64,000 bases of DNA from Pseudomonas sessilinigenes (GTDB lineage: Bacteria > Pseudomonadota > Gammaproteobacteria > Pseudomonadales > Pseudomonadaceae): NCBI RefSeq assembly GCF_003850565.1, contig NZ_CP027706.1, positions 2,604,001 through 2,668,000 of the forward strand, given 5' to 3'. The position numbers and the translations under genes were made by a program. Positions 1 through 64,000 of this stretch are shown piece by piece; the stretch's first letter is position 1; the number at the start of each line of letters is the position of its first letter. The notes beneath the pieces are model-generated. The model was given only the letters and a program-made list of their open reading frames with translations. It did not search any database and had not been told where the DNA came from.

Positions 1-1000
1 GGCCATAGACCTCGGTCAGGCCGTAGACGTGGGTGACCTGGATGCCCATCTCTTCCACGGCGCCGATCACCTTGGCCGGTGGCGCGGCCCCGGCCACCAT
101 GGCCTTGACCGGGTGGTCGATGGCCGCCTTGGCCGATTCCGGCATGTTCACCAGGGCATTGAGCACGATGGGCGCGCCGCACAGGTGGCTGACCTGGTGT
201 TCGCGGATCAGGTTGAGGATCTTCTGCGGGTCGACCCGGCGCAGGAATACGTGGACCCCGGCCAGGGCGGTGACGGTCCAGGGGTAGCACCAGCCGTTGC
301 AGTGGAACATCGGCAGGGTCCACAGGTACACCGGGTGGTTGCCCATGGCCCAGGTCATCTGGTTGCCCAGGGCGTTGAGGTAGGCGCCGCGGTGGTGATA
401 GACCACGCCCTTGGGATTGCCGGTGGTGCCGGAGGTGTAGTTCAGGGCGATGGCCTGCCACTCGTCATCCGGCCACTGCCAGGCGAACTCCGGGTCGCCC
501 TCGGCGAGGAACGCCTCGTAGTCCAGGTCGCTGACCGGCTGGCCCTCGCCGTACTCCGGGTCGTCGAGGTCGATCACCAGCGGCGGGTGGTCGAGCATGG
601 CCACGGCGGCCTGGATCACTGCATGGAACTCGCGGTCGGCGATCAGCACCTTGGCCTCGCCGTGGGCCAGCATGAAGGCGATGGCCTCGGCGTCCAGGCG
701 CACGTTGAGGGCGTTGAGCACGGCGCCGATCATCGGCACGCCGAAATGCGCCTCGAGCATCGCCGGGATGTTGGGCAGCATCACCGCCACCGTGTCGTTC
801 TTGCCGATCCCGCGGCCGGCCAGGGCCGAGGCCAGGCGCCGGCAGCGGCTGTAGGTCTGGACCCAGGTGCGACGGATCGAACCATGGACCACCGCCGGGT
901 AGTCCGGATAGACCGCGGCGGTACGCTCGATGAAGCTCAGGGGCGAAAGGGCGATGTGGTTGACGGCAGACGGCGCAAGGCCTTGCTCGTAGATGGACAT
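1..1000 (-). CDS. Acyl-CoA synthetase (AMP-forming), N-terminal part; runs off the window
   Basis: This is the first 333 residues of an acyl-adenylate-forming ligase that would activate a fatty or other carboxylic acid to its CoA thioester. The protein starts MSIYEQGLAP. The AMP-binding P-loop signature YTSGTTGNPKG is at about residues 188-198, and HCNGWC and GAAPP follow in the order expected for this superfamily. The remaining C-terminal half lies left of position 1. It is divergent from the histidine kinase at 1174 and shares an AT-rich intergenic region containing a perfect palindrome. The neighbourhood (beta-oxidation-type dehydrogenase at 4297) suggests carboxylic acid catabolism, but the substrate cannot be read from the sequence. 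Confidence 0.9.
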   Translation of the reverse strand, partial: MSIYEQGLAPSAVNHIALSPLSFIERTAAVYPDYPAVVHGSIRRTWVQTYSRCRRLASALAGRGIGKNDTVAVMLPNIPAMLEAHFGVPMIGAVLNALNVRLDAEAIAFMLAHGEAKVLIADREFHAVIQAAVAMLDHPPLVIDLDDPEYGEGQPVSDLDYEAFLAEGDPEFAWQWPDDEWQAIALNYTSGTTGNPKGVVYHHRGAYLNALGNQMTWAMGNHPVYLWTLPMFHCNGWCYPWTVTALAGVHVFLRRVDPQKILNLIREHQVSHLCGAPIVLNALVNMPESAKAAIDHPVKAMVAGAAPPAKVIGAVEEMGIQVTHVYGLTEVYG

Positions 1001-1124
1001 GGTTCGGGCACCCGGTGGCTGATTGTTAGCTCTATTGACCGAGGCGCTCGTTGGCGCCTCGGTGACTTATCCGGAGGCTTTTATATACTGTTTGCAGATT
1101 GATATGGAAGTAATACCTGAGTTG

Positions 1125-1142
1125 TATAGTATTAATACTATA
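1125..1142. promoter_or_regulatory. Perfect 18-bp palindrome between divergent genes
   Basis: TATAGTATTAATACTATA is its own reverse complement. It lies in the AT-rich gap between the acyl-CoA synthetase and the kinase gene, 31 bases before the kinase start. Its place suggests an operator for a dimeric regulator, possibly the FixJ-like regulator encoded at 3063; that assignment is inference. Confidence 0.6.
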
Positions 1143-1173
1143 TTGATCGCCGATGATCCCTAAAGGTCCAACG

Positions 1174-3066
1174 ATGATGCAAAGCTCCGCTCACTTGAGT
1201 CATTGGCTGCGCCTGCAGCGCGAAGGCCGCCTGCCAGATTCGCCCTGGCTGGGCCATGACCCGCAGCCCAGTGCGCTGCTGGATGCCGACGCCCGGGCGC
1301 TGGACCTGAACCCGGCGCTGCGCCAGTGGCTGGAGGGCGCGACAGGGGATGGGCTGGCGGCCTGGCTGCCGGTCAACCACCCGGCCCTGGTGCGGGCCTG
1401 CCTCGACCAGCAACGGCCGATCGAGGACGTCGAGGCCCAGTGCGGCGAGCGGATCCTGCTCTGGACCTTCATCCCCGACCCGTATCGCCAGCGGGTCCTG
1501 GCCCGGTGCCGCGAGGCCACCACCCAGGTGCAGGCCGAGCGCGAGTCGGCCAGGGCTCGGCGGCTGTATCGGCTGATCACCGAGAACACCACCGACCTGA
1601 TTTCCCGGCACACCCCCGATGGCTGCTTCCTCGACGCCTCGCCTGCGTCCTGGACCCTGCTCGGTTACTGGCCCGAGGAGCTGCGCGGCATGCCCGCCCG
1701 CAGCCTGTTGCACAGCCGCGGGCTGGCCGGGCTGATGCAGCGCACCGGGGATGCCCTGGAGCAGGACGGCTACCACACCATGACCTATCGCATCCGCCAT
1801 CGCGACGGCCACTACCTGTGGTTCGAGACCGCCTGCCGGGCGATCCGCGAGACCTACACCGGGGCGGTGGTGGAGGTGGTGGCGGTATCCCGGGACATCA
1901 CCGCCCGGGTCCAGGCCGAGGAGAACAAGCGGCGCCTGGCCGAGGTGGTGGAGGCCAACCCCGATCCGGTGCTGTTCGTCCAGCCGGGCGGCAGTGTCAC
2001 TTACCTCAACCCGGCCGCCCGGCGCGCCCTGGGCCTGGAGCCCGCGCAGGCGATGCCCGAGCTGGTGGCGATCCTCAGTCCGGCGGTGCTGCAAAGCCTG
2101 CAGCGAGAGGGCTGGGAATGCGCCGAGCGCACCGGGCGCTGGAGCATCGAGACTCGCTTGCAGCCGCCCTCGGGCGGTGACTCGGTGGCGGTGTCGCTGA
2201 TGCTCCTGGCGCACCGGGCGGCCAGCGGCGAGCGTTTCTATTCCCTGGTGGCCCATGACCAGAGCGAGCGCGAATTGCGCGAAGCCCAGCAGCGTCATCA
2301 CCAGGACGAGCTGGCCCATACCGCGCGTTTGGTGACCCTGGGCGAGCTGGCCTCGGGCATCGCCCACGAGATCAACCAGCCGCTGGCGGCGGTGGTCAAC
2401 TACGTCAACGCCAGCCAGCGCTATTTACAGGCGCTGGACACCCAGCCCCAGGCTGCGCAAAAGGTGGCCCAGGGCCTGGAGCGCATCGCCGAGCAGGCGA
2501 CCCACGCCGCCGAGGTGATCAAGCGCCTGCGGGCGTTCCTGCGCAAGGGCGGGCGGCGGCTCCAGGCCCTGGACAGCGCCGAGGTGGCCCGGGAAACCGT
2601 GCGCCTGTGCGCCTGGGAAGCCCAGGCGTGCCAGGTGGTGATCGAGCTGCGCCTGGCGGATAATCTGCCGCCGGTCTACGCCGACCGGGTGCTGCTGGAA
2701 CAGGTGCTGCTCAACCTCTTGCGCAACGCCATCGAGGCCAATCGTGAGGTCCATGCGCAACAGGCCTCGCAGATCGTGCTCCAGGCCATGGCCGGCGCCG
2801 AGGGTGGGGTCTGCATCAGCGTCAGCGACCAGGGCCCCGGGGTTTCTACCCAGCAGCTGGCGCAGTTGTTCACCCCGTTCTACACCAGCAAGGCCAATGG
2901 CCTGGGGCTGGGGCTGTCCATGAGCCGCAGCATCGTCGAGGGTTTCGGTGGCGACTTGCAGGCCCGGCCCCAGGCCCAGGGCCTGCGCATGGACTGCCAT
3001 CTGCCGGCCACGGCGCCGCTTGAGACCGATCCATCCATTTCCCCGAACACAGGAGCAAGGCCATGA
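1174..3066 (+). CDS. PAS-domain sensor histidine kinase
   Basis: A soluble-looking kinase of 630 residues with no obvious membrane segment. Two PAS regions are visible, about residues 130-245 (S-box with LGYWPEELRGM) and 255-365. The HisKA motif SGIAHEINQP follows, with phosphate-accepting His near 398. The ATPase part has the N-box LLNLLRNAIEAN, DQGPG and GLGLGLSMSRSIVEG. The architecture resembles FixL-type kinases. An upstream in-frame ATG at 1153 exists, but AAAGG at 1162-1166 is well placed for the ATG at 1174 (or 1177), so 1174 was chosen. The stop overlaps the regulator start by four bases (ATGA), indicating a translationally coupled pair. The signal is unknown; the divergent acyl-CoA synthetase is a likely target. 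Confidence 0.9.
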   Translation: MMQSSAHLSHWLRLQREGRLPDSPWLGHDPQPSALLDADARALDLNPALRQWLEGATGDGLAAWLPVNHPALVRACLDQQRPIEDVEAQCGERILLWTFIPDPYRQRVLARCREATTQVQAERESARARRLYRLITENTTDLISRHTPDGCFLDASPASWTLLGYWPEELRGMPARSLLHSRGLAGLMQRTGDALEQDGYHTMTYRIRHRDGHYLWFETACRAIRETYTGAVVEVVAVSRDITARVQAEENKRRLAEVVEANPDPVLFVQPGGSVTYLNPAARRALGLEPAQAMPELVAILSPAVLQSLQREGWECAERTGRWSIETRLQPPSGGDSVAVSLMLLAHRAASGERFYSLVAHDQSERELREAQQRHHQDELAHTARLVTLGELASGIAHEINQPLAAVVNYVNASQRYLQALDTQPQAAQKVAQGLERIAEQATHAAEVIKRLRAFLRKGGRRLQALDSAEVARETVRLCAWEAQACQVVIELRLADNLPPVYADRVLLEQVLLNLLRNAIEANREVHAQQASQIVLQAMAGAEGGVCISVSDQGPGVSTQQLAQLFTPFYTSKANGLGLGLSMSRSIVEGFGGDLQARPQAQGLRMDCHLPATAPLETDPSISPNTGARP

Positions 3067-3698
3067 CGAGTGCGACGCAGCAGTTGGTGTACGTGGTCGA
3101 CGATGACCCGGCCATGCTCGACTCCACGGTCTGGCTGCTGGAGTCGGTGGGCCTGGCGGCCGTGCCCTTCACCAGTGGTCGCGAGTTCCTCGAGCATTGC
3201 GACCCGAGCCGCAACGCCTGTGTGCTGCTGGATGTGCGCATGCCCGGCATGGGCGGGTTGAATGTCCAGGAAGAGCTGCGCCAGCGGGAAATCGACCTGC
3301 CGCTGATCTTCGTCAGTGGCCATGCCGATGTGCCCATCGTGGTCCGCGCGTTCAAGGCCGGGGCGGCGGACTTCATCGAGAAGCCCTACAACGAGCAACT
3401 GCTGCTCGATAGCGTGCAGCAGGCGTTGAACCGCGCCGGCAGCCGCCAGCGCCAGGGCGCCGGGCAGGCCCGGGTACTGGAGCGCCTGGAGAGCCTGACG
3501 CCACGGGAAAAGGATGTGCTGCTGCCGCTGGTGCAGGGCTACACCAATCGCGAGATCGCCGAGCAGCTGGGGGTCAGCATCAAGACCATCGACCTGTACC
3601 GCTCGCGGGTGATGAAGCGCATGCAGGCCGAGCATTTGCCGGAACTGGTGGGCATGGCCATCGCCGCCGGCCTGGTGGACCCGCTGCAATTGCGCTGA
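3063..3698 (+). CDS. FixJ/NarL-type response regulator
   Basis: The partner of the kinase just upstream, 211 residues. The receiver domain (about 1-125) has the acidic pocket DDD at 13-15, the phospho-acceptor in LLDVRMPGMGG (Asp57), and the Lys of EKPYN. A LuxR-type helix-turn-helix with LTPREKDVLLPL and NREIAEQLGVSIKTIDLYRSRVMKRM fills the C-terminus, which is the FixJ arrangement. It should bind DNA as a dimer when phosphorylated. The palindrome at 1125-1142 is a candidate site. It is convergent with the TetR gene that ends ten bases downstream. Confidence 0.92.
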   Translation: MTSATQQLVYVVDDDPAMLDSTVWLLESVGLAAVPFTSGREFLEHCDPSRNACVLLDVRMPGMGGLNVQEELRQREIDLPLIFVSGHADVPIVVRAFKAGAADFIEKPYNEQLLLDSVQQALNRAGSRQRQGAGQARVLERLESLTPREKDVLLPLVQGYTNREIAEQLGVSIKTIDLYRSRVMKRMQAEHLPELVGMAIAAGLVDPLQLR

Positions 3699-3707
3699 GG
3701 CCTGGCC

Positions 3708-4304
3708 TCAGGCCACGGCGCTGTGGCTTGGGCCTGTGCCCACCAGGCGTTCGATGGCGCCGCTGAGCAGGTTCTCCAGCAAGGCTTCGCGCTCGCGCTC
3801 GCCCAGGGGCTGTTCCTGGAACCAGCTGGGGGCGGTATTGAGCAGGTTGGCCACCGCATGGGCGGTGGCCCGGCGCGTGGCTTCCCCTTGCCCGGCAGGC
3901 GTGCCCAGCAGTTGCAGCAATTGCTGTTCGTAGCCTGCGCGCAATTGCTCGACGCGCAACTGCTGGTCGGGGTTCAGGCAGCCGCTGTCGCGCTCCACCA
4001 GGCGAAAGTGCCGGGGCAGTTCCCGGTGCAGTTTCAGGTGGGCGCGGATCAGCGCCACCAGGCAGCCGTCCTGGAGCTTGCGCCGCTGCAGGCGCTTGAG
4101 GGTGCCTTGCAGCTCATCGAAGAACTCCTCGATCAGGTCCAGCAACAGGTGCTGCTTGCTCGGGTAATGGTGATACAGCGAACCCGGCGTCAGCCCCAGG
4201 TGGCTGGCCAGCTCGCGCATACCGACCTGGCCGAAGCCCTTGCTGGCAAACAGCTCCAGGGCCTTGTCGCGGCTTTGTGCGAAGCGCGAGCAGCGTTCAG
4301 CCAT
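3708..4304 (-). CDS. TetR family transcriptional regulator
   Basis: A repressor of about 198 residues. The N-terminal HTH is clear (MRELASHLGLTPGSLYHHYPSK, about residues 29-50), followed by a helical ligand-binding domain. ATGs at 4310 and 4304 both overlap the stop of the upstream 3-hydroxyacyl-CoA dehydrogenase gene by a few bases. No strong ribosome site was seen, so translational coupling is likely and the exact start is uncertain. The longer frame to 4352 lies inside the dehydrogenase gene and was not used. Being in one operon with the dehydrogenase suggests an acyl-CoA-responsive regulator, as for FadR/PsrA-like TetR proteins; the ligand is inferred only. Confidence 0.88.
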   Translation of the reverse strand: MAERCSRFAQSRDKALELFASKGFGQVGMRELASHLGLTPGSLYHHYPSKQHLLLDLIEEFFDELQGTLKRLQRRKLQDGCLVALIRAHLKLHRELPRHFRLVERDSGCLNPDQQLRVEQLRAGYEQQLLQLLGTPAGQGEATRRATAHAVANLLNTAPSWFQEQPLGEREREALLENLLSGAIERLVGTGPSHSAVA

Positions 4305-5148
4305 AGGCATGGAAGCCACGCCCGGTCTTGCGGCCCAGGTAGCCGGCGGCAACCATTTCCTTGAGCAGCGGGGCGGGGCGGTACTTGCTGTCGTTGAAGC
4401 CCTCGTAGAAGGCTTCGAGGATCGCCAGCAGGGTGTCCAGGCCGATCAGGTCGGCCAGGGCCAGCGGGCCGATCGGCTGGTTGCAGCCCAGGCGCATGCC
4501 GGCGTCGATGTCCTCGGCGCTGGCCAGGCCTTCCTGGAACACCAGGATCGCCTCGTTGATCATCGGCACCAGGATGCGGTTGACCACGAAGCCCGGGCGG
4601 TTGCCGGCGGTGATCGCGGTCTTGCCCAGGCGCTGGGCCATGTCCAGGGCCAGGGCGTGGGTCGCATCGCTGGTCTGCAGGCCGCGGATCACCTCGATCA
4701 GGCCCATCACCGGCACCGGGTTGAAGAAGTGCAGGCCGATGAAGCGCTCCGGGGCGCTGACGCTGGCCGCCAGCTGGGTGATGGACAGCGACGAGGTGTT
4801 GGAGGCGATCACGCACTCGGGGCCGACCTGGGCGGCGATCTGCTGCAGTACCTTGAGCTTGAGTTCGAGGTTCTCGGTGGCGGCCTCGATCACCAGCTGG
4901 ACATCCTTGAGCGTGGCGTAGTCGGTGCTGATGCGGATGCGTTCCAGGGTCGCGAGCTTCTGCCCATCGCTCAACTCGCCCTTGGTCACCTGCCGGTCGA
5001 GGTTCTTGCCGATGGTGGCCAGGGCCTTTTCCAGGGCGGGCTGGGCGATGTCCAACAGGGTCACGGCAAAGCCCGCCTGGGCGCAGACCTGGGCGATACC
5101 GTTGCCCATGGTGCCGGCGCCGATCACACCGATGTTCGCAAGATTCAT
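4297..5148 (-). CDS. 3-hydroxybutyryl-CoA / 3-hydroxyacyl-CoA dehydrogenase
   Basis: NAD-dependent oxidation of L-3-hydroxyacyl-CoA to 3-ketoacyl-CoA. The 283-residue length is typical of the single-domain short-chain enzymes (Hbd/PaaH type). The N-terminal Rossmann motif GAGTMGNGIAQ is at residues 10-20. The region GLHFFNPVPVM (138-148) carries the catalytic His, and NRPGFVVNRI precedes the helical C-terminal domain. The start at 5148 is supported by AGGAAGAG a few bases upstream; the longer open frame has no such support. It is divergent from the AraC gene at 5319 and overlaps tetR downstream. Confidence 0.93.
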   Translation of the reverse strand: MNLANIGVIGAGTMGNGIAQVCAQAGFAVTLLDIAQPALEKALATIGKNLDRQVTKGELSDGQKLATLERIRISTDYATLKDVQLVIEAATENLELKLKVLQQIAAQVGPECVIASNTSSLSITQLAASVSAPERFIGLHFFNPVPVMGLIEVIRGLQTSDATHALALDMAQRLGKTAITAGNRPGFVVNRILVPMINEAILVFQEGLASAEDIDAGMRLGCNQPIGPLALADLIGLDTLLAILEAFYEGFNDSKYRPAPLLKEMVAAGYLGRKTGRGFHAYG

Positions 5149-5318
5149 CTTCAGCTCTTCCTTTGTTCGTTGCCTTCGCGGAGCATGGCGGCCATGCCTT
5201 GCACGGCCCATTGTCGAGCGCGAGTCTAGGGCCCCGCACAGGGGCGGACTATGCCGAAAGCGGTCAACCGTGCTGGCGTTTTTTGCCACAGCGTCCGTTC
5301 CGGGGGGACAGCCTTCAC

Positions 5319-6332
5319 ATGCGCGAAACCGATTCGGTCGCCGCCTATTACCTGCAGGTCATGACCCATGCCCTGCACCAGCGTCCGGCGCGCCTGGCGG
5401 CGGTGCTGGCCGAGGCCGGGATTGACCCTGCGCTGTTGCAACAGCCTCGGGCGCGGGTCTCCGGCAGCGCCTTTGCGGCGCTGTGGCTGATCCAGATTCG
5501 CGAGCTGCAGGACGAATTTTTCCAGCTCGATTCCCATGGCCTGCCGCCCGGGGCCTTCGCCCTGATCTGCCGGGGGTTGATCCAGGAGCCGAACCTGGAG
5601 AAGGCCCTGCGCCAGTGCCTGAACAACTTCAGCCTGTTTTTGCGGGACTTTGGCGGCACTCTCAGTGTGCGTGGCAAGCGCGCGGTGATCAGCCTCCACA
5701 GCCGCTGCCAGGAGCCGGGGCGCGGCCACTATGGCGAGGAAACCCTGCTGGTGCTGATCATCAGCCTGTTGTGCTGGTTGGGCGGACGGCGGATTCCCAT
5801 CGATCGCGCGGAGTTTCGCCATGCCCGCCTCAGCCTCGACGACGACGCGCTGCTGTGGGGCAGCAACCTGACCTGGAACGCCGGACGCACCGAGATCGAA
5901 TTCGCCAGCCGCTTGCTGCGCCTGCCGGTGGTCCAGGACCTGGCCTCGCTCAAGGTATTCCTGCGCAGCGCCCCGCAATGGCTGGTGATCCGTTTTCGCA
6001 ACCAGCACGGCCTGACCACCCAGGTGCACCAGCGCCTGCGAAGCAGCCACTACAGCCAGTGGCCGACCCTGGAAGCCTTCGCCCAGGAGGTGCAGATGAG
6101 CCCCAGCACCCTGCGTCGGCGCCTGGAGCGCGAGGGGGGCTCCTACCAGGAGATCAAGGACGAGGTCCGCCGGAACGTCGCGGTGGACCTGTTGCGCCGC
6201 TCGGCGGCCAGCATCGGCGAGATCGCCGAATTGACCGGCTTCCAGGAGCCCAGCGCCTTCCACCGCGCTTTCAAGAAATGGACCGGCGAAAGCCCCGGGC
6301 GCTACCGCGCCCGTTTCAACCCAACCCTGTAG
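5319..6332 (+). CDS. AraC family regulator (OruR/ArgR-like architecture)
   Basis: A protein of 337 residues with a long N-terminal sensor domain of the AraC 'arabinose-binding' type seen in OruR-like Pseudomonas regulators. The C-terminal double HTH is clear: SPSTLRRRLEREGGSYQEIKD and IAELTGFQEPSAFHRAFKKWTG. The start MRETDSVAAYYLQ follows GGGGGGA at 5301-5307. It is divergent from the 3-hydroxyacyl-CoA dehydrogenase gene with about 170 bases between, so it probably regulates that gene. The inducer is not identifiable from sequence. Confidence 0.9.
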   Translation: MRETDSVAAYYLQVMTHALHQRPARLAAVLAEAGIDPALLQQPRARVSGSAFAALWLIQIRELQDEFFQLDSHGLPPGAFALICRGLIQEPNLEKALRQCLNNFSLFLRDFGGTLSVRGKRAVISLHSRCQEPGRGHYGEETLLVLIISLLCWLGGRRIPIDRAEFRHARLSLDDDALLWGSNLTWNAGRTEIEFASRLLRLPVVQDLASLKVFLRSAPQWLVIRFRNQHGLTTQVHQRLRSSHYSQWPTLEAFAQEVQMSPSTLRRRLEREGGSYQEIKDEVRRNVAVDLLRRSAASIGEIAELTGFQEPSAFHRAFKKWTGESPGRYRARFNPTL

Positions 6333-6464
6333 CCGCTGCCGCAGGCTGCGAACGGCTGCGTAGCAGGCGCGCGATCTTGAAGCCCCAGCAGGTCCGACGG
6401 GAGATCGCCAAGCAAGGCCCTGCGGGCCTTTGCGCAGTTTCGCGGGCTCAGCAGCGGCTACAGG
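6331..6464. repeat. Dispersed intergenic repeat, type 2 ('TAGCCGCTGCCG...' family), copy 1
   Basis: The block begins TAGCCGCTGCCGCAGGCTGC and ends in AGCAGCGGCTACAGG, so its ends are inverted with respect to each other. Related blocks occur at 15043-15194, 56324-56454 and 59361-59500, always between genes. It fills the space between the AraC gene and acoR and holds no gene. Confidence 0.7.
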
Positions 6465-6466
6465 GG

Positions 6467-8347
6467 TTATCCATTTGGGGCAGGGGAGCTTCTGCCGGGC
6501 ATCTGGATGCCGTGTTGCTGCACCCGGCGATACAGGGTCGCGCGGGAGATGCCCAGGGCCCTGGCCGCCGCCAGGGGTTTCCAGCGGTGGCGCACCAGGG
6601 CGTCGAGCAGGGCCTGGCGCTCGGGGCTGGTATTGGTTTGTGGGGCGGGCAGGGGACCAGGGGTGGTGGCGTCGCGCAGTGGCTCGGGCAGGTCCAGCAG
6701 TTGGATCACCGGCCCTTCGCATACCGCGCAGGCATAGCGCAGTACGTGGCGCAGCTGGCGCACGTTGCCCGGCCAGCGATAGCCCAGCAGGCACTCCAGG
6801 GCGGCGTCGCCCAGTTGCAGGGGCGTGCCGCAACGCTGGGACTCTTCTTCAACGATCTTGGTGATCAACGCCAGGCGGTCGCTGCGCTCGCGCAAGGGCG
6901 GTAGCTGGAAGCGCGCGCCGCCCAGGCGGAAATACAGGTCCTCGCGAAAGCTGCCATCGGCCACCAGCGCTTCCAGGTCGCGGTGGGTGGCGCAGATCAC
7001 CTGGATGTCCACCGCCTGGCGCCGCGCGGCGCCCAGCGGCGCCACCTCGCCCTCGGCCAGTACCCGCAGCAGGCGGGTCTGCAAGGCCAGGGGCATGTCG
7101 CCGATCTCGTCCAGGAACAGGGTGCCGCCGTCGGCCTGTTGCAGCAGGCCCTGCATGCCCTTGCTGGAGGCTCCGGTGAAGGCCCCGGCGACATAACCGA
7201 ACAGTTCGCTCTCGATCAGGTTTTCCGGAATCGCCGCGCAGTTCAGCGCCACGAACGGCCGCTCGCGACGCTGGCTGGCCTGGTGCAACTGGCGGGCGAA
7301 GACTTCCTTGCCACTGCCGGTCTCGCCCTGGACCAGCACCGGCAGGTGGCGATCCTTGACCCGCACCGCCAGGCGCAGGCTCTGCTCCACCCTGGGGTCC
7401 AGCGCCTGCCCGGCCAGTTGCAGCCGTGGCCGGCTGGCCGGCCTGCGCGGCGCTTGCAGGCGACCGTGCAGCTCGCCATCCAGGGGCCACAGCGCCTGGT
7501 CCCTGGCGCGTTGCAGCAACTGGGTGTCGAACACCTGGGCGATGTGCCGGGGCAACTGGCCGTGGCGGCGCAGCAGGTAGGCCCGGGCGGCGGGGTTCAG
7601 CGCTTGCAGGCAACCGTCGTCGTCCCAGGCCAGCAGGAAGTCCGGCTGGCTGTCGACATAACCCGGGCTGGCGTGGGCCCGCAGGACCCAGTAGCCCTGG
7701 GCGCTGCTCATGAAGAACGCCTGCTCGATCGCCCGCGCGCTCTGTACCACCAACTGGCGGATCAGGTGCTGGGAACGGCGATCGTCCGGCGAGCGCACCG
7801 CCGAGACGTCCAGCACCCCCAGCAGTTCACCCTGGGGGTCGAACACCGGGGCCGCGGAGCAGGTCAGGCCGATGAAGGCGGCGCGAAAGTGATCGCGCTT
7901 GTGCACCGTCACCGCAGCGCCGCTGGTGAGCACCGCCGCCACGCCGCAGGTGCCTTCCTCGCCCTCCGACCAGCAGGTGCCCAGGTACAGGCCGGCCTTG
8001 CGGCAATCGTTGCGGATGGCGGACTCGACCCGGTAGTCGATGGTGCGGCCCTGGGCGTCGGTGAGCAGCACGCAGTAGTCGGCATCGCGCACCTGGCCAT
8101 GCAGGCGCGCCACTTCTTCGCTGGCGATGCGCAGGAACAGCTCCGAGCGCTCGCGGCACTGCTTGAGCAGGTCTTCGGAGAGGATGCGTGGCCCCTGCAG
8201 CGAGGCGGGGTCCAGGTGGTGCTGCTCCATGGAGCGGCGCCAGGAGTCGAGGATCAGGTTCGGTACCGGCGCCTGGGGCAGGTGCGCGGCGTTCTTCAAG
8301 ACCCGGCTGACGCAGTCGACATGGGCGCGGGAATGGGCGGAAAGCAT
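6467..8347 (-). CDS. acoR: Sigma-54-dependent activator of acetoin catabolism
   Basis: A 626-residue enhancer-binding protein. An N-terminal GAF-like sensor region spans about residues 60-210. The AAA+ domain has Walker A GETGSGKE (341-348), the sigma-54 contact loop GAFTGA (388-393) and Walker [11 protein letters not shown] (407-416). A Fis-type HTH ([21 protein letters not shown]) is at the C-terminus. The start at 8347 follows GGAGG. It is divergent from acoX-acoA-acoB-acoC-bdhA, the arrangement of the Pseudomonas acetoin locus, and should activate the sigma-54 promoter at 8579 by binding the inverted repeats at 8441 and 8484 when acetoin is present. Confidence 0.95.
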
Positions 8348-8440
8348 GACAGGCCTCCGGTTACAGCTTCTTATCGTTGTGGGCGCATTAAGCGCCGATC
8401 CGCGCCTGCGGACAAGCACCGGCTGGCCCGGTGGCGAGGT

Positions 8441-8500
8441 TGAGACGCAACGTCTCAAGGTCTCGCCTCTGCCCCGTGCAACCTGACATGCAACGTCTCA
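8441..8500. promoter_or_regulatory. Two tandem inverted repeats, likely AcoR upstream activating sites
   Basis: TGAGACGCAACGTCTCA at 8441-8457 is a perfect inverted repeat of two 7-base arms around CAA. TGACATGCAACGTCTCA at 8484-8500 is a second, weaker copy with the same right half. Their starts are 43 bases apart, close to four helical turns, so both would face the same side of DNA. They lie about 80-140 bases before the -24/-12 promoter, as expected for an enhancer-binding protein. Confidence 0.82.
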
Positions 8501-8578
8501 CCGGCGCTGCCGGGCAAGGCGCCGGGGCCTGCGTGCCAGGCGCTCTGCGGCGGGCTTTTGCGCAAGATTTTCGACAAC

Positions 8579-8594
8579 TGGCACCGGCCTTGCT
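8579..8594 (+). promoter_or_regulatory. Sigma-54 -24/-12 promoter of the aco operon
   Basis: TGGCACCGGCCTTGCT matches the consensus TGGCAC-N5-TTGCW exactly. It lies about 110 bases before acoX and downstream of the two putative AcoR sites. Transcription should start near 8605. Confidence 0.88.
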
Positions 8595-8664
8595 CTGGCC
8601 CTTGGCAACCCGCCGCAGGCTTCCCCGACGGCGGGCCCATCCAAGAACAAGAACGAGGTATGCC

Positions 8665-8706
8665 ATGCACTGTCCTGGCCGTGAACTGCCTGTGGTGAGC
8701 TTATGA
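8665..8706 (+). CDS. Possible 13-residue leader peptide coupled to acoX
   Basis: ATG at 8665 opens a short frame, MHCPGRELPVVSL, whose TGA overlaps the acoX ATG (ATGA at 8703-8706). GAACGAGG at 8651-8658 is a good ribosome site for it, while acoX itself has only a weak one. The geometry suggests that translation of this leader could deliver ribosomes to acoX. Whether the peptide has any function is unknown; it may be only a coupling device or chance. Confidence 0.4.
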   Translation: MHCPGRELPVVSL

Positions 8707-9779
8707 GCCGCCGCCCGCTGAGTGTCGGCATCATCGCCAACCCGGCCTCGGGCCGCGATGTGCGCCGCCTGACCGCCAATGCCGGGCTGTTCTCCAGTAC
8801 CGATAAGGTCTGGGTGATCCAGCGCCTGCTGGCGGCCTTCGGCGCCACGGGTATCGAGCGGGTGCTGATGCCCACCGACATGACCGGCATGGCCGCCGCA
8901 GTGCAGAAGAACAGCCGCAGCCGCCAGGCCCGCGAGCAGCACTGGCCGGAGCTGGAGTTCCTCGACCTGACCCTGCGCCAGAGCGTCGAGGACACCCGCC
9001 AGGCTGCGCGCTGGATGGCCGAGCGCGGGGTGGCGCTGATCGCCGTGCTCGGTGGCGACGGCACCCACAAGGCGGTAGCCACCGAGGTCGGCGAGATCCC
9101 GCTGCTGACCCTGTCCACCGGCACCAACAACGCCTTTCCGGAACTGCGCGAAGCCACCAGCGCCGGCCTGGCCGGCGGGCTCTACGCCAGTGGCCGGGTG
9201 AGTGGCGAGATCGCCCTGCGGCGCAACAAGCGGCTGCTGGTGCGCGAGCCGGCCCGCGGCCTGTGCGAAGTGGCCCTGGTGGACGTGGCGGTGTCGCCCC
9301 TGGCCTTCATCGGGGCCCGGGCCATCAGCCGCGCCAGCGACCTGGCCGAGGTCTTCGTGACCTTCGCCGAGCCGCAGTCCATCGGTATTTCCGCGCTCTG
9401 CGGGTTGTGGCTGCCGGTGACCCGGCAACAGCCCCACGGCGCCTGGATGCGCCTGGCACCAGGTTCGCCCGAGGCGCTGCTGGTGCCCCTGGCCCCGGGG
9501 CTGTTGCAAGGCTGCGGGGTGCTGGAGGCCGGCTACCTGCAACCGGGCCAGCCCCAGCCCCTGTGCCTGGGCGCCGGCACCCTGGCCCTGGATGGCGAGC
9601 GCGAGATCGAGTTCAACCCCGGCGACCGGCCCACGGTCACCCTGGATGCCGGCGGCCCGCTGAGCATCGACGTCAATGCGGTCCTGGAGCACGCGGCGCG
9701 CCAGCGCCTGTTGGCCATCGACCGCAGTCACCGGCAACACCCCATGAACCTTCAGCCTGAAGACACCCCTGGAGAATAA
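8703..9779 (+). CDS. acoX: AcoX, ATP-NAD kinase-like protein of the acetoin operon
   Basis: A protein of 358 residues related to NAD kinases. The diagnostic LGGDGTHK motif is at about 116-123, and LSTGTNNAFPE follows as the second nucleotide-binding segment. AcoX is a regular member of Pseudomonas and Ralstonia acetoin operons, but its biochemical role is not settled; a function in acetoin dehydrogenase function or NAD metabolism is proposed only from the fold. It is the first large gene after the sigma-54 promoter and ends two bases before acoA starts. Confidence 0.92.
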   Translation: MSRRPLSVGIIANPASGRDVRRLTANAGLFSSTDKVWVIQRLLAAFGATGIERVLMPTDMTGMAAAVQKNSRSRQAREQHWPELEFLDLTLRQSVEDTRQAARWMAERGVALIAVLGGDGTHKAVATEVGEIPLLTLSTGTNNAFPELREATSAGLAGGLYASGRVSGEIALRRNKRLLVREPARGLCEVALVDVAVSPLAFIGARAISRASDLAEVFVTFAEPQSIGISALCGLWLPVTRQQPHGAWMRLAPGSPEALLVPLAPGLLQGCGVLEAGYLQPGQPQPLCLGAGTLALDGEREIEFNPGDRPTVTLDAGGPLSIDVNAVLEHAARQRLLAIDRSHRQHPMNLQPEDTPGE

Positions 9780-9781
9780 AA

Positions 9782-10759
9782 ATGTCGACACCCCTGAACG
9801 CTGACCAACTGCTGCACGCCTACCGGGTGATGCGCACCATCCGCGCTTTCGAAGAGCGCCTGCATGTGGAGTTCGCCACGGGCGAGATCCCCGGTTTCGT
9901 CCACCTCTACGCCGGCGAGGAAGCCTCGGCCGCCGGGGTCATGGCCCACCTGCGCGATGACGATTGCATCGCCTCCAACCACCGCGGCCACGGCCATTGC
10001 ATCGCCAAGGGCGTGGATGTCTACGGGATGATGGCCGAGATCTACGGCAAGAAGACCGGGGTCTGCCAGGGCAAGGGCGGCTCCATGCACATCGCCGATT
10101 TCGAGAAGGGCATGCTCGGCGCCAACGGTATCGTCGGTGCCGGGGCGCCGCTGGTGGTGGGCGCGGCCCTGGCGGCCCGGCTGCAAGGCAGCGACGGCGT
10201 GTCGGTGGTGTTCTTCGGCGACGGCGGTTCCAACGAGGGCGCGGTGTTCGAGGCCATGAACATGGCCTCGGTATGGAACCTGCCGTGCCTGTTCATCGCC
10301 GAGAACAACGGCTATGCCGAGGCCACCGCTTCGAACTGGTCGGTGGCTTGCGACCATATCGCCGACCGCGCCGCAGGTTTCGGCATGCCCGGGGTGACGG
10401 TGGACGGCTTCGACTTCTTCGCCGTGCATGAAGCCGCCGGCGCCGCCGTGGAACGGGCCCGGGCCGGGGAGGGACCGTCGCTGATCGAGGTCAAGCTGAC
10501 CCGCTACTACGGCCACTTCGAGGGCGATGCCCAGACTTACCGCGCCCCGGACGAGGTCAAGCATTACCGCGAGCACAACGACTGCCTGATGCAGTTTCGC
10601 CAGCGCACCACTCGCTCGGGCCTGGTACAGGCCAGCCAGCTGGACGGCATCGATGCCCAGGTGCAAGCGCTGATCGAAGACGCGGTGCGCAAGGCCAAGA
10701 GCGATCCCAAGCCGAGCCCGGCGGACCTGCTCAGCGACGTGTACGTCGCCTATCCCTGA
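9782..10759 (+). CDS. acoA: Acetoin dehydrogenase E1 component, alpha subunit
   Basis: The TPP-binding alpha chain of the acetoin cleavage complex, which splits acetoin and passes the acetyl unit to AcoC while releasing acetaldehyde. The TPP motif GDGGSNEG (146-153) ending in ENN (174-176) is intact, as are RTIRAFEERL near the N-terminus and the substrate-loop region HRGHGHCIAKG. The length of 325 residues is normal. The ribosome site GGAG is at 9771-9774. An inverted repeat separates it from acoB. Confidence 0.96.
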   Translation: MSTPLNADQLLHAYRVMRTIRAFEERLHVEFATGEIPGFVHLYAGEEASAAGVMAHLRDDDCIASNHRGHGHCIAKGVDVYGMMAEIYGKKTGVCQGKGGSMHIADFEKGMLGANGIVGAGAPLVVGAALAARLQGSDGVSVVFFGDGGSNEGAVFEAMNMASVWNLPCLFIAENNGYAEATASNWSVACDHIADRAAGFGMPGVTVDGFDFFAVHEAAGAAVERARAGEGPSLIEVKLTRYYGHFEGDAQTYRAPDEVKHYREHNDCLMQFRQRTTRSGLVQASQLDGIDAQVQALIEDAVRKAKSDPKPSPADLLSDVYVAYP

Positions 10760-10844
10760 GAACCTGCTCACGATCTGCTGCGCTTAGCTCATGCGGCGTT
10801 AAAAATGGCTGAGCGTCGCTCGCTAGATCGTGAACAGGTTCTAA
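10760..10844. repeat. Imperfect palindromic element between acoA and acoB
   Basis: GAACCTGCTCACGATCT at the left pairs with AGATCGTGAACAGGTTC at the right, with one mismatch in 17 and a loop of about 50 bases. It looks like a REP/MITE-type intergenic element of Pseudomonas. In an operon transcript it would fold into a long stem between acoA and acoB. Confidence 0.75.
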
Positions 10845-10877
10845 AGCCATCCCCAAGAACAACAAGAGACCATCATC

Positions 10878-11894
10878 ATGGCGAGAAAAATCAGTTACCA
10901 GCAGGCCATCAACGAAGCCCTGGCCCAGGAAATGCGTCGCGATCCCAGCGTGTTCATCATGGGTGAAGACGTGGCGGGCGGCGCCGGCGCTCCCGGCGAC
11001 AACGACGCCTGGGGCGGCGTGCTGGGCGTCACCAAGGGCCTCTACCACCAGTTCCCCGGGCGGGTGCTGGATACCCCGTTGTCGGAAATCGGTTACGTCG
11101 GCGCCGCCGTGGGCGCGGCCACCCGGGGCGTGCGTCCGGTGTGCGAGCTGATGTTCGTCGACTTCGCCGGCTGCTGCCTGGACCAGATCCTCAACCAGGC
11201 GGCGAAGTTTCGCTACATGTTCGGCGGCAAGGCCCAGACCCCGCTGGTGATCCGCACCATGGTCGGCGCCGGCCTGCGCGCCGCGGCCCAGCATTCGCAG
11301 ATGCTCACCTCGCTATGGACCCATATCCCCGGGTTGAAGGTGGTCTGCCCCTCGTCGCCCTACGACGCCAAGGGCTTGCTGATCCAGGCCATCCGCGACA
11401 ACGACCCGGTGATCTTCTGCGAGCACAAGCTGCTCTACAGCCTGCAAGGCGAGGTGCCGGAGGAGTCCTATGCGATTCCCTTCGGCGAGGCCAACTTCCT
11501 GCGCGACGGCAATGACGTGACCCTGGTGTCCTACGGGCGCACGGTGAACACCGCGCTGGACGCGGCCCGCAACCTGGCTGGGCGTGGTATCGATTGCGAG
11601 GTCATCGACCTGCGCACCACCAGCCCGCTGGACGAGGACAGCATCCTGGAAAGCGTGGAGAAGACCGGGCGCCTGGTGGTGATCGACGAAGCCAACCCGC
11701 GTTGCTCCATGGCCACCGACATCTCGGCGCTGGTGGCGCAAAAAGCCTTCGCCTCTCTCAAGGCGCCGATCGAGATGGTCACCGCACCCCATACCCCGGT
11801 GCCGTTCTCCGACGCCCTGGAAGACCTGTACATCCCCGACGCGGCGAAGATCGAGCAGGCCGTGCTGAACCTGATCGAGTGGAGTCGCCGATGA
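10878..11894 (+). CDS. acoB: Acetoin dehydrogenase E1 component, beta subunit
   Basis: The 338-residue partner of AcoA, forming the alpha2beta2 E1 heterotetramer. It has the transketolase pyrimidine-domain features MGEDVAGG, GKAQTPLVIRTMVG and the C-terminal half (VSYGRTVNTALDAA, DLRTTSPLDEDSI) typical of pyruvate and acetoin dehydrogenase beta chains. It follows the palindromic element and overlaps the start of acoC by four bases (ATGA). Confidence 0.96.
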   Translation: MARKISYQQAINEALAQEMRRDPSVFIMGEDVAGGAGAPGDNDAWGGVLGVTKGLYHQFPGRVLDTPLSEIGYVGAAVGAATRGVRPVCELMFVDFAGCCLDQILNQAAKFRYMFGGKAQTPLVIRTMVGAGLRAAAQHSQMLTSLWTHIPGLKVVCPSSPYDAKGLLIQAIRDNDPVIFCEHKLLYSLQGEVPEESYAIPFGEANFLRDGNDVTLVSYGRTVNTALDAARNLAGRGIDCEVIDLRTTSPLDEDSILESVEKTGRLVVIDEANPRCSMATDISALVAQKAFASLKAPIEMVTAPHTPVPFSDALEDLYIPDAAKIEQAVLNLIEWSRR

Positions 11895-13003
11895 GCCAGA
11901 TCCATACCCTGACCATGCCCAAGTGGGGCCTGTCGATGACCGAGGGCCGGGTCGATGCCTGGCTCAAGGAAGAAGGCCAGAGCATCAGCAAGGGCGATGA
12001 AGTGCTGGACGTGGAGACCGACAAGATCTCCAGCAGTGTCGAGGCGCCGTTCTCCGGCATCCTGCGTCGGCAGGTGGCGCGCCAGGACCAGACCCTGGCG
12101 GTGGGCGCGCTGCTGGGCATCGTGGTGGAGGGCGAGGCCAGCGACGCCGAGATCGACGCGGTGATCGAGCGCTTCCAGGCCAGCTTCGTACCGGGTGACA
12201 GCGCCGCCGAAGACAGCGGCCCGGCGCCGCAGAAGATCGAGCTCGATGGCCGCCTGCTGCGCTATTTCGAGCGCGGGGAAGGCGGTACGCCGCTGGTGCT
12301 GGTGCACGGTTTCGGCGGCGACCTCAACAACTGGCTGTTCAACCATGAAGCCCTGGCCGCCGGGCGCCGGGTGATCGCCCTGGACCTGCCGGGCCACGGT
12401 GAGTCGGCCAAGGCCTTGCAACGGGGCGACCTGGACGAGCTGAGCGAAGTGTTGCTGGCGCTGCTGGATCACCTGGACATCGCCCAGGCGCACCTGGTGG
12501 GGCATTCCATGGGCGGAGCGGTGTGCCTCGACACCGCGCGCCTGGCGCCGCACCGAGTGCGCTCCCTGACCCTGATCGCCAGCGCCGGCCTGGGCCATGA
12601 GATCAATGGCGACTACCTGCAAGGCTTCGTCGAGGCGGGCAATCGCAATGCGCTCAAACCGCAGTTGGTGCAGCTGTTCTCCAACCCCGAGCTGGTGAAC
12701 CGGCAGATGCTCGACGACATGCTCAAGTACAAGCGCCTGGAAGGGGTGCAGCAGGCCCTCGGGCAGCTGGCCGGCACGCTGTTTACCGACGGTCGCCAGC
12801 AGGCCGACCTGCGTTCGGTGGTGCAGGGCGGCGAGCAGCCGGTGCTGGTGATCTGGGGCAGCGACGACCGGATCATCCCGGTGAACCACAGCGCCGATCT
12901 CAAGGCGCAGGTCGAGGTGCTGCCGGGGCAGGGGCACATGGTGCAGATGGAAAGCGCGGAACAGGTCAACCGCCTGATCCTCGACTTTATCCAGCAGCAC
13001 TGA
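11891..13003 (+). CDS. acoC: Acetoin dehydrogenase E2 component, lipoyl domain fused to an alpha/beta hydrolase fold
   Basis: A 370-residue acyl carrier and transferase of the acetoin complex. The N-terminal lipoyl domain carries the lipoylation site ETDKISS (Lys45). A linker rich in Ala, Pro and Glu follows. The C-terminal half is not the usual E2 catalytic domain but an alpha/beta-hydrolase fold: LVHGFGG, nucleophile elbow GHSMGG (Ser206), acid in IWGSDDRI and His in GQGHMVQ. This architecture is known for AcoC of Pseudomonas and Ralstonia. No E3 gene is in the cluster, so a lipoamide dehydrogenase from elsewhere must serve. Confidence 0.95.
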   Translation: MSQIHTLTMPKWGLSMTEGRVDAWLKEEGQSISKGDEVLDVETDKISSSVEAPFSGILRRQVARQDQTLAVGALLGIVVEGEASDAEIDAVIERFQASFVPGDSAAEDSGPAPQKIELDGRLLRYFERGEGGTPLVLVHGFGGDLNNWLFNHEALAAGRRVIALDLPGHGESAKALQRGDLDELSEVLLALLDHLDIAQAHLVGHSMGGAVCLDTARLAPHRVRSLTLIASAGLGHEINGDYLQGFVEAGNRNALKPQLVQLFSNPELVNRQMLDDMLKYKRLEGVQQALGQLAGTLFTDGRQQADLRSVVQGGEQPVLVIWGSDDRIIPVNHSADLKAQVEVLPGQGHMVQMESAEQVNRLILDFIQQH

Positions 13004-13061
13004 GGTTCGCTGCGCCGGCCAGGGGGCCGTCGCAGCTCTACGACAATCAGGAGAAGCCACG

Positions 13062-14156
13062 ATGAGTGTTTCCCTCAAGCCTGTTGCCAGCATGCGCGCC
13101 GCGGTCTGGCACGGCCGCCACGATATCCGTGTCGAAGATGTGCCCCTGCCCGAGGCGCCGCCTGCCGGTTGGGTGCAGATCCGCGTCGACTGGTGCGGCA
13201 TTTGCGGTTCCGACCTGCATGAGTATGTGGCAGGTCCGGTGTTCATTCCGGTGCAGGCGCCGCACCCGCTGACCGGGATCAAGGGCCAGTGCATCCTCGG
13301 CCACGAGTTCTGTGGCGAGATCGTCGCCCTCGGCGCCGGGGTCCAGGGCTTCAGTGTTGGCCAGCCCGTGGCGGCGGACGCCTGCCAGCACTGCGGTACC
13401 TGTTATTACTGCACCCACGGGCTGTACAACATCTGCGAGAACCTGGCCTTCACCGGGCTGATGAACAACGGCGCCTTCGCTGAATTGGTCAACGTGCCGG
13501 CCAACCTGTTGTACGCCTTGCCGGCCAACTTTCCCGCCGAGGCCGGGGCGTTGATCGAACCGTTGGCGGTGGGCATGCACGCGGTGAAGAAGGCCGGCAG
13601 CCTGCTGGGGCAGAACGTGGTGGTGGTCGGCGCCGGCACCATCGGCCTGTGCACCATCATGTGCGCCAAGGCCGCCGGCGCGGCCCAGGTGATTGCCCTG
13701 GAAATGTCCGGGGCGCGCAAGGCCAAGGCCCTGGAGGTGGGCGCCAGCCTGGTGCTCGATCCCAAGGAGTGCGATGCCCTGGCCGAGGTCAAGCGCCTGA
13801 CCGGTGGCCTGGGGGCCGATGTCAGCTTCGAGTGCATCGGCAACAAGCACACCGCCAAGCTGGCCATCGACCTGGTGCGCAAGGCCGGCAAGTGCGTGCT
13901 GGTGGGCATTTTCGAGGAGCCCAGCGAGTTCAACTTCTTCGAACTGGTGGCCACCGAGAAGCAGGTACTGGGGGCCCTGGCCTACAACGGTGAGTTCGCC
14001 GATGTGATCGCCTTCATCGCCGATGGCCGCCTGGATATCACGCCGCTGGTGACCGGCCGCATCCAGCTGGAGGACATCGTCGGCCAGGGCTTCGAGGAGC
14101 TGGTCAACAACAAGGAGCACAACGTCAAGATCATCGTTTCACCCAGTCGGCTCTAG
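13062..14156 (+). CDS. bdhA: 2,3-butanediol dehydrogenase (zinc-type, BdhA)
   Basis: NAD-dependent oxidation of 2,3-butanediol to acetoin, feeding the AcoABC complex. This 364-residue medium-chain dehydrogenase has catalytic zinc ligands in DWCGICGSD (Cys45) and GHE (81-82), four structural zinc cysteines spaced 3, 3 and 8 apart (111, 114, 117, 125), and the Rossmann motif VGAGTIGL. The ribosome site AGGAG lies before 13062. It is the last gene of the aco operon, ending in a terminator. Sorbitol or other diol dehydrogenase activity is possible in this family, but the context favours butanediol. Confidence 0.92.
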   Translation: MSVSLKPVASMRAAVWHGRHDIRVEDVPLPEAPPAGWVQIRVDWCGICGSDLHEYVAGPVFIPVQAPHPLTGIKGQCILGHEFCGEIVALGAGVQGFSVGQPVAADACQHCGTCYYCTHGLYNICENLAFTGLMNNGAFAELVNVPANLLYALPANFPAEAGALIEPLAVGMHAVKKAGSLLGQNVVVVGAGTIGLCTIMCAKAAGAAQVIALEMSGARKAKALEVGASLVLDPKECDALAEVKRLTGGLGADVSFECIGNKHTAKLAIDLVRKAGKCVLVGIFEEPSEFNFFELVATEKQVLGALAYNGEFADVIAFIADGRLDITPLVTGRIQLEDIVGQGFEELVNNKEHNVKIIVSPSRL

Positions 14157-14177
14157 CGCCCGACAGCGGGCGATTTG

Positions 14178-14209
14178 GCGATGGCCGGCCACGGCCATCG
14201 CACTTTTTT
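14178..14209 (+). terminator. Intrinsic terminator of the aco-bdhA operon
   Basis: The 9-base arms GCGATGGCC and GGCCATCGC surround a short loop and are followed by ACTTTTTT. This closes the acetoin transcription unit 20 bases after bdhA. Confidence 0.88.
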
Positions 14210-14307
14210 ACCGTTTTGCGTTCTATGAGCAGGCCTGGCTGCGCCGATCCCCGCTGCAGCCCGTGAATGTCGACCCGGTGCCGATGGCCTACGCTCCCTC
14301 TTCTTGC

Positions 14308-15033
14308 ATGATGCAAACCCCGTTTCCCACCTTGCTATTGGCAGGCCTGCTGATGCTCGGCGCCACTGGCTGCAGCCAGCAGCAGGGGCGTGATATCGCC
14401 AACCAGTTTCGCAATGGCAAGGCCGACGAGTTCTTCCAGACCAGCGTCGATCGCATGGCCACCATCGGCATGCGCGACAACCTGCAGAGCCTGTACCTGC
14501 TGATGGGCAAGCTGTACCTGCGCAACCCCAGCCAGTGGCGCAAGTCCGGGTATGCCGATGGCACCGCGGCGCAGCGGGAGATCCGCAATGCCATCGAACA
14601 GCGCCAGCCGCTGCCGGCCCTGGGCGATCGCCGGGACCTGGCGGCCCTGAGCTATTCCCTGAGCCCGGAGTTCCAGGGCGACCGGGTCGGCGCCTTCATC
14701 TACGCCATCGGCAGCATGCTGGTGACCGCCCATGGCGGGCGCACCGAGTTCTACATGACAGACACCCTGGACCCGCAATTCATCAGCAACGCCGCGCGCA
14801 ATATCGAAAAAGCCACCTGGATGCTGGGCCAGCGCCAGGATACCAATGGGGTATTGCTGCTGTTCTCCAACGAGATCTCGGAGGAGGGCAGCAACCTGAG
14901 TTTCGCCGTGGAGTTCGGCAAGATCGTCGCGCGCCTGGACCTGCTGACGCAGATCCTCGACGAGCGCTATCGGCGGGTGGGGCTCAACTATGCGCAGAGC
15001 CTGTTGCTGATGAACTTCCTGCCGGTGCAGTAG
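14308..15033 (+). CDS. Putative lipoprotein of unknown function
   Basis: About 241 residues. The N-terminus is hydrophobic (FPTLLLAGLLMLG) and ends in ATGC-Ser, which fits a lipobox with lipidated Cys, so an envelope location is likely. The rest is mostly helical, with no motif I recognise. Start choice is weak: ATGs at 14263, 14284, 14308 and 14311 are in frame and none has a clear ribosome site; 14308 gives the most ordinary signal peptide length. It lies alone after the aco terminator and before a dispersed repeat. Confidence 0.75.
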   Translation: MMQTPFPTLLLAGLLMLGATGCSQQQGRDIANQFRNGKADEFFQTSVDRMATIGMRDNLQSLYLLMGKLYLRNPSQWRKSGYADGTAAQREIRNAIEQRQPLPALGDRRDLAALSYSLSPEFQGDRVGAFIYAIGSMLVTAHGGRTEFYMTDTLDPQFISNAARNIEKATWMLGQRQDTNGVLLLFSNEISEEGSNLSFAVEFGKIVARLDLLTQILDERYRRVGLNYAQSLLLMNFLPVQ

Positions 15034-15042
15034 CGCCGTGGA

Positions 15043-15194
15043 TATCGCCCTGGCGGCCCGTGCCGGGCCAAGCGCAGCGCGGCTGCGTACGGGCGCGTAG
15101 CGGCCGCAAAATCAGAGGGCGCGGTGCGCCAGGGACTGCGCGGAGGCAGGTTTGTGGGCCGTGCGCAGCCTCGCCAGCTCGACAGCGGCTACAC
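15043..15194. repeat. Dispersed intergenic repeat, type 2, copy 2
   Basis: This block shares GGCCCGTGCCGGGCC, CGCAGCGCGGCTGCG-like and CGACAGCGGCTAC segments with the copy at 59361-59500 and more loosely with 6331-6464. Its right end reaches the stop of the orphan HicB gene. Confidence 0.6.
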
Positions 15195-15617
15195 GGCGGC
15201 TTTTACCACCGCCAGCTCGATCCGCCATCCCAGCATTCGCAATGCCTGTTCCACCTTCTCGATCTTCGAGCGGTGCAGCAGGTTCACCAGCCGGTCCACC
15301 TGGGGCCGGTTCACTCCCAGGCGCCTGGCCAGTTCCGCCTTGCTCACCCGCTGGTGGAGCATGGCGTTCCACAGCGCCACCTTGGCCACGCTCAGTGCGG
15401 GCAGGCGCACCAGCAGTTGTCCCGGTGTAGTGGGCGAGGGCAGGGGAATGGTCATGCGCTGCATGACATACAACGACAACGCCATTTCCAGGGTCACAAC
15501 CGCATCGGCCAGCGCTTGTTCCAGCGTATCGCCGACGCAGGCCATTCCTGGCACATCGATACAACTGACCCGAGTACTGCCATCTTCCAGGTGCAAGGTC
15601 ACAGGATATGCGTACAT
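15189..15617 (-). CDS. HicB-type antitoxin-like protein with C-terminal HTH (orphan)
   Basis: A protein of 142 residues. The N-terminal HicB fold (MYAYPVTLHLEDGS...SCIDVPGMACVGDTLEQALADA) is followed by an HTH (SKAELARRLGVNRPQVDRLVNL). The ribosome site GAAGGATGAG supports the start. In HicAB systems a toxin gene of about 60 codons lies directly upstream, but the 200 bases upstream here contain no open frame resembling HicA. This is therefore an orphan antitoxin-like regulator, either a relic or a recruited repressor. The complete hicAB pair of this window is at 25606-26225. Confidence 0.85.
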   Translation of the reverse strand: MYAYPVTLHLEDGSTRVSCIDVPGMACVGDTLEQALADAVVTLEMALSLYVMQRMTIPLPSPTTPGQLLVRLPALSVAKVALWNAMLHQRVSKAELARRLGVNRPQVDRLVNLLHRSKIEKVEQALRMLGWRIELAVVKAAV

Positions 15618-15818
15618 GGCTGCTCATCCTTCTATAGGGCCGGACTTCATTCCTTAAAGAAGCAATTGCAAGGGCAGGTTTACCCACCCCATCGCACTAT
15701 AAAAACGATGCCAAGCGCCGTACAACGAACCCTGGCCGGGCAATGTTTAAACATTTATGTCCAAGGCTCTAGGTCGAAGGCTCCGAGGCTGTGGCAGGCA
15801 AACAACAGCCTGAAAACC

Positions 15819-16484
15819 TCAGCTGTCGACAGGGGCGTGCACGGTCGCGGCCCCGGGTTGGGCGAGTGTCAGGACATAGGCGCTGAACATGTCCGCCAGG
15901 CCGTCGGCGCGCTCGGTCATGGTGCTCTTCGTGTGGGGCTTGCCGGAGAAATCCCTGCCCACCGAACTCAGCGTGGAAAGGATCAGCTCGCAGGCTGCGG
16001 CGCGGGTCGCTTCGCTGGCATCGGGCAGCAGCTGGAGCATGAAGCCGGTGAAGATCTGCCGTCCCGCCGCACGGGCTGCGCCAGCCTCGGGGGCATCGCG
16101 ATACAGCGGCGCGGCCTCGTTCAAGGCACTGCGCAGCGGCGCCTCCTCGCACTCCGAGCGGATGAAGGCATGCACCAGGCTGCGCAGGCGCGCCAGGGGC
16201 GCTTGTGCCTGGTCGTCGAGGATCCGGCTCAACATCTGCCGGGTTTGCAGCCACTCATCGCTTTGCAGGCGGAACAGGATCGCCGCCTTGTTGGGAAAGT
16301 ACTGGTACAGCGAACCGATGCTCACCCCGGCCTTTTCCGCGACCCGCGCGGTGGTGAAGCGCTTGGCGCCCTGTTGGGTCAAAACCTGAATGGCGGCCTG
16401 CAGAATCGCTGCTACCAGCTCGGTGGAGCGCGACTGCTGTGGCTGTTTGCGTGAGGAAATACGAGGGCTCTGGCGCTTGCTCAT
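15819..16484 (-). CDS. TetR family transcriptional regulator
   Basis: A repressor of 221 residues. A basic N-terminus (MSKRQSPRISSRKQPQQSRS) leads to the HTH (FTTARVAEKAGVSIGSLYQYFPNKAAIL). The C-terminal domain resembles the AcrR/TetR_C group with a conserved VHAFIRSE segment. The frame continues far upstream as an open shadow of the next gene; the start at 16484 is the last one outside it. It is divergent from the O-methyltransferase gene with 102 bases between, so that gene is the probable target. The intergenic GATGGG...CCCATC pair (about 16520-16540) could be its operator. Confidence 0.88.
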   Translation of the reverse strand: MSKRQSPRISSRKQPQQSRSTELVAAILQAAIQVLTQQGAKRFTTARVAEKAGVSIGSLYQYFPNKAAILFRLQSDEWLQTRQMLSRILDDQAQAPLARLRSLVHAFIRSECEEAPLRSALNEAAPLYRDAPEAGAARAAGRQIFTGFMLQLLPDASEATRAAACELILSTLSSVGRDFSGKPHTKSTMTERADGLADMFSAYVLTLAQPGAATVHAPVDS

Positions 16485-16586
16485 GGACAGCTCGGATGTG
16501 CCTGGGAATGCGAATAGCGGATGGGCCGAATCGCTCCCATCATGGTCGTGACCCAACATCTTAGACCCATCCGATGGAAGACCAGC

Positions 16587-17243
16587 ATGACGACCCTCAC
16601 CTGCGAGCCCCTGGCGGGCTTGATCGAACGCCTCTACACCCTGGCCCATGCCGCCACCAGCCCGGCCCTCGACAACTTGCCCCGGGAAGAACGCGAACGG
16701 CTGATGCACAGCAAGACTGACTACCTCGAGTTCTACGGATTGCTCAAGGACCTGTGGCTGCCGGTCTCGCGGGATACCGGCAAGCTCTTGTACCTGCTGG
16801 CACGCAATGCCAAGGCCAGGAGCATCGTCGAATTCGGCACCTCGTTCGGCCTGTCCACCCTGCACCTGGCGGCCGCCCTGCGCGACAACGGTGGCGGCGT
16901 GCTGATCGGCAGCGAGTTCGAAGCCTCGAAGGTCGCCATGGCCCGTGAGCACATGCTCGAGGCTGGTGTCGGCGACCTGGTGCAGATTCGTCAGGGCGAC
17001 GCACTGGTGACCTTGGCCTGCGACCTTCCGGAGAGCATCGACCTGCTCCTGCTCGATGGCGCCAAGGCGCTGTATGGGGAGGTCCTGGGCCTGGTGGAAC
17101 CGCACCTGAAGCCTGGCGCGCTGGTGGTGGCGGACAACACCGACTACTGCCCCGAGTACCTGGCGCACGTCCGGGCGCCGCAGAACGGCTACCTGTCGGT
17201 GCCGTTCGCCGATGATATCGAGCTGAGCATGCGCCTGGGTTGA
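16587..17243 (+). CDS. Class I SAM-dependent O-methyltransferase
   Basis: A protein of 218 residues of the CCoAOMT-like (O-methyltransferase family 3) group. Motif I VEFGTSFGLSTLHLA, GSEFEASKVAMAREH (motif for ribose binding) and LLLLDGAKALYGEVL with the DNTDY segment are all in order. The substrate is unknown; many TetR-linked members act on small phenols or catechol-like compounds. The start at 16587 follows GGAAG at good spacing. It is divergent from and probably controlled by the TetR protein at 15819. Confidence 0.88.
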   Translation: MTTLTCEPLAGLIERLYTLAHAATSPALDNLPREERERLMHSKTDYLEFYGLLKDLWLPVSRDTGKLLYLLARNAKARSIVEFGTSFGLSTLHLAAALRDNGGGVLIGSEFEASKVAMAREHMLEAGVGDLVQIRQGDALVTLACDLPESIDLLLLDGAKALYGEVLGLVEPHLKPGALVVADNTDYCPEYLAHVRAPQNGYLSVPFADDIELSMRLG

Positions 17244-17430
17244 TGCACCGCGTTCCAGGGGCCACCGGTGGGCGGTGGCCCCTGCCAGGTATGCGGCCAG
17301 CGCCAACAATCATCGGCCGTCATGGACGCCGGGCGCTCGCCCACTGCACAATTGCGCCGCTTTGTGCATCAACCATCATCCTCTCGTCGTAGGTTGCCCA
17401 GCGACGAGTCCGCCAGGGAAGCTCCGATTC

Positions 17431-17985
17431 ATGACCGTCTCCGAACTGCTTGTCGCCATTCGCAAGCCCTATGTTGAAACGCTGGCCCGCCAGATTGCAC
17501 AAGGGGCCGCCTACGTCGAGCCCGCCTACCGCAACAGCGACGGCTCACTGGCCACCGAAGGGGTCATGGCCATGCCTTGCCGGGTCGACATGATCGCGCA
17601 GGAGGGCGCTGCGGCCGGGGAACCTGTCCAGGTCGATGCAGAGTCCGAACTGGCCTTCGAGCCCGTGGGTTTTGCGATCGAGCAGATGGCGGTGCGCATC
17701 TCGCCCTTTGGCTGGGACTGGCTGGCGCTGGAGGTCCGTGGCCTGGGCCAGGAGGCGCTTGTGCAGGTCATGGGCCGCTGGTTTCTCGAGTGGTTCGATG
17801 TGGAAGATGAAAACCCGCCGACCGAAGATGCTCTGCAAGGGGTGGTGCACTTTATCTCCGACCCTGAGCCGACGGCCGAAGGCTTCCAGGTGAAGATCGA
17901 CCTGGGGTCTGCTCCGGCGCCGGCAGTGGAGGATCTTCTTTTTGCGTTGGCCGATGGCGGGGCCAGTGGGGTTGTTCTGGGGTAG
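17431..17985 (+). CDS. Conserved hypothetical protein
   Basis: A protein of 184 residues, acidic and without signal peptide or membrane segment (MTVSELLVAIRKPYVETLARQ...). AGGGAA at 17415-17420 supports this start over an open extension to 17275. It has no family I recognise. The next feature downstream is a dispersed repeat, and it shares no operon with neighbours. Confidence 0.75.
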   Translation: MTVSELLVAIRKPYVETLARQIAQGAAYVEPAYRNSDGSLATEGVMAMPCRVDMIAQEGAAAGEPVQVDAESELAFEPVGFAIEQMAVRISPFGWDWLALEVRGLGQEALVQVMGRWFLEWFDVEDENPPTEDALQGVVHFISDPEPTAEGFQVKIDLGSAPAPAVEDLLFALADGGASGVVLG

Positions 17986-18070
17986 TGACGGGAGGGCTGT
18001 GCTTGGTCGTTGAGCTGGCGGCGGTTGCGGCTACTCGGGGGTCCGTTCTTATGCGGGACACGTCGATAAC

Positions 18071-18418
18071 CTGTAGCCGCTGTCGAGCGTAGCGAGGCTG
18101 CGCGCGGGGGCGTAGTCCTCGCTAAACCTGCCGATGTTTTTCACCTGACTTAATGCGGTTCTGTGTACATATCCGTTGCTGCGGGTGTGGCCACTGGTGG
18201 TTCCGCTCTTACAGCGGGTCACTTTGGATGGAGCCCAAAGTAACCAAAGGCTCTTGCCCCCCCACTCGGTGCCTCGCCTAGGCTCGGCATGCCCTCTCTC
18301 CGGTATTGCTCCGTGGGCCGCCGCCCTGCCGGGTTGCCCACGGCTCAATACCTGCGTTCGGCCATCGTGTTTAAAGGGGCGGGTGGATCAAGATCAAAAG
18401 CCAAAGCCAAGGCCAAAT
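18071..18418 (+). repeat. Dispersed ~300-420 bp repeat (type 1), copy A
   Basis: The block starts TGTAGCCGCTGTCGAG and ends GGGCGGGTGGATCAAGATC followed by AAAGCC-type hexamers. Inside are CACTTTGG...CCAAAGT arms and a GC-rich palindromic segment. This copy lacks the internal CCGGCCATCCATGGCCGG part present in copies B and C. Short frames within it look like chance translations. It fills most of the 574-base gap before the next gene; the remaining 140 bases show nothing recognisable. Confidence 0.88.
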
Positions 18419-18559
18419 CGGGAGTTGGTTGGTCACAAGGAGGTAATCGGCGGTAGTTACTGTTGTGAACGGTGGCTTCTCTAAAAGAGTTGCACAGTTA
18501 TCGACGGGAGCCGTGCTGAGCATTCCTGGCGTTTAAAGGGCCAGTGTCAAGGAGGAGTT

Positions 18560-19459
18560 ATGTCGCCGTCCTGGCGGTGGTGGTGGGCATTTTGGCTGTT
18601 TACGCCATTGATACAGGCAGATGCCGCTTCTGGTATCTCATTCACTCCCCAGCAATGCTCTACGTTTCAATGGTCGAATTTGCCTGGCGTAAGTGAACGC
18701 GCCGCTGTGATAGTGCCTGTCACTATGGAAGGCAGGACGTACTATTTTCAACTGGATACAGGCTCGTATTTGACCTACTTGAAGGGAGATCTTGCTCAGC
18801 AAAATGGCTGGCTAAACGACTCTGATCATTCAGTCTCGCTACCGCAGATGGCATTTGCTGGAGCGGTGCTGCCACCTGGCAAAGCCGCCAACTTACCTAG
18901 TCAAAAATCGCGTAGAGGAACCTTGGGGTTGAGCAGCCTGATGGGTAGACGGCTGGTAATAGACTATCCCTTGCAGCGTGTCTGCCTGATTGAACCTGGA
19001 CAATGGAACCCTGAAAACGATCAGTATTTTGAGTGGATCCCAGCAGCATTGGTAAAAGGCGGCCTGTCGATACCGGTGACATTGGGAGATGAAACGCTGT
19101 CGAGTGTGTTGCTTGATAGTGGTTCCAGCATGTTCTCGCTTCTGATCAGGTCTCCGGAGTGGAAGAAATACACAGGTATCGAAGATGAAGCGGGCGCGCC
19201 ATTGAAGGTTGTTGGCGGTGCCTGGGGACACAAGATCGAGGTGCTTGGTGCCGCAGCTGAGGTCTCGCTCAAGTTTGGAAGCATTACGATTCAAAAGCCT
19301 GATGTTTACACCGTTCGCCCGCTTGCTGAAGAAGCACGAACATTTGGTGCCGGTGTTTTTCAAGGCGTACTGGGTAATGCGTTGTTCTGGGATAGGGTTG
19401 TTGTGATGAAGTTGGACGGTCCGGACTTTGCTCTGGGCGTTAGTAAGCTTGGTAAGTAA
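18560..19459 (+). CDS. Secreted protein with two aspartic-protease-like motifs
   Basis: A protein of 299 residues with an N-terminal signal-like segment (WRWWWAFWLFTPLIQADA). Two retropepsin/pepsin-type signatures are visible: FQLDTGSYLTYL near 64-75 and VLLDSGSSMFSLL near 188-200, each followed by a hydrophobic strand, as in bilobal aspartic proteases. A catalytic pair of Asp residues is therefore possible but untested. Codon use is more AT-rich than that of its neighbours, and the gene is bracketed by two direct copies of the type 1 repeat. AAGGAGGAG lies just before the ATG. I do not know a characterised homologue. Confidence 0.72.
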   Translation: MSPSWRWWWAFWLFTPLIQADAASGISFTPQQCSTFQWSNLPGVSERAAVIVPVTMEGRTYYFQLDTGSYLTYLKGDLAQQNGWLNDSDHSVSLPQMAFAGAVLPPGKAANLPSQKSRRGTLGLSSLMGRRLVIDYPLQRVCLIEPGQWNPENDQYFEWIPAALVKGGLSIPVTLGDETLSSVLLDSGSSMFSLLIRSPEWKKYTGIEDEAGAPLKVVGGAWGHKIEVLGAAAEVSLKFGSITIQKPDVYTVRPLAEEARTFGAGVFQGVLGNALFWDRVVVMKLDGPDFALGVSKLGK

Positions 19460-19594
19460 TGAGGCTCCAGGGTGAGCCTTCAGAGTCCTTGGCCGATATA
19501 TCGTCATCTGCTGTTTCAGGCTTTTCACCTGACCTCATGCAGTTTTGTGCAGCTATCCATGGTTGGGGCTCCGATCTTGGGCACGCTGAGAAGC

Positions 19595-20012
19595 CTGTAG
19601 CCGCTGTCGAGTGCAGCGAGGCTGCGCACGAGGACGTAGTCCTCGCTAAACCTGGCGACGCTTTTTGCCTGACTCCACGCGGTTCTGTGTGCATATCCGT
19701 TGCTGCGGGTGTGGCCACTGGCGGTTCCGCTCTTACAGCGGGTCACTTTGGATGGAGCCCAAAGTAACCAAAGGCTCTTGCCCCCCCACTCGGTGCCTCG
19801 CCCAGGCTCGGCATGCCCTTACTCCGGCATTGATCCGTGGGCCGCCGCCACCGGCCATCCATGGCCGGGGGCGGCTAACCCGGCGTCCTGCCGGGTTGCC
19901 CACGGCTCAATACCTGCGTTCGGCCATCGTGTTTAAAGGGGCGGGTGGATCAAGATCAAAAGCCAAGGCCAAAGCCAAAGCCAAAGCCAAAGCCAAGGCC
20001 AAGGCCAAAGCC
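19595..20012 (+). repeat. Dispersed type 1 repeat, copy B (longest AAAGCC tail)
   Basis: This is nearly identical to copy C (21895-22292) over most of its length and ends with about ten AAAGCC/AAGGCC hexamers, more than any other copy. A diverged fragment of the same element (TTTTCACCTGACCTCATGC) lies just upstream at about 19515-19565. The rest of the 775-base gap before the chemoreceptor gene (20013-20234) holds only its leader. Confidence 0.9.
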
Positions 20013-20234
20013 GGTGGAACGGCTCCTGTCGTGCCTTGCCCCCACGCCTCAGACCATAAAAATTCACGCCAGCAAAATGGTTTTGTGACGAGGCTGGATC
20101 TATCGTGATGACAAAGTGCAATTGCCTGTAGCCATCACCGTTTTGCCCAACCTTGCATCGGTGCCATGCCCCATTCCCTGGCGTCGATAGCGTGCAACCG
20201 CGAACCATCGAGCTTTCTATAAGAGAGATAACCA

Positions 20235-21860
20235 ATGAACGTCAGGACAATGAATCTCGCGCCCAGGTCTGCCGTGTTTTTCTCACTCATTATCCTGGTG
20301 GTCTTTGCCCTGGGGGTGGTCGCGGTGTTGCAGATGGGCAAGCTGCGTGAGTCTGAGCAGGATGTGGAAAACAACTGGATGGCCAGCATCCGGGAAATCG
20401 GCAAGATGAAGGCTGGCACTCTGCGGCTGCGCCTGGAAAGCTTGCGCATCACCGTGACCACCGACGAGCAGCAGCGCCAGACCCGGATCGCCGCGTTGGG
20501 CGGTTATCGCAGCACCCTGCAAGACACCCTGACCCATTACGTGCCGCTGATCACCGGCCCAGCAGAGCGTGAGTTGTACCAGGCGGTGGCTGGGGACGCG
20601 CAGGCCTACTTCAAGTTGCTGGACGAGTTGGAGCCGCTGCTGCGCAGTGGCGATAACGCCGCGGCCATCACCCTGATCAATACCCGCATCAGCCCCATGA
20701 CCAATTCCCTGCAGGACAAGATGGACAAGCTCTCGGACTTCAACGACGAGGGGGCCAAGGGCGCCGGGGTGCATGCGACCTCGGTCTACAGCGGCGGCGT
20801 GAGCCTGGTGGTCGGCCTGCTGGTGGCCACCGTGCTGCTGACCATTGCCCTGGCGGCGGTGCTGACCCGCAGCATCACCGCACCGATCGGCGATGCCCTG
20901 GCGGTGGCCGAGCGCATCGCCGGCAGCGACCTGTCCCGGGACATCGGGGTAAGCGGCGGCGACGAAGCCGGCCGGCTGTTGGCCGCACTGGCGAAGATGC
21001 AGGCCAACCTGCGGGAGACCATCGCCCATATCGCCGACTCCTCGACCCAGCTGGCTTCGGCCTCGGAGGAAATGACCGCGGTGACCGAAGACGCCAGCCG
21101 TGGGCTGGTGCGGCAGAACGACGAAGTCAGCCTGGCCGCCACCGCCGTGACGCAGATGAGCGCTGCGGTGGATGAAGTGGCGCGCAACGCCGAGGCCGCC
21201 GCGCAGTCTTCCCGCGAGTCGTTGGAGTTCACCCGCTCCGGCATCGAGAACGTGGCCCAGACCCTCAAAGCCATCGAAGGCCTGGCCGGCAACGTTGCCA
21301 GCACTGGCGAGCAGGTCAAGGCCTTGTCCAGCAGGGCCCAGGACATCAGCAAGGTGGTGGAGGTGATTCGCGCCATCGCCGAACAGACCAACCTGCTGGC
21401 CTTGAATGCCGCCATCGAGGCGGCGCGGGCTGGCGAGCAGGGCCGTGGCTTTGCGGTGGTGGCCGACGAGGTGCGGGCGCTGGCCCACCGGACCCAGCAG
21501 TCGACCCAGGAGATCGAACAGATGATCGGCGCGATCCAGGCCGACTCGACCCAGGCGGTGAGTGCCATGAACGTCAGCGCGGAAATGGCCAACAACTCGA
21601 TCTCGGTGGCGCAGAACGCCGACCAGTCGCTCAAGCAGATCGCCCAGGCCATCACCCAGATCAACGAACGCAACCTGTTGATCGCCACTGCCTCGGAGGA
21701 GCAGGCACAGGTGGCCCGTGAGGCCGACCAGAACTTGACCAGCATCCGTGAGCTGTCGGTCCAGAGTTCGGCGGGAGCCAGTCAGACGGCCAGTGCCTGT
21801 GGGGAGATGGCTAATCTGGCGACGGAGTTGAATCGGTTGGTGGCGCGGTTCAAGGTCTGA
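20235..21860 (+). CDS. Methyl-accepting chemotaxis protein
   Basis: A transmembrane chemoreceptor of 541 residues. TM1 is about residues 14-34 and TM2 about 187-209. The periplasmic part between them (about 150 residues) has the helical look of a four-helix-bundle sensor. A HAMP domain follows, then the cytoplasmic hairpin with the conserved tip [33 protein letters not shown] (split here only for description). It signals through CheA/CheW to the flagellar motor. The ligand is unknown. It stands alone between two type 1 repeats. Confidence 0.95.
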
Positions 21861-21894
21861 GTGTGGTGCTGCCTATGGGGAACCGCCTCATTAG

Positions 21895-22292
21895 CCTGTA
21901 GCTGCTGTCGAGTGAAGCGAGGCTGCGTACGGGGACGTAGTCCTTGCTAAACCTGGCGATGCTTTTTGCCTGACTCCACGCGGTTCTGTGTGCATATCCG
22001 TTGCTGCGGGTGTGGTCACTGGCGGTTCCGCTCTTACAGCGGGTCACTTTGGATGGAGCCCAAAGTAACCAAAGGCTCTTTGCCCCCTCACTCGGTGCCT
22101 CGCCTAGGCTCGGCATGCCCTCTCTCCGGTATTGATCCGTGGGCCGCCGCCACCGGCCATCCATGGCCGGGGGCGGCTAACCCGGCGTCCTGCCGGGTTG
22201 CCCACGGCTCAATACCTGTATTCGGCCATCGTGTTTAAAGGGGCGGGTGGATCAAGATCAAAAGCCAAAGCCAGATCAAACGCCAAAGCAAC
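21895..22292 (+). repeat. Dispersed type 1 repeat, copy C
   Basis: It includes the full GC-rich core (GCCGCCGCCACCGGCCATCC, then the complementary arm) and a short AAAGCC/AGATCA tail. The downstream junction reads CGCGTTTTACGCGCTTGTTGA and runs into a fragment of a gene whose intact form follows copy D, so this end of the element is associated with that gene family. Confidence 0.9.
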
Positions 22293-22331
22293 GCCAGGCG
22301 CGTTTTACGCGCTTGTTGAATGGGGTGGCGC

Positions 22332-22422
22332 TCAGCTCTCCAGCGCTGTGTGCCACTGAATCACCTCCAGCACCGCGCATCCCTCTCGGGTGAGCAGATG
22401 CACCTTTTGGGTGACCCGCCGG
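22332..22422 (-). pseudogene. C-terminal remnant of the small protein encoded at 27371-27652
   Basis: The minus strand reads RVTQKVHLLTREGCAVLEV and then IQWHTALES before the stop, matching the end of the intact protein (RVTRGVHLLTQEGCAVLEV, IQWRTALES). Upstream of Arg the similarity stops abruptly, so only about 28 codons survive. It lies directly after repeat copy C, as the intact gene lies after copy D. Confidence 0.8.
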
Positions 22423-22462
22423 CGTAGTTCTTGCCGTTGCACAGTCGATGGCGATCCCGCCC

Positions 22463-22894
22463 TTAGAGCTTCATCCCCACCGCCAGCCGGTTGAAGGCGT
22501 TCATCAAGGACACGGCCAGGGTCAGGTCGGAAATCTCGACGTCGCTCAGGTGTGCTTTCAGTGGTTCGTACAGTTCGTCCGGCGCGCCTTTGTCGTGGAC
22601 GTAGGTGAGGGTTTCGGCCCAGGCCAGGGCGGTGCGTTCGCGGTCGTTGAACAGTTCGCTGACGCGCCAGCCGGCGAGGCAGTCCAGTTTGTCTTGCGCC
22701 ACTCCACTCTCGCGCAGGGTCTGCGAATGTTTGCCCAGGCAGAACGAGCAGCCGTTGATCTGCGATACGCGCAAGTACACCAGTTCCAGCAAGGGCAAGC
22801 CCAGTGGGCTGGCGGCGAGCGCGGTGTTGGTGGCGAGCAGGCCTTGATAGGCGGCAGGCGACAGGGTGGCAAAGGGCAGTCTGAGTTGGCTCAT
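22463..22894 (-). CDS. Carboxymuconolactone decarboxylase/AhpD-family peroxidase-like protein
   Basis: A protein of 143 residues with the AhpD-type active-site pattern: ELVYLRVSQINGCSFCLGKH contains the CxxC pair and nearby His of the family. Members act as thiol peroxidases or alkylhydroperoxidase-like enzymes. It is the last of three minus-strand genes (GNAT, FMN oxidoreductase, this gene), divergent from a MocR regulator. A role in detoxification or redox defence is inferred from the family and context. Confidence 0.9.
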   Translation of the reverse strand: MSQLRLPFATLSPAAYQGLLATNTALAASPLGLPLLELVYLRVSQINGCSFCLGKHSQTLRESGVAQDKLDCLAGWRVSELFNDRERTALAWAETLTYVHDKGAPDELYEPLKAHLSDVEISDLTLAVSLMNAFNRLAVGMKL

Positions 22895-22921
22895 GCTGAA
22901 ACTCCGGTAGGGAAAAAGTGA

Positions 22922-23542
22922 TCAAGCATCCACAAGGGGGGTGAACGGCGGCTTGGAGAACAGTGCCGTGCGGGCTTCTTCGATGGTCTGCCGCACGGCG
23001 TCGTCCCCAAACACCAAGCCCTGGAGGTAGGTGAACTGCAGGTCGAACAGGCCGAGGGTGTTGAGCACATGGCGCAGGTAGGGCGTCAGGAAGTCCGGTT
23101 GGCGTGCCCGTTCGCCCTGGTGAACGCCGCCGGAGCTCACCAGCACATGCACCGGGCGGTCCTTGAGCAGGCCGACCTTGCCCTCTGGGAGGGCGCTGAA
23201 GGTGCGGTGAATGCGCAGGACATAATCGACCCAGAGCTTGAGCGTGGCCGGCAGGGTGAAGTTGTGCATCGGCGTGGCAATGATCAGGGCATCGCTGCGC
23301 TCCAACTCACGAATCAACCGTTCGGACACCTCGAACAGCGGCGCGTCGAAGGGCGTGGCGGTGGTCAGGGCGTGGGCGTAGTCCAGGCCCAGCGGTGGCA
23401 GCGGTTGCGCCGCCAGGTCGCGTTCGAGCAGTTCGAGGTGCGGATGCCGTTGGCGCAGGGCGCTCGCCAGTTCCAGGGCCAACTGGTGCCCGTGGGAACC
23501 CTGGCCGTGGGGGCTGGCGTTGATCAGCAGCAGGTTGTTCAT
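22922..23542 (-). CDS. FMN-dependent NADH-azoreductase-like oxidoreductase
   Basis: A flavodoxin-fold quinone/azo reductase of 206 residues. The phosphate loop region is NASPHGQGSHGHQLALEL, the flavin contact segment TPMHNFTLPATLKLWVDYV is diagnostic of AzoR-type enzymes, and SSGGVHQ follows. It probably reduces quinones or azo compounds with NAD(P)H. Its start overlaps the stop of the GNAT gene by four bases, and the AhpD-like gene follows by 27 bases, so the three form an operon. Confidence 0.92.
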   Translation of the reverse strand: MNNLLLINASPHGQGSHGHQLALELASALRQRHPHLELLERDLAAQPLPPLGLDYAHALTTATPFDAPLFEVSERLIRELERSDALIIATPMHNFTLPATLKLWVDYVLRIHRTFSALPEGKVGLLKDRPVHVLVSSGGVHQGERARQPDFLTPYLRHVLNTLGLFDLQFTYLQGLVFGDDAVRQTIEEARTALFSKPPFTPLVDA

Positions 23543-23994
23543 GCCGGCTCCTCACCACGCAGGCGCTGGGTGAAGTGCATGCCACGGGCCAGCAACCCCT
23601 GGCGAAAATAGAAGCGCTGGGCCAGGGGCATGTGCAGGCCGGTATCCAGCACAAAGTGCTCGCATTGACGTTGCACGGCCTCATCCCGCACGGCGCTCAA
23701 CAGCCGGGCGCCCACGCCGCTGCGCTGAAGCTGTGGCCACACCACCAGGTCATCGACGTAGATGAAGTGCCCGTAGAGCAGGTTTTCCATTTCGCGGTAA
23801 CCCGCCAGGCCGACGATGCGCTCAGCGTCCCACGCGGCGAGCAAGCGGTAGCCCTGCGCGGCCTGCCGAGCCAGCTGCGCGGTATAGGCCGCAGGGGTGG
23901 TGAGGTGTGGGCGCAGGACGCGCATCAAGTCGAAACTGGCGGCAAAGGCCTCTTCGCTGTCGAGGTGTTGAAGGGTGTAGGGCATGTTCGTCAT
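23539..23994 (-). CDS. GNAT family N-acetyltransferase
   Basis: A protein of 151 residues with the acetyl-CoA binding pattern VVWPQLQRSGVGARLLSAV (motif A, Q/RxxGxG/A) and the upstream strands AGYREMENLLYGHFIYVDDL. The substrate is unknown. It is the first gene of the three-gene operon and lies 78 bases from the divergent MocR regulator. Either Met1 (23994) or Met4 (23985) may be the start, as no strong ribosome site separates them. Confidence 0.9.
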   Translation of the reverse strand: MTNMPYTLQHLDSEEAFAASFDLMRVLRPHLTTPAAYTAQLARQAAQGYRLLAAWDAERIVGLAGYREMENLLYGHFIYVDDLVVWPQLQRSGVGARLLSAVRDEAVQRQCEHFVLDTGLHMPLAQRFYFRQGLLARGMHFTQRLRGEEPA

Positions 23995-24072
23995 CCGCTG
24001 AAAAGAGATGGCCCACCTTAGAAGGACGATGGCTTAAGCTGTAGAGCCAAAAAGTGCATAAATGACTAGGCC

Positions 24073-25476
24073 ATGATGCTCGCATTCGAACTGGACCGCA
24101 GCCAGACGGCGCCGATCTATCGCCAGCTTTATCAACGGTTTCGCGAGTCCATCGCCGATGGCCGCTTGCGTCCGGGAGACCGGGTGCCGGCGGTGCGCGC
24201 CCTGGCGGCGGAACTGAACCTGGCGCGTGGCACCGTGGAGGCGGCCTACCAACTGCTGATGGGCGAGGGCTACCTGACGGCTCGCGGGGCCGCCGGGACC
24301 ATTGTGACGCCGCAGCTGGCGCCGGTTGCCGCGCCCATGCCGCACACCCCGGTGGCGGCCACGGCCTACCAGGCCACCCACGCCGGCACGCCGCCGCTGG
24401 CGCTGCAAATGGGCCTGCCGGCGCTGGATGCCTTTCCGCGCAAGCTCTGGACCCGCCTCGCGGGCCGGCAACTGCGCCAGGCGGGCACCGAAGGCTTCAT
24501 CTACCCGGACTCGCGAGGTTATGCGCCGTTGCGGGCGGCCATTGCGTCCTACCTGGGGATTTCCCGGGGCATCAGCTGCCAGCCGGAGCAGATTTTCGTC
24601 TGCGCCGGCTACCGCGCCTGCCTCGACCTGATCAGCCACACGCTGATGCACAAAGGGGCCACCTGCTGGCTGGAGGAGCCCGGCTACTTCATGGCCAGGA
24701 GCGCGCTGCTGGCGGCCGGCGCCCAGCTGGTGCCGGTGCCCGTGGACGATCAGGGCCTGGACGTCGCCCAAGGCATCGCCCGCGCGCCAGAGGCCGATTT
24801 TGCCGTGGTCACCCCGACCCACCAGAGCCCGCTGGGGGTGTCGCTGTCTCTGCCGCGGCGCCTGGCCCTGCTGGACTGGGCCAACCGCCAGGGCAGCTGG
24901 ATCATCGAGGACGACTACGACAGCGAGTACCGCTACCAGGGCAAGCCCTTGCCGGCCCTCAAGAGCCTCGACCAGCAGGGCCGCGTGCTCTACACCGGCA
25001 CCTTCAGCAAGGTGTTGTTTCCAGGGTTGCGCCTGGCCTATCTAGTGGTGCCCGCCGAACAGGCCCAGGCGTTCGCCCGGCAGGCGGATCGCTTGCACAA
25101 TCACTGCCCGCAGCTGCTACAGGCGACGGTGGCGGCCTTTCTCAACGAGGGGCACTTTGCCCGACACTTGAAGAAGATGCGTGGCCTGTATGCGCGTCGG
25201 CGGCAATGGCTGGTTGAGGCGCTGCACCAGCAATTGGCGGGGCGGTTGCAGATAGACCCGCAGGCCGGGGGCATGCATGTGGTGGCCGGCTTGGCGGAGG
25301 GGGACGATGTGCAGATTGCCCAGCGGGCCTGGACGCAGGGCATCGCTGTGGAGCCGCTGTCGCAGTGGTACCTGGGGGAGGGGGTTAGGCAGGGGTTGGT
25401 GATGGGGTTTACCAATGTGGGCAGTGCGGAGCAGGCGGTGGGCGTGGCGAGGCGGTTGGCTCAGGTCATCAGCTGA
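24073..25476 (+). CDS. MocR/PdxR-type regulator (GntR HTH fused to aminotransferase fold)
   Basis: A protein of 467 residues. The N-terminal winged helix (IYRQLYQRFRESIADG, PAVRALAAELNLARGTVEAAYQ) is joined to a class I aminotransferase-like domain. PLP-site residues are visible: EDDYDSEYRY (279-288) and the Schiff-base Lys in YTGTFSKVLFPG (Lys313). MocR proteins usually sense PLP or amino compounds and often control the adjacent divergent gene, here the GNAT-azoreductase-AhpD operon. Confidence 0.94.
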   Translation: MMLAFELDRSQTAPIYRQLYQRFRESIADGRLRPGDRVPAVRALAAELNLARGTVEAAYQLLMGEGYLTARGAAGTIVTPQLAPVAAPMPHTPVAATAYQATHAGTPPLALQMGLPALDAFPRKLWTRLAGRQLRQAGTEGFIYPDSRGYAPLRAAIASYLGISRGISCQPEQIFVCAGYRACLDLISHTLMHKGATCWLEEPGYFMARSALLAAGAQLVPVPVDDQGLDVAQGIARAPEADFAVVTPTHQSPLGVSLSLPRRLALLDWANRQGSWIIEDDYDSEYRYQGKPLPALKSLDQQGRVLYTGTFSKVLFPGLRLAYLVVPAEQAQAFARQADRLHNHCPQLLQATVAAFLNEGHFARHLKKMRGLYARRRQWLVEALHQQLAGRLQIDPQAGGMHVVAGLAEGDDVQIAQRAWTQGIAVEPLSQWYLGEGVRQGLVMGFTNVGSAEQAVGVARRLAQVIS

Positions 25477-25605
25477 AAGGGGCTGTGACCGCTGAGGCGG
25501 GAGTCTTTGCTATGGCAGCCCCAGCCATTTGGCAGGCCATCCCGCTGGGGTGCGCGGCAAGCACAACAGTCCTCATACCGCTTGGCCTGCCCTCCGGAGC
25601 TGCTC

Positions 25606-26007
25606 TCAGCGCCCGAGCTTTTCCAGCGCGGCATCGGCCAGGAAGGACGACCGGCTCTTGATGTTGTGCTCACGGACAAAGCGGTCGATCTGCTGAATCA
25701 CATAACCTGGCAGCGTCACGTTGACCTTCTCGGTCTTGCCCAGGTACGGCGTGATGTCGATGTCCAGCATGCCCCAGCCCATGCCCGCGAAATCGGGGTT
25801 GACGCGGTGTTTGTGGGTGGGTGAGGGCAGGGGAATGGCTTGTCCGGCGCGGGCCAGTTCTTCGAGCATGACGTGGGCGATCTCGATGGCGGCGCTGTAG
25901 GCGCTCTCGAAGGTGTCGCCGGCGGTGACTGCGCCGGGGATGTCGGGAATCTGGATGCCGGTGGCGGTGTGTTCGTCGCCCCATTCGATGCAGATGGGAT
26001 ATTGCAT
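25606..26007 (-). CDS. hicB: HicB antitoxin
   Basis: A protein of 133 residues. The N-terminal HicB domain (YPICIEWGDEHTATGIQIPDIPG, AGDTFESAYSAAIEIAHVMLEEL) is followed by a ribbon-helix-helix-like segment (VNVTLPGYVIQQIDRFVREHNIKSRSSFLADAALEKL). It should neutralise HicA by direct binding and repress the operon. The start is fixed by AGGAG just upstream; the longer frame to 26184 overlaps hicA. It lies 35 bases after hicA. Confidence 0.93.
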   Translation of the reverse strand: MQYPICIEWGDEHTATGIQIPDIPGAVTAGDTFESAYSAAIEIAHVMLEELARAGQAIPLPSPTHKHRVNPDFAGMGWGMLDIDITPYLGKTEKVNVTLPGYVIQQIDRFVREHNIKSRSSFLADAALEKLGR

Positions 26008-26042
26008 GGGGATCTCCTCAATAGGTGTGAAGGGGGCAGGCG

Positions 26043-26225
26043 CTATATCAGTCCGGCCAGTTTTCGGATGGCCCTGACCGTTCCCCGTGGCAGGTCCTTC
26101 TTCGGGTGAGGCACCGGAACGGTGTTGGGTCTGTAAGGATGCTTGAACAGATGGTGGCTTCCGGTTATCCGGTCCAGTATCCATCCTGCGGCTTCAAGCT
26201 CCTTGATTAGCTGTCTGCTTTGCAC
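26043..26225 (-). CDS. hicA: HicA mRNA interferase toxin
   Basis: A protein of 60 residues with the double-stranded-RNA-binding-like HicA fold: VQSRQLIKELEAAGW, then the catalytic-His segment GSHHLFKH and VPVPHPKKDLPRGTVRAIRKLAGL. The ATG at 26231 abuts its AAGGAG (no spacer), whereas a GTG two codons later (26225) sits six bases behind it. The GTG is therefore the better start and gives the usual family length. Cleavage of mRNA independent of ribosomes is the family activity. Confidence 0.92.
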   Translation of the reverse strand: MQSRQLIKELEAAGWILDRITGSHHLFKHPYRPNTVPVPHPKKDLPRGTVRAIRKLAGLI

Positions 26226-26339
26226 CTCCATCTCCTTGTCGGGGTGAGAGGTGCTTTATAACTCCAGGCGCATAGTAACGCAGGTTGAATTGTGTGTCTG
26301 GAGTTATGTATCGGGGCGTGTCGTTCGGGGGTGGTTTTT

Positions 26340-26560
26340 GGCCTTGGACGGTGGGGCAGGCCGTTCAGGGAGGCTTGGGTGTCGAGGTAGAAAATGGCGC
26401 CGTCATCGCATCCTGTCGCGGGCACCGGATCGGCGGCTGCGAAGGTGTTGTGGACGCTGATGCGAACGGCCAAGGTTCTCGCGGATGTTGCTGCGAAGGG
26501 GAATTACCGGGGCGGGGAGTGGGGACCGGCCACGGTGGATTGGAGGGGATGTTTGAGGGG
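26340..26560 (-). pseudogene. Decayed and rearranged copy of the 27371-27960 region
   Basis: On the minus strand GAIFYLDTQASLNGL matches QAVFYLDTQASLSDL of the intact small protein at 27371-27652 before the similarity ends. The adjoining bases (about 26450-26560: GGACGCTGATGCG, CGGCCAAGGT, GGATGTTTGAGG) match 27822-27950 upstream of that gene, in the same order. The whole is a shortened duplicate without an intact reading frame. Confidence 0.7.
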
Positions 26561-26607
26561 GGCGTCAGCGATCCACAAACTCAGCTGTTTTATGAAGTGC
26601 GAAGACG

Positions 26608-26868
26608 TCAGGTATTCGAGTCGGGCACCTGCTCCGCATGTGCCCTTGACCCGAACAACCGGTCGGCTAGCTGTCGACCTCGCTCCAGTCCTTGCGCCGT
26701 CAACCAGATGGATTTGTTTCTGTTGACTGGATCACTGATGAAACCCTGCTCATGCAGTCGATTCATGATCTGGAAGTCGAACCCTTTCCACGTATTACCT
26801 TGGTCGCGGCTGTAGGCTGCCAACAGGGCAAGCACTGCGTCTTCGATCAGCCTCTCGTCGTATTCCAT
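26608..26868 (-). CDS. DUF6429-like small conserved protein
   Basis: A protein of 86 residues starting MEYDERLIEDAVLALLAAY, with TWKGFDFQIMNRLHEQGFI, NKSIWLTAQGLERGRQLADRLFG. The pattern (two acidic/hydrophobic helices, a K/W-G-F-D segment, then an end resembling the final helix of a winged helix) matches the proteins grouped as DUF6429. The function is unknown. The start follows GGAGTAACGACC. Its leader shares CCATGGTCGTTACTC (plus strand) with that of the gene at 27371. Confidence 0.78.
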   Translation of the reverse strand: MEYDERLIEDAVLALLAAYSRDQGNTWKGFDFQIMNRLHEQGFISDPVNRNKSIWLTAQGLERGRQLADRLFGSRAHAEQVPDSNT

Positions 26869-26940
26869 GGTCGTTACTCCGCTTTTGTTCTTCAAACGCT
26901 CGGAAAATCTCCGCCATTCTTAAGATAGCTGACCGTCGAA

Positions 26941-27340
26941 ACCTGTAGCCGCTGTCGAGCGCAGCGAGGCTGCGTACGAGGACGCAGTCCTCGCCAAACC
27001 TCACCTGGCCCATACGGTTCTGCGTGCATATCCGTTGCTGCGGTCACGGCCTCTATCGGTTCCGCTCTTACAGCGGGTCACTTTGGAAAAGCCCCAAAGT
27101 AACCAAAGGGCTTCTGCCCCCGCATCCGGCGCCTCGCTAGTGCTCGGCGTTCCCTCACTCCGGCATTGCTCCGGGGGCCCGCCGCCACAGGCCATCCATG
27201 GCCTGACGGCGGCTAGCTCGGCATCCATGCCGAGCTGCCCCCTACGCAACGCCTGCGTTCGGCCTCCTGAAGGGGCAGGTGGATCAAGATCAAAAGCCAA
27301 AGCCAAAGCCAAAGCAAGATCAACGGCTGGGGCAAAGCCG
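26941..27340 (+). repeat. Dispersed type 1 repeat, copy D (diverged)
   Basis: Same order of segments as copies A-C: TGTAGCCGCTGTCGAGCGCAG, CATATCCGTTGCTGCGG, CTTACAGCGGGTCACTTTGG, CCAAAGTAACCAAAGG, GTGGATCAAGATC and AAAGCC hexamers. The core is changed (AAAAGCC spacer; CTGACGGCGGCTAGCTCGGC) and resembles copy F. It separates the DUF6429-like gene from the small gene at 27371. Confidence 0.88.
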
Positions 27341-27370
27341 AGCGCGTTTTACGCGCTTGTTGAGTGGCGC

Positions 27371-27652
27371 TCAGCTCTCCAGCGCCGTGCGCCACTGAAT
27401 CACCTCCAGCACCGCGCAACCCTCCTGGGTGAGCAGATGCACCCCTCGGGTGACCCGCGCCAGATCGCAGTCAGCAATGTCTTTCAGGTTAAGCGTGGAC
27501 AGCGTGTCCATCAGATCTCGCACCACGGTGAAACGATGGGCCGCACTGCTGGCCAGATCGCTTAGAGAAGCTTGGGTGTCGAGGTAGAAAACGGCTTGGT
27601 TGGCGTCGTGGGTGTCGACGGGGGAAAAGCGGGAAACCGATTGATCGTCCAT
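27371..27652 (-). CDS. Small conserved Pseudomonas protein of unknown function
   Basis: A protein of 93 residues (MDDQSVSRFSPVDTHDANQ, then AVFYLDTQASLSDLASSAAHRF, DLMDTLSTLNLKDI, HLLTQEGCAVLEVIQW). It looks helical and cytosolic. I do not recognise a named family. Two truncated relatives exist in this window (22332-22422, C-terminal; 26340-26560, N-terminal), each next to the same kind of repeat. This is the only copy with an intact frame. Confidence 0.72.
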   Translation of the reverse strand: MDDQSVSRFSPVDTHDANQAVFYLDTQASLSDLASSAAHRFTVVRDLMDTLSTLNLKDIADCDLARVTRGVHLLTQEGCAVLEVIQWRTALES

Positions 27653-28249
27653 GGTCGTTACTCGTTGTAGAGCTTCCACCATCTGCGGCCAAGCAAATTG
27701 AGGGTGGCAGCTGTGTGAGGGTTGGCCGACCGGTAACAACGACACCGGCACACCCGAAGGTGTCCCGCACACAGCCGCCATAACACAGAATCGCAGGCAC
27801 AAAAAAAGCGTCTGCAATGGTGTTTTGGACGCTGATGCGTCGTTGTAATTCGACCGGCCAAGGTCGTTCGCGGATTTTGCCGCGAAGGGCGAACTATAGG
27901 GGCGAGGCGTGAGAGGTGCAACCGTGTGTTGGTGGGTATGTTTGAGGCGGTGTGTCATGGCGATAGCAGTGGCCACGGCAGGTATGCGATGAGGTTTTAA
28001 TCACATTCATGCTTAAACCTCTACATGCCAGAAGTCTGTAGCCACCGTCGAAAACCAGCCTGGTGACAGGCTGGTTTCGGCCAAAAGCGGACGCTCCCGA
28101 GTGGCCACTAACGGCTAGAAGCAAAGTCTTTCCCTTTCAGATTATTAATGGCGAACGTTTACGGACTACTGGTCAAACCGCACCAAAAGCAATTCGCCAC
28201 TATTCGCCTATACTCGGTTCGTCCGCGGTGTCTCCAAGGAGAGATCTCA
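27653..28249. other. Gene-free region before the RloC-like gene
   Basis: Nearly 600 bases without a convincing gene. The left part (27815-27960) has a decayed duplicate at 26440-26560. At 28040-28115 there is CCAGCCTGGTGACAGGCTGG, a near-palindrome, and CGGACGCTCCCGAGTGGCCACTAACGGC, a weak relative of the direct repeat near 31013 and 33842. The last 100 bases are AT-richer and probably contain the promoter of the next gene. Confidence 0.5.
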
Positions 28250-30856
28250 ATGGTCGTACCAGATTTGAATGGGCTAGACGCTCCCGTTACCGACGATTTT
28301 GAAATTTGGCTCGGCGAAAGAAGCCGGTGGTTACAGACAGCTGCCAAGAACCTAATTGAGACCAAGAAGCCACCAACAGACGACCACATCCAAGAGCTTG
28401 CCCGGCTGTGCATGATTGAATCGAAGAAGGAAGAGGACGCGGGCTTCTGCACCGTATCGCCAGGCTCGTTGGCACTTGCTGCAAGTCGTCCTGCCATACG
28501 CATAGAAGGGATCTCAGATGTCTACGGGTTGAATGCGATCAAATCAGGCGCAGCACTACCCGTTGGTTCAGGCAACATCACAGTGTTCTACGGTCAAAAT
28601 GGTTCAGGAAAAAGCGGATATGCACGCCTCCTGAAACAGGCATGCGGCTCAAGGTCAAAAGACGAAATTCACCCTAACGTCTTCATTGAAGAACCTGAGG
28701 CCTGCAAGGCTAATTTCCAAGTATCGGCAGGAGAAAAGAAAGGAACTATTGAATGGACGCTGGCACAGGGTGCAGATCCTTTACTTCGTCACGCCCAGAT
28801 TTTTGACTCCAGAACGGCCACTCAGTACATGGGTAAAAACGAGGCCAGCTACGAGCCAAGTCAAATGAAATTCGTGGCGTCATTGATCGCCGTGTCAGAC
28901 AGGGTTAATCAGCACCTCACCGCATCGAAGAATGCATTGCTGAGCGTATTGCCACAATTCCCAGCGGACTTGGAAATCACTGAGGAACGTAAGTGGCTTG
29001 CGAATATTAAGCCTGCAACGACTGATGCCGTCATCGACAGATTTTGTACGTACACTCCCGAGCACGATGCTGAGCGGATTATCACAGAAGGTGCGCTGGC
29101 CCAGAAGGACGTGGTGGGGCGACTGGCATCAATCACGAAAGAAAAGCAGGGGTTGGCAACAGTTCGGCTAGCTATGAGCCAACTCAAGGATAAGCTCTCC
29201 AACGAAACAGCGCAGATCATCGTAAGTGCCAACGCTGATGCGAAGGGCAAGCGGCAAGCGGCTCAGAAATTTGCTCAACAACTTTTTTCCGAAACTCCAC
29301 TCGAAGGAGTCGGCGAAGCGGTGTGGCAACAGTTATGGGCCCAAGCTCGATTGTTTTCTCAAAATCATGCTTACCCTGGTCAACCATTTCCTGTTGTGGG
29401 TGAGCAGGCAAAGTGTGTGCTCTGCCAGCAAGAGCTCAATGAGGATGCTGGCCATCGGTTGACCCACTTTGAGCAATTTGTTACCGAAGGTTTGGAGTTA
29501 AGCGCAAAACAAGCAGAAGACAAACATAAGGGCTTTGTACAGGCCTTACCCCAATCACCAAAGGAACAGGACTGGTTAGCTCATATGGCCCTGATCAAGC
29601 TGGATCAACAGCAGGCCATCGAACTGCATAAAACTTTGGTGGAAAGACGTTCCGATCTCGAGACCGCTGAAAAAATCGAAAATGTGACCCCATTCGACTG
29701 GTCACTAGTAGATCAAGCACTGGCAGAAGTAACAGAGCAGTTAGTTGGCGAAGAAAAGTCGTTGAACGAGCTTTCTCAAGACGGCAAACGACAGCAAATG
29801 GAGGCGCAACTTCGTAAGCTGAAGGCTCTGCAATGGCTGTCGCAAAACAAACCTGCAGTCGTTGCCGAACGGGACAGGTTGTTGGCTGTTGACCAGTACG
29901 GGAAAGCCATCCGGCTTGCTGCCACCAACACGCTTACTATCAAGAACAACGAGTTGGCGAAATCCGAGGTGGAGGCAGGATATCAAACTCGCTTCGCCGC
30001 CGAACTGAAGCTATTAGGTGGCTCGAGGTTGCCTGTAGCCCCTCAAAGCAAAACAGTCGGTAAAGGCAGAACCACATTCGGACTGACACTCGTTGGCGCG
30101 AAAGGAGTCCGCCCACCAGAACAAATTCTCAGTGAGGGCGAGACAAGAATTGTAGCGTTGGCTGCATTCCTAGCCGATATTACTGGCTCCAATCAAGTAG
30201 CTCCATTTATTTTCGACGACCCGATTTCCTCACTCGATCAAGATTTTGAGGAGCGAGTTGTCGCGCGCCTTGTAGATTTGGCGCAGTCTCGACAGGTCAT
30301 CATCTTCACCCACAGGCTTTCACTGGTGACACTTCTGGAGTCCGCAGTAAAGAAAGTGAAGGAACATCCAGATATACAAGACATCGTCTTTAACGTTCAG
30401 ACGCTTCGACGTCTCGACAAAACATCCGGCATTCTGACGGGACAAAGTGCTCGAGACTCGAAACCGAAGCCGGCTATCAACAAGCTACTTAATGAGAACT
30501 TAGCCCAACTCAAGAGGCACCAGGCAGAGGGCGATGCTGAAAGCTACGACCTCATGGCCAAGAGTGTTTGCAGTGACTTCAGAATCATCGTGGAGCGCAC
30601 TGTTGAGGTGGTAATGCTGAACAGTGTCGTGCTGCGATTTCGCAGGGAAGTGATGACCAAAGGGCTACTGAGGCAGCTAAGTAACATCACTCAGGAGGAT
30701 TGTGATCTGATAGACGACTTGATGACACGATACTCTGTGTATGAGCATTCTCAGGCAGACGATCTTCCAGCGGTACCCCCCGAACTCGCCCAGCTCGAAA
30801 CAGATATGCGGTCGCTTGCGGACTGGATAGAGGGGTACTCGAAGCGAGTGGCCTGA
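28250..30856 (+). CDS. RloC/PrrC-like AAA ATPase, candidate anticodon nuclease (phage defence)
   Basis: A protein of 868 residues, far larger than PrrC and near RloC in size. Walker A FYGQNGSGKSG lies at about 114-123, an ABC-like signature LSEGE at 627-631 and Walker B FIFDDPISSLD at 653-662. Between them are long helical segments around a CVLC pair (Cys389, Cys392), placed as a zinc hook. In the C-terminal domain FRIIVER gives an Arg778/Glu782 pair, and YEHSQ gives His833; this order matches the Arg-Glu-His triad of PrrC/RloC tRNA-cutting domains (AAA_13 family). CAAGGAGAG supports the start over an extension to 28148. No type I restriction genes are adjacent, so it would act alone, like RloC. 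GC content is clearly below that of the core genes. Nuclease activity is inferred. Confidence 0.8.
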   Translation: MVVPDLNGLDAPVTDDFEIWLGERSRWLQTAAKNLIETKKPPTDDHIQELARLCMIESKKEEDAGFCTVSPGSLALAASRPAIRIEGISDVYGLNAIKSGAALPVGSGNITVFYGQNGSGKSGYARLLKQACGSRSKDEIHPNVFIEEPEACKANFQVSAGEKKGTIEWTLAQGADPLLRHAQIFDSRTATQYMGKNEASYEPSQMKFVASLIAVSDRVNQHLTASKNALLSVLPQFPADLEITEERKWLANIKPATTDAVIDRFCTYTPEHDAERIITEGALAQKDVVGRLASITKEKQGLATVRLAMSQLKDKLSNETAQIIVSANADAKGKRQAAQKFAQQLFSETPLEGVGEAVWQQLWAQARLFSQNHAYPGQPFPVVGEQAKCVLCQQELNEDAGHRLTHFEQFVTEGLELSAKQAEDKHKGFVQALPQSPKEQDWLAHMALIKLDQQQAIELHKTLVERRSDLETAEKIENVTPFDWSLVDQALAEVTEQLVGEEKSLNELSQDGKRQQMEAQLRKLKALQWLSQNKPAVVAERDRLLAVDQYGKAIRLAATNTLTIKNNELAKSEVEAGYQTRFAAELKLLGGSRLPVAPQSKTVGKGRTTFGLTLVGAKGVRPPEQILSEGETRIVALAAFLADITGSNQVAPFIFDDPISSLDQDFEERVVARLVDLAQSRQVIIFTHRLSLVTLLESAVKKVKEHPDIQDIVFNVQTLRRLDKTSGILTGQSARDSKPKPAINKLLNENLAQLKRHQAEGDAESYDLMAKSVCSDFRIIVERTVEVVMLNSVVLRFRREVMTKGLLRQLSNITQEDCDLIDDLMTRYSVYEHSQADDLPAVPPELAQLETDMRSLADWIEGYSKRVA

Positions 30857-31011
30857 CCCACATTGAAACGCCGACTGCTTGTTACCTATAGCCTATGCCA
30901 TACGGCGGCCGGAGCGAGTCCATCACAAGAAAATGGTTTTATTTTTCATTGAAAAAACTTTCGGTTATCACATCATCGAACGTTGAATTATGGCAGGTAG
31001 CGGTCGCTTGT

Positions 31012-31050
31012 GAGCGTCCGCTAATGGCCGATAGTTGCCTGTCACGACCG
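31012..31050 (+). repeat. Direct repeat, left of the Septu-like pair
   Basis: GCGTCCGCTAATGGCCGATA, then GTTGCCTGTCAC, is repeated with a few changes at 33842-33880 as ACGTCCACTATTGGCCGATA, then GCTGCCTGTCAC. The two copies lie on either side of the genes at 31119-33571 in the same orientation. The rest of 30857-31118 shows only inverted GCGACAGGCAG-type segments of the same element. Confidence 0.72.
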
Positions 31051-31118
31051 CTCGAAATCGAGCCAGTTCGGCCATTCGCGACAGGCAGAAAACGGCCATA
31101 ACAGAATGAGTTTTAGCA

Positions 31119-31988
31119 TTAAATAAAATTCCGAAAGCCGCCACTAACATACCAATGGCTGGCTGCGAGCGCTTCATACATCGCCGTATCCCAGGAATTG
31201 GCGTGTTGACCGGCTTTGCCTCGTGCGGTTCCCTGGAGATGTAGCTGAACACCAGCGAATCCAAGGTCACCCCATAAAACACTGAAAGTATCTTTAAGAC
31301 CAGCAAGTTCATTGCTAGCCTCAATTGAAAAGCGTGTAGCAAGCTTATAGCTCAGAAAGTGCGATTCGACTCGTGCCTTCTCTATAGGATCCCAATGCTG
31401 AGGTGGATCAACATAGAATTCCAATACTGGTGGGGTGCTCATAATTAGCCTGGCACGCAACCACTGCTCCTCCACTATAGAGCGCTGCTCGAAATATGGG
31501 TGTAGTGTTTGTTCATTCTCAGAAGTTGCAATTTTCGAACTTTTTCCAGTATTGCAGTCCTTGCATGATGGTACAAGATTCCAAGGAAGCACCGATAGTA
31601 GAGGGAATTTAGTTTTCGGCAAATAATGATCCAAGGTCGTGGCTTGTCCGAAACCGCAGAAGGGGCATTTGCGCCGTGGCGCACTTGCGAGAAGCAAGTC
31701 GTAAATATTACGCGCGGGCTTTCCGATACCAACCATGTGATCAGAATACACTTTCTTGAGTTCTTCTTTTGTTACGGTGCCGATAACGACTTCATTGTTT
31801 CGACAAACATTCGGCGGAATCGAGAACAAATTCCTGACTTGCGCCTTATCGAAGTAATCATGTGCCGCATCGATAATATCGCCTGTAACTAGTGACAGCC
31901 GAGCTCTCAAATTCTGATCCGAAATGCTATTAATGCACAGGTTGAATACATCTTCAGGGTTTTGCATGGGGGGTGTAATGGCTCTCAC
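31119..31988 (-). CDS. HNH endonuclease, Septu PtuB-like
   Basis: A protein of 289 residues whose middle part is an HNH/McrA-type nuclease: CPFC (108-111), LDHYLPK (119-125) with the catalytic His, FPLLSVLPWNLVPSC and C-x-x-C-N (142-146). These four cysteines and the LDHYLPK...NLVP pattern are those of PtuB proteins. It begins with GTG overlapping the TGA of the ATPase gene upstream (AGTGA), with GGGAG about nine bases before; ATG at 31967 is the alternative. The ATPase-nuclease pair fits Septu, in which PtuA oligomers carry PtuB and cut DNA on phage infection. Retron versions also use such a pair, but no reverse transcriptase is present. Confidence 0.85.
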   Translation of the reverse strand: MRAITPPMQNPEDVFNLCINSISDQNLRARLSLVTGDIIDAAHDYFDKAQVRNLFSIPPNVCRNNEVVIGTVTKEELKKVYSDHMVGIGKPARNIYDLLLASAPRRKCPFCGFGQATTLDHYLPKTKFPLLSVLPWNLVPSCKDCNTGKSSKIATSENEQTLHPYFEQRSIVEEQWLRARLIMSTPPVLEFYVDPPQHWDPIEKARVESHFLSYKLATRFSIEASNELAGLKDTFSVLWGDLGFAGVQLHLQGTARGKAGQHANSWDTAMYEALAASHWYVSGGFRNFI

Positions 31989-33571
31989 TTATCAGACTCC
32001 CACCTTCTGTCCCTAGAAATAGTAAGCGAACGTAAGAGGGCTTGTCCTTCGTTGCCGATTTGTCCCGAGTACTGTTGTTCAACCTCTTCGAAGGTCATTC
32101 CGTTCGATACGGCAAGCGCCAATAATTCATGAAAGCCTGATTTATTTACTTCCAGCCCAAATACGTGTCGTGTCAACGTACCTACGTTTTCTGCAAACGT
32201 CTCAGAGTCTGGTGAATCGACTGTAGCCACTAGCCTTGTTCGTGATATTACAGACACACATGATTTAGGTACCTCTTGGAGCACTACGGGCGAATGTGTT
32301 GCAACAATGGCGACTGCGTTTCGATTTGTTAGGAGATCCGATAGAGCTCGAGTGAATGCCGATAAAAGTGGTGGATGCAGATGGCTTTCAGGTTCATCAA
32401 TTAAAACAAGGGTTCTTTCCTCGACAGTTTCAATCAACTGAGTAATTGTAAGCAGCACTATCGCATGACCTGAACTCATGCGATCAAAGAATTTGGCGCT
32501 TACTGCCAAAAACTGTTCCTTCGATTCCGACCAGTCCGCCTCGTAATCGGCTATTAGTTGCAGAAGATTCATCTCTTCAAAGTTATAGTCCGACTCCAGC
32601 TTTTTAATCGCGTTAACCCAGCGAAACCTTTTTGACTGTAAAGCTAGGCATGAGCTTAAGCTTGCTGCCAAGTCAGCACAAAGATCGTCCTTCGTCTTAA
32701 GCCCCCAGCCATGCAACTGATTGTTTTCAATCTTTTTTTTCAGTCCGATATATCTATATCGCATTCCGGCGCTGGCGTCGCTTTGGTTTGGTGGTGGTTC
32801 AAATGGATCGAACGCACTGAATGAAACCGACACTACGCCTGCAAATTCATCTTGGCCCATCAGGCTATCTGTAAGCCATGGTTGAATTTTGAAAAAATGA
32901 CCGTTAGCAAATTTCTCTTTCGAAGGTGTAACGAGTGCATCAATCATACTGTTGAGAATAGTCGTTTTGCCGACACCGTTACGTCCGATTAAAATGTGCA
33001 TGTTAGACGATGGCTTGGAGTCAGGCTCAACTGAGAAGTTGAGGCGCAGTCCCGCTGAACGCTCCGTGGCAGGCTTCACGTAATAGAAATCGTATGGCGT
33101 TAGAGGTGCCTCACCACGTAGGATTTTCGCAAATTGGTGAGTGATGGTCGTGCGATTCACAACTCTCAGCAGAGAAGAAATAAAGGCTTTTTCTTTTTCT
33201 ACTCGCTGGAGCCGTTCGGGAATATAAGCCACATCTCCCAGTGCGTCTAAAATTTCCGACACCGTTGCCGGCTCTAGGTTGTTAATTAGATTTTGATAAT
33301 AATCAGAATCTTGTCCCAGGCTATAAAATTCGTTGCCTAAACGGGAAAATGAACTCGGTATAACATCATCACTCCACCCTTCATTTTGACCTGTAAACGC
33401 AATTTTCAAATTTCCGATAAGCAACGCTGCGCCTTTTTCGTCATAAACAGTCAAGCTAAAAGACGTTTTATATCCGAAATCGTCCCAATTGTCGGGTAAC
33501 AGCACGGCCGTGTTGAAGGCTCGCTTCGAGAAGTGCCCTCGAAGCGGTAATTTTATAAATGTCATGCTCAC
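31985..33571 (-). CDS. AAA/ABC-type ATPase, Septu PtuA-like
   Basis: A protein of 528 residues. An N-terminal region without recognised domain (1-190) is followed by Walker A LIGRNGVGKTTIL (195-207), a signature-like MSSGHA (365-370), Walker B LVLIDEPESHLHPP (388-401) and ATHSPVVLQEVP (424-435), the order of OLD/PtuA-type ATPases. The start is GTG at 33571 six bases after GGGAG; an ATG two codons later is possible. It overlaps the HNH gene by four bases, so the two are made together. Sequence is strikingly AT-rich next to the flanking genes. Anti-phage function is inferred from the pair. Confidence 0.85.
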   Translation of the reverse strand: MSMTFIKLPLRGHFSKRAFNTAVLLPDNWDDFGYKTSFSLTVYDEKGAALLIGNLKIAFTGQNEGWSDDVIPSSFSRLGNEFYSLGQDSDYYQNLINNLEPATVSEILDALGDVAYIPERLQRVEKEKAFISSLLRVVNRTTITHQFAKILRGEAPLTPYDFYYVKPATERSAGLRLNFSVEPDSKPSSNMHILIGRNGVGKTTILNSMIDALVTPSKEKFANGHFFKIQPWLTDSLMGQDEFAGVVSVSFSAFDPFEPPPNQSDASAGMRYRYIGLKKKIENNQLHGWGLKTKDDLCADLAASLSSCLALQSKRFRWVNAIKKLESDYNFEEMNLLQLIADYEADWSESKEQFLAVSAKFFDRMSSGHAIVLLTITQLIETVEERTLVLIDEPESHLHPPLLSAFTRALSDLLTNRNAVAIVATHSPVVLQEVPKSCVSVISRTRLVATVDSPDSETFAENVGTLTRHVFGLEVNKSGFHELLALAVSNGMTFEEVEQQYSGQIGNEGQALLRSLTISRDRRWESDK

Positions 33572-34094
33572 AAGAAGCTCCCTCTCATTTTGATCCCTAA
33601 AGTCTGTAAGCTCCGCTTTAAATGAAGCGGACTAGATTTTTAATGCATCTTAACCATCTTCTCTCCTTTTTAGGAGTCTGCTTTCATGCGGAATCGGGAG
33701 CGATCTGGCACCTTCATGTGGCGCTTTGAAAGCTCTCTACCAACGGCAATGCAATGGATCCGCCGCAGTGATGAACAGACGAAGGCAACATGTCCGTAGA
33801 GGCATGAGAGGACGGCTTCGTCCGGGAGATGCCCTGGGTCGAACGTCCACTATTGGCCGATAGCTGCCTGTCACTAACGGTAGTTCATGATCGTTTACTG
33901 CTGGTCGTGATCATTGCAGTACGCAATTTTTCGGTTAGCCGACTTACCCCTTTGCTCAGTTCTTCGTGAAGGGGCTTGGAGAGATAGATATTCACGTTTT
34001 AGATCCTGCACCCGCTTCGCGGTCGTTCACAGCCTTCGGCAGCGGCTACATGTAACGCGAACGGCGATAAACCAGGCCGGCGGGTAGGCCGCCG
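33572..34094. other. Gene-free AT-rich leader and repeat debris upstream of the Septu-like pair
   Basis: TCCGCTT (33612-33618) and AAGCGGA (33625-33631) form a short hairpin in the leader of the ATPase gene. The second copy of the direct repeat is at 33842-33880. CTTCGGCAGCGGCTACATG near 34036 is an end of a type 2 repeat. No open frame with gene-like features was found. Confidence 0.55.
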
Positions 34095-34392
34095 TCTGCT
34101 TTTGCTCTTGCTCTGGCTTTTGATCTTCCTGCCCCTTTAAACACGATGGCCGAGCGCAGGCATTTAGCCGTGGGTAACCCGGCAGGGATGCCGGGTTAGC
34201 CGCCCCAGGCCATGGATGGCCTGTGGCGGCGGCCCACGGATCAATGCCGGAGTGAGGGCATGCCGAGCCTAGGCGAGGCACCGAGTGGAGGGGCAGAAGC
34301 CCTTTGGTTACTTTGGGGCTTTTCCAAAGTGACCCGCTGTAAGAGCGGAACCATAAGCCGCCGTTACCGCAGCAATGGATATGTACACCAAC
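34095..34392 (-). repeat. Dispersed type 1 repeat, copy E (inverted)
   Basis: On this strand it runs from GGATATGTACACC through AAAGCCCCAAAGTAACC to CCTTTAAACACGATGG and a tail of CTTTTGCTCTTGCTCTGG, the reverse complement of copies A-D. It closes the accessory island on the right, before the ABC transporter operon. Confidence 0.85.
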
Positions 34393-34552
34393 CTCGGGTT
34401 TGCGACCGCTGCACGCCGGTACGCCGGCCGACCGAGCGGGAGCAAGCTTCCTCACCACAGTAAGTTCGCTGAGCCCCTTGCTCACTGTGGCATTCCAACC
34501 TGACTCGTTGCAGGACGCCGCCACACCCGCAGCAACGAACCTGCCCCCCACC

Positions 34553-35353
34553 TCAATGCACAATCTGCGCAAGAAACGCCTTAGCCCGCTCACTCTTGGG
34601 CGCCGCAAAAAACGCCTCCGGCGGCGCATCCTCCACAATCCGCCCCCCATCCAGAAACAACACCCGCTCCGCCACCTGCCGGGCAAATCCCATCTCATGG
34701 GTCACGCACAGCATGGTCATGCCGCTGTCGGCCAGTTTCACCATCACATCCAGCACTTCACTGACCATCTCTGGGTCCAGCGCCGAGGTGGGTTCGTCGA
34801 ACAGCATGATCTTCGGTTCCATGCACAGCGCCCGGGCGATGGCCACGCGTTGTTGCTGCCCCCCGGACAGTTGGCTGGGGTATTTGCCAGCCTGGCTTTC
34901 GATGCCGACCTTGGCCAGGAAGCTGCGGGCCAGCTCCTCGGCCTTTTTGCGCGATAGGCCGCGCACGGTGGTGGGGGCCAGGGTGCAGTTGTCCAGCACG
35001 CTCATGTGCGGGAACAGGTTGAAGTGCTGGAACACCATGCCCACTTGGCTGCGCACCTTGGCCGCTTCGCGGGTGTTTTGTGCAAGGTCGGTGCGGTCCA
35101 CCAGGATCTGGCCCTTCTCGGCGATTTCCAGGCGGTTGATGCAGCGGATCAAGGTGGATTTGCCGGAGCCGGAAGGCCCGCAGAGGACGATGCGTTCGCC
35201 CTGGCGGACCTTGAGGTCGATGTCGTGCAGCACGTGGAAGGCGCCGTAGAACTTGTTCAGCCCGGCGATATCGATCACCACCTCGCGGCGGTCGATGGTG
35301 GCGCGGGCGGCGGGTTCGGGCACGGCGGACAGCGGGGCGGTCTGGGTCAGCAT
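34553..35353 (-). CDS. Polar amino-acid ABC transporter ATP-binding protein
   Basis: A cytoplasmic ATPase of 266 residues (HisP/GlnQ/AapP type) that drives import. Walker [16 protein letters not shown]-loop [10 protein letters not shown], signature [15 protein letters not shown], Walker [14 protein letters not shown] and the switch VTHEMGFA are intact. The N-terminal extension of about 25 residues is longer than usual. GGAGAC precedes the start. It is the last gene of a six-gene minus-strand operon beginning with rpiR at 39800. Confidence 0.95.
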
Positions 35354-35369
35354 GGCAGGTCTCCGACGG

Positions 35370-36611
35370 TCAGTTGAAGCGCTCGGCGCGATAGGGGGCA
35401 GGGTCGGTGAAGGGTGTCTGGCCGGTCATCAGTTGCGCCAGCAGGCGACCGCTGACCGGGCCCAGGGTCAGGCCGTGGTGGGCGTGGCCGAAGTTGAACC
35501 ACAGCCCCGGATGGCGCGGCGCCGGGCCGATCACCGGGCACATGTCCGGCAGGCAGGGGCGGCGGCCCAGCCAGGGTTCGGCGTCGACGCGCTCGCCCAG
35601 GGGGTAGAACTGCCGGGCCAGGGTTTCGCAGCGGCGCAGTTGGATTTCGTTGATCGGCGCGTCCGGGTCGGCGAATTCGATGCCGGTGGTCAGGCGGATG
35701 CCACCCACCATCGGCGCCAGCACGTAGCCGCCCACCGGGTCGAGGATCGGGTGGCGCAGTTCGTTGCCGGGCAGGGCGGCGTAGTGCATGTGGTAGCCGC
35801 GCTTGATCGCCAGCGGAATGCGGTAGCCCAGGGGCTCGAAGAGGCCTGCGGCTTGCGGGCCGAGGGCGACCACCACTTCCTGGGCGCTGATCGGGCCCTG
35901 TTCGCCCTGGACCTGCCAGCCGCCTTCGACCTGGGTCAGGCTCAGGGCATCGCCGATGACGAACTGGCCGCCGCGCTGCTTGAACAGTTCGGCGTAGCCG
36001 CGGGTCAGGCCGCCGGGGTCGCTGACGGTCTTGGGATCGAGCCAGTGCAGGCCGCCCACCACGTCGCCGTGCAGGCCGGGTTCCAGGGCGTGGATCTGCT
36101 CGCGGTCCAGCACCCGGTAGTTGAGCTGGTACTGGGCCAGGTCCGCGGCGGCGGCCTGGGCGCTGTCGAAGGCTTGCTGGTCGTTGAAGGCTTCGAGCCA
36201 GCCGCCGTCGTGGATCAGCCCGAGCATGCCCGCCGGCTCTGCCAGGGCCAGGTGGTCGCTGACGCATTGTTCGATCAGCGGCAGCATGGCGCGGGTGGCG
36301 GCGGCCAGGCCCTGGGGCGAGGAGTGGCGCCAGTATTGCAGCAGCCAGGGGCCGGCCTTGGGCAGGTGGCGCAGGCTGTAGCGCACGTCCGATTGCTGGT
36401 TGAGACCGTAGCGCAAAAGCTTGGTCACTTCCCGGGGGAAGGCGTAGGGGATCACGCTGGCGCGTTCGATCAGCCCGGCGTTGCCGTGGCTGGTGCCGTT
36501 GCCCGGCGGCTGGCGGTCCAGCAGCACGACTTCGCGGCCACGGGCCTGCAAGTGCAGGGCGGTGCTGACGCCGACGATCCCGGCGCCCAAGACGATGGTC
36601 TGGCAATGCAT
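35370..36611 (-). CDS. FAD-dependent D-amino-acid dehydrogenase (DadA-like)
   Basis: A protein of 413 residues oxidising a D-amino acid to its 2-oxo acid. The FAD dinucleotide fold is at the N-terminus ([20 protein letters not shown], then LLDRQ), and the C-terminal part has [16 protein letters not shown] and [12 protein letters not shown], conserved in DadA enzymes. It sits inside an amino-acid ABC operon divergent from dpkA. D-lysine oxidation gives the precursor of delta1-piperideine-2-carboxylate, the DpkA substrate, so a D-lysine or related D-amino acid pathway is the likely role. AAGGAT precedes the ATG. Confidence 0.9.
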
Positions 36612-36655
36612 GGTTCTATCCTTACTGCGGGGGCCGTGCGCGGGCTCCCAAGGGT

Positions 36656-37366
36656 TCAGTTCAAGTGCCGGCCGAGACGGCCTTCCAGGTATTTCAGGCT
36701 GCGCCGCACCACCTCGACGATCACCAGGTACAGCACCGCGGCCCACAGGTAGATCTGGAAATCGAAGCTGCGGGAGAAGGCCAGCTTGGTCACGCCCATC
36801 AGGTCGTAGAGGGTCACCAGGGAGGCGATGGCGCTGGCCTTGATCATCAGGATCAGCTCGTTGCCCAAAGGCCCGACGGCCACCAGCAGCGACTGCGGCA
36901 AAATCACCTTGCGAAACGCCGTCCAGCGCGACAGGCCCAGGGCCTTGCAGGCTTCGTGTTGCCCCTGGGCCACCGCCAGCAGGCTGCCGCGCAGGATCTC
37001 CGCCTGGTAGGCGGCGGTGTTCAGGGTGAAGGCCAGCAGGGTGCACAGCCACGCCTCGCGAAAGAACCACCACAGCCCCACGTCCTGCCAGAAGCCTTTG
37101 AACGAGCCCAGGCCGTAATACAGCATGAACAACTGGGCCAGCAGCGGCGAGCCGCGGAAGAAGTACACATAGGCCCCGGTAAAGCGCCGCAGCAGCGGGT
37201 TGCCGGACAGCCGTCCAAGCGCGATCAGCAGGCCCAGCAGGGCGCCGAGGCTGAAGGAAATCGCCACCAGCTTGGCGGTCACCAGCAGGCCGTCGATAAA
37301 GCGCGGGCCGTAGCGCTCCAGCAGTTCCTGGTTGAGCACCAGGTTCAGCCATTGATCCAGGTTCAT
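36656..37366 (-). CDS. Amino-acid ABC transporter permease (HisM-type)
   Basis: An inner-membrane permease of 236 residues with several hydrophobic segments, the family pattern YVYFFRGSPLLAQLFMLYYG near the start and the EAA loop AEILRGSLLAVAQGQHEACKALGLS. Its start overlaps the end of the other permease gene by four bases. It should form a heterodimer with that permease and work with the ATPase at 34553. Confidence 0.94.
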   Translation of the reverse strand: MNLDQWLNLVLNQELLERYGPRFIDGLLVTAKLVAISFSLGALLGLLIALGRLSGNPLLRRFTGAYVYFFRGSPLLAQLFMLYYGLGSFKGFWQDVGLWWFFREAWLCTLLAFTLNTAAYQAEILRGSLLAVAQGQHEACKALGLSRWTAFRKVILPQSLLVAVGPLGNELILMIKASAIASLVTLYDLMGVTKLAFSRSFDFQIYLWAAVLYLVIVEVVRRSLKYLEGRLGRHLN

Positions 37367-38082
37367 GGTTGCAGGCTCCGTTGATGGCGGCTGAAGCGCC
37401 GTTCGAGAAAGCCGAACAACTGCCCGGACAACGCCGAGAACAACAGGTAGCCCAGGCAGGCCACGGTGTAGAACAGCATCGGCTCCTTGGTCACGCTGAC
37501 CGCCAGGTTGGTCTGGCGCATCAGGTCCACCAGGGAGATGGTCGATACCAGCGAGGTGTCCTTGAGCAGCGACAGCCAGTTGTTGGACAGGCCCGGCAGG
37601 GCGATGCGGGTCAGTTGCGGCAGCAGCACCTGGTTGAAGGTGGTGCGCCGCGACAGGCCCAGGGCGCTGGCGGCTTCGTACTGGCCCTTGGGCAGGGTCT
37701 TGAACGCCGCCAGCCAGATCTCGCTGGAGAAGGCGGCGAACACCAGGCTGAAGGCGATCATCGCGGCGACGAAGGTATTGATCGCCACCTCGCCGGGGTA
37801 GCCCAGGGCACCGAGGATCTTCTGCGCGGCGATCTGGCAGCCGTAGTAGATGATCAGCAGGGTCAACAGCTCCGGCAGGCCGCGAAACACCGTGGAGAAG
37901 CTGGTGGCCCAGGCTCGCGCCCAGCGGTTTTTCGAGCGGGCGGCCAGGGCCACGGCGAGCCCCAGGGGCAGGCCGATGGGTACGCAGGCCAATGCCAGGG
38001 CGATGGTCACCAGGGCTCCGGCCAACAAGGCCGAGCCCCAGCCGCCGCTGGCCAGGGAAAGAAGAGACAGCTGTTCGAACAT
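37363..38082 (-). CDS. Amino-acid ABC transporter permease (HisQ-type)
   Basis: A permease of 239 residues with FSTVFRGLPELLTLLIIYYG and the EAA loop EIWLAAFKTLPKGQYEAASALGLSR. It is the first of two overlapping permease genes downstream of the binding-protein gene, from which it is separated by 73 bases. Confidence 0.94.
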   Translation of the reverse strand: MFEQLSLLSLASGGWGSALLAGALVTIALALACVPIGLPLGLAVALAARSKNRWARAWATSFSTVFRGLPELLTLLIIYYGCQIAAQKILGALGYPGEVAINTFVAAMIAFSLVFAAFSSEIWLAAFKTLPKGQYEAASALGLSRRTTFNQVLLPQLTRIALPGLSNNWLSLLKDTSLVSTISLVDLMRQTNLAVSVTKEPMLFYTVACLGYLLFSALSGQLFGFLERRFSRHQRSLQP

Positions 38083-38155
38083 GCTCGGACCCTCTTGCGC
38101 AAAGCTTCGTGCAGCCAGGCGCCGCGCCAGGGCGGCGCGGCACCGTGGCGACGGA

Positions 38156-38908
38156 TCAGTAGATGTCGAAGGCGAAGTAGCGGCTGGAGATCTTCTTGTA
38201 GGTGCCGTCGGCGACGATCTCGTCCAGGGCCTGGTTCAGGCGCTCGCGCAGGGCGTTGTCTTCCTTGCGCACGGCGATCGAGGCGTCGGCGGTGGTGCCG
38301 TTGACGTCACCGATGATCTTGCAGCAATCCTTGCCGGCGCTTTCAGCCCAGGCCAGCAGCGGGAACTTGTCGGCGATCACCCCGTCGATGCGCCCGGCGG
38401 CCAGGTCGCTGTTGGCTTCGTCCAGGGTCGGGTAGAACTTCACGTCGGCCCCGGCCGGGCCGTAGTGGTCCTCGGCGTAGATGGCCTGGGTCGAGGACGA
38501 TTGCGCGCCCACGGTACGGCCCTTGAAGTCGGTCTGGGCGTCGGTGATGTCCGAGTCCCTGGGCACCGCCACCGACAGCGGGGTGCGGTAGTAGTGGTTG
38601 GTGAAGGCGATCTTTTTCTTGCGCTCGTCGGTGGCGATCATCGAGGCCACCACGGCGTCGTACTTCTTGGCCATCAGCGCCGGGATGATGCCTTCCCAGT
38701 CCTGGGCGACGATCTGGCACTGCACCTTGAGCCGCTCGCACAGGGCGTTGGCGATGTCCACGTCGAAGCCGTGCAGCTGGTTGCTGGAGTCCACGTAGTT
38801 GAAGGGCGGGTAGGCGCCTTCGGTGGCGATCTTCAAGACCTCGGCCTGGGCCGCGCTAGCGGCGACGGCCATGACGCAGGCACTGGCGAAGCGAACGACG
38901 TTTTTCAT
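38156..38908 (-). CDS. Amino-acid ABC transporter periplasmic binding protein
   Basis: A protein of 250 residues. The signal peptide (MKNVVRFASACVMAVAASAAQA) ends before EVLKIATEGAYPPFNYVD, the typical start of family 3 binding proteins. FDVDIANALCERL and MIATDERKKKIAFTNHYY fit lysine/arginine/ornithine and related polar amino-acid binders. The two adjacent Cys (DCCKI) may form or prevent a disulfide. It is expressed after rpiR, 16 bases apart. Confidence 0.94.
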   Translation of the reverse strand: MKNVVRFASACVMAVAASAAQAEVLKIATEGAYPPFNYVDSSNQLHGFDVDIANALCERLKVQCQIVAQDWEGIIPALMAKKYDAVVASMIATDERKKKIAFTNHYYRTPLSVAVPRDSDITDAQTDFKGRTVGAQSSSTQAIYAEDHYGPAGADVKFYPTLDEANSDLAAGRIDGVIADKFPLLAWAESAGKDCCKIIGDVNGTTADASIAVRKEDNALRERLNQALDEIVADGTYKKISSRYFAFDIY

Positions 38909-38924
38909 GGAGCACCTCGATTAT

Positions 38925-39800
38925 TTATTGTTTTGCTCGGGTGGAGGATGTGTAGCCAACGAACTCGTTATGCAGGGCGGCAGTGGCTTCCAGGCGCTTT
39001 TCCACCTCGGGCCCCAGGTGCTTGCACACCTGGTTGACCAGCAGGTGCACCAGCGACAGCATCGCCGCGGTGGACTCCCAGAACAGGTTGAACTCGGTGG
39101 GCACGCGAAACACCTCGTCGGCGTTCTGTTCGGCCCAATCGCAGAAGGTATCGGTCACCAGTGTCACGGGTATCCCCGCCTCGCGAGCCTTGTGGCACAG
39201 GGCCAGGGCGTGGCGCGAGTAGCGCCGAGCTTCGAACACCACCAGCGCGCAGTCGGCGGGCGGGGCCAGCAGCACCTCGGCGAAGTGCCCGGCGGAACCG
39301 TCCACCAGCTGCACGCCGTCGCGCAGGTATTGCAGCAGATGGACCATGGAGGCGGCGATGCCGCGCTCGGTCTGGAAGCCGGCGACGAACACCCGCGGCC
39401 GGCTGGCCAGGCGTTGCACCACTTGGTCCCAGGTCGGGGTCAGGCTGTATTCATAGACCTTCATCAACGCCCCGACTTCCAGCTCGAAACTGCGTGGCAG
39501 GCCCTGGCCGGTGGGGCTGGGCTGCTGGCGGAACTCCTGCAAGCGATCGCCCACCAGCCACGGCCCTTCGCCGAGGTCGTTCTTCAGGTCGTTCTTCAGA
39601 TCCTTGAAATGGCTGTAGCCGATGGCGCGGCAGAAGCGGCCGACGCTGGACTCGCTGACGCCGAGTTTCTCGGCAATGTCGGCGGCAGTCTGGAACGGCA
39701 GCTCGTAGAGGTTGGCCAGCATGTAGCTGGCGATTGCCCGGCCTGAAGCGGTGGCGCTGGGCAGGCTGCTTTCAAGGCGTTGTTTGATGGATTGGCTCAT
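38925..39800 (-). CDS. RpiR family transcriptional regulator
   Basis: A protein of 291 residues. The N-terminal RpiR HTH (TAADIAEKLGVSESSVGRFCRAIGYSHFKDLK) is followed by an SIS domain (about 120-270) that normally binds a phosphosugar or related ligand. It is the first gene of the transporter operon and divergent from dpkA; the 130-base gap between them contains palindromes suited to its binding. Control of D-amino-acid uptake and catabolism is inferred. Confidence 0.92.
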   Translation of the reverse strand: MSQSIKQRLESSLPSATASGRAIASYMLANLYELPFQTAADIAEKLGVSESSVGRFCRAIGYSHFKDLKNDLKNDLGEGPWLVGDRLQEFRQQPSPTGQGLPRSFELEVGALMKVYEYSLTPTWDQVVQRLASRPRVFVAGFQTERGIAASMVHLLQYLRDGVQLVDGSAGHFAEVLLAPPADCALVVFEARRYSRHALALCHKAREAGIPVTLVTDTFCDWAEQNADEVFRVPTEFNLFWESTAAMLSLVHLLVNQVCKHLGPEVEKRLEATAALHNEFVGYTSSTRAKQ

Positions 39801-39821
39801 GGTTTTTCATTGTTATTGGCC

Positions 39822-39880
39822 GTTGACAACGGAAAATGAATGTTTTCTGTCATTAAGTCAACATTTGACAGTTAACTGTC
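39822..39880. promoter_or_regulatory. Palindromes between rpiR and dpkA, candidate operators
   Basis: GACAGTTAACTGTC (39867-39880) is a perfect palindrome. GAAAATGAATGTTTTC (39832-39847) is an inverted repeat with 5-base arms, flanked by GTTGAC (39822) and GTCAAC (39857). All lie in the gap between divergent starts, the expected place for RpiR control of both units. Confidence 0.65.
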
Positions 39881-39930
39881 GTGACGCGATAGTCAGGCGC
39901 CTTCCAATAACAATTCCAATGGAGCCACCC

Positions 39931-40968
39931 ATGTCCGACGCCCCCCTGGCGCAGGCCGCTGTCGAGCACCTCGACCTGCCGGCCTTGACCCATCTTCTGC
40001 AACGTATCTTCCTGCGCCACGGCACCAGCGCCGAAGTGGCCCGGGTCCTGGCGGACAACTGCGCCCGGGCCCAGCGCGATGGCTCCCACAGCCACGGGGT
40101 GTTCCGCATTCCCGGCTACCTGTCGTCCCTGGCCAGCGGCTGGGTCGATGGCCAGGCCGTGCCGCAAGTGGAGGATGTAGCCCCTGGCGTGGTGGCGGTG
40201 GATGCCGCAGGCGGCTTTGCCCAGCCGGCCCTGGCGGCGGCCCGCGAGGCGCTGGTGAGCAAGGCCCGCAGCGCCGGGATCGCGCTGCTGGCGATCCGTA
40301 ATTCCCATCACTTCGCCGCGCTCTGGCCGGATGTCGAGCCCTTCGCCGAAGAAGGCCTGGTGGCCCTGAGCCTGGTCAACAGCATGACCTGCGTGGTGCC
40401 CCACGGCGCCCAGCGGCCGTTATTCGGCACCAACCCGATTGCCTTCGCCGCGCCCCGCGAAGGCGCCGAGCCCATCGTCTTCGACCTGGCCACCAGCGCC
40501 ATTGCCCATGGCGACGTGCAGATCGCCAAGCGCCAGGGTGAGCAGCTGCCCGAGGGCATGGGGGTGGATCGTGACGGCCAGCCCACCTGCGATCCGGCGG
40601 CGATCCTCGACGGCGGTGCCTTGCTGCCCTTCGGCGGGCACAAGGGCTCGGCGCTGTCGATGATGGTGGAGCTGTTGGCAGCGGCGCTGACCGGAGGCAA
40701 CTTCTCCTTCGAGTTCGACTGGTCCCGACATCCCGGGGCACAGACGCCCTGGACCGGCCAGTTGCTGATCGTCATCGACCCCAGCCACTGCGGCGGTGGA
40801 CGCTTCGCCCAGCGCAGCCAGGAGCTGGTGCAGCAGATGCAGGCCGTGGGCCTGGAGCGCCTGCCCGGTGACCGGCGCTACCGCACCCGGGCCAGATCCC
40901 TGCAAGAGGGCATTCCCCTGGCCGCCGCCGAACTGGCGCGGCTGCGGGGCCTGGCGGGCGACGACTAA
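39931..40968 (+). CDS. dpkA: Delta1-piperideine-2-carboxylate / delta1-pyrroline-2-carboxylate reductase
   Basis: NADPH-dependent reduction of the cyclic imines formed from D-lysine or D-proline/hydroxyproline to L-pipecolate or L-proline. This 345-residue member of the malate/L-lactate dehydrogenase (Ldh_2) family has GSHSHGVFRIPGYL, IRNSHHFAALWPDVEPFAEEG, GTNPIAFAAP, DLATSAIAHGDVQIAKRQG and LPFGGHKGSALSMMVELL, very close to the P. putida DpkA pattern as I remember it. The start at 39931 has GGAG at about the right distance; Met at 39919 is in frame but contains that site. It is divergent from the rpiR-ABC-dadA-like operon. Confidence 0.92.
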   Translation: MSDAPLAQAAVEHLDLPALTHLLQRIFLRHGTSAEVARVLADNCARAQRDGSHSHGVFRIPGYLSSLASGWVDGQAVPQVEDVAPGVVAVDAAGGFAQPALAAAREALVSKARSAGIALLAIRNSHHFAALWPDVEPFAEEGLVALSLVNSMTCVVPHGAQRPLFGTNPIAFAAPREGAEPIVFDLATSAIAHGDVQIAKRQGEQLPEGMGVDRDGQPTCDPAAILDGGALLPFGGHKGSALSMMVELLAAALTGGNFSFEFDWSRHPGAQTPWTGQLLIVIDPSHCGGGRFAQRSQELVQQMQAVGLERLPGDRRYRTRARSLQEGIPLAAAELARLRGLAGDD

Positions 40969-41177
40969 GGGCTTCATCCCTTCGCATCCGGGGCCATGAG
41001 CCCTTGGTGTTACTCCAGGTAGGGGGCCGGTAGCGGGGCAGGTCGTGGATCGAAACGGCCGCTCCCCTGCTGCCCCACCAAAGCACCGGCCACTTGCCCC
41101 CAAGGCAGCCTATGGGCGCTTGCGGCGCCTTTTGATAATCGCCTCCGACATCTCGTCCCCCGAATGCGGAGCGCGCC

Positions 41178-42362
41178 ATGCACAACAATAAGAATCGCCA
41201 GCACCCTCTGTTCCCGGCCCTGATCGCCGGCCTGTCGACCCTGGGCCTGGGCAATGCCGCCCAGGCCCAGATCATGCTCTACGACAAGGACCAGACCACC
41301 TTTTCCACCGACGGCTACGTCAACGCCTTCTACGTCAACAGCAAGGTCGACCGTGCCGGCGAGCAGTACGACCGGCGCCAGGCGCGGGTGAAGATGGGCT
41401 TTTTGCCCAACTACCTGGGCTTCAACATGGGCAAGCAGGTGGACGACCTCAAGCTCGGCGCCCGGGCCTCGTTCTGGGTAACCATCAACGACAGCCAGGA
41501 CAACGGCACCGACACCGCCATCGACGTGCGCCAGTTCTACGGCACCGTGGCCAACCCGGAGTGGGGCGAAGTGCTGATCGGCAAGGACTTCGGCCTGTTC
41601 GCCCGCTCCAACATCCTGCTCGACGAAATGCTCGCAGGTTATGGCCAGGTCAGCGACAGCCTGGGGCTGGTGGATGGCGGCGGGGTGTCGTTCGGCAATA
41701 TCGGCAGCGGTTATCCCTATCCCTTTCCCTCCTCGCAGATCACCTACCGCAGCCCGTTGATGGACGGCCTGCGGGTGGCGGTGGGCATCCTCGACCCGGT
41801 GGACACCAACGACAGCAGCACCCTGGGCAAGGCCTACCAGAAGAACCCGCGCACCGAGAGCGAGATCACCTACCAGTTCGACCTGGGCGGGGCCAAGTTC
41901 TACAGCTGGCTCAACGGCAGCTACCAGACCTCCGACAACACCGACCCCGAGGTGCGCTCGGTAACCTCCAGGGGCCTGGGCTACGGCCTGCAAGCCAAGC
42001 TGGGCGGGCTATCCCTGACCGGCTCGGGGTTCCAGGCCAGGGGCATCAACCCGTTCTTCACCAACAACGCCGGCAAGGCCACGCTGCGCAATGTCGACAG
42101 CCGCGGCTACCTGCTGCAGGGCTCGTACAAGCTGGGCAAGAACCGCCTGGCGCTGTCCTACGGCAAGACCCGTGACGACGGCAACGGCGTGGTGGGCAGC
42201 GGCGCCGACTACCAGACGCGCGGCGTCGCGCTGTTCCATGACATCAACGACAACCTCAAGCTGGTGGCCGAGTACAACCAGTTCCAGATCGACGGCCATC
42301 GCGGCAGCGCCCAGAACGAAGACACCAACACCTTCGCCGTGGGTGCAGTGCTGACCTGGTAA
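41178..42362 (+). CDS. Outer-membrane porin (Gram-negative porin family)
   Basis: A protein of 394 residues. The signal peptide ends in NAAQA before QIMLYDKDQTTFSTDGYVNAFY; the mature part is a beta-barrel of alternating strands (RQARVKMGFL, LGARASFWVTINDSQ) and ends in the terminal strand TFAVGAVLTW with C-terminal aromatic, required for BamA insertion. GGAG precedes the ATG. It lies upstream of the NO-sensor and alcohol-oxidation region; its leader contains CCACCAAAGCACCGG (41076), a possible weak form of the ErbR-type motif. Confidence 0.9.
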   Translation: MHNNKNRQHPLFPALIAGLSTLGLGNAAQAQIMLYDKDQTTFSTDGYVNAFYVNSKVDRAGEQYDRRQARVKMGFLPNYLGFNMGKQVDDLKLGARASFWVTINDSQDNGTDTAIDVRQFYGTVANPEWGEVLIGKDFGLFARSNILLDEMLAGYGQVSDSLGLVDGGGVSFGNIGSGYPYPFPSSQITYRSPLMDGLRVAVGILDPVDTNDSSTLGKAYQKNPRTESEITYQFDLGGAKFYSWLNGSYQTSDNTDPEVRSVTSRGLGYGLQAKLGGLSLTGSGFQARGINPFFTNNAGKATLRNVDSRGYLLQGSYKLGKNRLALSYGKTRDDGNGVVGSGADYQTRGVALFHDINDNLKLVAEYNQFQIDGHRGSAQNEDTNTFAVGAVLTW

Positions 42363-42422
42363 CGGCAGCGGCAAGCCGCCAGTTGCCAGCTGCAAGCCGC
42401 AAGTGGGTAGCCGCAAGCGGTG
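42361..42422. repeat. Short REP-like repeat (GGCAAGC...GCAAGCCGCAAG)
   Basis: Runs of CGGCAAGC, GCTGCAAGCCGCAAG and GCCGCAAGCGG follow the porin stop. Related blocks are at 46308-46378 and 58117-58202. All are placed directly after stop codons. Confidence 0.65.
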
Positions 42423-42516
42423 TGCGTCTGTTCTTGCGGTCGATTGTGAGAATCCTGTGGTGAGCAAGTGCGCTCGCGCTGGAAGGCGCAGCCTACGCCC
42501 ATGGAACGGGCCACCC

Positions 42517-42531
42517 GCTACCCAAGTAGCA
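42517..42531. promoter_or_regulatory. ErbR-type motif upstream of nosP-nahK
   Basis: GCTACCCAAGTAGCA followed by TTCGTG resembles GTGCCAAAGTAGCA/TTCGG before pqqA (58232). It lies about 65 bases before the nosP start, suggesting that this operon belongs to the alcohol-oxidation regulon. Confidence 0.5.
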
Positions 42532-42593
42532 TTCGTGCCCCGGGGCCGGCTTCGTACACTCATCCCTCAGACAATCCCGCGCCGGAGGCGACG

Positions 42594-43757
42594 ATGCAGC
42601 AAGCCCAGAGCGAGGGCGTGGTCAGCGCCATGTCCCAGGCCGCCGATCCGCAGCAGGTGGCCCAGGACCTGGCCCGCCAGCTGCTGCATCCGCACCTGGG
42701 CTTCGTGCTGTTCTTCTGCTCCGCCGAGTACCCGCTGCAAGCCCTCGGCCAGGCCCTGCAGCAGGGCTTTGGCGGTATCCCCCTGGTGGGCTGCACCAGC
42801 GCCGGGGAAATCACGCCCCAGGGCTACGGGCGCAACTGCGTGACCGCCATCGGTTTCGACCATCGGCACTTTTCCATCGCCGCCGAGCTGATCGACCAGA
42901 TGGAGCATTTCAGCCTGATCGACGCCCAGCGCATGGTCGAGCGCCTGGTGGGCGGCTGTCGCAGCAACACCCTGGCGCCGATCAAGGGCAACACTTTCGC
43001 CCTGACCCTGCTGGACGGCCTGTCGAGTCGTGAGGAAATGGTCCTGGCCGCCCTCAGCGCGGCCCTGGGCGATATCCCGCATTTCGGTGGCTCGGCCGGC
43101 GACGACAACTACCTGACCCACACCCACGTGTACTTCGGCGGCGAGTTCCACAGCGGTGCGGCGGTGGTGGTGCTGGTCAATACCTGGCTGGATTTCGAGG
43201 TGTTCACCACCCACCACATCCAGCCCCGGACGGAAAAACTGGTGGTCACCGGCGTCGACAGCACCTTGCGCCGGGTCTACGAGCTGAACGCCGAGCCGGC
43301 CGCCGAGGAATACGCACGGCTGATCGGCGTGCCGCTGGCGCACCTCGACCACCGGGTATTCGCCGCCCATCCGCTGGCGGTGCGGATCAACCAGCACTAC
43401 TACGTGCGTGCGGTGCAGCAGGTGCACCCGGACCTGAGCCTGAGTTTCTACTGCGCGGTGGAGAACGGCATCGTCCTCACCGCCATGACTCCCGGCCCCT
43501 TGCTGCCCAACCTGCAAGCCTTGTTCGACGGCTTGCAGCAACGCCTGGGCAGCTTGCTGCTAACCATCGGCTGCGACTGCTTCCTGCGCCGCCTGGAGCT
43601 GGAGGACCAGGGCGGCCTGGAGCGTATCGGTGCCTTCCTGCGCGAGCAGCGGGTGATGGGGTTCAACACCTACGGAGAACAGTTCAATGGCATGCACATC
43701 AACCAGACCTTTACCGGGGTCGCCATTGCCCGCAGCCGAACTGCGGCCCGTCGCTGA
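42594..43757 (+). CDS. nosP: FIST-domain sensor protein, NosP-like (nitric oxide sensing)
   Basis: A protein of 387 residues with FIST N (about 35-230, with GGIPLVGCTSAGEITPQGY) and FIST C (about 230-375) domains. In P. aeruginosa the FIST protein encoded directly before the hybrid kinase NahK/ErcS' is NosP, a haem protein that senses NO and controls biofilm dispersal through that kinase. The position here is the same, and the kinase gene starts 71 bases before this gene ends. GGAGG precedes the start at 42594. The haem-binding residue cannot be proven from this sequence alone. Confidence 0.87.
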   Translation: MQQAQSEGVVSAMSQAADPQQVAQDLARQLLHPHLGFVLFFCSAEYPLQALGQALQQGFGGIPLVGCTSAGEITPQGYGRNCVTAIGFDHRHFSIAAELIDQMEHFSLIDAQRMVERLVGGCRSNTLAPIKGNTFALTLLDGLSSREEMVLAALSAALGDIPHFGGSAGDDNYLTHTHVYFGGEFHSGAAVVVLVNTWLDFEVFTTHHIQPRTEKLVVTGVDSTLRRVYELNAEPAAEEYARLIGVPLAHLDHRVFAAHPLAVRINQHYYVRAVQQVHPDLSLSFYCAVENGIVLTAMTPGPLLPNLQALFDGLQQRLGSLLLTIGCDCFLRRLELEDQGGLERIGAFLREQRVMGFNTYGEQFNGMHINQTFTGVAIARSRTAARR

Positions 43758-46347
43758 ACTGCAAGCCCGGATCGACTGCCTGCAACGGGAGAACCGCAAG
43801 CTGCGGCGGATCAACGACGCGCTGATCGAGCGGGTCGAGTCCGGCATCACCCGGGGCAACGATCCTTATGCGGCGTTCCAGCACTCGGTGGTGCTGGCCG
43901 AACAGGTGCGCGAACGCACCGACGCACTGAACCAGGCCATGGCCGAGCTCAAGGCCGGCAACCATTTGCTCAGCGAGGCGCGGTTGCGGGCCGAGACCGC
44001 CCACCAGCACCTGATCGATGCCATCGAGAGCATTTCCGACGCCTTTGTGCTGTTCGACCAGGAGCAGCGCATCGTCCTGTTCAACAGTCGCTTTCGCGCC
44101 TTCTGGGCCCACAGCCGGGTGCGGATCATGGCCGGCATGCGCCTGGCCGAGGTCCGGCGGCTGCTGACCAGCACCGGGCTGTTCAGCGAAGAGCCGCGCA
44201 GCGGCGCTGACGAACACCTGTTGTATCGCCTGCACAACGGCCGCTGGCTGCAGGTCAGCGAACGACCGACCCGTGAGGGTGGGCGGGTGATCCTGTTCAC
44301 CGACATCACCGAGGTCAAGCACAGCGAGACCCAGCGCCGCGAGCAGGCGGTGGCGCAAAAATCCCACCTGTTGCAACGGGCGGTGGACAACCTCTCCCAG
44401 GGCGTGGCCATGGTCAACGCCGAGGGCGTGCTGGAGTTGTGGAACCGGCGCTTCCTGGAACTCAGCGGGTTGGCGCCGGTGGCCGCGCACCGGCTGTTCG
44501 CCGAGGTCATCGGTGACAGCGAACTGAGCCTGCTCAGTCCTGACAGCCGCGATGCCAATGGTCGGCCGATCCACGAATGCGAGCAGCGCTTGAGCGATGG
44601 CCGGGTCCTGGAGATCCGCACCCATCCGCTGCCCACCGGTGGTTTCGTCAACACCTTCACCGACATCACCGAGCGCTACCAGCATGCCGAGGCCCTGAGC
44701 GAGAGCGAACGCTGGATCCGCCTGATCACCGACCAGGTGCCGGCGCTGATCGCCTACCTCAATGCCGACCTGGTGTACGAGTTCACCAACAAGGTCTACG
44801 AGGAGTGGTACTGCTGGCCCCGGGGCGTGATGCTCGGCCAGAGCCTGCGCGAGGTGCACAGCGAGCAGCACTACCAGCGCCTGGAGTCCTACATCGCCCG
44901 GGCGCTGGCGGGGGAGAGCGTGACCTTCGAGTTCCCCGAGACCAACGTCAACCATCAAGAGCGCTACATGCTGCGCTCCTACGTGCCCAACCGCCTGGCC
45001 AACGGCGAGGTGGTGGGGATCTTCGTGCTGATCCGCGACATCACCGAGCGCCGGCGCACCGCCGAGGCCCTGCACCAGGCCTACCAGAACCTGGAGCTGC
45101 GGGTGCGCGAGCGCACCGCCGAATTGACCACCCTCAACCAGCAACTGCTGCGCGAGATCGAGGAACGCAGCCGGGTCGAATCGCGCCTGCGCGAGGCCAA
45201 GGGTGAGGCCGAGCGGGCCAACCTGTCGAAGACCAAGTTCCTCGCCGCGGTCAGCCACGACCTGCTGCAACCTCTGAACGCCGCGCGGCTGTTCACCAGT
45301 GCCTTGCTGGAGCGTCGCGACCCCGAGGCGAGCCAGGCCCTGGTGCGCAATGTCAGCAACTCCCTGGAGGACGTGGAGAATCTGCTGGGCACCCTGGTGG
45401 ACATCTCCAAACTGGATGCCGGGGTGATCAAGGCCGATATCGCACCCTTCGCCCTCGGCGAGCTGCTGGACAACCTGGCCGCCGAGTACGCCCAGGTGGC
45501 CCGCAGCGAAGGCCTGGAGCTGCACTTCGTGGCTTGCTCGGCGCTGGTGCGCAGCGATATCCAGCTGCTGGCGCGGGTTCTGCGCAACCTGCTGAGCAAT
45601 GCCATCCGCTACACCCGCCAGGGCCGGGTGGTGCTGGGCTGCCGGCGCCAGGGCCGCTGGCTGTCGATCCAGGTCTGGGACAGTGGCCTGGGCATCGCCG
45701 CCGAGCGGCTGGAGGAGATCTTCCAGGAGTTCAAGCGCGGTGATGAACAGCGTCCCGACCAGGACCGGGGCCTGGGCCTGGGGCTGGCCATCGTCGAGAA
45801 AATCGCCGGGATCCTCGGCCACCGCATCGACGTGCGTTCCTGGCCGGGGCGCGGTTCGGTGTTCAGCGTGCAAGTGCCGATCAGCGCCAGCGCGCCGCCA
45901 CCTACACCGTGCCTGGAAGGGCGGGCGGCGCCGCTGGAGCGTTTGCAGGGCGCGCGGATCTGGGTGCTGGATAACGATGCGGCGATCTGCGCGGGCATGC
46001 GCACCCTGCTCGAAGGCTGGGGCTGCCAGGTGGTCACGGCGTTGTCCGAGCAGGACCTGGCGCGCCAGGTGGACGACTACCGGGCCGAGGCCGACCTGCT
46101 GATCGCCGACTACCACCTGGACCAGCAGCGCAACGGCATCGACGCCGTGGCGCGGATCAACGCCCGGCGCGCCCTGGCGATCCCGGCGATGATGATCACC
46201 GCCAACTACAGCAACGACCTCAAGCAGCAACTGCGCGAACTGGGCCACACCCTGATGCACAAGCCGGTGCGGCCAATGAAACTCAAGACCGCCATCAGCC
46301 ACCTCATAAAGCAGCGGCAAGCTTCAAGCTGTAAGCCCCGAGCTTGA
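43687..46347 (+). CDS. nahK: Hybrid sensor kinase NahK (ErcS')
   Basis: A soluble hybrid kinase of 886 residues. Coiled coil 25-105, three PAS domains (about 105-215, 225-330, 340-455), a second coiled coil, HisKA with FLAAVSHDLLQPLNAARLF (His524), HATPase with RVLRNLLSNAIRYT and GLGLGLAIVEKI, and a C-terminal receiver (about 770-880) with LLIADYHLDQQ. In P. aeruginosa this protein (PA1976) is regulated by NosP and feeds the HptB/Gac-Rsm network; it is also named ErcS' for its link to ethanol oxidation. The ATG lies inside nosP behind GGAGAA. The last residues (QRQASSCKPRA) are encoded by a REP-like repeat. Confidence 0.92.
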   Translation: MACTSTRPLPGSPLPAAELRPVAELQARIDCLQRENRKLRRINDALIERVESGITRGNDPYAAFQHSVVLAEQVRERTDALNQAMAELKAGNHLLSEARLRAETAHQHLIDAIESISDAFVLFDQEQRIVLFNSRFRAFWAHSRVRIMAGMRLAEVRRLLTSTGLFSEEPRSGADEHLLYRLHNGRWLQVSERPTREGGRVILFTDITEVKHSETQRREQAVAQKSHLLQRAVDNLSQGVAMVNAEGVLELWNRRFLELSGLAPVAAHRLFAEVIGDSELSLLSPDSRDANGRPIHECEQRLSDGRVLEIRTHPLPTGGFVNTFTDITERYQHAEALSESERWIRLITDQVPALIAYLNADLVYEFTNKVYEEWYCWPRGVMLGQSLREVHSEQHYQRLESYIARALAGESVTFEFPETNVNHQERYMLRSYVPNRLANGEVVGIFVLIRDITERRRTAEALHQAYQNLELRVRERTAELTTLNQQLLREIEERSRVESRLREAKGEAERANLSKTKFLAAVSHDLLQPLNAARLFTSALLERRDPEASQALVRNVSNSLEDVENLLGTLVDISKLDAGVIKADIAPFALGELLDNLAAEYAQVARSEGLELHFVACSALVRSDIQLLARVLRNLLSNAIRYTRQGRVVLGCRRQGRWLSIQVWDSGLGIAAERLEEIFQEFKRGDEQRPDQDRGLGLGLAIVEKIAGILGHRIDVRSWPGRGSVFSVQVPISASAPPPTPCLEGRAAPLERLQGARIWVLDNDAAICAGMRTLLEGWGCQVVTALSEQDLARQVDDYRAEADLLIADYHLDQQRNGIDAVARINARRALAIPAMMITANYSNDLKQQLRELGHTLMHKPVRPMKLKTAISHLIKQRQASSCKPRA

Positions 46348-46378
46348 GGCTTGCCGCTTGCCGCTTGCCGCTAGCGGC
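46308..46378. repeat. REP-like repeat spanning the nahK and erbR 3' ends
   Basis: GCAGCGGCAAGCTTCAAGCT, then GAGCTTGAGGCTTGCCGCTT form inverted arms that can fold in the transcript of either converging gene. The block includes the last codons of nahK and the stop of erbR, so it may serve as a bidirectional terminator or mRNA stabiliser. Confidence 0.7.
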
Positions 46379-47036
46379 GCAGGTAGGCGCCGAAATCGAT
46401 GTCGCCGGCGCTGAGGATTGCTTGTACCCGGTTGTGCACGTTGAGCTTGCGCAGGATCGCCGAGACATGGGCCTTCACCGTGGTCTCGGCGATGTCCAGG
46501 GTGTAGGCGATCTGTTTGTTGGATTCGCCCTTGGTCATGCGCTCCAGCACCAGCAGTTGCTTGCGGGTCAGGGCCTGCAACAGCTCCGGCGGGAAGCTCG
46601 GGGCTTCGCTGCTGCGCCGCCCTGGCGAGCTCTTCTGGGTGCGGATGATGTCCGGCGGCAGGTACACGTTGCCATTGAGGATCTGCTCGATGGCTTCGGT
46701 CATCTGCGAGCGCGGCGAGGACTTGGTGATGAAACCCACGGCGCCGTAGGTGATGGCCTGCAGCACGATCTGCTTGTCCTGCTCGGCGGAGACGATCACC
46801 ACCGGGATGGTCGGTGCTTCGTTGCGCAGGGTGATCAGGCCATTGAGGCCGTGCATGCCGGGCATGTTCAGGTCCAGCAGGATCAGGTCCAGGTCGTCGT
46901 GGTCCTGGGTCAGGGCCAGGGCGCTGTCCAGGTCGGCGGTCTCCATCACCTCGCTGCCGGGGAAACCGTCGCTGATGACGTTGTGGATGGCTTCGCGAAA
47001 CAGTGGGTGATCATCGGCTATCAGGATTCTGTACAC
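46371..47036 (-). CDS. erbR: LuxR-type response regulator ErbR (AgmR)
   Basis: A protein of 221 residues, DNA-binding activator of alcohol-oxidation genes in Pseudomonas. The receiver has DD at 8-9, phospho-Asp55 in [14 protein letters not shown] and Lys in FITKSSP. The [46 protein letters not shown] fills the C-terminus. The sequence is close to AgmR/ErbR as I know it. It has no kinase in the same operon; ErcS, ErcS' and EraS nearby are candidate partners. The TACCAARG motifs of the region may be its sites. Confidence 0.9.
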
Positions 47037-47086
47037 GGCCTTTCACCTCGTTATTGTGGTTATGGGGGCACTCGAGCCAGGCAGGG

Positions 47087-47629
47087 TCAGGGCAGGGGTT
47101 CGGGCTGGGCGGCCACCAGGGGCAACCCGACGGCTTCCCAGGCATCCAGGCCATCGCGGTACCAGTAGATATTTTTATAGCCCAGGGCTGCGGCGCGTTT
47201 TACCGCGTTCCAGCTCAGCCAGCAATCGGCGCGGCAATAGAACACCAGCGCTCGCTGGCGATCGCCCAGGCTCAGGCGCTGCAAATGCTGGTTGAAGTAG
47301 TCCTGCCACTGGGGCGTCAGCTCGCCGTCGCCGGTATTGGCCAGCCAATGGCTGCCGGGCAGGTTGGCGTGGGGTTCGCTGTCGATGAAGCGGCCTTGCA
47401 GCCATTGCCGGCGATAGACATCGATCAGCAGCGGTGCCGGGCGCGCTTGCAGCAGGCCTTGCAAGGCCTGGGTGTCGACGATCTGCGCCGCCTCGATGTG
47501 CAGCGGGGTCGGGCTGCGATAGAGACCGGTGCGATAACCCTCGGCGGAAAACAGCGGGTCGGCGGCCTGGGCGCTGCCCAGCGCCAGGCTCAGGCACAGC
47601 GTGGCCAGGGTTTGCAGGGCACGAGGCAT
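47087..47629 (-). CDS. Periplasmic rhodanese-like protein, PQQ-catabolism CxxCW family
   Basis: A protein of 180 residues. The signal peptide (LQTLATLCLSLALGSAQA) is followed by a rhodanese-like fold with LIDVYRRQWLQGRFI and YCRADCWLSWNAVKRAAALGY. The family is known as 'PQQ-dependent catabolism-associated CXXCW motif protein'; here the two cysteines are spaced C-R-A-D-C-W, i.e. three residues between. It lies in the alcohol-oxidation locus next to erbR, and an ErbR-type motif (47711) is 80 bases upstream. Its role is not established; thiol redox work in the periplasm is a guess. Confidence 0.88.
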   Translation of the reverse strand: MPRALQTLATLCLSLALGSAQAADPLFSAEGYRTGLYRSPTPLHIEAAQIVDTQALQGLLQARPAPLLIDVYRRQWLQGRFIDSEPHANLPGSHWLANTGDGELTPQWQDYFNQHLQRLSLGDRQRALVFYCRADCWLSWNAVKRAAALGYKNIYWYRDGLDAWEAVGLPLVAAQPEPLP

Positions 47630-47710
47630 AAGGCTTTTATCCTTGTTGTTATGGGCCCATTACATGCCAGGGCCGGGCACTTGGGAATGCGACCATCGAC
47701 ACTAAAAGCA

Positions 47711-47843
47711 GTACCAAAGTCGTAGAAAACCATGCCGCCAAGAGGGTGTTTGCAAAGGGGGGATGGGGGCTTTGCGGCGGCTGCCTGACGCGAGTGTTCG
47801 CCGGCTATGCAGAAAGTAGCGGGGCAGCGGTACCAAGGTAGTA
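47711..47843. promoter_or_regulatory. Two ErbR-type motifs between the rhodanese gene and eraS
   Basis: GTACCAAAGTCGTA (47711-47724) and GTACCAAGGTAGTA (47830-47843) share the TACCAARGnnGTA pattern. The first is near the minus-strand rhodanese gene, the second 66 bases before the small ORF ahead of eraS. No other feature is in this 270-base gap. Confidence 0.6.
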
Positions 47844-47909
47844 GGCCGGCACTCTTGCGCTGGCCTTAGCATGGGCTGCAGCGGTCATGGCCACCCGGAG
47901 GACCTTCCC

Positions 47910-48032
47910 ATGCGCATCCTGAAAGTGCTGCTCTTGCCGTTGCTGCTGATCCTCAGCCTGATCGGCGTCGATCGCCTGCACGGCTCACGGCCGGCCCCGG
48001 CGGCGAGCCAGCCGGCGGCGCTGGGGCGCTAG
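47910..48032 (+). CDS. Small membrane peptide upstream of eraS
   Basis: A frame of 40 codons starting MRILKVLLLPLLLILSLIGV and continuing with a polar, Ala/Pro-rich tail (about 20 residues). A strong GGAGG lies eight bases before the ATG, and the stop is two bases before the eraS start. It fits a single-span membrane or secreted peptide with Lys/Arg at the N-terminal side. Coupling with eraS suggests that it may assist or modulate the EraS kinase. It is short and may be missed in standard annotation. Confidence 0.65.
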   Translation: MRILKVLLLPLLLILSLIGVDRLHGSRPAPAASQPAALGR

Positions 48033-48034
48033 GC

Positions 48035-49294
48035 ATGTCGGCCCTGTGGCGGATCAACCTGTGGGTCACGGCCTGTTTTGCGCTGCTGACCCTGGCCGGC
48101 GCCGGGCTGTTGCTGCGCCAGGCGGCGGACGATGTGGAACGCGAAGTGCAATCCGCCGAGGCCCTGGTGCAGTACCTGGGGGATAGCGCCGAACGGCAGC
48201 CAGCCAGTCTGCAACCAGAACTGACCCGCAGCCTGCGGCATGTGCGAGTGCACTGGCTGGCTCCGGATGAAGACTTGACGCCGCTCAGTACCATTGCTGC
48301 CGATGGCTGGCTGGAGCGCCTGTTGCTGGGTGACAGCTCACCCAGTACTCGGTTACTTCAACTCAATGATGGCCGGCGCGTGCTGATCGCGGTGAATGCC
48401 GCCGCCGAACTGGGGGAAGTGCGCCAGGCCTTGCAGCAATGGTTTGGCCTATGCGCGCTGGCGCTGCTGCTCAGCTTGCTGAGCATCGGCTGGGCGGTGC
48501 GCCGTGGCCGGGCCTGGCTCGATGAAGTACTGCATGCTCTGGGCCAGGTGTCCGACGGCCAGATGGTTGTGCGCCTGCGCAGCAGCGCGCTGCCGGAAAC
48601 CCGGCAACTGGCTGAACATTTCAACCGCATGGCCAGCGCCCTGGAGCAGGCCCATTGCGACAACCAGCAACTGACCCAGTCCCTGCTGGCGGTGCAGGAG
48701 CAAGAGCGCAATCACCTGGCGCAGACCTTGCACGACGACCTCGGCCAGTACCTGGCCGGCATTCGCGCCCAGGCCTGCCTGCTGCGCCTGGTGGTGGACC
48801 AGCCGGCGCGGGTGGCCAGCACTGCCCAATCCCTGGAGCTCAACTGCGAGCACCTGCAACAGGGCTTTCGTGCCATGGTCCAGGACCTGTACCCGGTGGT
48901 GCTGGGCCATCTGCCCCTGGCCGAAGCCCTGGGGTTGCTGGTGCAACAGTGGCAAGCGCGCCAGGGGATTGAATGCCGACTGCGGGTTGGCGAGCGCCTG
49001 CCGGCCTTGCCGAGGGCGAGCAACACCCACCTCTATCGCCTGTTGCAGGAAGCCCTGACCAACGTCGCCCGGCACGCCGGCGCCAGTCAGGTGCGGGTGC
49101 GCCTGCAACGAAGCGGCCCAGGGCTGCGCCTGCTGATCCGCGATAACGGTCGCGGCGCACCCCAGGCCCGGCGTACGGGCGTCGGCCTGCACTCCATGGC
49201 CGAAAGGGCGCGCAGCCTGGGCGGAGAACTGCGCATCATCAACTGCCCCGGCGCCGGTTGGGCGCTGGTCCTGGACATGCCCCTGGAGGCCTGA
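48035..49294 (+). CDS. eraS: Sensor histidine kinase EraS (NarX-like)
   Basis: A membrane kinase of 419 residues. TM1 is about 8-28 and TM2 about 136-156, bracketing a periplasmic sensor of 105 residues. A HAMP domain follows (RGRAWLDEVLHALGQVSDGQMVVRL). The HisKA_3 motif is ERNHLAQTLHDDLGQYLAGI (His233) and the ATPase has ALTNVARHAGAS, RDNGRG and GVGLHSMAERA. In P. aeruginosa EraSR controls exaA together with ErbR. eraR overlaps its stop (TGATG). Confidence 0.9.
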   Translation: MSALWRINLWVTACFALLTLAGAGLLLRQAADDVEREVQSAEALVQYLGDSAERQPASLQPELTRSLRHVRVHWLAPDEDLTPLSTIAADGWLERLLLGDSSPSTRLLQLNDGRRVLIAVNAAAELGEVRQALQQWFGLCALALLLSLLSIGWAVRRGRAWLDEVLHALGQVSDGQMVVRLRSSALPETRQLAEHFNRMASALEQAHCDNQQLTQSLLAVQEQERNHLAQTLHDDLGQYLAGIRAQACLLRLVVDQPARVASTAQSLELNCEHLQQGFRAMVQDLYPVVLGHLPLAEALGLLVQQWQARQGIECRLRVGERLPALPRASNTHLYRLLQEALTNVARHAGASQVRVRLQRSGPGLRLLIRDNGRGAPQARRTGVGLHSMAERARSLGGELRIINCPGAGWALVLDMPLEA

Positions 49295-49932
49295 TGAATA
49301 TCTTGTTGGTGGATGACCACGCGGTGGTCCGTCAGGGTTACGCCAGCCTGTTGCAAGCGGTGTTGCCGACCATGCAGGTGCGTGAAGCCGCCAATGGTGA
49401 AGAAGCCCTGGCCCGGGTCCTGGAAGACGTGCCGCAACTGGTGATCATGGATTTTGCCTTGCCGGGTATCAGCGGTTTGGAGACGACTCGGCGCTTGCGC
49501 CAGCGTTTGCCACAGTTGCGGGTGCTGTTCTTCAGCATGCACGACGAACTGCCCCTGGTACGCCAGGCCCTGGAGGCAGGAGCCTCGGGTTACCTGACCA
49601 AGAACTCGGCGCCCCAGGTGCTGATCGAGGCGGTGCACCGGGTGCTGGCCGGGCATGCGTACATCGAGCAACCCTTGGCCACCCAACTGGCCTGCACCCC
49701 CCAGGCGAACGCCAGCGACCCGCGCTTGCAGAGCATGACCCAGCGCGAGCTGGAGATCTTCGTGATGCTGGCCCGGGGCACCCCGGCGCGGCTGATCGCC
49801 GAGCAGTTGTGCATCAGCGCCAAGACCGTGTCCAACCACCTGACTCTGCTCAAGAGCAAGTTGCAGGTCAGTTCTCATGGGGAGTTGGTGCATTTGGGGA
49901 TTGATATGGGGGTGGTCAGGGTGGCGGGGTGA
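49294..49932 (+). CDS. eraR: LuxR-type response regulator EraR
   Basis: A protein of 212 residues, partner of EraS. Receiver with DDH at 7-9, phospho-Asp in LVIMDFALPGISGL and Lys in YLTKNSAP; NarL-type HTH with MTQRELEIFVMLARGTPARLIAEQL and SAKTVSNHLTLLKSKL at the C-terminus. In the related P. aeruginosa locus exaA lies directly downstream; here parDE and two repeats are placed in between. Confidence 0.92.
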   Translation: MNILLVDDHAVVRQGYASLLQAVLPTMQVREAANGEEALARVLEDVPQLVIMDFALPGISGLETTRRLRQRLPQLRVLFFSMHDELPLVRQALEAGASGYLTKNSAPQVLIEAVHRVLAGHAYIEQPLATQLACTPQANASDPRLQSMTQRELEIFVMLARGTPARLIAEQLCISAKTVSNHLTLLKSKLQVSSHGELVHLGIDMGVVRVAG

Positions 49933-49942
49933 GGGGTGTATA

Positions 49943-49963
49943 TTTTGGCAAATTTTGTCAAAA
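49943..49963. promoter_or_regulatory. Near-perfect palindrome in the parDE promoter
   Basis: TTTTGnCAAA and TTTGnCAAAA are arranged symmetrically over 21 bases, 12 bases before the parD start. ParD antitoxins repress their own operon from such a position. Confidence 0.65.
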
Positions 49964-49975
49964 GCGGACAAAGCC

Positions 49976-50212
49976 ATGAGCACCATGAACATCTCCCTGC
50001 CGGACGCTCTCAAGTCCTTTGTCGATGATCAAGTCAGCCAGCGCGGCTACAGCACCAGCAGTGAATATGTGCGTGAGCTGACTCGCAAGGATCAGGATCG
50101 GCAATACCTGCGTGGCCTGTTGTTGGCCGGTGCTCAATCGGCTCCGGGCACTGCTGTGGAGGGTGACTATTTCGAATCCCTGCGTGCCAGGGTGCACAAG
50201 ACGCGAGGATGA
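49976..50212 (+). CDS. parD: ParD-type antitoxin
   Basis: A ribbon-helix-helix protein of 78 residues: MSTMNISLPDALKSFVDDQV, then SQRGYSTSSEYVRELTRKDQ form the DNA-binding domain and the helix after; the C-terminus binds ParE. It should autorepress through the palindrome directly upstream. It overlaps the toxin gene by four bases (ATGA). Both parD and the broken parE lie between eraR and the exaA cluster. Confidence 0.92.
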   Translation: MSTMNISLPDALKSFVDDQVSQRGYSTSSEYVRELTRKDQDRQYLRGLLLAGAQSAPGTAVEGDYFESLRARVHKTRG

Positions 50213-50537
50213 AAGCCAAGCCGGTCATTCCACGTGCCTTTGCCAGTCAGGACGTGGAAGGCGCTATCAACTACTACCTTGACCAACAGGTCGAGCAGGC
50301 TGCGCTCGGTTCTATCGATGCTTTAGAAAAGGCCTATGTTCATATCGGCCGCCTTCCGGCCTCGGGTATGTCTCGCTACGCCCACGAGCTGGATCTGCCG
50401 GGGTACCTTGCTGGCCGTTGAAGCGCTACCCCTATCTGGTGTTCTACGTTGAACGCGATGACTACATCGACGTATGGCGCGTTTTGCAGGGTATGCGGGA
50501 TTTTTCTGAGTGGTTGGCTGAAGGTGTTTTCCGGTAG
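50209..50537 (+). pseudogene. parE: ParE-type toxin, frameshifted
   Basis: Frame 1 gives a normal ParE N-terminal part (MKAKPVIPRAFASQDVEGAI, YYLDQQ) up to YAHELDLPG, then stops at 50419-50421. The typical C-terminal part (CWPLKRYPYLVFYVERDDYI, VWRVLQGMRDFSEWL) follows in another frame and ends at 50537. One extra base near 50401 would restore a full ParE of about 109 residues. It is therefore a one-base deletion relative to an active toxin, unless it is a sequencing error. The antitoxin remains intact. Confidence 0.88.
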
Positions 50538-50561
50538 TGGTGAGGGATGTTGGGGGCGGGG

Positions 50562-50855
50562 TACATATCCGTTGCTGCGGTCATGGCCAACTTAGGGTTT
50601 CGCCCTTACGGCGAGTCCCTTTTGTCAAACGCCACAAAAGGAACCCAAAAGTCTTGCCCCTCCATACGGCCCCTCGCCTAGGCTCGGGGTGCCCTCGCTC
50701 CGGCATTGCTCCGGAGGGCCCGCCGCCACAGGCCATCCATGGCCTGATGGCGGCTAGCTCGGCATCCATGCCGAGCTGCCCCCTACGCAACGCCTGCGTT
50801 CGGCCTCCTGAAGGGGCAGGCAGATCAAGATCAAGATCAAAAGCCAAAGCAAAGG
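50562..50855 (+). repeat. Dispersed type 1 repeat, copy F
   Basis: It contains CATATCCGTTGCTGCGG, a CAAACGCCACAAAAGG variant of the hairpin, the GCCGCCACAGGCCATCCATGG core like copy D, and an AGATCAAGATCAAAAGCC tail. It runs towards copy G, and the two form a large inverted pair. Confidence 0.85.
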
Positions 50856-50950
50856 TGCGCAGGCCGGTTCCATGTAGCCTCATTCATCGTGGAGAGGGCA
50901 GTGAAAGAGGGGCAACAGGACAAAAACAAGGCCGGCCGACAGGCCGCCGT

Positions 50951-51226
50951 CAGATTTTGCTTTTGATCTTCCTGCCCCCTTAGACACGATGGCCGAACGC
51001 AGGCATTGAGCCGTGGGTAACCCGGCAGGACGCCGGATTAGCCGCCATCCGGCCAGGGACGGCCGGTGGCGGCGGCCCACGGATCAATGCCGGAGAGAGG
51101 GCATGCCGAGCCTAGGCGAGGCACCGAGTGGAGGGGCAGGAGCCTTTGGTTACTTTGGGCTTTTCAAAGTGACTCGCCGTAAGGGCGAAACCACCAGCCT
51201 CCACACCCGCAGCAACGGATATGCAC
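50951..51226 (-). repeat. Dispersed type 1 repeat, copy G (inverted)
   Basis: The reverse complement of the A/B-type repeat, ending only nine bases before the stop of the pentapeptide gene. Together with copy F it fills the 697-base gap between parE and the pentapeptide gene; the ~95 bases between the copies hold nothing recognisable. Confidence 0.85.
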
Positions 51227-51234
51227 CCGTCCCC

Positions 51235-51894
51235 TTACTTATCCCACGTCCCCGGACACCCCTGGCACCCCTCCATATTGGCATCCTGGAAATTCCCATA
51301 ATGCTGGCGCGCTCCGCGCAGGTCGGCGCGTTCCAGGTTGCTTTCGCCGAACTTGGCTTCCTGCAGGTTGGCATCGCGCAGGTCGGCGCCTTGCAGGTCG
51401 GCCTTGCTCAGCCAGGTCATTTCCAGGTCCGCCGCTTGCAGGTTGGCCTGGTGCAGCTTGGCCCCGGACAGCCGGGCAAATTGCAGGTAGGCGGCGCTGA
51501 GGTTGGCGTTGGCGAGCTGTGCGCCCTGGGCGAACAGGCCCCAGCCCTGGATGGCCACCAGGGTGGCGCCGCTCAGGTCCGCCAACCGCAGGTTGCTCTG
51601 CTGCAGGCTGGCGCGGGTCAGGTTGGCGCCTTGCAAGCGGGCTTTTTCCAGGTTGGCCAGGTCCAGTTGGGCGTGGCGCAGGTCTGCATCGCGCAGATCG
51701 GCGCCGGCCAGGTTCATCTTGCGCAGGTCCTGGTTGGCCAGGTTGGCGCCCCGCAGGTTGGCCCCGGGGCACTGGCTGGATTCGGCAATCAGGCAGCCTT
51801 TGATGGTCAGCGGGACGTCGTTGCCCTCGTCGTCGACGTTCATTGCGAAGGCGGGGGAGAGGGTCAGCAGCAGGGCAAGGGGCAGGTAGTTCAT
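51235..51894 (-). CDS. Periplasmic pentapeptide-repeat protein of the alcohol-oxidation locus
   Basis: A protein of 219 residues. After a signal peptide (MNYLPLALLLTLSPAFA) come about 30 pentapeptide repeats of A(D/N)Lxx form (NLRGANLANQDLRKMNLAGA, DLRDADLRHAQL and so on), which fold into a right-handed beta-helix. Two cysteine pairs are near the ends (GCLIAESSQC; GCQGC). A gene of this kind commonly precedes the quinoprotein alcohol dehydrogenase gene in Pseudomonas. It follows exaA on the same strand, 67 bases away. Its function is unknown; a binding or scaffold role is a guess. GGAGAA supports the start. Confidence 0.9.
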   Translation of the reverse strand: MNYLPLALLLTLSPAFAMNVDDEGNDVPLTIKGCLIAESSQCPGANLRGANLANQDLRKMNLAGADLRDADLRHAQLDLANLEKARLQGANLTRASLQQSNLRLADLSGATLVAIQGWGLFAQGAQLANANLSAAYLQFARLSGAKLHQANLQAADLEMTWLSKADLQGADLRDANLQEAKFGESNLERADLRGARQHYGNFQDANMEGCQGCPGTWDK

Positions 51895-51961
51895 GGGGCG
51901 GTTCTCCGGAAGCAGTGACGGCGGGTGTGGCGAGGGAGCAAGCCCCCTCGCCACAGGTCGA

Positions 51962-53854
51962 TCAGCGCTGGGCGGTCTTGCTGTCCCAGCTGGGGATCTT
52001 GAACACCCAGAACGAGCCGCCCTGGGCCACCGGCTTGGTCAGCTCGGCCATGTCGCCGCCCCACAGTGGCACGGCGCCGCCGTAGCCCACGGTCACGCCA
52101 ATGTACTGCTCGCCATCCTGCTCCCAGGTGATGGGCGGGGAGACGATGCCGCTGCCGGTCTGGAATTTCCACAGCTCCTTGCCGGTCTTGGCGTCGAAGG
52201 CCTTGAAGAAGCCATCGCCGGTGCCGGTGAACACCAGGTTGCCCTTGGTGGCCAATACCCCGGCCCACAGCGGCAGGTGTTCCTTGTGTTCCCAGACCAG
52301 CTTGCCGGTGGTGGGGTCCATGGCGCGCAGGGTGCCGACGTGGTCGTCGTACATGCGCTTGATACGGAAACCCATCCCCAGGTAGGCCGAGCCCTTCTTG
52401 TAGTTCACCTCTTCGGTCCAGTACTCCTCCTTCCACTGGTTGCCGGGGATGTAGAACAGCCCGGTGTCCTGGCTGTAGGCCATGGGGTTCCAGTTCTTGC
52501 CCCCCAGGAACGGCGGCGAGACTTCCACCGGCTTGCCCTTGGTTTCACCGGGCAGCGGCTTGGCCGGACGCTGGCCTTCGTTCTCCACCGGACGCCCGGT
52601 CTTCAGGTCGATATGGCTGGCCCAGGTGATGTTGTCGACGAAGGGGAAGGCGTTCTGCAATTTGCCGTTGTTGCGGTCGACCACGTAGAAGAAACCGTTG
52701 CGGTCGGCGTGGCCGGTGGCCTTGACCACCTTGCCGTCCTTGCCCTTGTAGTCGAACAGCACCAGCTCGTTGTTGCCGGAGAAGTCCCAGGCATCGTTGG
52801 GGGTGTGCTGGTAGAACCACTTGACCTCGCCGGTGCTTGGATCGACGCCGACCTGGCCCGAGGTATAGAGACTGTCGAAGTCGTGGGGGTTGCCGTCCTT
52901 GGCGGTGCGCGCCCAGGTGTTCCAGGGGCCGGGGTTGCCGGCGCCGACGATGATGGTGTTGGTCTCAGGGTCAAAGCTGGCGCTCTGCCAAGGGGCGCCG
53001 CCGCCATGGCTCCAGGCCTCGACCTTGCCGGTCTCGGTGGTCTTGTCATCAGGCCATGACGGTGCCTTGACGTCGCCGGTGGGGGTGCTGTCCTTGCCGT
53101 TCAGGCGGCCCATGTGGCCTTCGACGAAGGGCCGCATCCACACCTCTTCACCGGTGTCCGGGTCGCGGGCGAACAGCTGGCCGACCACACCGAACTCATC
53201 GCCGGAGCTGCCGTGGATCAGCAGCACCTTGCCGCTGGTCTTGTCCTTGATCAGCACCGGGGCGCCGGTCATGGTGTAGCCGGCGCTGTGGTCGCCGAAC
53301 TTCTTGTTCCACACCACCTTGCCGGTGTTCTTGTCCAGGGCGATGACCCGGGCGTCGAGGGTGCCGAAATAGATCTTGTCGCCGTAGATCGCAGCGCCAC
53401 GGTTGACCACGTCGCAGCACGGGCGAATGTTGTCCGGCAGGCGGTGGTTGTAGGTCCACAGGCGCTTGCCGGTCTTGGCGTCGAGGGCGAACACCCGGGA
53501 GTAGGAGCCGGTGACGTAGACCACGCCGTCGCTGACGATGGCCTGGGATTCCTGGCCGCGCTGCTTCTCGTCGCCGAAGGAGTAGGACCAGGCCGGTGTC
53601 AGCTTGAACACGTTCTGGTCGTTGACCTGGGCCAGCGGGCTCCAGCGCTGGGCGTTGGTGCCCATGCCGTACTGCAGCACGTCCTTGGTGGTCAGGTGGT
53701 CGTTGGCGATGTCTTCCCAGGTAACGTTGCGGGTGCTCGGTGCGGCTGGGGTGGCGGCACTGGCGCCGGCGCTCAGGGACAGGCTGCCAGCGAGCAGACA
53801 GGCCTGCATGGCCAGGGTCAGCGGGGTAAGGGTGGGTAGCGTTCTTATTCTCAT
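51962..53854 (-). CDS. exaA: PQQ-dependent ethanol dehydrogenase (calcium type)
   Basis: A periplasmic quinoprotein of 630 residues oxidising ethanol and other alcohols to aldehydes, passing electrons to cytochrome c550. The signal peptide ends near SASAA(34). Tryptophan-docking repeats (YVTGSYSRVFALDAKTGKRL, and KTGKELWKF) form the eight-bladed propeller. The adjacent Cys pair is in NIRPCCDVV (146-147). The catalytic region NDAWDFSGNN has Asp357 and Ser at +2 (359); lanthanide enzymes of the PedH/XoxF type have Asp there, so this enzyme should use calcium. It is divergent from exaB across a 250-base control region with two ErbR-type motifs. Confidence 0.96.
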   Translation of the reverse strand: MRIRTLPTLTPLTLAMQACLLAGSLSLSAGASAATPAAPSTRNVTWEDIANDHLTTKDVLQYGMGTNAQRWSPLAQVNDQNVFKLTPAWSYSFGDEKQRGQESQAIVSDGVVYVTGSYSRVFALDAKTGKRLWTYNHRLPDNIRPCCDVVNRGAAIYGDKIYFGTLDARVIALDKNTGKVVWNKKFGDHSAGYTMTGAPVLIKDKTSGKVLLIHGSSGDEFGVVGQLFARDPDTGEEVWMRPFVEGHMGRLNGKDSTPTGDVKAPSWPDDKTTETGKVEAWSHGGGAPWQSASFDPETNTIIVGAGNPGPWNTWARTAKDGNPHDFDSLYTSGQVGVDPSTGEVKWFYQHTPNDAWDFSGNNELVLFDYKGKDGKVVKATGHADRNGFFYVVDRNNGKLQNAFPFVDNITWASHIDLKTGRPVENEGQRPAKPLPGETKGKPVEVSPPFLGGKNWNPMAYSQDTGLFYIPGNQWKEEYWTEEVNYKKGSAYLGMGFRIKRMYDDHVGTLRAMDPTTGKLVWEHKEHLPLWAGVLATKGNLVFTGTGDGFFKAFDAKTGKELWKFQTGSGIVSPPITWEQDGEQYIGVTVGYGGAVPLWGGDMAELTKPVAQGGSFWVFKIPSWDSKTAQR

Positions 53855-53989
53855 GGTGGCAGTTCCCAGTGGAGGTTTTGGCCTGACTAGGGTGTGCCGG
53901 GGCGTGGCCTGGAGATACGGAAAAAGTCCCGCGCTTGCCGGGAAAAATTCCCAGTCGGCACCTGATTTAGAACCGCACCACAAGCCCTA

Positions 53990-54025
53990 CTACCAAGGGA
54001 GTAAGGCCCGGCCACCAAAGCAGCA
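53990..54025. promoter_or_regulatory. Two ErbR-type motifs in the exaA-exaB control region
   Basis: CTACCAAGGGAGTA (53990-54003) and CCACCAAAGCAGCA/TACGG (54012-54030) are spaced 22 bases apart, two helical turns. They match motifs before nosP, eraS and pqqA. The position between divergent exaA and exaB would allow joint activation. Confidence 0.65.
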
Positions 54026-54107
54026 TACGGCTGCCCCGGAGGCTGTTTCTAAGATGGCGCCACGGCCTCTGTCCAGAGGCCTAGCGTGCAATCTTGAGGG
54101 CATGACA

Positions 54108-54566
54108 ATGATAAGAAAACACAACGCCTGGCTGGCCGCCGGGCTGCTGGCCGGCCTGTTGAACAGCGGTGCATGGGCCCACGGCAACGTAGTGCCCCAG
54201 GCGGTGGAGACCAAGGGCCTGACCCCGGTCAAGGACGCTGGCGTGACCCTGGACGGCGACGGCTGGGCCGCGGTCAACCCTTACCGGGCCAGTCCCGAGC
54301 GGGACAAGGCGGTGGAAATTGGCGCCTCGGCCTACAACCAGAACTGCGCCGCCTGCCATGGCCTGGAAGCCAAGTCCGGTGGCATTGCCCCGGACCTGCG
54401 CATGCTGGATGTCGGCGAGGCCGGGGATGAGTGGTTCGTCGAGCGGGTGCGCCATGGCGCGGTGCGCGATGGCCGGGTGTACATGCCGAAGATGGCCGAC
54501 TACCTGAGCCAGGAGGCCTTGTGGGCGGTGCGCACTTACCTGGACAGCGTGCACGTCGAGGAATGA
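54108..54566 (+). CDS. exaB: Cytochrome c550 (electron acceptor of ExaA)
   Basis: A periplasmic cytochrome of 152 residues that takes electrons from ExaA to the respiratory chain. Signal peptide MIRKHNAWLAAGLLAGLLNS/GAWA; haem attachment CAACH (80-84); a Met ligand in VYMPKM (126 or 129). ATGs at 54102 and 54108 are possible. GAGGG at 54096-54100 is one base from the first but seven from the second, so 54108 is chosen. It overlaps the SoxYZ-like gene by four bases. Confidence 0.94.
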   Translation: MIRKHNAWLAAGLLAGLLNSGAWAHGNVVPQAVETKGLTPVKDAGVTLDGDGWAAVNPYRASPERDKAVEIGASAYNQNCAACHGLEAKSGGIAPDLRMLDVGEAGDEWFVERVRHGAVRDGRVYMPKMADYLSQEALWAVRTYLDSVHVEE

Positions 54567-55336
54567 CGGCCATGCGCCTCTGGGTGCTGTACCTGGGCGG
54601 CCTGCTGCTGAGTTCGCCACTGGTCTTCGCGGCCCCCATCGAGCCCGGCCCGGACCCGGTGCCGTCGGTGATGTGGGCCTACTACCATCGGCAGATCCTG
54701 GCGGACGCGCCCTTCGTCTTCGATGAACGGGTCAAGCTGCTGGCGCCGCCGTTCGCCGAGGATGCGCGCCAGGTGCCGTTGGAAATCGACGCCCGGGCCT
54801 TGGCCGGCGAAGTGGTGAAGATCCTCGCCTGGGCCGAGCTCAACCCACTGCCGCGGATCGTCGATTTCGCCCCCGGCGCCGGGGTGCAGCCCTGGTTGTC
54901 GATCCGTATCCGCATCGAGCAGGCCACGCCCCTGCGCGCCGCGGTGCTGACCCGCGATGGCCTGTGGCACGTCGGCTCGGCCCTGATCGATGCCGCGGGC
55001 GGCGGCTGTACCGCCCCCAGCGTGGTGCGCAGCCAGCCCGGCTGGGAAGAGCACGTCGGCCAGGTGCTGGGCGCGCGCTATCCCCGGGGCGGCGCCAGCC
55101 GCTTGCGCCTGCAGGTGTCGCACCCGATGGACAACGGCCTGCTCAACGGCATTCCCGAATTCTTCCTCAACCAGGCGCAACTGCTGGACGCCGACCATCG
55201 CGTGCTGGCGCACCTGGAGCTGTACCCGGCGGTCAGCGAAAACCCCAGCCTGGGGTTCGACCTCCAGGCCACCGGGCAGACCCGCCTGCTACTGCGGGAC
55301 AACAACGGCAATCAGTTCGAAGCGGCCATTCCCTGA
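54563..55336 (+). CDS. Quinoprotein dehydrogenase-associated SoxYZ-like carrier
   Basis: A protein of 257 residues. Signal peptide (RLWVLYLGGLLLSSPLVFA) then a SoxY-like half ending near AAGGGCTAPS, whose Cys corresponds to the swinging-arm position of SoxY, and a SoxZ-like half with VSHPMDNGL. The fused family occurs next to quinoprotein dehydrogenases with the metallohydrolase encoded downstream. A thiol-carried intermediate, for example in aldehyde or sulfur-related relay, is proposed but unproven. Confidence 0.85.
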   Translation: MTAMRLWVLYLGGLLLSSPLVFAAPIEPGPDPVPSVMWAYYHRQILADAPFVFDERVKLLAPPFAEDARQVPLEIDARALAGEVVKILAWAELNPLPRIVDFAPGAGVQPWLSIRIRIEQATPLRAAVLTRDGLWHVGSALIDAAGGGCTAPSVVRSQPGWEEHVGQVLGARYPRGGASRLRLQVSHPMDNGLLNGIPEFFLNQAQLLDADHRVLAHLELYPAVSENPSLGFDLQATGQTRLLLRDNNGNQFEAAIP

Positions 55337-55367
55337 GCCCAGGAGCCAAGCATGCGCTGGATACTAC

Positions 55368-56287
55368 TGGTGTGCCTGAGCCTGAGCCTGAGCCTGCCGG
55401 CCCGGGCCGAGCTGGACTACCGCCTCGAGCCCCGGCAGATCGCCGAGGACACCTGGCTACTGGAAGGCGGCACCGAGAATTTCTCCCGGGACAACGGCGG
55501 CAACATCGTCAACACCGGGTTCATCGTTACCGAGGCCGGGGTGCTGGTGATCGACACCGGGCCGTCGAAACGCTATGGCCAGGCCCTGCGCGAGGCGATT
55601 GCCGGCACCACCGGCAAGCCGGTGATCCAGGTGCTGCTGACCCACCATCACCCGGACCATGTGCTGGGCAACCAGGCCTTTGCCGATGTGCCCATCGGTG
55701 CCCTGGCCGGCACCACCGAACTGCTGCGCCAGCAGGGTGACGCCATGGCCGAGAACCTCTACCGGCTGGTGGGCGACTGGATGCGCGGCACCGAGGTGGT
55801 GCTGCCCAACCGGACCCTGGAACCCGGAGTGCTGGAGATCGGCGGACACCGCCTGCGGTTGCTGGCCCTGGCCGGCCATACCGGCGCCGACCTGGCGATT
55901 TTCGACGAGCGCACCGGGGTGTTGTTCGCCGGCGACCTGGTGTTCTACCAGCGCGCCCTGACCACCCCCAACAGCCCGGGGCTTCCGGTCTGGCTCAAGG
56001 ACCTGGACCGCCTGCAAGCCTTGCCCTGGCGGCTGGTGGTGCCCGGCCACGGCCCGGTGGCCAGCAGCGCTGTCCCCTTTGCCCAGATGCGCGACTACCT
56101 GGGCTGGCTGCACCAGCTGCTGAGCGACGGCGCTGCTCGTGGCGACGACATGGCCGAACTGATCCGCGCGCCGATCCCCGCGCGTTTTGCCGCCATCAGC
56201 CTGACCCGCTATGAACTGATCCGCAGTGTCAGCCACCTGTACCCGAGCTACGAGCGCAAGCAGATGCAGCGGATCGACCAGCCTTGA
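55368..56287 (+). CDS. Quinoprotein relay system zinc metallohydrolase (MBL fold)
   Basis: A protein of about 306-311 residues with signal peptide (MRWILLVCLSLSLSLPARA from 55352; the coordinates begin just inside at a possible second site only if the first Met is not used). The metallo-beta-lactamase motif LLTHHHPDHVLGN, later LAGHTGAD, LFAGDLVFY and VPGHGPV carry the zinc ligands. It is of the SoxH-related group tied to PQQ dehydrogenases and follows the SoxYZ-like carrier by 15 bases, suggesting it releases or processes something bound to the carrier. The first ATG, at 55352 after AGGAGCC, is the most likely start. Confidence 0.85.
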
Positions 56288-56323
56288 ACCCAGCCCGGTG
56301 AATCTCCATCCCCATGACCTCTT

Positions 56324-56454
56324 TAGCCGCTGCCGCAGGCTGCGAATGGCTGCGCAGCGGGCGCGACGGTCCTGAGGGCGCTGCAGGTGGCGGTCGCTTG
56401 CCAGGCAAGGCCCTGCAGGCCTTTGCGCAGCCTCGCAGAGCGGCTACAGGGTGT
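56324..56454. repeat. Dispersed intergenic repeat, type 2, copy 3
   Basis: TAGCCGCTGCCGCAGGCTGC at the left and AGAGCGGCTACAGG at the right match the ends of copy 1 (6331-6464). The rest of the 307-base gap before exaC probably holds its promoter; CTACGACCAAATGACG (about 56480) is a distant form of the ErbR-type motif. Confidence 0.7.
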
Positions 56455-56594
56455 GGGGCAGGCGAGGGGGTATTCAGCCTACGACCAAATGACGAGAGTC
56501 CCCCTGCCAACGATGCATTCGTCGCTGCCCTGGGGCTCTCTACCATCGAGCCATCGCCTGTCGTGGGACAGGCATCGACCCGCAGAGGCCCAGC

Positions 56595-58115
<1,521 letters not shown>

Positions 58116-58116
58116 G

Positions 58117-58202
58117 CAGCGGCAAGCGGCAAGCTTCAAGCGACCCATGCGTGTCTTTGTCGCTCCTATCTTGCCGCTTGTAGCTTGTAACTTGTAGCTG
58201 CC
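58117..58202. repeat. REP-like repeat after exaC
   Basis: GCGGCAAGCGGCAAGCTTCA at the left and CTTGCCGCTTGTAGCTTG at the right form complementary arms; similar to 46308-46378 and 42361-42422. It may end the exaC transcript. Confidence 0.68.
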
Positions 58203-58210
58203 CCTACCCC

Positions 58211-58250
58211 TACCAAGGCATCCGCCAACCGGTGCCAAAGTAGCATTCGG
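58211..58250. promoter_or_regulatory. ErbR-type motifs upstream of pqqA
   Basis: TACCAAGGCATCC (58211) and GTGCCAAAGTAGCA/TTCGG (58232-58250) lie 67-106 bases before pqqA. The second nearly matches the copy before nosP. Confidence 0.58.
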
Positions 58251-58316
58251 ACCTGCCGAACACCGTGCATTAATGCGGTTACCGGAATCCCCCGGCACGA
58301 CAAGAGGATCGACCCC

Positions 58317-58388
58317 ATGTGGCATAAACCCGCCTACACCGACCTGCGCATCGGCTTCGAAGTGACCCTGTACTTCGCCAATCGCTGA
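58317..58388 (+). CDS. pqqA: PQQ precursor peptide PqqA
   Basis: A peptide of 23 residues whose Glu15 and Tyr19 in FEVTLYF are cross-linked by PqqE and become PQQ. Length and sequence ([16 protein letters not shown]) are those of the Pseudomonas peptide, with the N-terminal part reading MWHKPAY. AAGAGGA precedes it. It is too short for usual gene callers. It is followed by a strong stem-loop and pqqB, but not by pqqC, pqqD or pqqE. Confidence 0.95.
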
Positions 58389-58397
58389 GCCGTTCCG

Positions 58398-58425
58398 CTC
58401 CGGTCGCTACGGGTGGCGACCGGAG
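58398..58425 (+). terminator. Stem-loop between pqqA and pqqB
   Basis: Perfect 10-base arms CTCCGGTCGC and GCGACCGGAG with an 8-base loop. No T-run follows immediately, so it may be an attenuator or an mRNA stabiliser keeping pqqA transcript high rather than a full terminator. Confidence 0.75.
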
Positions 58426-58447
58426 TCTTCTGTCTTCGGAGCACTCC

Positions 58448-59362
58448 ATGCATATCCGCATCCTCGGTTCCGCAGCGGGCGGCGGTTTTCCGCAGTGGAA
58501 CTGCAACTGCCGCAACTGCGCCGGTGTGCGCAATGCCAGCCTGCGGGCCCGGCCGCGCACGCAATCGTCCATCGCCCTGAGCGACAACGGCGTGGACTGG
58601 ATCCTGTGCAACGCCTCGCCGGACATCCGCGTGCAACTGGCGTCTTTTCCTCCCTTGCAACCGGCACGGCAACTGCGGGACTCGGCGCTGGCCGGGGTGA
58701 TCCTGCTGGACAGCCAGATCGACCATTGCACTGGCCTGCTCAGCCTGCGCGAGGGCTGCCCGCATCAGGTCTGGTGTACCGAGATGGTGCACCAGGACCT
58801 GTGCAGCGGTTTCCCGCTGTTCAACATGCTCAGCCACTGGAACGGCGGCCTGGCCTGGCAGCCGATCCACCTCGATGGCCGCACCTTCAGCGTACCGGCC
58901 TGCCCGGACCTGCTGCTGCGGGCCATTGTCCTGCGCAGCAGTGCGCCGCCGTATTCGCCCCATCGCGGCAACCCCCATCCGGGGGACAACATCGGCCTGT
59001 TCGTCGAGGACCGGCGCAGCGGCGCCAGCCTGTTCTACGCCCCGGGCCTGGGCCAGGTGGACCAGGCCCTGCTGGAGTGGATGGGCCGCGCCGACTGCCT
59101 GCTGGTGGACGGCACCCTGTGGCGCGATGACGAGATGCGCCAGTGCGGGGTCGGCGACAAGCTCGGCAGCGAGATGGGCCACCTGGCGCAAAGCGGCCCC
59201 GGCGGCATGCTCGAGGTGCTGGAGGCGTTCCCAAGGGCGCGCAAGGTGCTGATCCACATCAACAACACCAACCCGATCCTCGACGAAGACTCCGCCGAGC
59301 ATGCCCAATTGCTGCGCCGTGGCATCGAAGTGGCCCACGACGGCATGGACCTGCACCTGTAG
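58448..59362 (+). CDS. pqqB: PQQ biosynthesis protein PqqB
   Basis: A metallo-beta-lactamase-fold oxygenase of 304 residues acting on the PQQ precursor (tyrosine hydroxylation step). Features: [20 protein letters not shown], the family-specific [18 protein letters not shown] where metal ligands lie, and HINNTNPIL. Only pqqA-pqqB is here; pqqC, pqqD and pqqE must be elsewhere in the genome. A type 2 repeat and ercA follow. Confidence 0.95.
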
Positions 59363-59500
59363 TCGCTGCCGGGCCTGCGAGGCTGCGACCGGGTGCGCAG
59401 CGCCCGCAAACCAGGCGGCGCGGTGCATCAGGCCGATCGCACCACCTGATCGGGCGACCCGTGCCGGGCCGAGCGCAGTCTGCGGCGGCCACACGAGGCG
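59361..59500. repeat. Dispersed intergenic repeat, type 2, copy 4
   Basis: TAGTCGCTGCCGGGCCTGCG, GGCGCGGTGCATCAGG and GACCCGTGCCGGGCC occur, the latter shared with copy 2 (15043-15194). It starts at the stop of pqqB and its last part leads into the ercA upstream region. Confidence 0.62.
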
Positions 59501-59585
59501 AGGGGCACCATGGTCGGATTGCATTCGCCCGGCGATGCTTTAGGCTGGCGTTCTTTCCAGAACAATAAGAAAACAGGCTTTTGCC

Positions 59586-60749
59586 ATGGGCCAGAATCTC
59601 AGTCTGCTGCGCAAGTTCGTCTCTCCGGAAATCATCTTTGGCGCCGGTTGCCGGCATAACGTCGGCAACTATGCGAAGACCTTCGGTGCGCGCAAGGTCC
59701 TGGTGGTCAGCGACCCCGGGGTGATCGCCGCCGGCTGGGTCGCCGATGTCCTGGCCAGCCTCCAGGCCCAGGGCGTGGAGCACTGCCTGTACAGCGCGGT
59801 GTCGCCCAACCCGCGGGTGGAGGAGGTGATGCAGGGCGCCGAGGTCTACCGGGAAAACGCCTGCGACGTGATCGTCGCCGTCGGTGGCGGCAGCCCGATG
59901 GATTGCGGCAAGGGCATCGGTATCGTGGTGGCCCATGGGCGCAGCATCCTGGAGTTCGAGGGGGTGGACATGCTCCGCATGCCCAGCCCGCCACTGATCA
60001 TGATTCCCACCACCGCCGGGACCTCGGCGGATGTCTCGCAGTTCGTCATCATTTCCAACCAGCAGGAACGGATGAAGTTCTCCATCGTCAGCAAGGCGGT
60101 GGTCCCCGATGTGTCGCTGATCGATCCGCAAACCACCCAGGGCATGGACCCGTTCCTGTCCGCCTGCACCGGCATCGACGCCCTGGTGCATGCCATCGAG
60201 GCGTTCGTCTCCACCGGCCACGGCCCGCTCACCGACCCCCATGCCCTGGAGGCCATGCGCCTGATCAACGGCAACCTGGTGCAGATGATCGCCAACCCGC
60301 AGGACATCGCCCTGCGCGAGAAGATCATGCTCGGCAGCATGCAGGCCGGACTGGCGTTTTCCAATGCGATCCTCGGCGCGGTGCATGCCATGTCCCACAG
60401 CCTCGGCGGCTTCCTCGACCTGCCTCACGGGCTGTGCAATGCGGTGCTGGTGGAGCACGTGGTGGCGTTCAACTACAGCTCGGCACCGGAGCGTTTCAAG
60501 GTGATCGCCGAGACCTTCGGCATCGACTGTCGCGGCCTCAACCAACAGCAGATCTGCCGGCGCCTGGTGGACCACCTGATCGCGCTCAAGCAGGCCATCG
60601 GCTTCCACGAAACCCTGGGCCTGCATGGGGTCAGCAGCAGCGATATTCCGTTCCTGTCGCGCCATGCGATGGACGACCCGTGCATCCTCACCAATCCCCG
60701 GGAGTCGAGCCAGCGCGATGTCGAGGTGGTCTATGGCGAGGCCCTCTGA
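59586..60749 (+). CDS. ercA: Iron-containing alcohol dehydrogenase ErcA
   Basis: A group III (iron-dependent) alcohol dehydrogenase of 387 residues. GGGSPMDCGKGIG binds NAD; metal ligands are Asp and His residues in CTGIDALVHAIEAF and AVHAMSHSLGGFLDLPHGLCNAVL. In Pseudomonas ErcA is encoded with the kinase ErcS and has a regulatory or sensory part in ethanol oxidation rather than bulk catabolism. ercS begins 17 bases before ercA ends. Confidence 0.93.
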   Translation: MGQNLSLLRKFVSPEIIFGAGCRHNVGNYAKTFGARKVLVVSDPGVIAAGWVADVLASLQAQGVEHCLYSAVSPNPRVEEVMQGAEVYRENACDVIVAVGGGSPMDCGKGIGIVVAHGRSILEFEGVDMLRMPSPPLIMIPTTAGTSADVSQFVIISNQQERMKFSIVSKAVVPDVSLIDPQTTQGMDPFLSACTGIDALVHAIEAFVSTGHGPLTDPHALEAMRLINGNLVQMIANPQDIALREKIMLGSMQAGLAFSNAILGAVHAMSHSLGGFLDLPHGLCNAVLVEHVVAFNYSSAPERFKVIAETFGIDCRGLNQQQICRRLVDHLIALKQAIGFHETLGLHGVSSSDIPFLSRHAMDDPCILTNPRESSQRDVEVVYGEAL

Positions 60750-62472
60750 CGAGCAGCAACGGGCCCTGGCCGGGCTGCTGGGCCTGGGCAATCACTCGGC
60801 GCGCAAGAGTCACTACCCGGAGCTGGCCGCACGCCTGGAAGACCTGGAAACCGAGCGCAACCGCTACAAGTGGCTGTTCGAGCACGCCGTGCACGGGATC
60901 TTCCAGGCCAGCCTGCAGGCCGGCATGCGCGCCGCCAACCCGGCCCTGGCCCGCATGCTGGGTTACCAGGACCCCCAGGAAGTGCTGTTCTCGCTGGCCG
61001 ACCTGGCCGGCAACTTGTTCGTCGGCGGCGCCCAGGAGCTGGAGGCCATCGGCGAGCAGTTGCAACGCGAGCGCAGCTTGCTGGGCTACGAGACTCAACT
61101 GCGGCGCAAGGACGGTAGCAGTATCGACGTGCTGATGAACCTGCTGCTCAAGCCCGATGAAGCCGGGCTGGTGGAGGGTTTCGTTGCCGATATCACCGAG
61201 CGCAAGCTGGCCCAGCAACGCCTGGAGCAACTCAATGACCAGCTGGAACAACGGGTGACCGCGCGCACCGATGAACTGCTGGACGCCAACCGCGAGCTGC
61301 AACAGCAGATCCTGCGGCGCGAGCGCAGCGAACGGGAAGCGCGGGAGGCGCGGGATGCCGCCGAGGCTGCCAACCGCAGCAAGGACAAGTACCTGGCCGC
61401 CGCCAGCCACGACCTGCTGCAACCCTTGAATGCCGCGCGCCTGCTGATCTCCACCCTGCGCGAGCGCCAGTTGCCCAGTGCCGAGCAACTGTTGGTGGAG
61501 CGCACCCACCAGGCCCTGGAGGGCGCCGAGGACCTGCTCACCGACCTGCTGGATATCTCCCGCCTGGACCAGGCGGCGGTCAAGCCCGATCCGGCGACTT
61601 ATCGCCTGGATGAAATCCTCGCGCCACTGGTGTCCGAGTTCCAGTCGGTCGCTGAGGCCGCTGGCCTGGAGTTGCGGGTGCGCCTGGGGGACTACGCGCT
61701 GTTCACCGACCTGCGGTTGCTGACGCGAATCCTGCGCAACCTGTTGAGCAATGCCTGTCGCTACACCGAGCGCGGCAGCATCCTGCTGGCGGCGCGGCGC
61801 CGGGGCGAGCACCTGCGGCTGGAGATCTGGGACACCGGGCGCGGGATTGCCGCCGATCGCCTGGAGTCGATCTTCCTCGAGTTCAACCAGCTGGACGTGG
61901 GCCGCGCCGCCGATCGCAAGGGGGTCGGCTTGGGGCTGGCGATCGTCGAGCGTATCGCCCGTATCCTCGGCTACCGGGTGCAGGTGCATTCGCGTCCGGG
62001 CCGTGGTTCGCGGTTCAGCATCGAGGTGCCCCTGGCCGCTCGTATGCCGCTGCCCATCGGCCAGCAAGCGCCGCAGCCGAGCACCGGCAACCCGCTGCCC
62101 GGGCGCCGGCTGCTGGTGCTGGACAATGAGCTGAGCATCCTGGACAGCATGGCCGCATTGCTGGGGCAGTGGGGGTGCCGGGTCGTCACCGCCACTGACC
62201 AGGCGGCGGCCCTGGAGGCGCTGCAGGGCCAGGCGCCGGAGCTGATCCTGGCGGACTTCCACCTGGATCACGGCATCACCGGGTGCGAGGTGGTGCGCCA
62301 GTTGCGCGAGCACTTCGGCCAGCCGTTGCCGGCGGTGATCATCACCGCCGACCGCAGTGATCAGTGCCGGCGGGCCTTGCAGCAATTGGGCGCGCCGCTG
62401 CTCAACAAACCGGTGAAGCCAGGCAAGCTGCGTGCTGCCTTGAGCCAATTGCTGGGGCAGGGCGGCGCCTAG
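60733..62472 (+). CDS. ercS: Hybrid sensor kinase ErcS
   Basis: A soluble hybrid kinase of 579 residues. PAS domain about 45-155, coiled coil 157-215, HisKA with YLAAASHDLLQPLNAARLLI (His226), HATPase with RILRNLLSNACRYT and GVGLGLAIVERI, receiver from about 455 with LILADFHLDHG. The kinase core closely resembles that of NahK (same SHDLLQPLNAARL and CRYT/IRYT motifs), suggesting a common origin or a common target. The start at 60733 lies inside ercA after GAGG. It is translationally coupled to ercA and likely signals to ErbR or another regulator. Confidence 0.93.
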   Translation: MARPSDEQQRALAGLLGLGNHSARKSHYPELAARLEDLETERNRYKWLFEHAVHGIFQASLQAGMRAANPALARMLGYQDPQEVLFSLADLAGNLFVGGAQELEAIGEQLQRERSLLGYETQLRRKDGSSIDVLMNLLLKPDEAGLVEGFVADITERKLAQQRLEQLNDQLEQRVTARTDELLDANRELQQQILRRERSEREAREARDAAEAANRSKDKYLAAASHDLLQPLNAARLLISTLRERQLPSAEQLLVERTHQALEGAEDLLTDLLDISRLDQAAVKPDPATYRLDEILAPLVSEFQSVAEAAGLELRVRLGDYALFTDLRLLTRILRNLLSNACRYTERGSILLAARRRGEHLRLEIWDTGRGIAADRLESIFLEFNQLDVGRAADRKGVGLGLAIVERIARILGYRVQVHSRPGRGSRFSIEVPLAARMPLPIGQQAPQPSTGNPLPGRRLLVLDNELSILDSMAALLGQWGCRVVTATDQAAALEALQGQAPELILADFHLDHGITGCEVVRQLREHFGQPLPAVIITADRSDQCRRALQQLGAPLLNKPVKPGKLRAALSQLLGQGGA

Positions 62473-62506
62473 AGGCCGGACTCCTGGCTAGTGGGGCGGC
62501 GGACTT

Positions 62507-62531
62507 GCGGCTAAGATGCCGCTCTTTTTTT
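62507..62531 (+). terminator. Intrinsic terminator after ercA-ercS
   Basis: GCGGC-TAAGAT-GCCGC followed by TC and seven T. It closes the alcohol-oxidation locus about 35 bases after ercS. Confidence 0.8.
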
Positions 62532-62570
62532 CAAGGACGAAGCTGGCCCTGGGCTGGCCCATACCCATCG

Positions 62571-63386
62571 ATGAAGCCGTTGTCTTCGTACCATCCGTTG
62601 TTGTACTGGCTGCGCGTGCGCCAGAAGCGCCTGGCGCGCAGCCTGGCCTGGCGTTTTTCCGGCCGGCGTTATGCGCGCCCCGTAGCCGACAGCCCGCGCT
62701 TGCCCCATCGCTACATCAAGCACACCTCCAAGCTGATCCGCACCCTGGGCGACAGCGACCTGGCCCTGCAGCACAACAAGGTGATTAATCTCAGGCTGGC
62801 GGTGGCTTGCATCGATGGGGTGCGCATCGGCCCGGGGGAGTATTTTTCCTTCTGCCAGCTGGTGGGCCGGCCCAGTCGCGCGCGGGGGTTCGTCGAGGGC
62901 ATGGAGCTGTCGTTCGGCGAGGCGCGCAGCGGTATCGGCGGGGGCATCTGCCAGCTGAGCAACCTGATCCACTGGATGGCGATCCACTCGCCATTGCAAG
63001 TGGTGGAGCGGGCGAACCACAGCTTCGACCCGTTTCCCGACGAGGGCCGGGTGCTGCCTTTCGGTTCCGGCGCGGCGATCTTCTACAACTACATCGACCT
63101 GGTGCTGCACAACCCCGGGCCGCACGCCTTCCAGCTCAAGCTGCACGTCGGCGCGCACCAGCTCGAGGGCGAGCTGTTGTGCGAGCAACCACGCAGCTAC
63201 CGCTACCACGTCTATCAGCGGGAGCACCGTTTCGTTCGCGAGGGTGGTCGGGTGTTTCGCGAGAACCAGATCTGGCGCGACATCCGCACCAAGGGCCAGG
63301 ATTCCGAGCTGGTGCAGCAGGAGTGCCTGTATCGCAATCGAGTCGTGGTCAAGTATCCGGTGGCCGATGAGTGCCTGGAGCATTAA
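62571..63386 (+). CDS. VanW-like family protein
   Basis: A protein of 271 residues. It has the VanW core: NKVINLRLAVACIDGVRIGPGEYFSFCQLVGRP, GFVEGMELSF, GIGGGICQLSNLIHWMAIHS, NHSFDPFPDEGRVLPFGSG (segments only). VanW of enterococci belongs to a glycopeptide cluster but its own function is unknown; in Gram-negatives such genes are not tied to resistance. The positively charged N-terminus has no signal peptide. The start is not well fixed, since no clear ribosome site precedes the ATG. Confidence 0.88.
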   Translation: MKPLSSYHPLLYWLRVRQKRLARSLAWRFSGRRYARPVADSPRLPHRYIKHTSKLIRTLGDSDLALQHNKVINLRLAVACIDGVRIGPGEYFSFCQLVGRPSRARGFVEGMELSFGEARSGIGGGICQLSNLIHWMAIHSPLQVVERANHSFDPFPDEGRVLPFGSGAAIFYNYIDLVLHNPGPHAFQLKLHVGAHQLEGELLCEQPRSYRYHVYQREHRFVREGGRVFRENQIWRDIRTKGQDSELVQQECLYRNRVVVKYPVADECLEH

Positions 63387-63708
63387 GGGCGAACGGTTAG
63401 GCAGTGGCCCGCGCCAGTGGCTAAACCAGTGCCAGGAGTGGCCTGGGTGTGTGAAATTTCCTACTTGAAATACAGATAATTCATCAATCCAGTTTTATTC
63501 AGAATCAGTCCTCGGACTTTCCCTGGCAGTTGCACTAGAATGCGAACCGTTCGCCCGGTGCAAGGGCTCTTTACCGGTGCAAGGATTGCCAAGGCCAGAG
63601 CACTGGGCGAACACCTCCTCCTGATCCGCGCCCTGCGCACATCGTTCCACCCCCTCTTATTCATCAGCGCTCCACCCTCATCGAGGGTCGCCTTATTGCG
63701 TGCCCCAG
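63387..63708. other. Gene-free region
   Basis: About 320 bases without a supported gene. An AT-richer stretch is at 63450-63500. CCGGTGCAAGG occurs twice as a direct repeat (63555 and 63574). No other structure was recognised. Confidence 0.45.
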
Positions 63709-63999
63709 TCAGAGAACCACCGGGTATAACGCCACCCTGCGGGCCTGCAGCTCGACCCATTGCGGGCCGTCTTGCGATGCGCCCTGCAACGACAGCAGGA
63801 CGATGGACCCGCCGATAGAAAGTGCTGCGCCGCCATCGCTGTCCACCTGCAACAACTGCGCGTTGATCCGCAAGCCATCGGCGCTCCAGTCCATGCGGGG
63901 GGCGCTGCTGGGACTTGCGTGCAGGTTGTGGTCCCACTGGAAGCCATCCTCCAGGGCGAGCTCCACCTCGTGCTCGCTGGCCAGGGGCGGAAGCGGCCC
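63709..63999 (-). CDS. C-terminal end of an unrecognised protein; runs off the window
   Basis: An open frame entering from the right edge gives PLPPLASEHEVELALEDGFQ, later INAQLLQVDSDGGAALSIGG and ending RRVALYPVVL. No start codon needs to lie inside the window. Alternating hydrophobic and polar residues suggest beta strands. I do not recognise the family. Confidence 0.6.
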   Translation of the reverse strand, partial: GPLPPLASEHEVELALEDGFQWDHNLHASPSSAPRMDWSADGLRINAQLLQVDSDGGAALSIGGSIVLLSLQGASQDGPQWVELQARRVALYPVVL

Positions 64000-64000
64000 C

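Follow-up and report, generated by a model that had tools for sequence, protein, structure and literature searches.

A probable stand-alone anticodon nuclease of the RloC type encoded by Pseudomonas sessilinigenes

We analysed a window of 64,000 nucleotides from the chromosome of Pseudomonas sessilinigenes and propose that one of its genes probably encodes a stand-alone anticodon nuclease of the RloC type, in which a predicted Rad50-like sensor of DNA ends is joined to a HEPN-like RNase and which would halt translation in phage-infected cells. Judged by its sequence, the encoded protein (hereafter the window protein) is an RloC by the founding definition of that family and appears to belong to a distinct, widely spread branch. 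If this is true, a widespread phage-defence candidate gains a concrete and testable activity (three residues, one assay), and tRNA-cutting immunity reaches beyond the characterised RloC proteins.

The coding sequence of this candidate (PDC-S06), an RloC-like ABC ATPase with a putative HEPN-like nuclease part, occupies positions 28250..30856 on the + strand and specifies 868 aa. The open reading frame containing it runs from 28148 to 30856 (+ strand) and counts 902 codons from its first ATG. We preferred the start at 28250 over that at 28148 because a ribosome-binding site, AAGGAGAG (28236..28243, + strand), lies 6 bases 5' of the former and because 26 of the 33 best homologues are 868-869 aa long. 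The parts of this gene described next lie on the + strand as well. The ABC ATPase is split by about 500 residues, with Walker A, YGQNGSGKS (residues 114-122, including Lys121; 28589..28615), before the split, and the ABC signature LSEGE (residues 627-631; 30128..30142), the Walker B / D-loop stretch FIFDDPISSLD (residues 653-663; 30206..30238) and the switch histidine His688 (30311..30313), which is invariant among the aligned homologues, behind it. The insert is helical in an AlphaFold2 model, and near its middle a candidate zinc hook, CVLC (residues 389-392; 29414..29425), with Cys389 and Cys392, lies in a loop between helices. The protein ends in an all-helical, HEPN-like domain in the AlphaFold2 model (residues 733-868, 136 residues; 30446..30853), which holds three residues predicted from conservation to be catalytic: Arg778 (30581..30583), Glu782 (30593..30595) and His833 (30746..30748). 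The initial annotation had placed the 868-residue frame and all of these motifs, from Walker A and CVLC to the Arg-Glu-His triad, at the same positions, and its observation on this gene is confirmed.

The Pfam models that scored over their cut-offs, AAA_13 (49 bits), SMC_N and AAA_21, all matched within the ATPase, and the PADLOC model PDLC04893 (PDC-S06) matched with 1133 bits over profile positions 4-859 of 862. A helical extension precedes the ATPase (residues 1-80; 28250..28489); by comparison with the tRNase-annotated branch discussed below, it adds about 80 aa to the N terminus. Searches by sequence returned no credible Pfam or PDB match for these 80 residues. Trp20, Trp27 and Ala31 of the extension are invariant in a set of 13 diverse sequences (the window protein and 12 others with 24-53% identity to it), and the extension is a possible sensor particular to this branch.

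The tail carries the arrangement Arg778-x3-Glu782-x50-His833. In a single sequence such a motif is weak evidence, because R-x3-E-x36..52-H was present in 2509 of 20000 shuffles (12.5%) of the 136-residue tail, and we therefore dismissed the motif alone as proof of a nuclease. It is conservation across relatives that, judged from the alignments, lifts the triad above chance. In an alignment of 121 rows (the query and the best 120 of 354 homologues), Arg778 was kept in 119/119, Glu782 in 119/119 and His833 in 118/118 of the rows reaching them, while Cys389 and Cys392 were kept in 121/121 rows. When the query was aligned with 127 homologues, 125 of the 128 rows had the triad, with a spacing of x50 in 123 and x48 in 2; the three exceptions (P0023, P0108 and P0111) miss all or part of the triad stretch. 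After residue 693, only Gly727, Arg778, Glu782 and His833 are invariant in the 13 diverse sequences. When the seven invariant tail letters were placed at random 200000 times, the pattern arose in 421 cases.

A scan with one genome per species yielded 474 confirmed matches, of which we used the best 80 (79 loci). The triad was present in 76/79 of these loci, spaced x50, x49 and x48 in 59, 11 and 6 of them, and CxxC in 79/79; L065, L099 and L101 have the CxxC, but their frame or match stops short of some or all of the triad residues. Of 19 loci taken from the window's own genus (L021-L039), 16 carry the triad and L027, L034 and L035 are shortened frames. Close homologues lacking the triad had been named beforehand as an observation that would speak against anticodon-nuclease activity; this check did not refute the activity, as the sequences without the triad in the 128 rows and the 79 loci proved to be incomplete at that place.

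As originally defined, RloC is 658-897 aa long, has a helical insert with CX2C that divides its ABC ATPase, and carries the motif Arg-X3-Glu-X36-52-His (Davidov and Kaufmann 2008, PMC2610378). The window protein shows each of these features, with 868 aa, a split ATPase, a central CX2C and Arg-X3-Glu-X50-His, and this favours the earlier reading, which offered a diverged RloC and a new branch as alternatives. The concern that its Glu-to-His distance is too long can be dropped, since x50 is ordinary within the RloC range of X36-52 given in PMC2610378 and a distance of about 30 is the value for PrrC. The same source describes a Ser as often standing directly before the His of RloC, whereas a Glu precedes His833 in the window protein.

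For a direct comparison we used L003 (818 aa), a protein reached with the AAA_13 model; JGI or NCBI gives some of its close relatives the name "wobble nucleotide-excising tRNase". Its layout (Arg723-x3-Glu727-x44-His772, Cys330/Cys333 and LSEGE570) closely resembles that of the window protein, with distances of 153 vs 151 residues from signature to Arg and of 237 vs 235 from second Cys to signature. In this tRNase-annotated branch (122 rows), Arg and Glu are kept in 108/108 and His in 107/108 of the rows reaching them. The PADLOC name PDC-S06 spans both branches, with further models under this name matching the tRNase-annotated one; the model of that branch starts at residue 52 of L003, the Walker Lys being residue 90 in L003 and Lys121 in the window protein.

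Despite the shared layout, BLASTP aligned the window protein with L003 in the ATPase motifs only (27% over 82 residues). A tree of 25 ATPase heads split the two branches at 100/100 with a very long connecting branch; motif extraction missed 5 of 15 tRNase-branch rows, 11 PrrC rows and 8 LmuB rows, which are therefore absent from this tree, and 3 UvrA-like rows were deliberately excluded. Comparison of the tails by hhalign, run 11 times on shallow profiles (Neff about 3.3-4.2), gave probabilities of 0.05-2.6%, none of them significant; in these alignments His pairs with His and Arg-x3-Glu is unpaired. The tRNase-branch tails entered there comprised 107/122 and 114/137 rows, the remainder being left out for missing motifs or short tails. 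From the similarity limited to the ATPase motifs, the deep split and the non-significant tail matches, we place this RloC in a separate branch. The earlier description as a "new branch" is thereby corrected in part: a separate branch it is, but an old and widespread one that is already represented in PADLOC as PDC-S06. The model mad3 scored above the tRNase-branch models. Its 6 strong matches in 200 genomes are frames of 944-1050 codons, one of them on the window's chromosome, and by their length we take them to be UvrA; the mad3 model thus looks unspecific.

Fold searches with the full-protein model returned Rad50/SMC-type heads and coiled coils, and for this reason the tail was modelled separately. 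AlphaFold2 predicted a confident four-helix structure (pLDDT 91.9, pTM 0.87). HEPN RNases were the best-represented fold among the PDB matches to this model, none of which was significant and among which other bundles scored equally; no structure of PrrC or RloC was seen among the matches listed. Compared with the HEPN motif Rx4-6H, the tail has Arg827-x5-His833, in which the His is invariant and position 827 is Arg in 97/118 rows, Lys in 18 and Thr in 3. Pfam searches of the tail touched 29 families, each in at most 5 of 77 members and with a best E of 0.0026, which we judged to be chance. Searches of the PDB by sequence gave nothing credible for the tail and, for the whole protein, almost only ABC-type ATPases among the best 60 of 84 and of 114 matches.

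Beyond the anatomy, we infer the mechanism from the RloC proteins of Geobacillus kaustophilus and Acinetobacter baylyi. The Rad50-like ATPase would sense broken or linear DNA, for example the ends arising from phage degradation of host DNA, and such ends would lead to ATP-driven activation of the nuclease, after the example of characterised RloC; by homology with RloC, the protein's own ATPase and zinc hook may keep the nuclease restrained. The C-terminal HEPN-like RNase is predicted to cut tRNA via Arg778, Glu782 and His833, in a metal-free cleavage within the anticodon loop that could be an excision of the wobble nucleotide. The targets would be a few tRNAs, for example tRNA-Glu or tRNA-Gln, and their cleavage would stop translation and lead to growth arrest or abortive infection. 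For purified G. kaustophilus RloC, activation by its own ATPase with linear DNA has been described, and break inducers activate the RloC of A. baylyi (PMC3874168). Exchange of Arg692, Glu696 or His737 for Ala in the G. kaustophilus protein is reported to abolish tRNA cleavage in vivo (PMC2610378).

The chromosome also bears a textbook prrC, the gene of a second anticodon nuclease. It belongs to a type I operon, hsdR-hsdS-prrC-hsdM by Pfam, which lies outside the window (L146:5592-12501, corresponding to G000:C1:2695591-2702500), about 61 kb beyond the window gene; prrC itself starts at a distance of about 62 kb from that gene. The PrrC encoded there (L146:7231-8364; 377 aa, 443 bits) has Arg301-x3-Glu305-x32-His; PrrC of E. 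coli is described with Arg320-Glu324-His356 and x31 between Glu and His (PMC2610378). The initial annotation had stated that the window gene has no restriction-modification partner; no restriction-modification gene appeared among the neighbouring ORFs scanned, but this operon is present elsewhere on the chromosome. Within the genus, the window gene was found in 26/298 genomes (E up to 1e-60) and prrC in 13/296; no association between them was seen, with one shared genome (G000) against about 1.1 expected if both samples cover the same genomes. A wider reading, which we put forward tentatively and hold to be somewhat doubtful, is that the window protein represents a deeply separate second branch of stand-alone tRNA nucleases triggered by DNA breaks, with its own N-terminal sensor and catalytic signature, present in a dozen or more phyla and on plasmids and filed as a candidate, and that together with the restriction-guarded PrrC it would form a two-tier anticodon-nuclease defence with two triggers in this Pseudomonas. 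If so, a single chromosome allows the comparison of a restriction-guarded PrrC with a self-triggered RloC-like enzyme.

Other explanations concern either the activity of the tail or its control. We consider it unlikely that the tail is a HEPN RNase with a different target, such as mRNA, rRNA or another region of tRNA. HEPN domains include the mRNA cutters RNase LS and LsoA (PMC3710099), and both the branch-specific further invariant tail residues, Glu786, Arg796, Asp817 and Ser829 (77/77 among the loci from the best 80 of 474 matches), and the tail's want of profile-detectable similarity to tRNase-annotated tails would suit such an enzyme; the pattern Arg-x3-Glu-x36..52-His at a near-equal distance from the ABC signature, however, is the layout of RloC. 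The chances appear small that the tail is a non-enzymatic four-helix domain for dimerisation or DNA binding in an SMC-like protein that acts directly on invading DNA. Although the head is Rad50/SMC-like and four-helix bundles that are not enzymes fit the tail model as closely as HEPN folds, the fixed points of this domain are polar residues in the RloC catalytic pattern (three of the four positions invariant after residue 693 in the 13 sequences), which would be unexpected for a structural bundle.

With respect to control, an RloC-like nuclease might be silenced by the chromosome's type I restriction enzyme and freed when a phage disables restriction, as is the case for PrrC. The operon contains all three subunits about 61 kb away, and the authors of the RloC work kept a restriction enzyme acting in trans as a possibility (PMC3874168). 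Yet that operon already has a prrC of its own, genes annotated as a restriction system occur in the flanks compared of only 1/8 plasmid relatives inspected (L019) and are of type II there, and A. baylyi RloC was activated in mutants deficient in restriction-modification (PMC3874168), so that we regard such silencing as the most improbable of these explanations. A stand-alone, RloC-type anticodon nuclease that responds to DNA ends probably remains the better description of the window protein.

Homologues of the window gene are spread over bacteria and plasmids. By tblastn, 267 of 72,556 plasmid records have a homologue (E up to 1e-5); in 141 of them the match extends over at least 80% of the query, always at less than 60% identity; none was found in 50,697 phage records. 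Going by record titles, the 79 loci (best 80 of 474) presumably belong to Pseudomonadota, Bacillota, Actinomycetota, Bacteroidota, Cyanobacteria, Acidobacteria, Chloroflexi, Myxococcales, Spirochaetes and others, with one Methanosarcinales archaeon among them. Many of these 79 loci are metagenome bins.

The gene appears to travel alone, as a single-gene cassette. Comparison of the window with L040 from the Pseudomonas genome G004 by blastn (minimum piece length 100 bases, E up to 1e-10) revealed a stretch 97% shared (28077..30892, + strand), to which the homology is limited within the 16 kb of G004 compared. The window gene is 91% identical in G054, with blastn homology only over 28162-30865. 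This apparent mobility of the gene by itself is deduced from the flanks in both genomes, which have no blastn homology to the window. In the empty-site comparison, matches to the flanking genes were not adjacent in the sampled relatives and no boundaries were defined. Among the neighbours in eight annotated plasmid relatives are recombinases in series, three of them in L020 and two in L015, and gmtX in L016. The plasmid relatives L014 and L018 adjoin SbcC/SbcD-like or YhaN/exonuclease genes. PADLOC, run on 8 ORFs beside the gene in the relatives L040 and L041, found one marginal mad8 match only.

Several further elements were observed around the gene. Downstream, on the - strand and convergent with it, lies a Septu-like pair at 31119-33571, consisting of the PtuA-like ATPase PDC-M01A (658 bits) and PDC-M01B (338 bits). 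Just upstream, also on the - strand, are a C4 antisense RNA (81 bits; 27700-27785) and an a1/b1 target element (50 bits; 27847-27899). C4 antisense RNA is the immunity RNA of P1/P4-like phages, and these two elements are possibly a phage or satellite relic. A HicB-like antitoxin (133 bits) is encoded at 25606-26184 on the - strand; the frame of 88 aa beside it (26207-26473), which has no Pfam or PHROGs match, is possibly a HicA-like toxin. Rfam TwoAYGGAY was matched five times (44-57 bits, cut-off 43), at 19819-19921, 22121-22223, 27175-27240, 34152-34255 and 50716-50781; instead of riboregulators, these may represent repeated palindromic elements.

In the accessible portions of the literature on RloC, PDC-S06, PrrC and HEPN ATPases, with bioRxiv preprints outside its scope, we recognised no published test of the window protein's branch, and a search for the phrase "wobble nucleotide-excising tRNase" found no paper. 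PDC-S06 is mentioned among the unpublished candidates of Payne et al. that another tool names differently (PMC11811056). PDC-S06 was present in 38 P. aeruginosa strains, 74.4% of which are given as phage-resistant, a correlation only (PMC10855318). RloC was correlated with susceptibility in Pseudomonas in a study of cherry canker (PMC12447246) and is listed as not tested in PMC12322248.

The window protein shares the ATPase head and the coiled-coil insert with CxxC with Rad50/SbcC. These proteins are described without a C-terminal domain (PMC2610378), whereas the window protein has its 136-residue tail; they also work with Mre11/SbcD, and no such partner gene is present among the neighbouring ORFs scanned. 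With PrrC it has the ABC ATPase and the Arg-x3-Glu...His tail in common. PrrC, however, has 341-416 aa without the coiled-coil/zinc-hook insert, and its gene is part of a type I hsd operon, whereas the scanned neighbours of the window gene are PtuA-like genes and unrelated ORFs. PADLOC PDC-S06, matched end to end, is a candidate for which the publications, as far as accessible, state no mechanism. The tRNase-annotated branch differs by its shorter N terminus, and the window protein has its own tail signature, R-x3-E-x3-E ... YSxxEHSQ. The closest likeness in layout is to RloC of G. kaustophilus and A. baylyi, with the split Rad50-like ATPase, the insert with CX2C, the triad in the tail, no linked restriction-modification genes and a broad, sporadic spread; this likeness is taken from the published descriptions (Davidov and Kaufmann 2008; Klaiman et al. 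2013), and the sequences compared are those of the tRNase-annotated branch.
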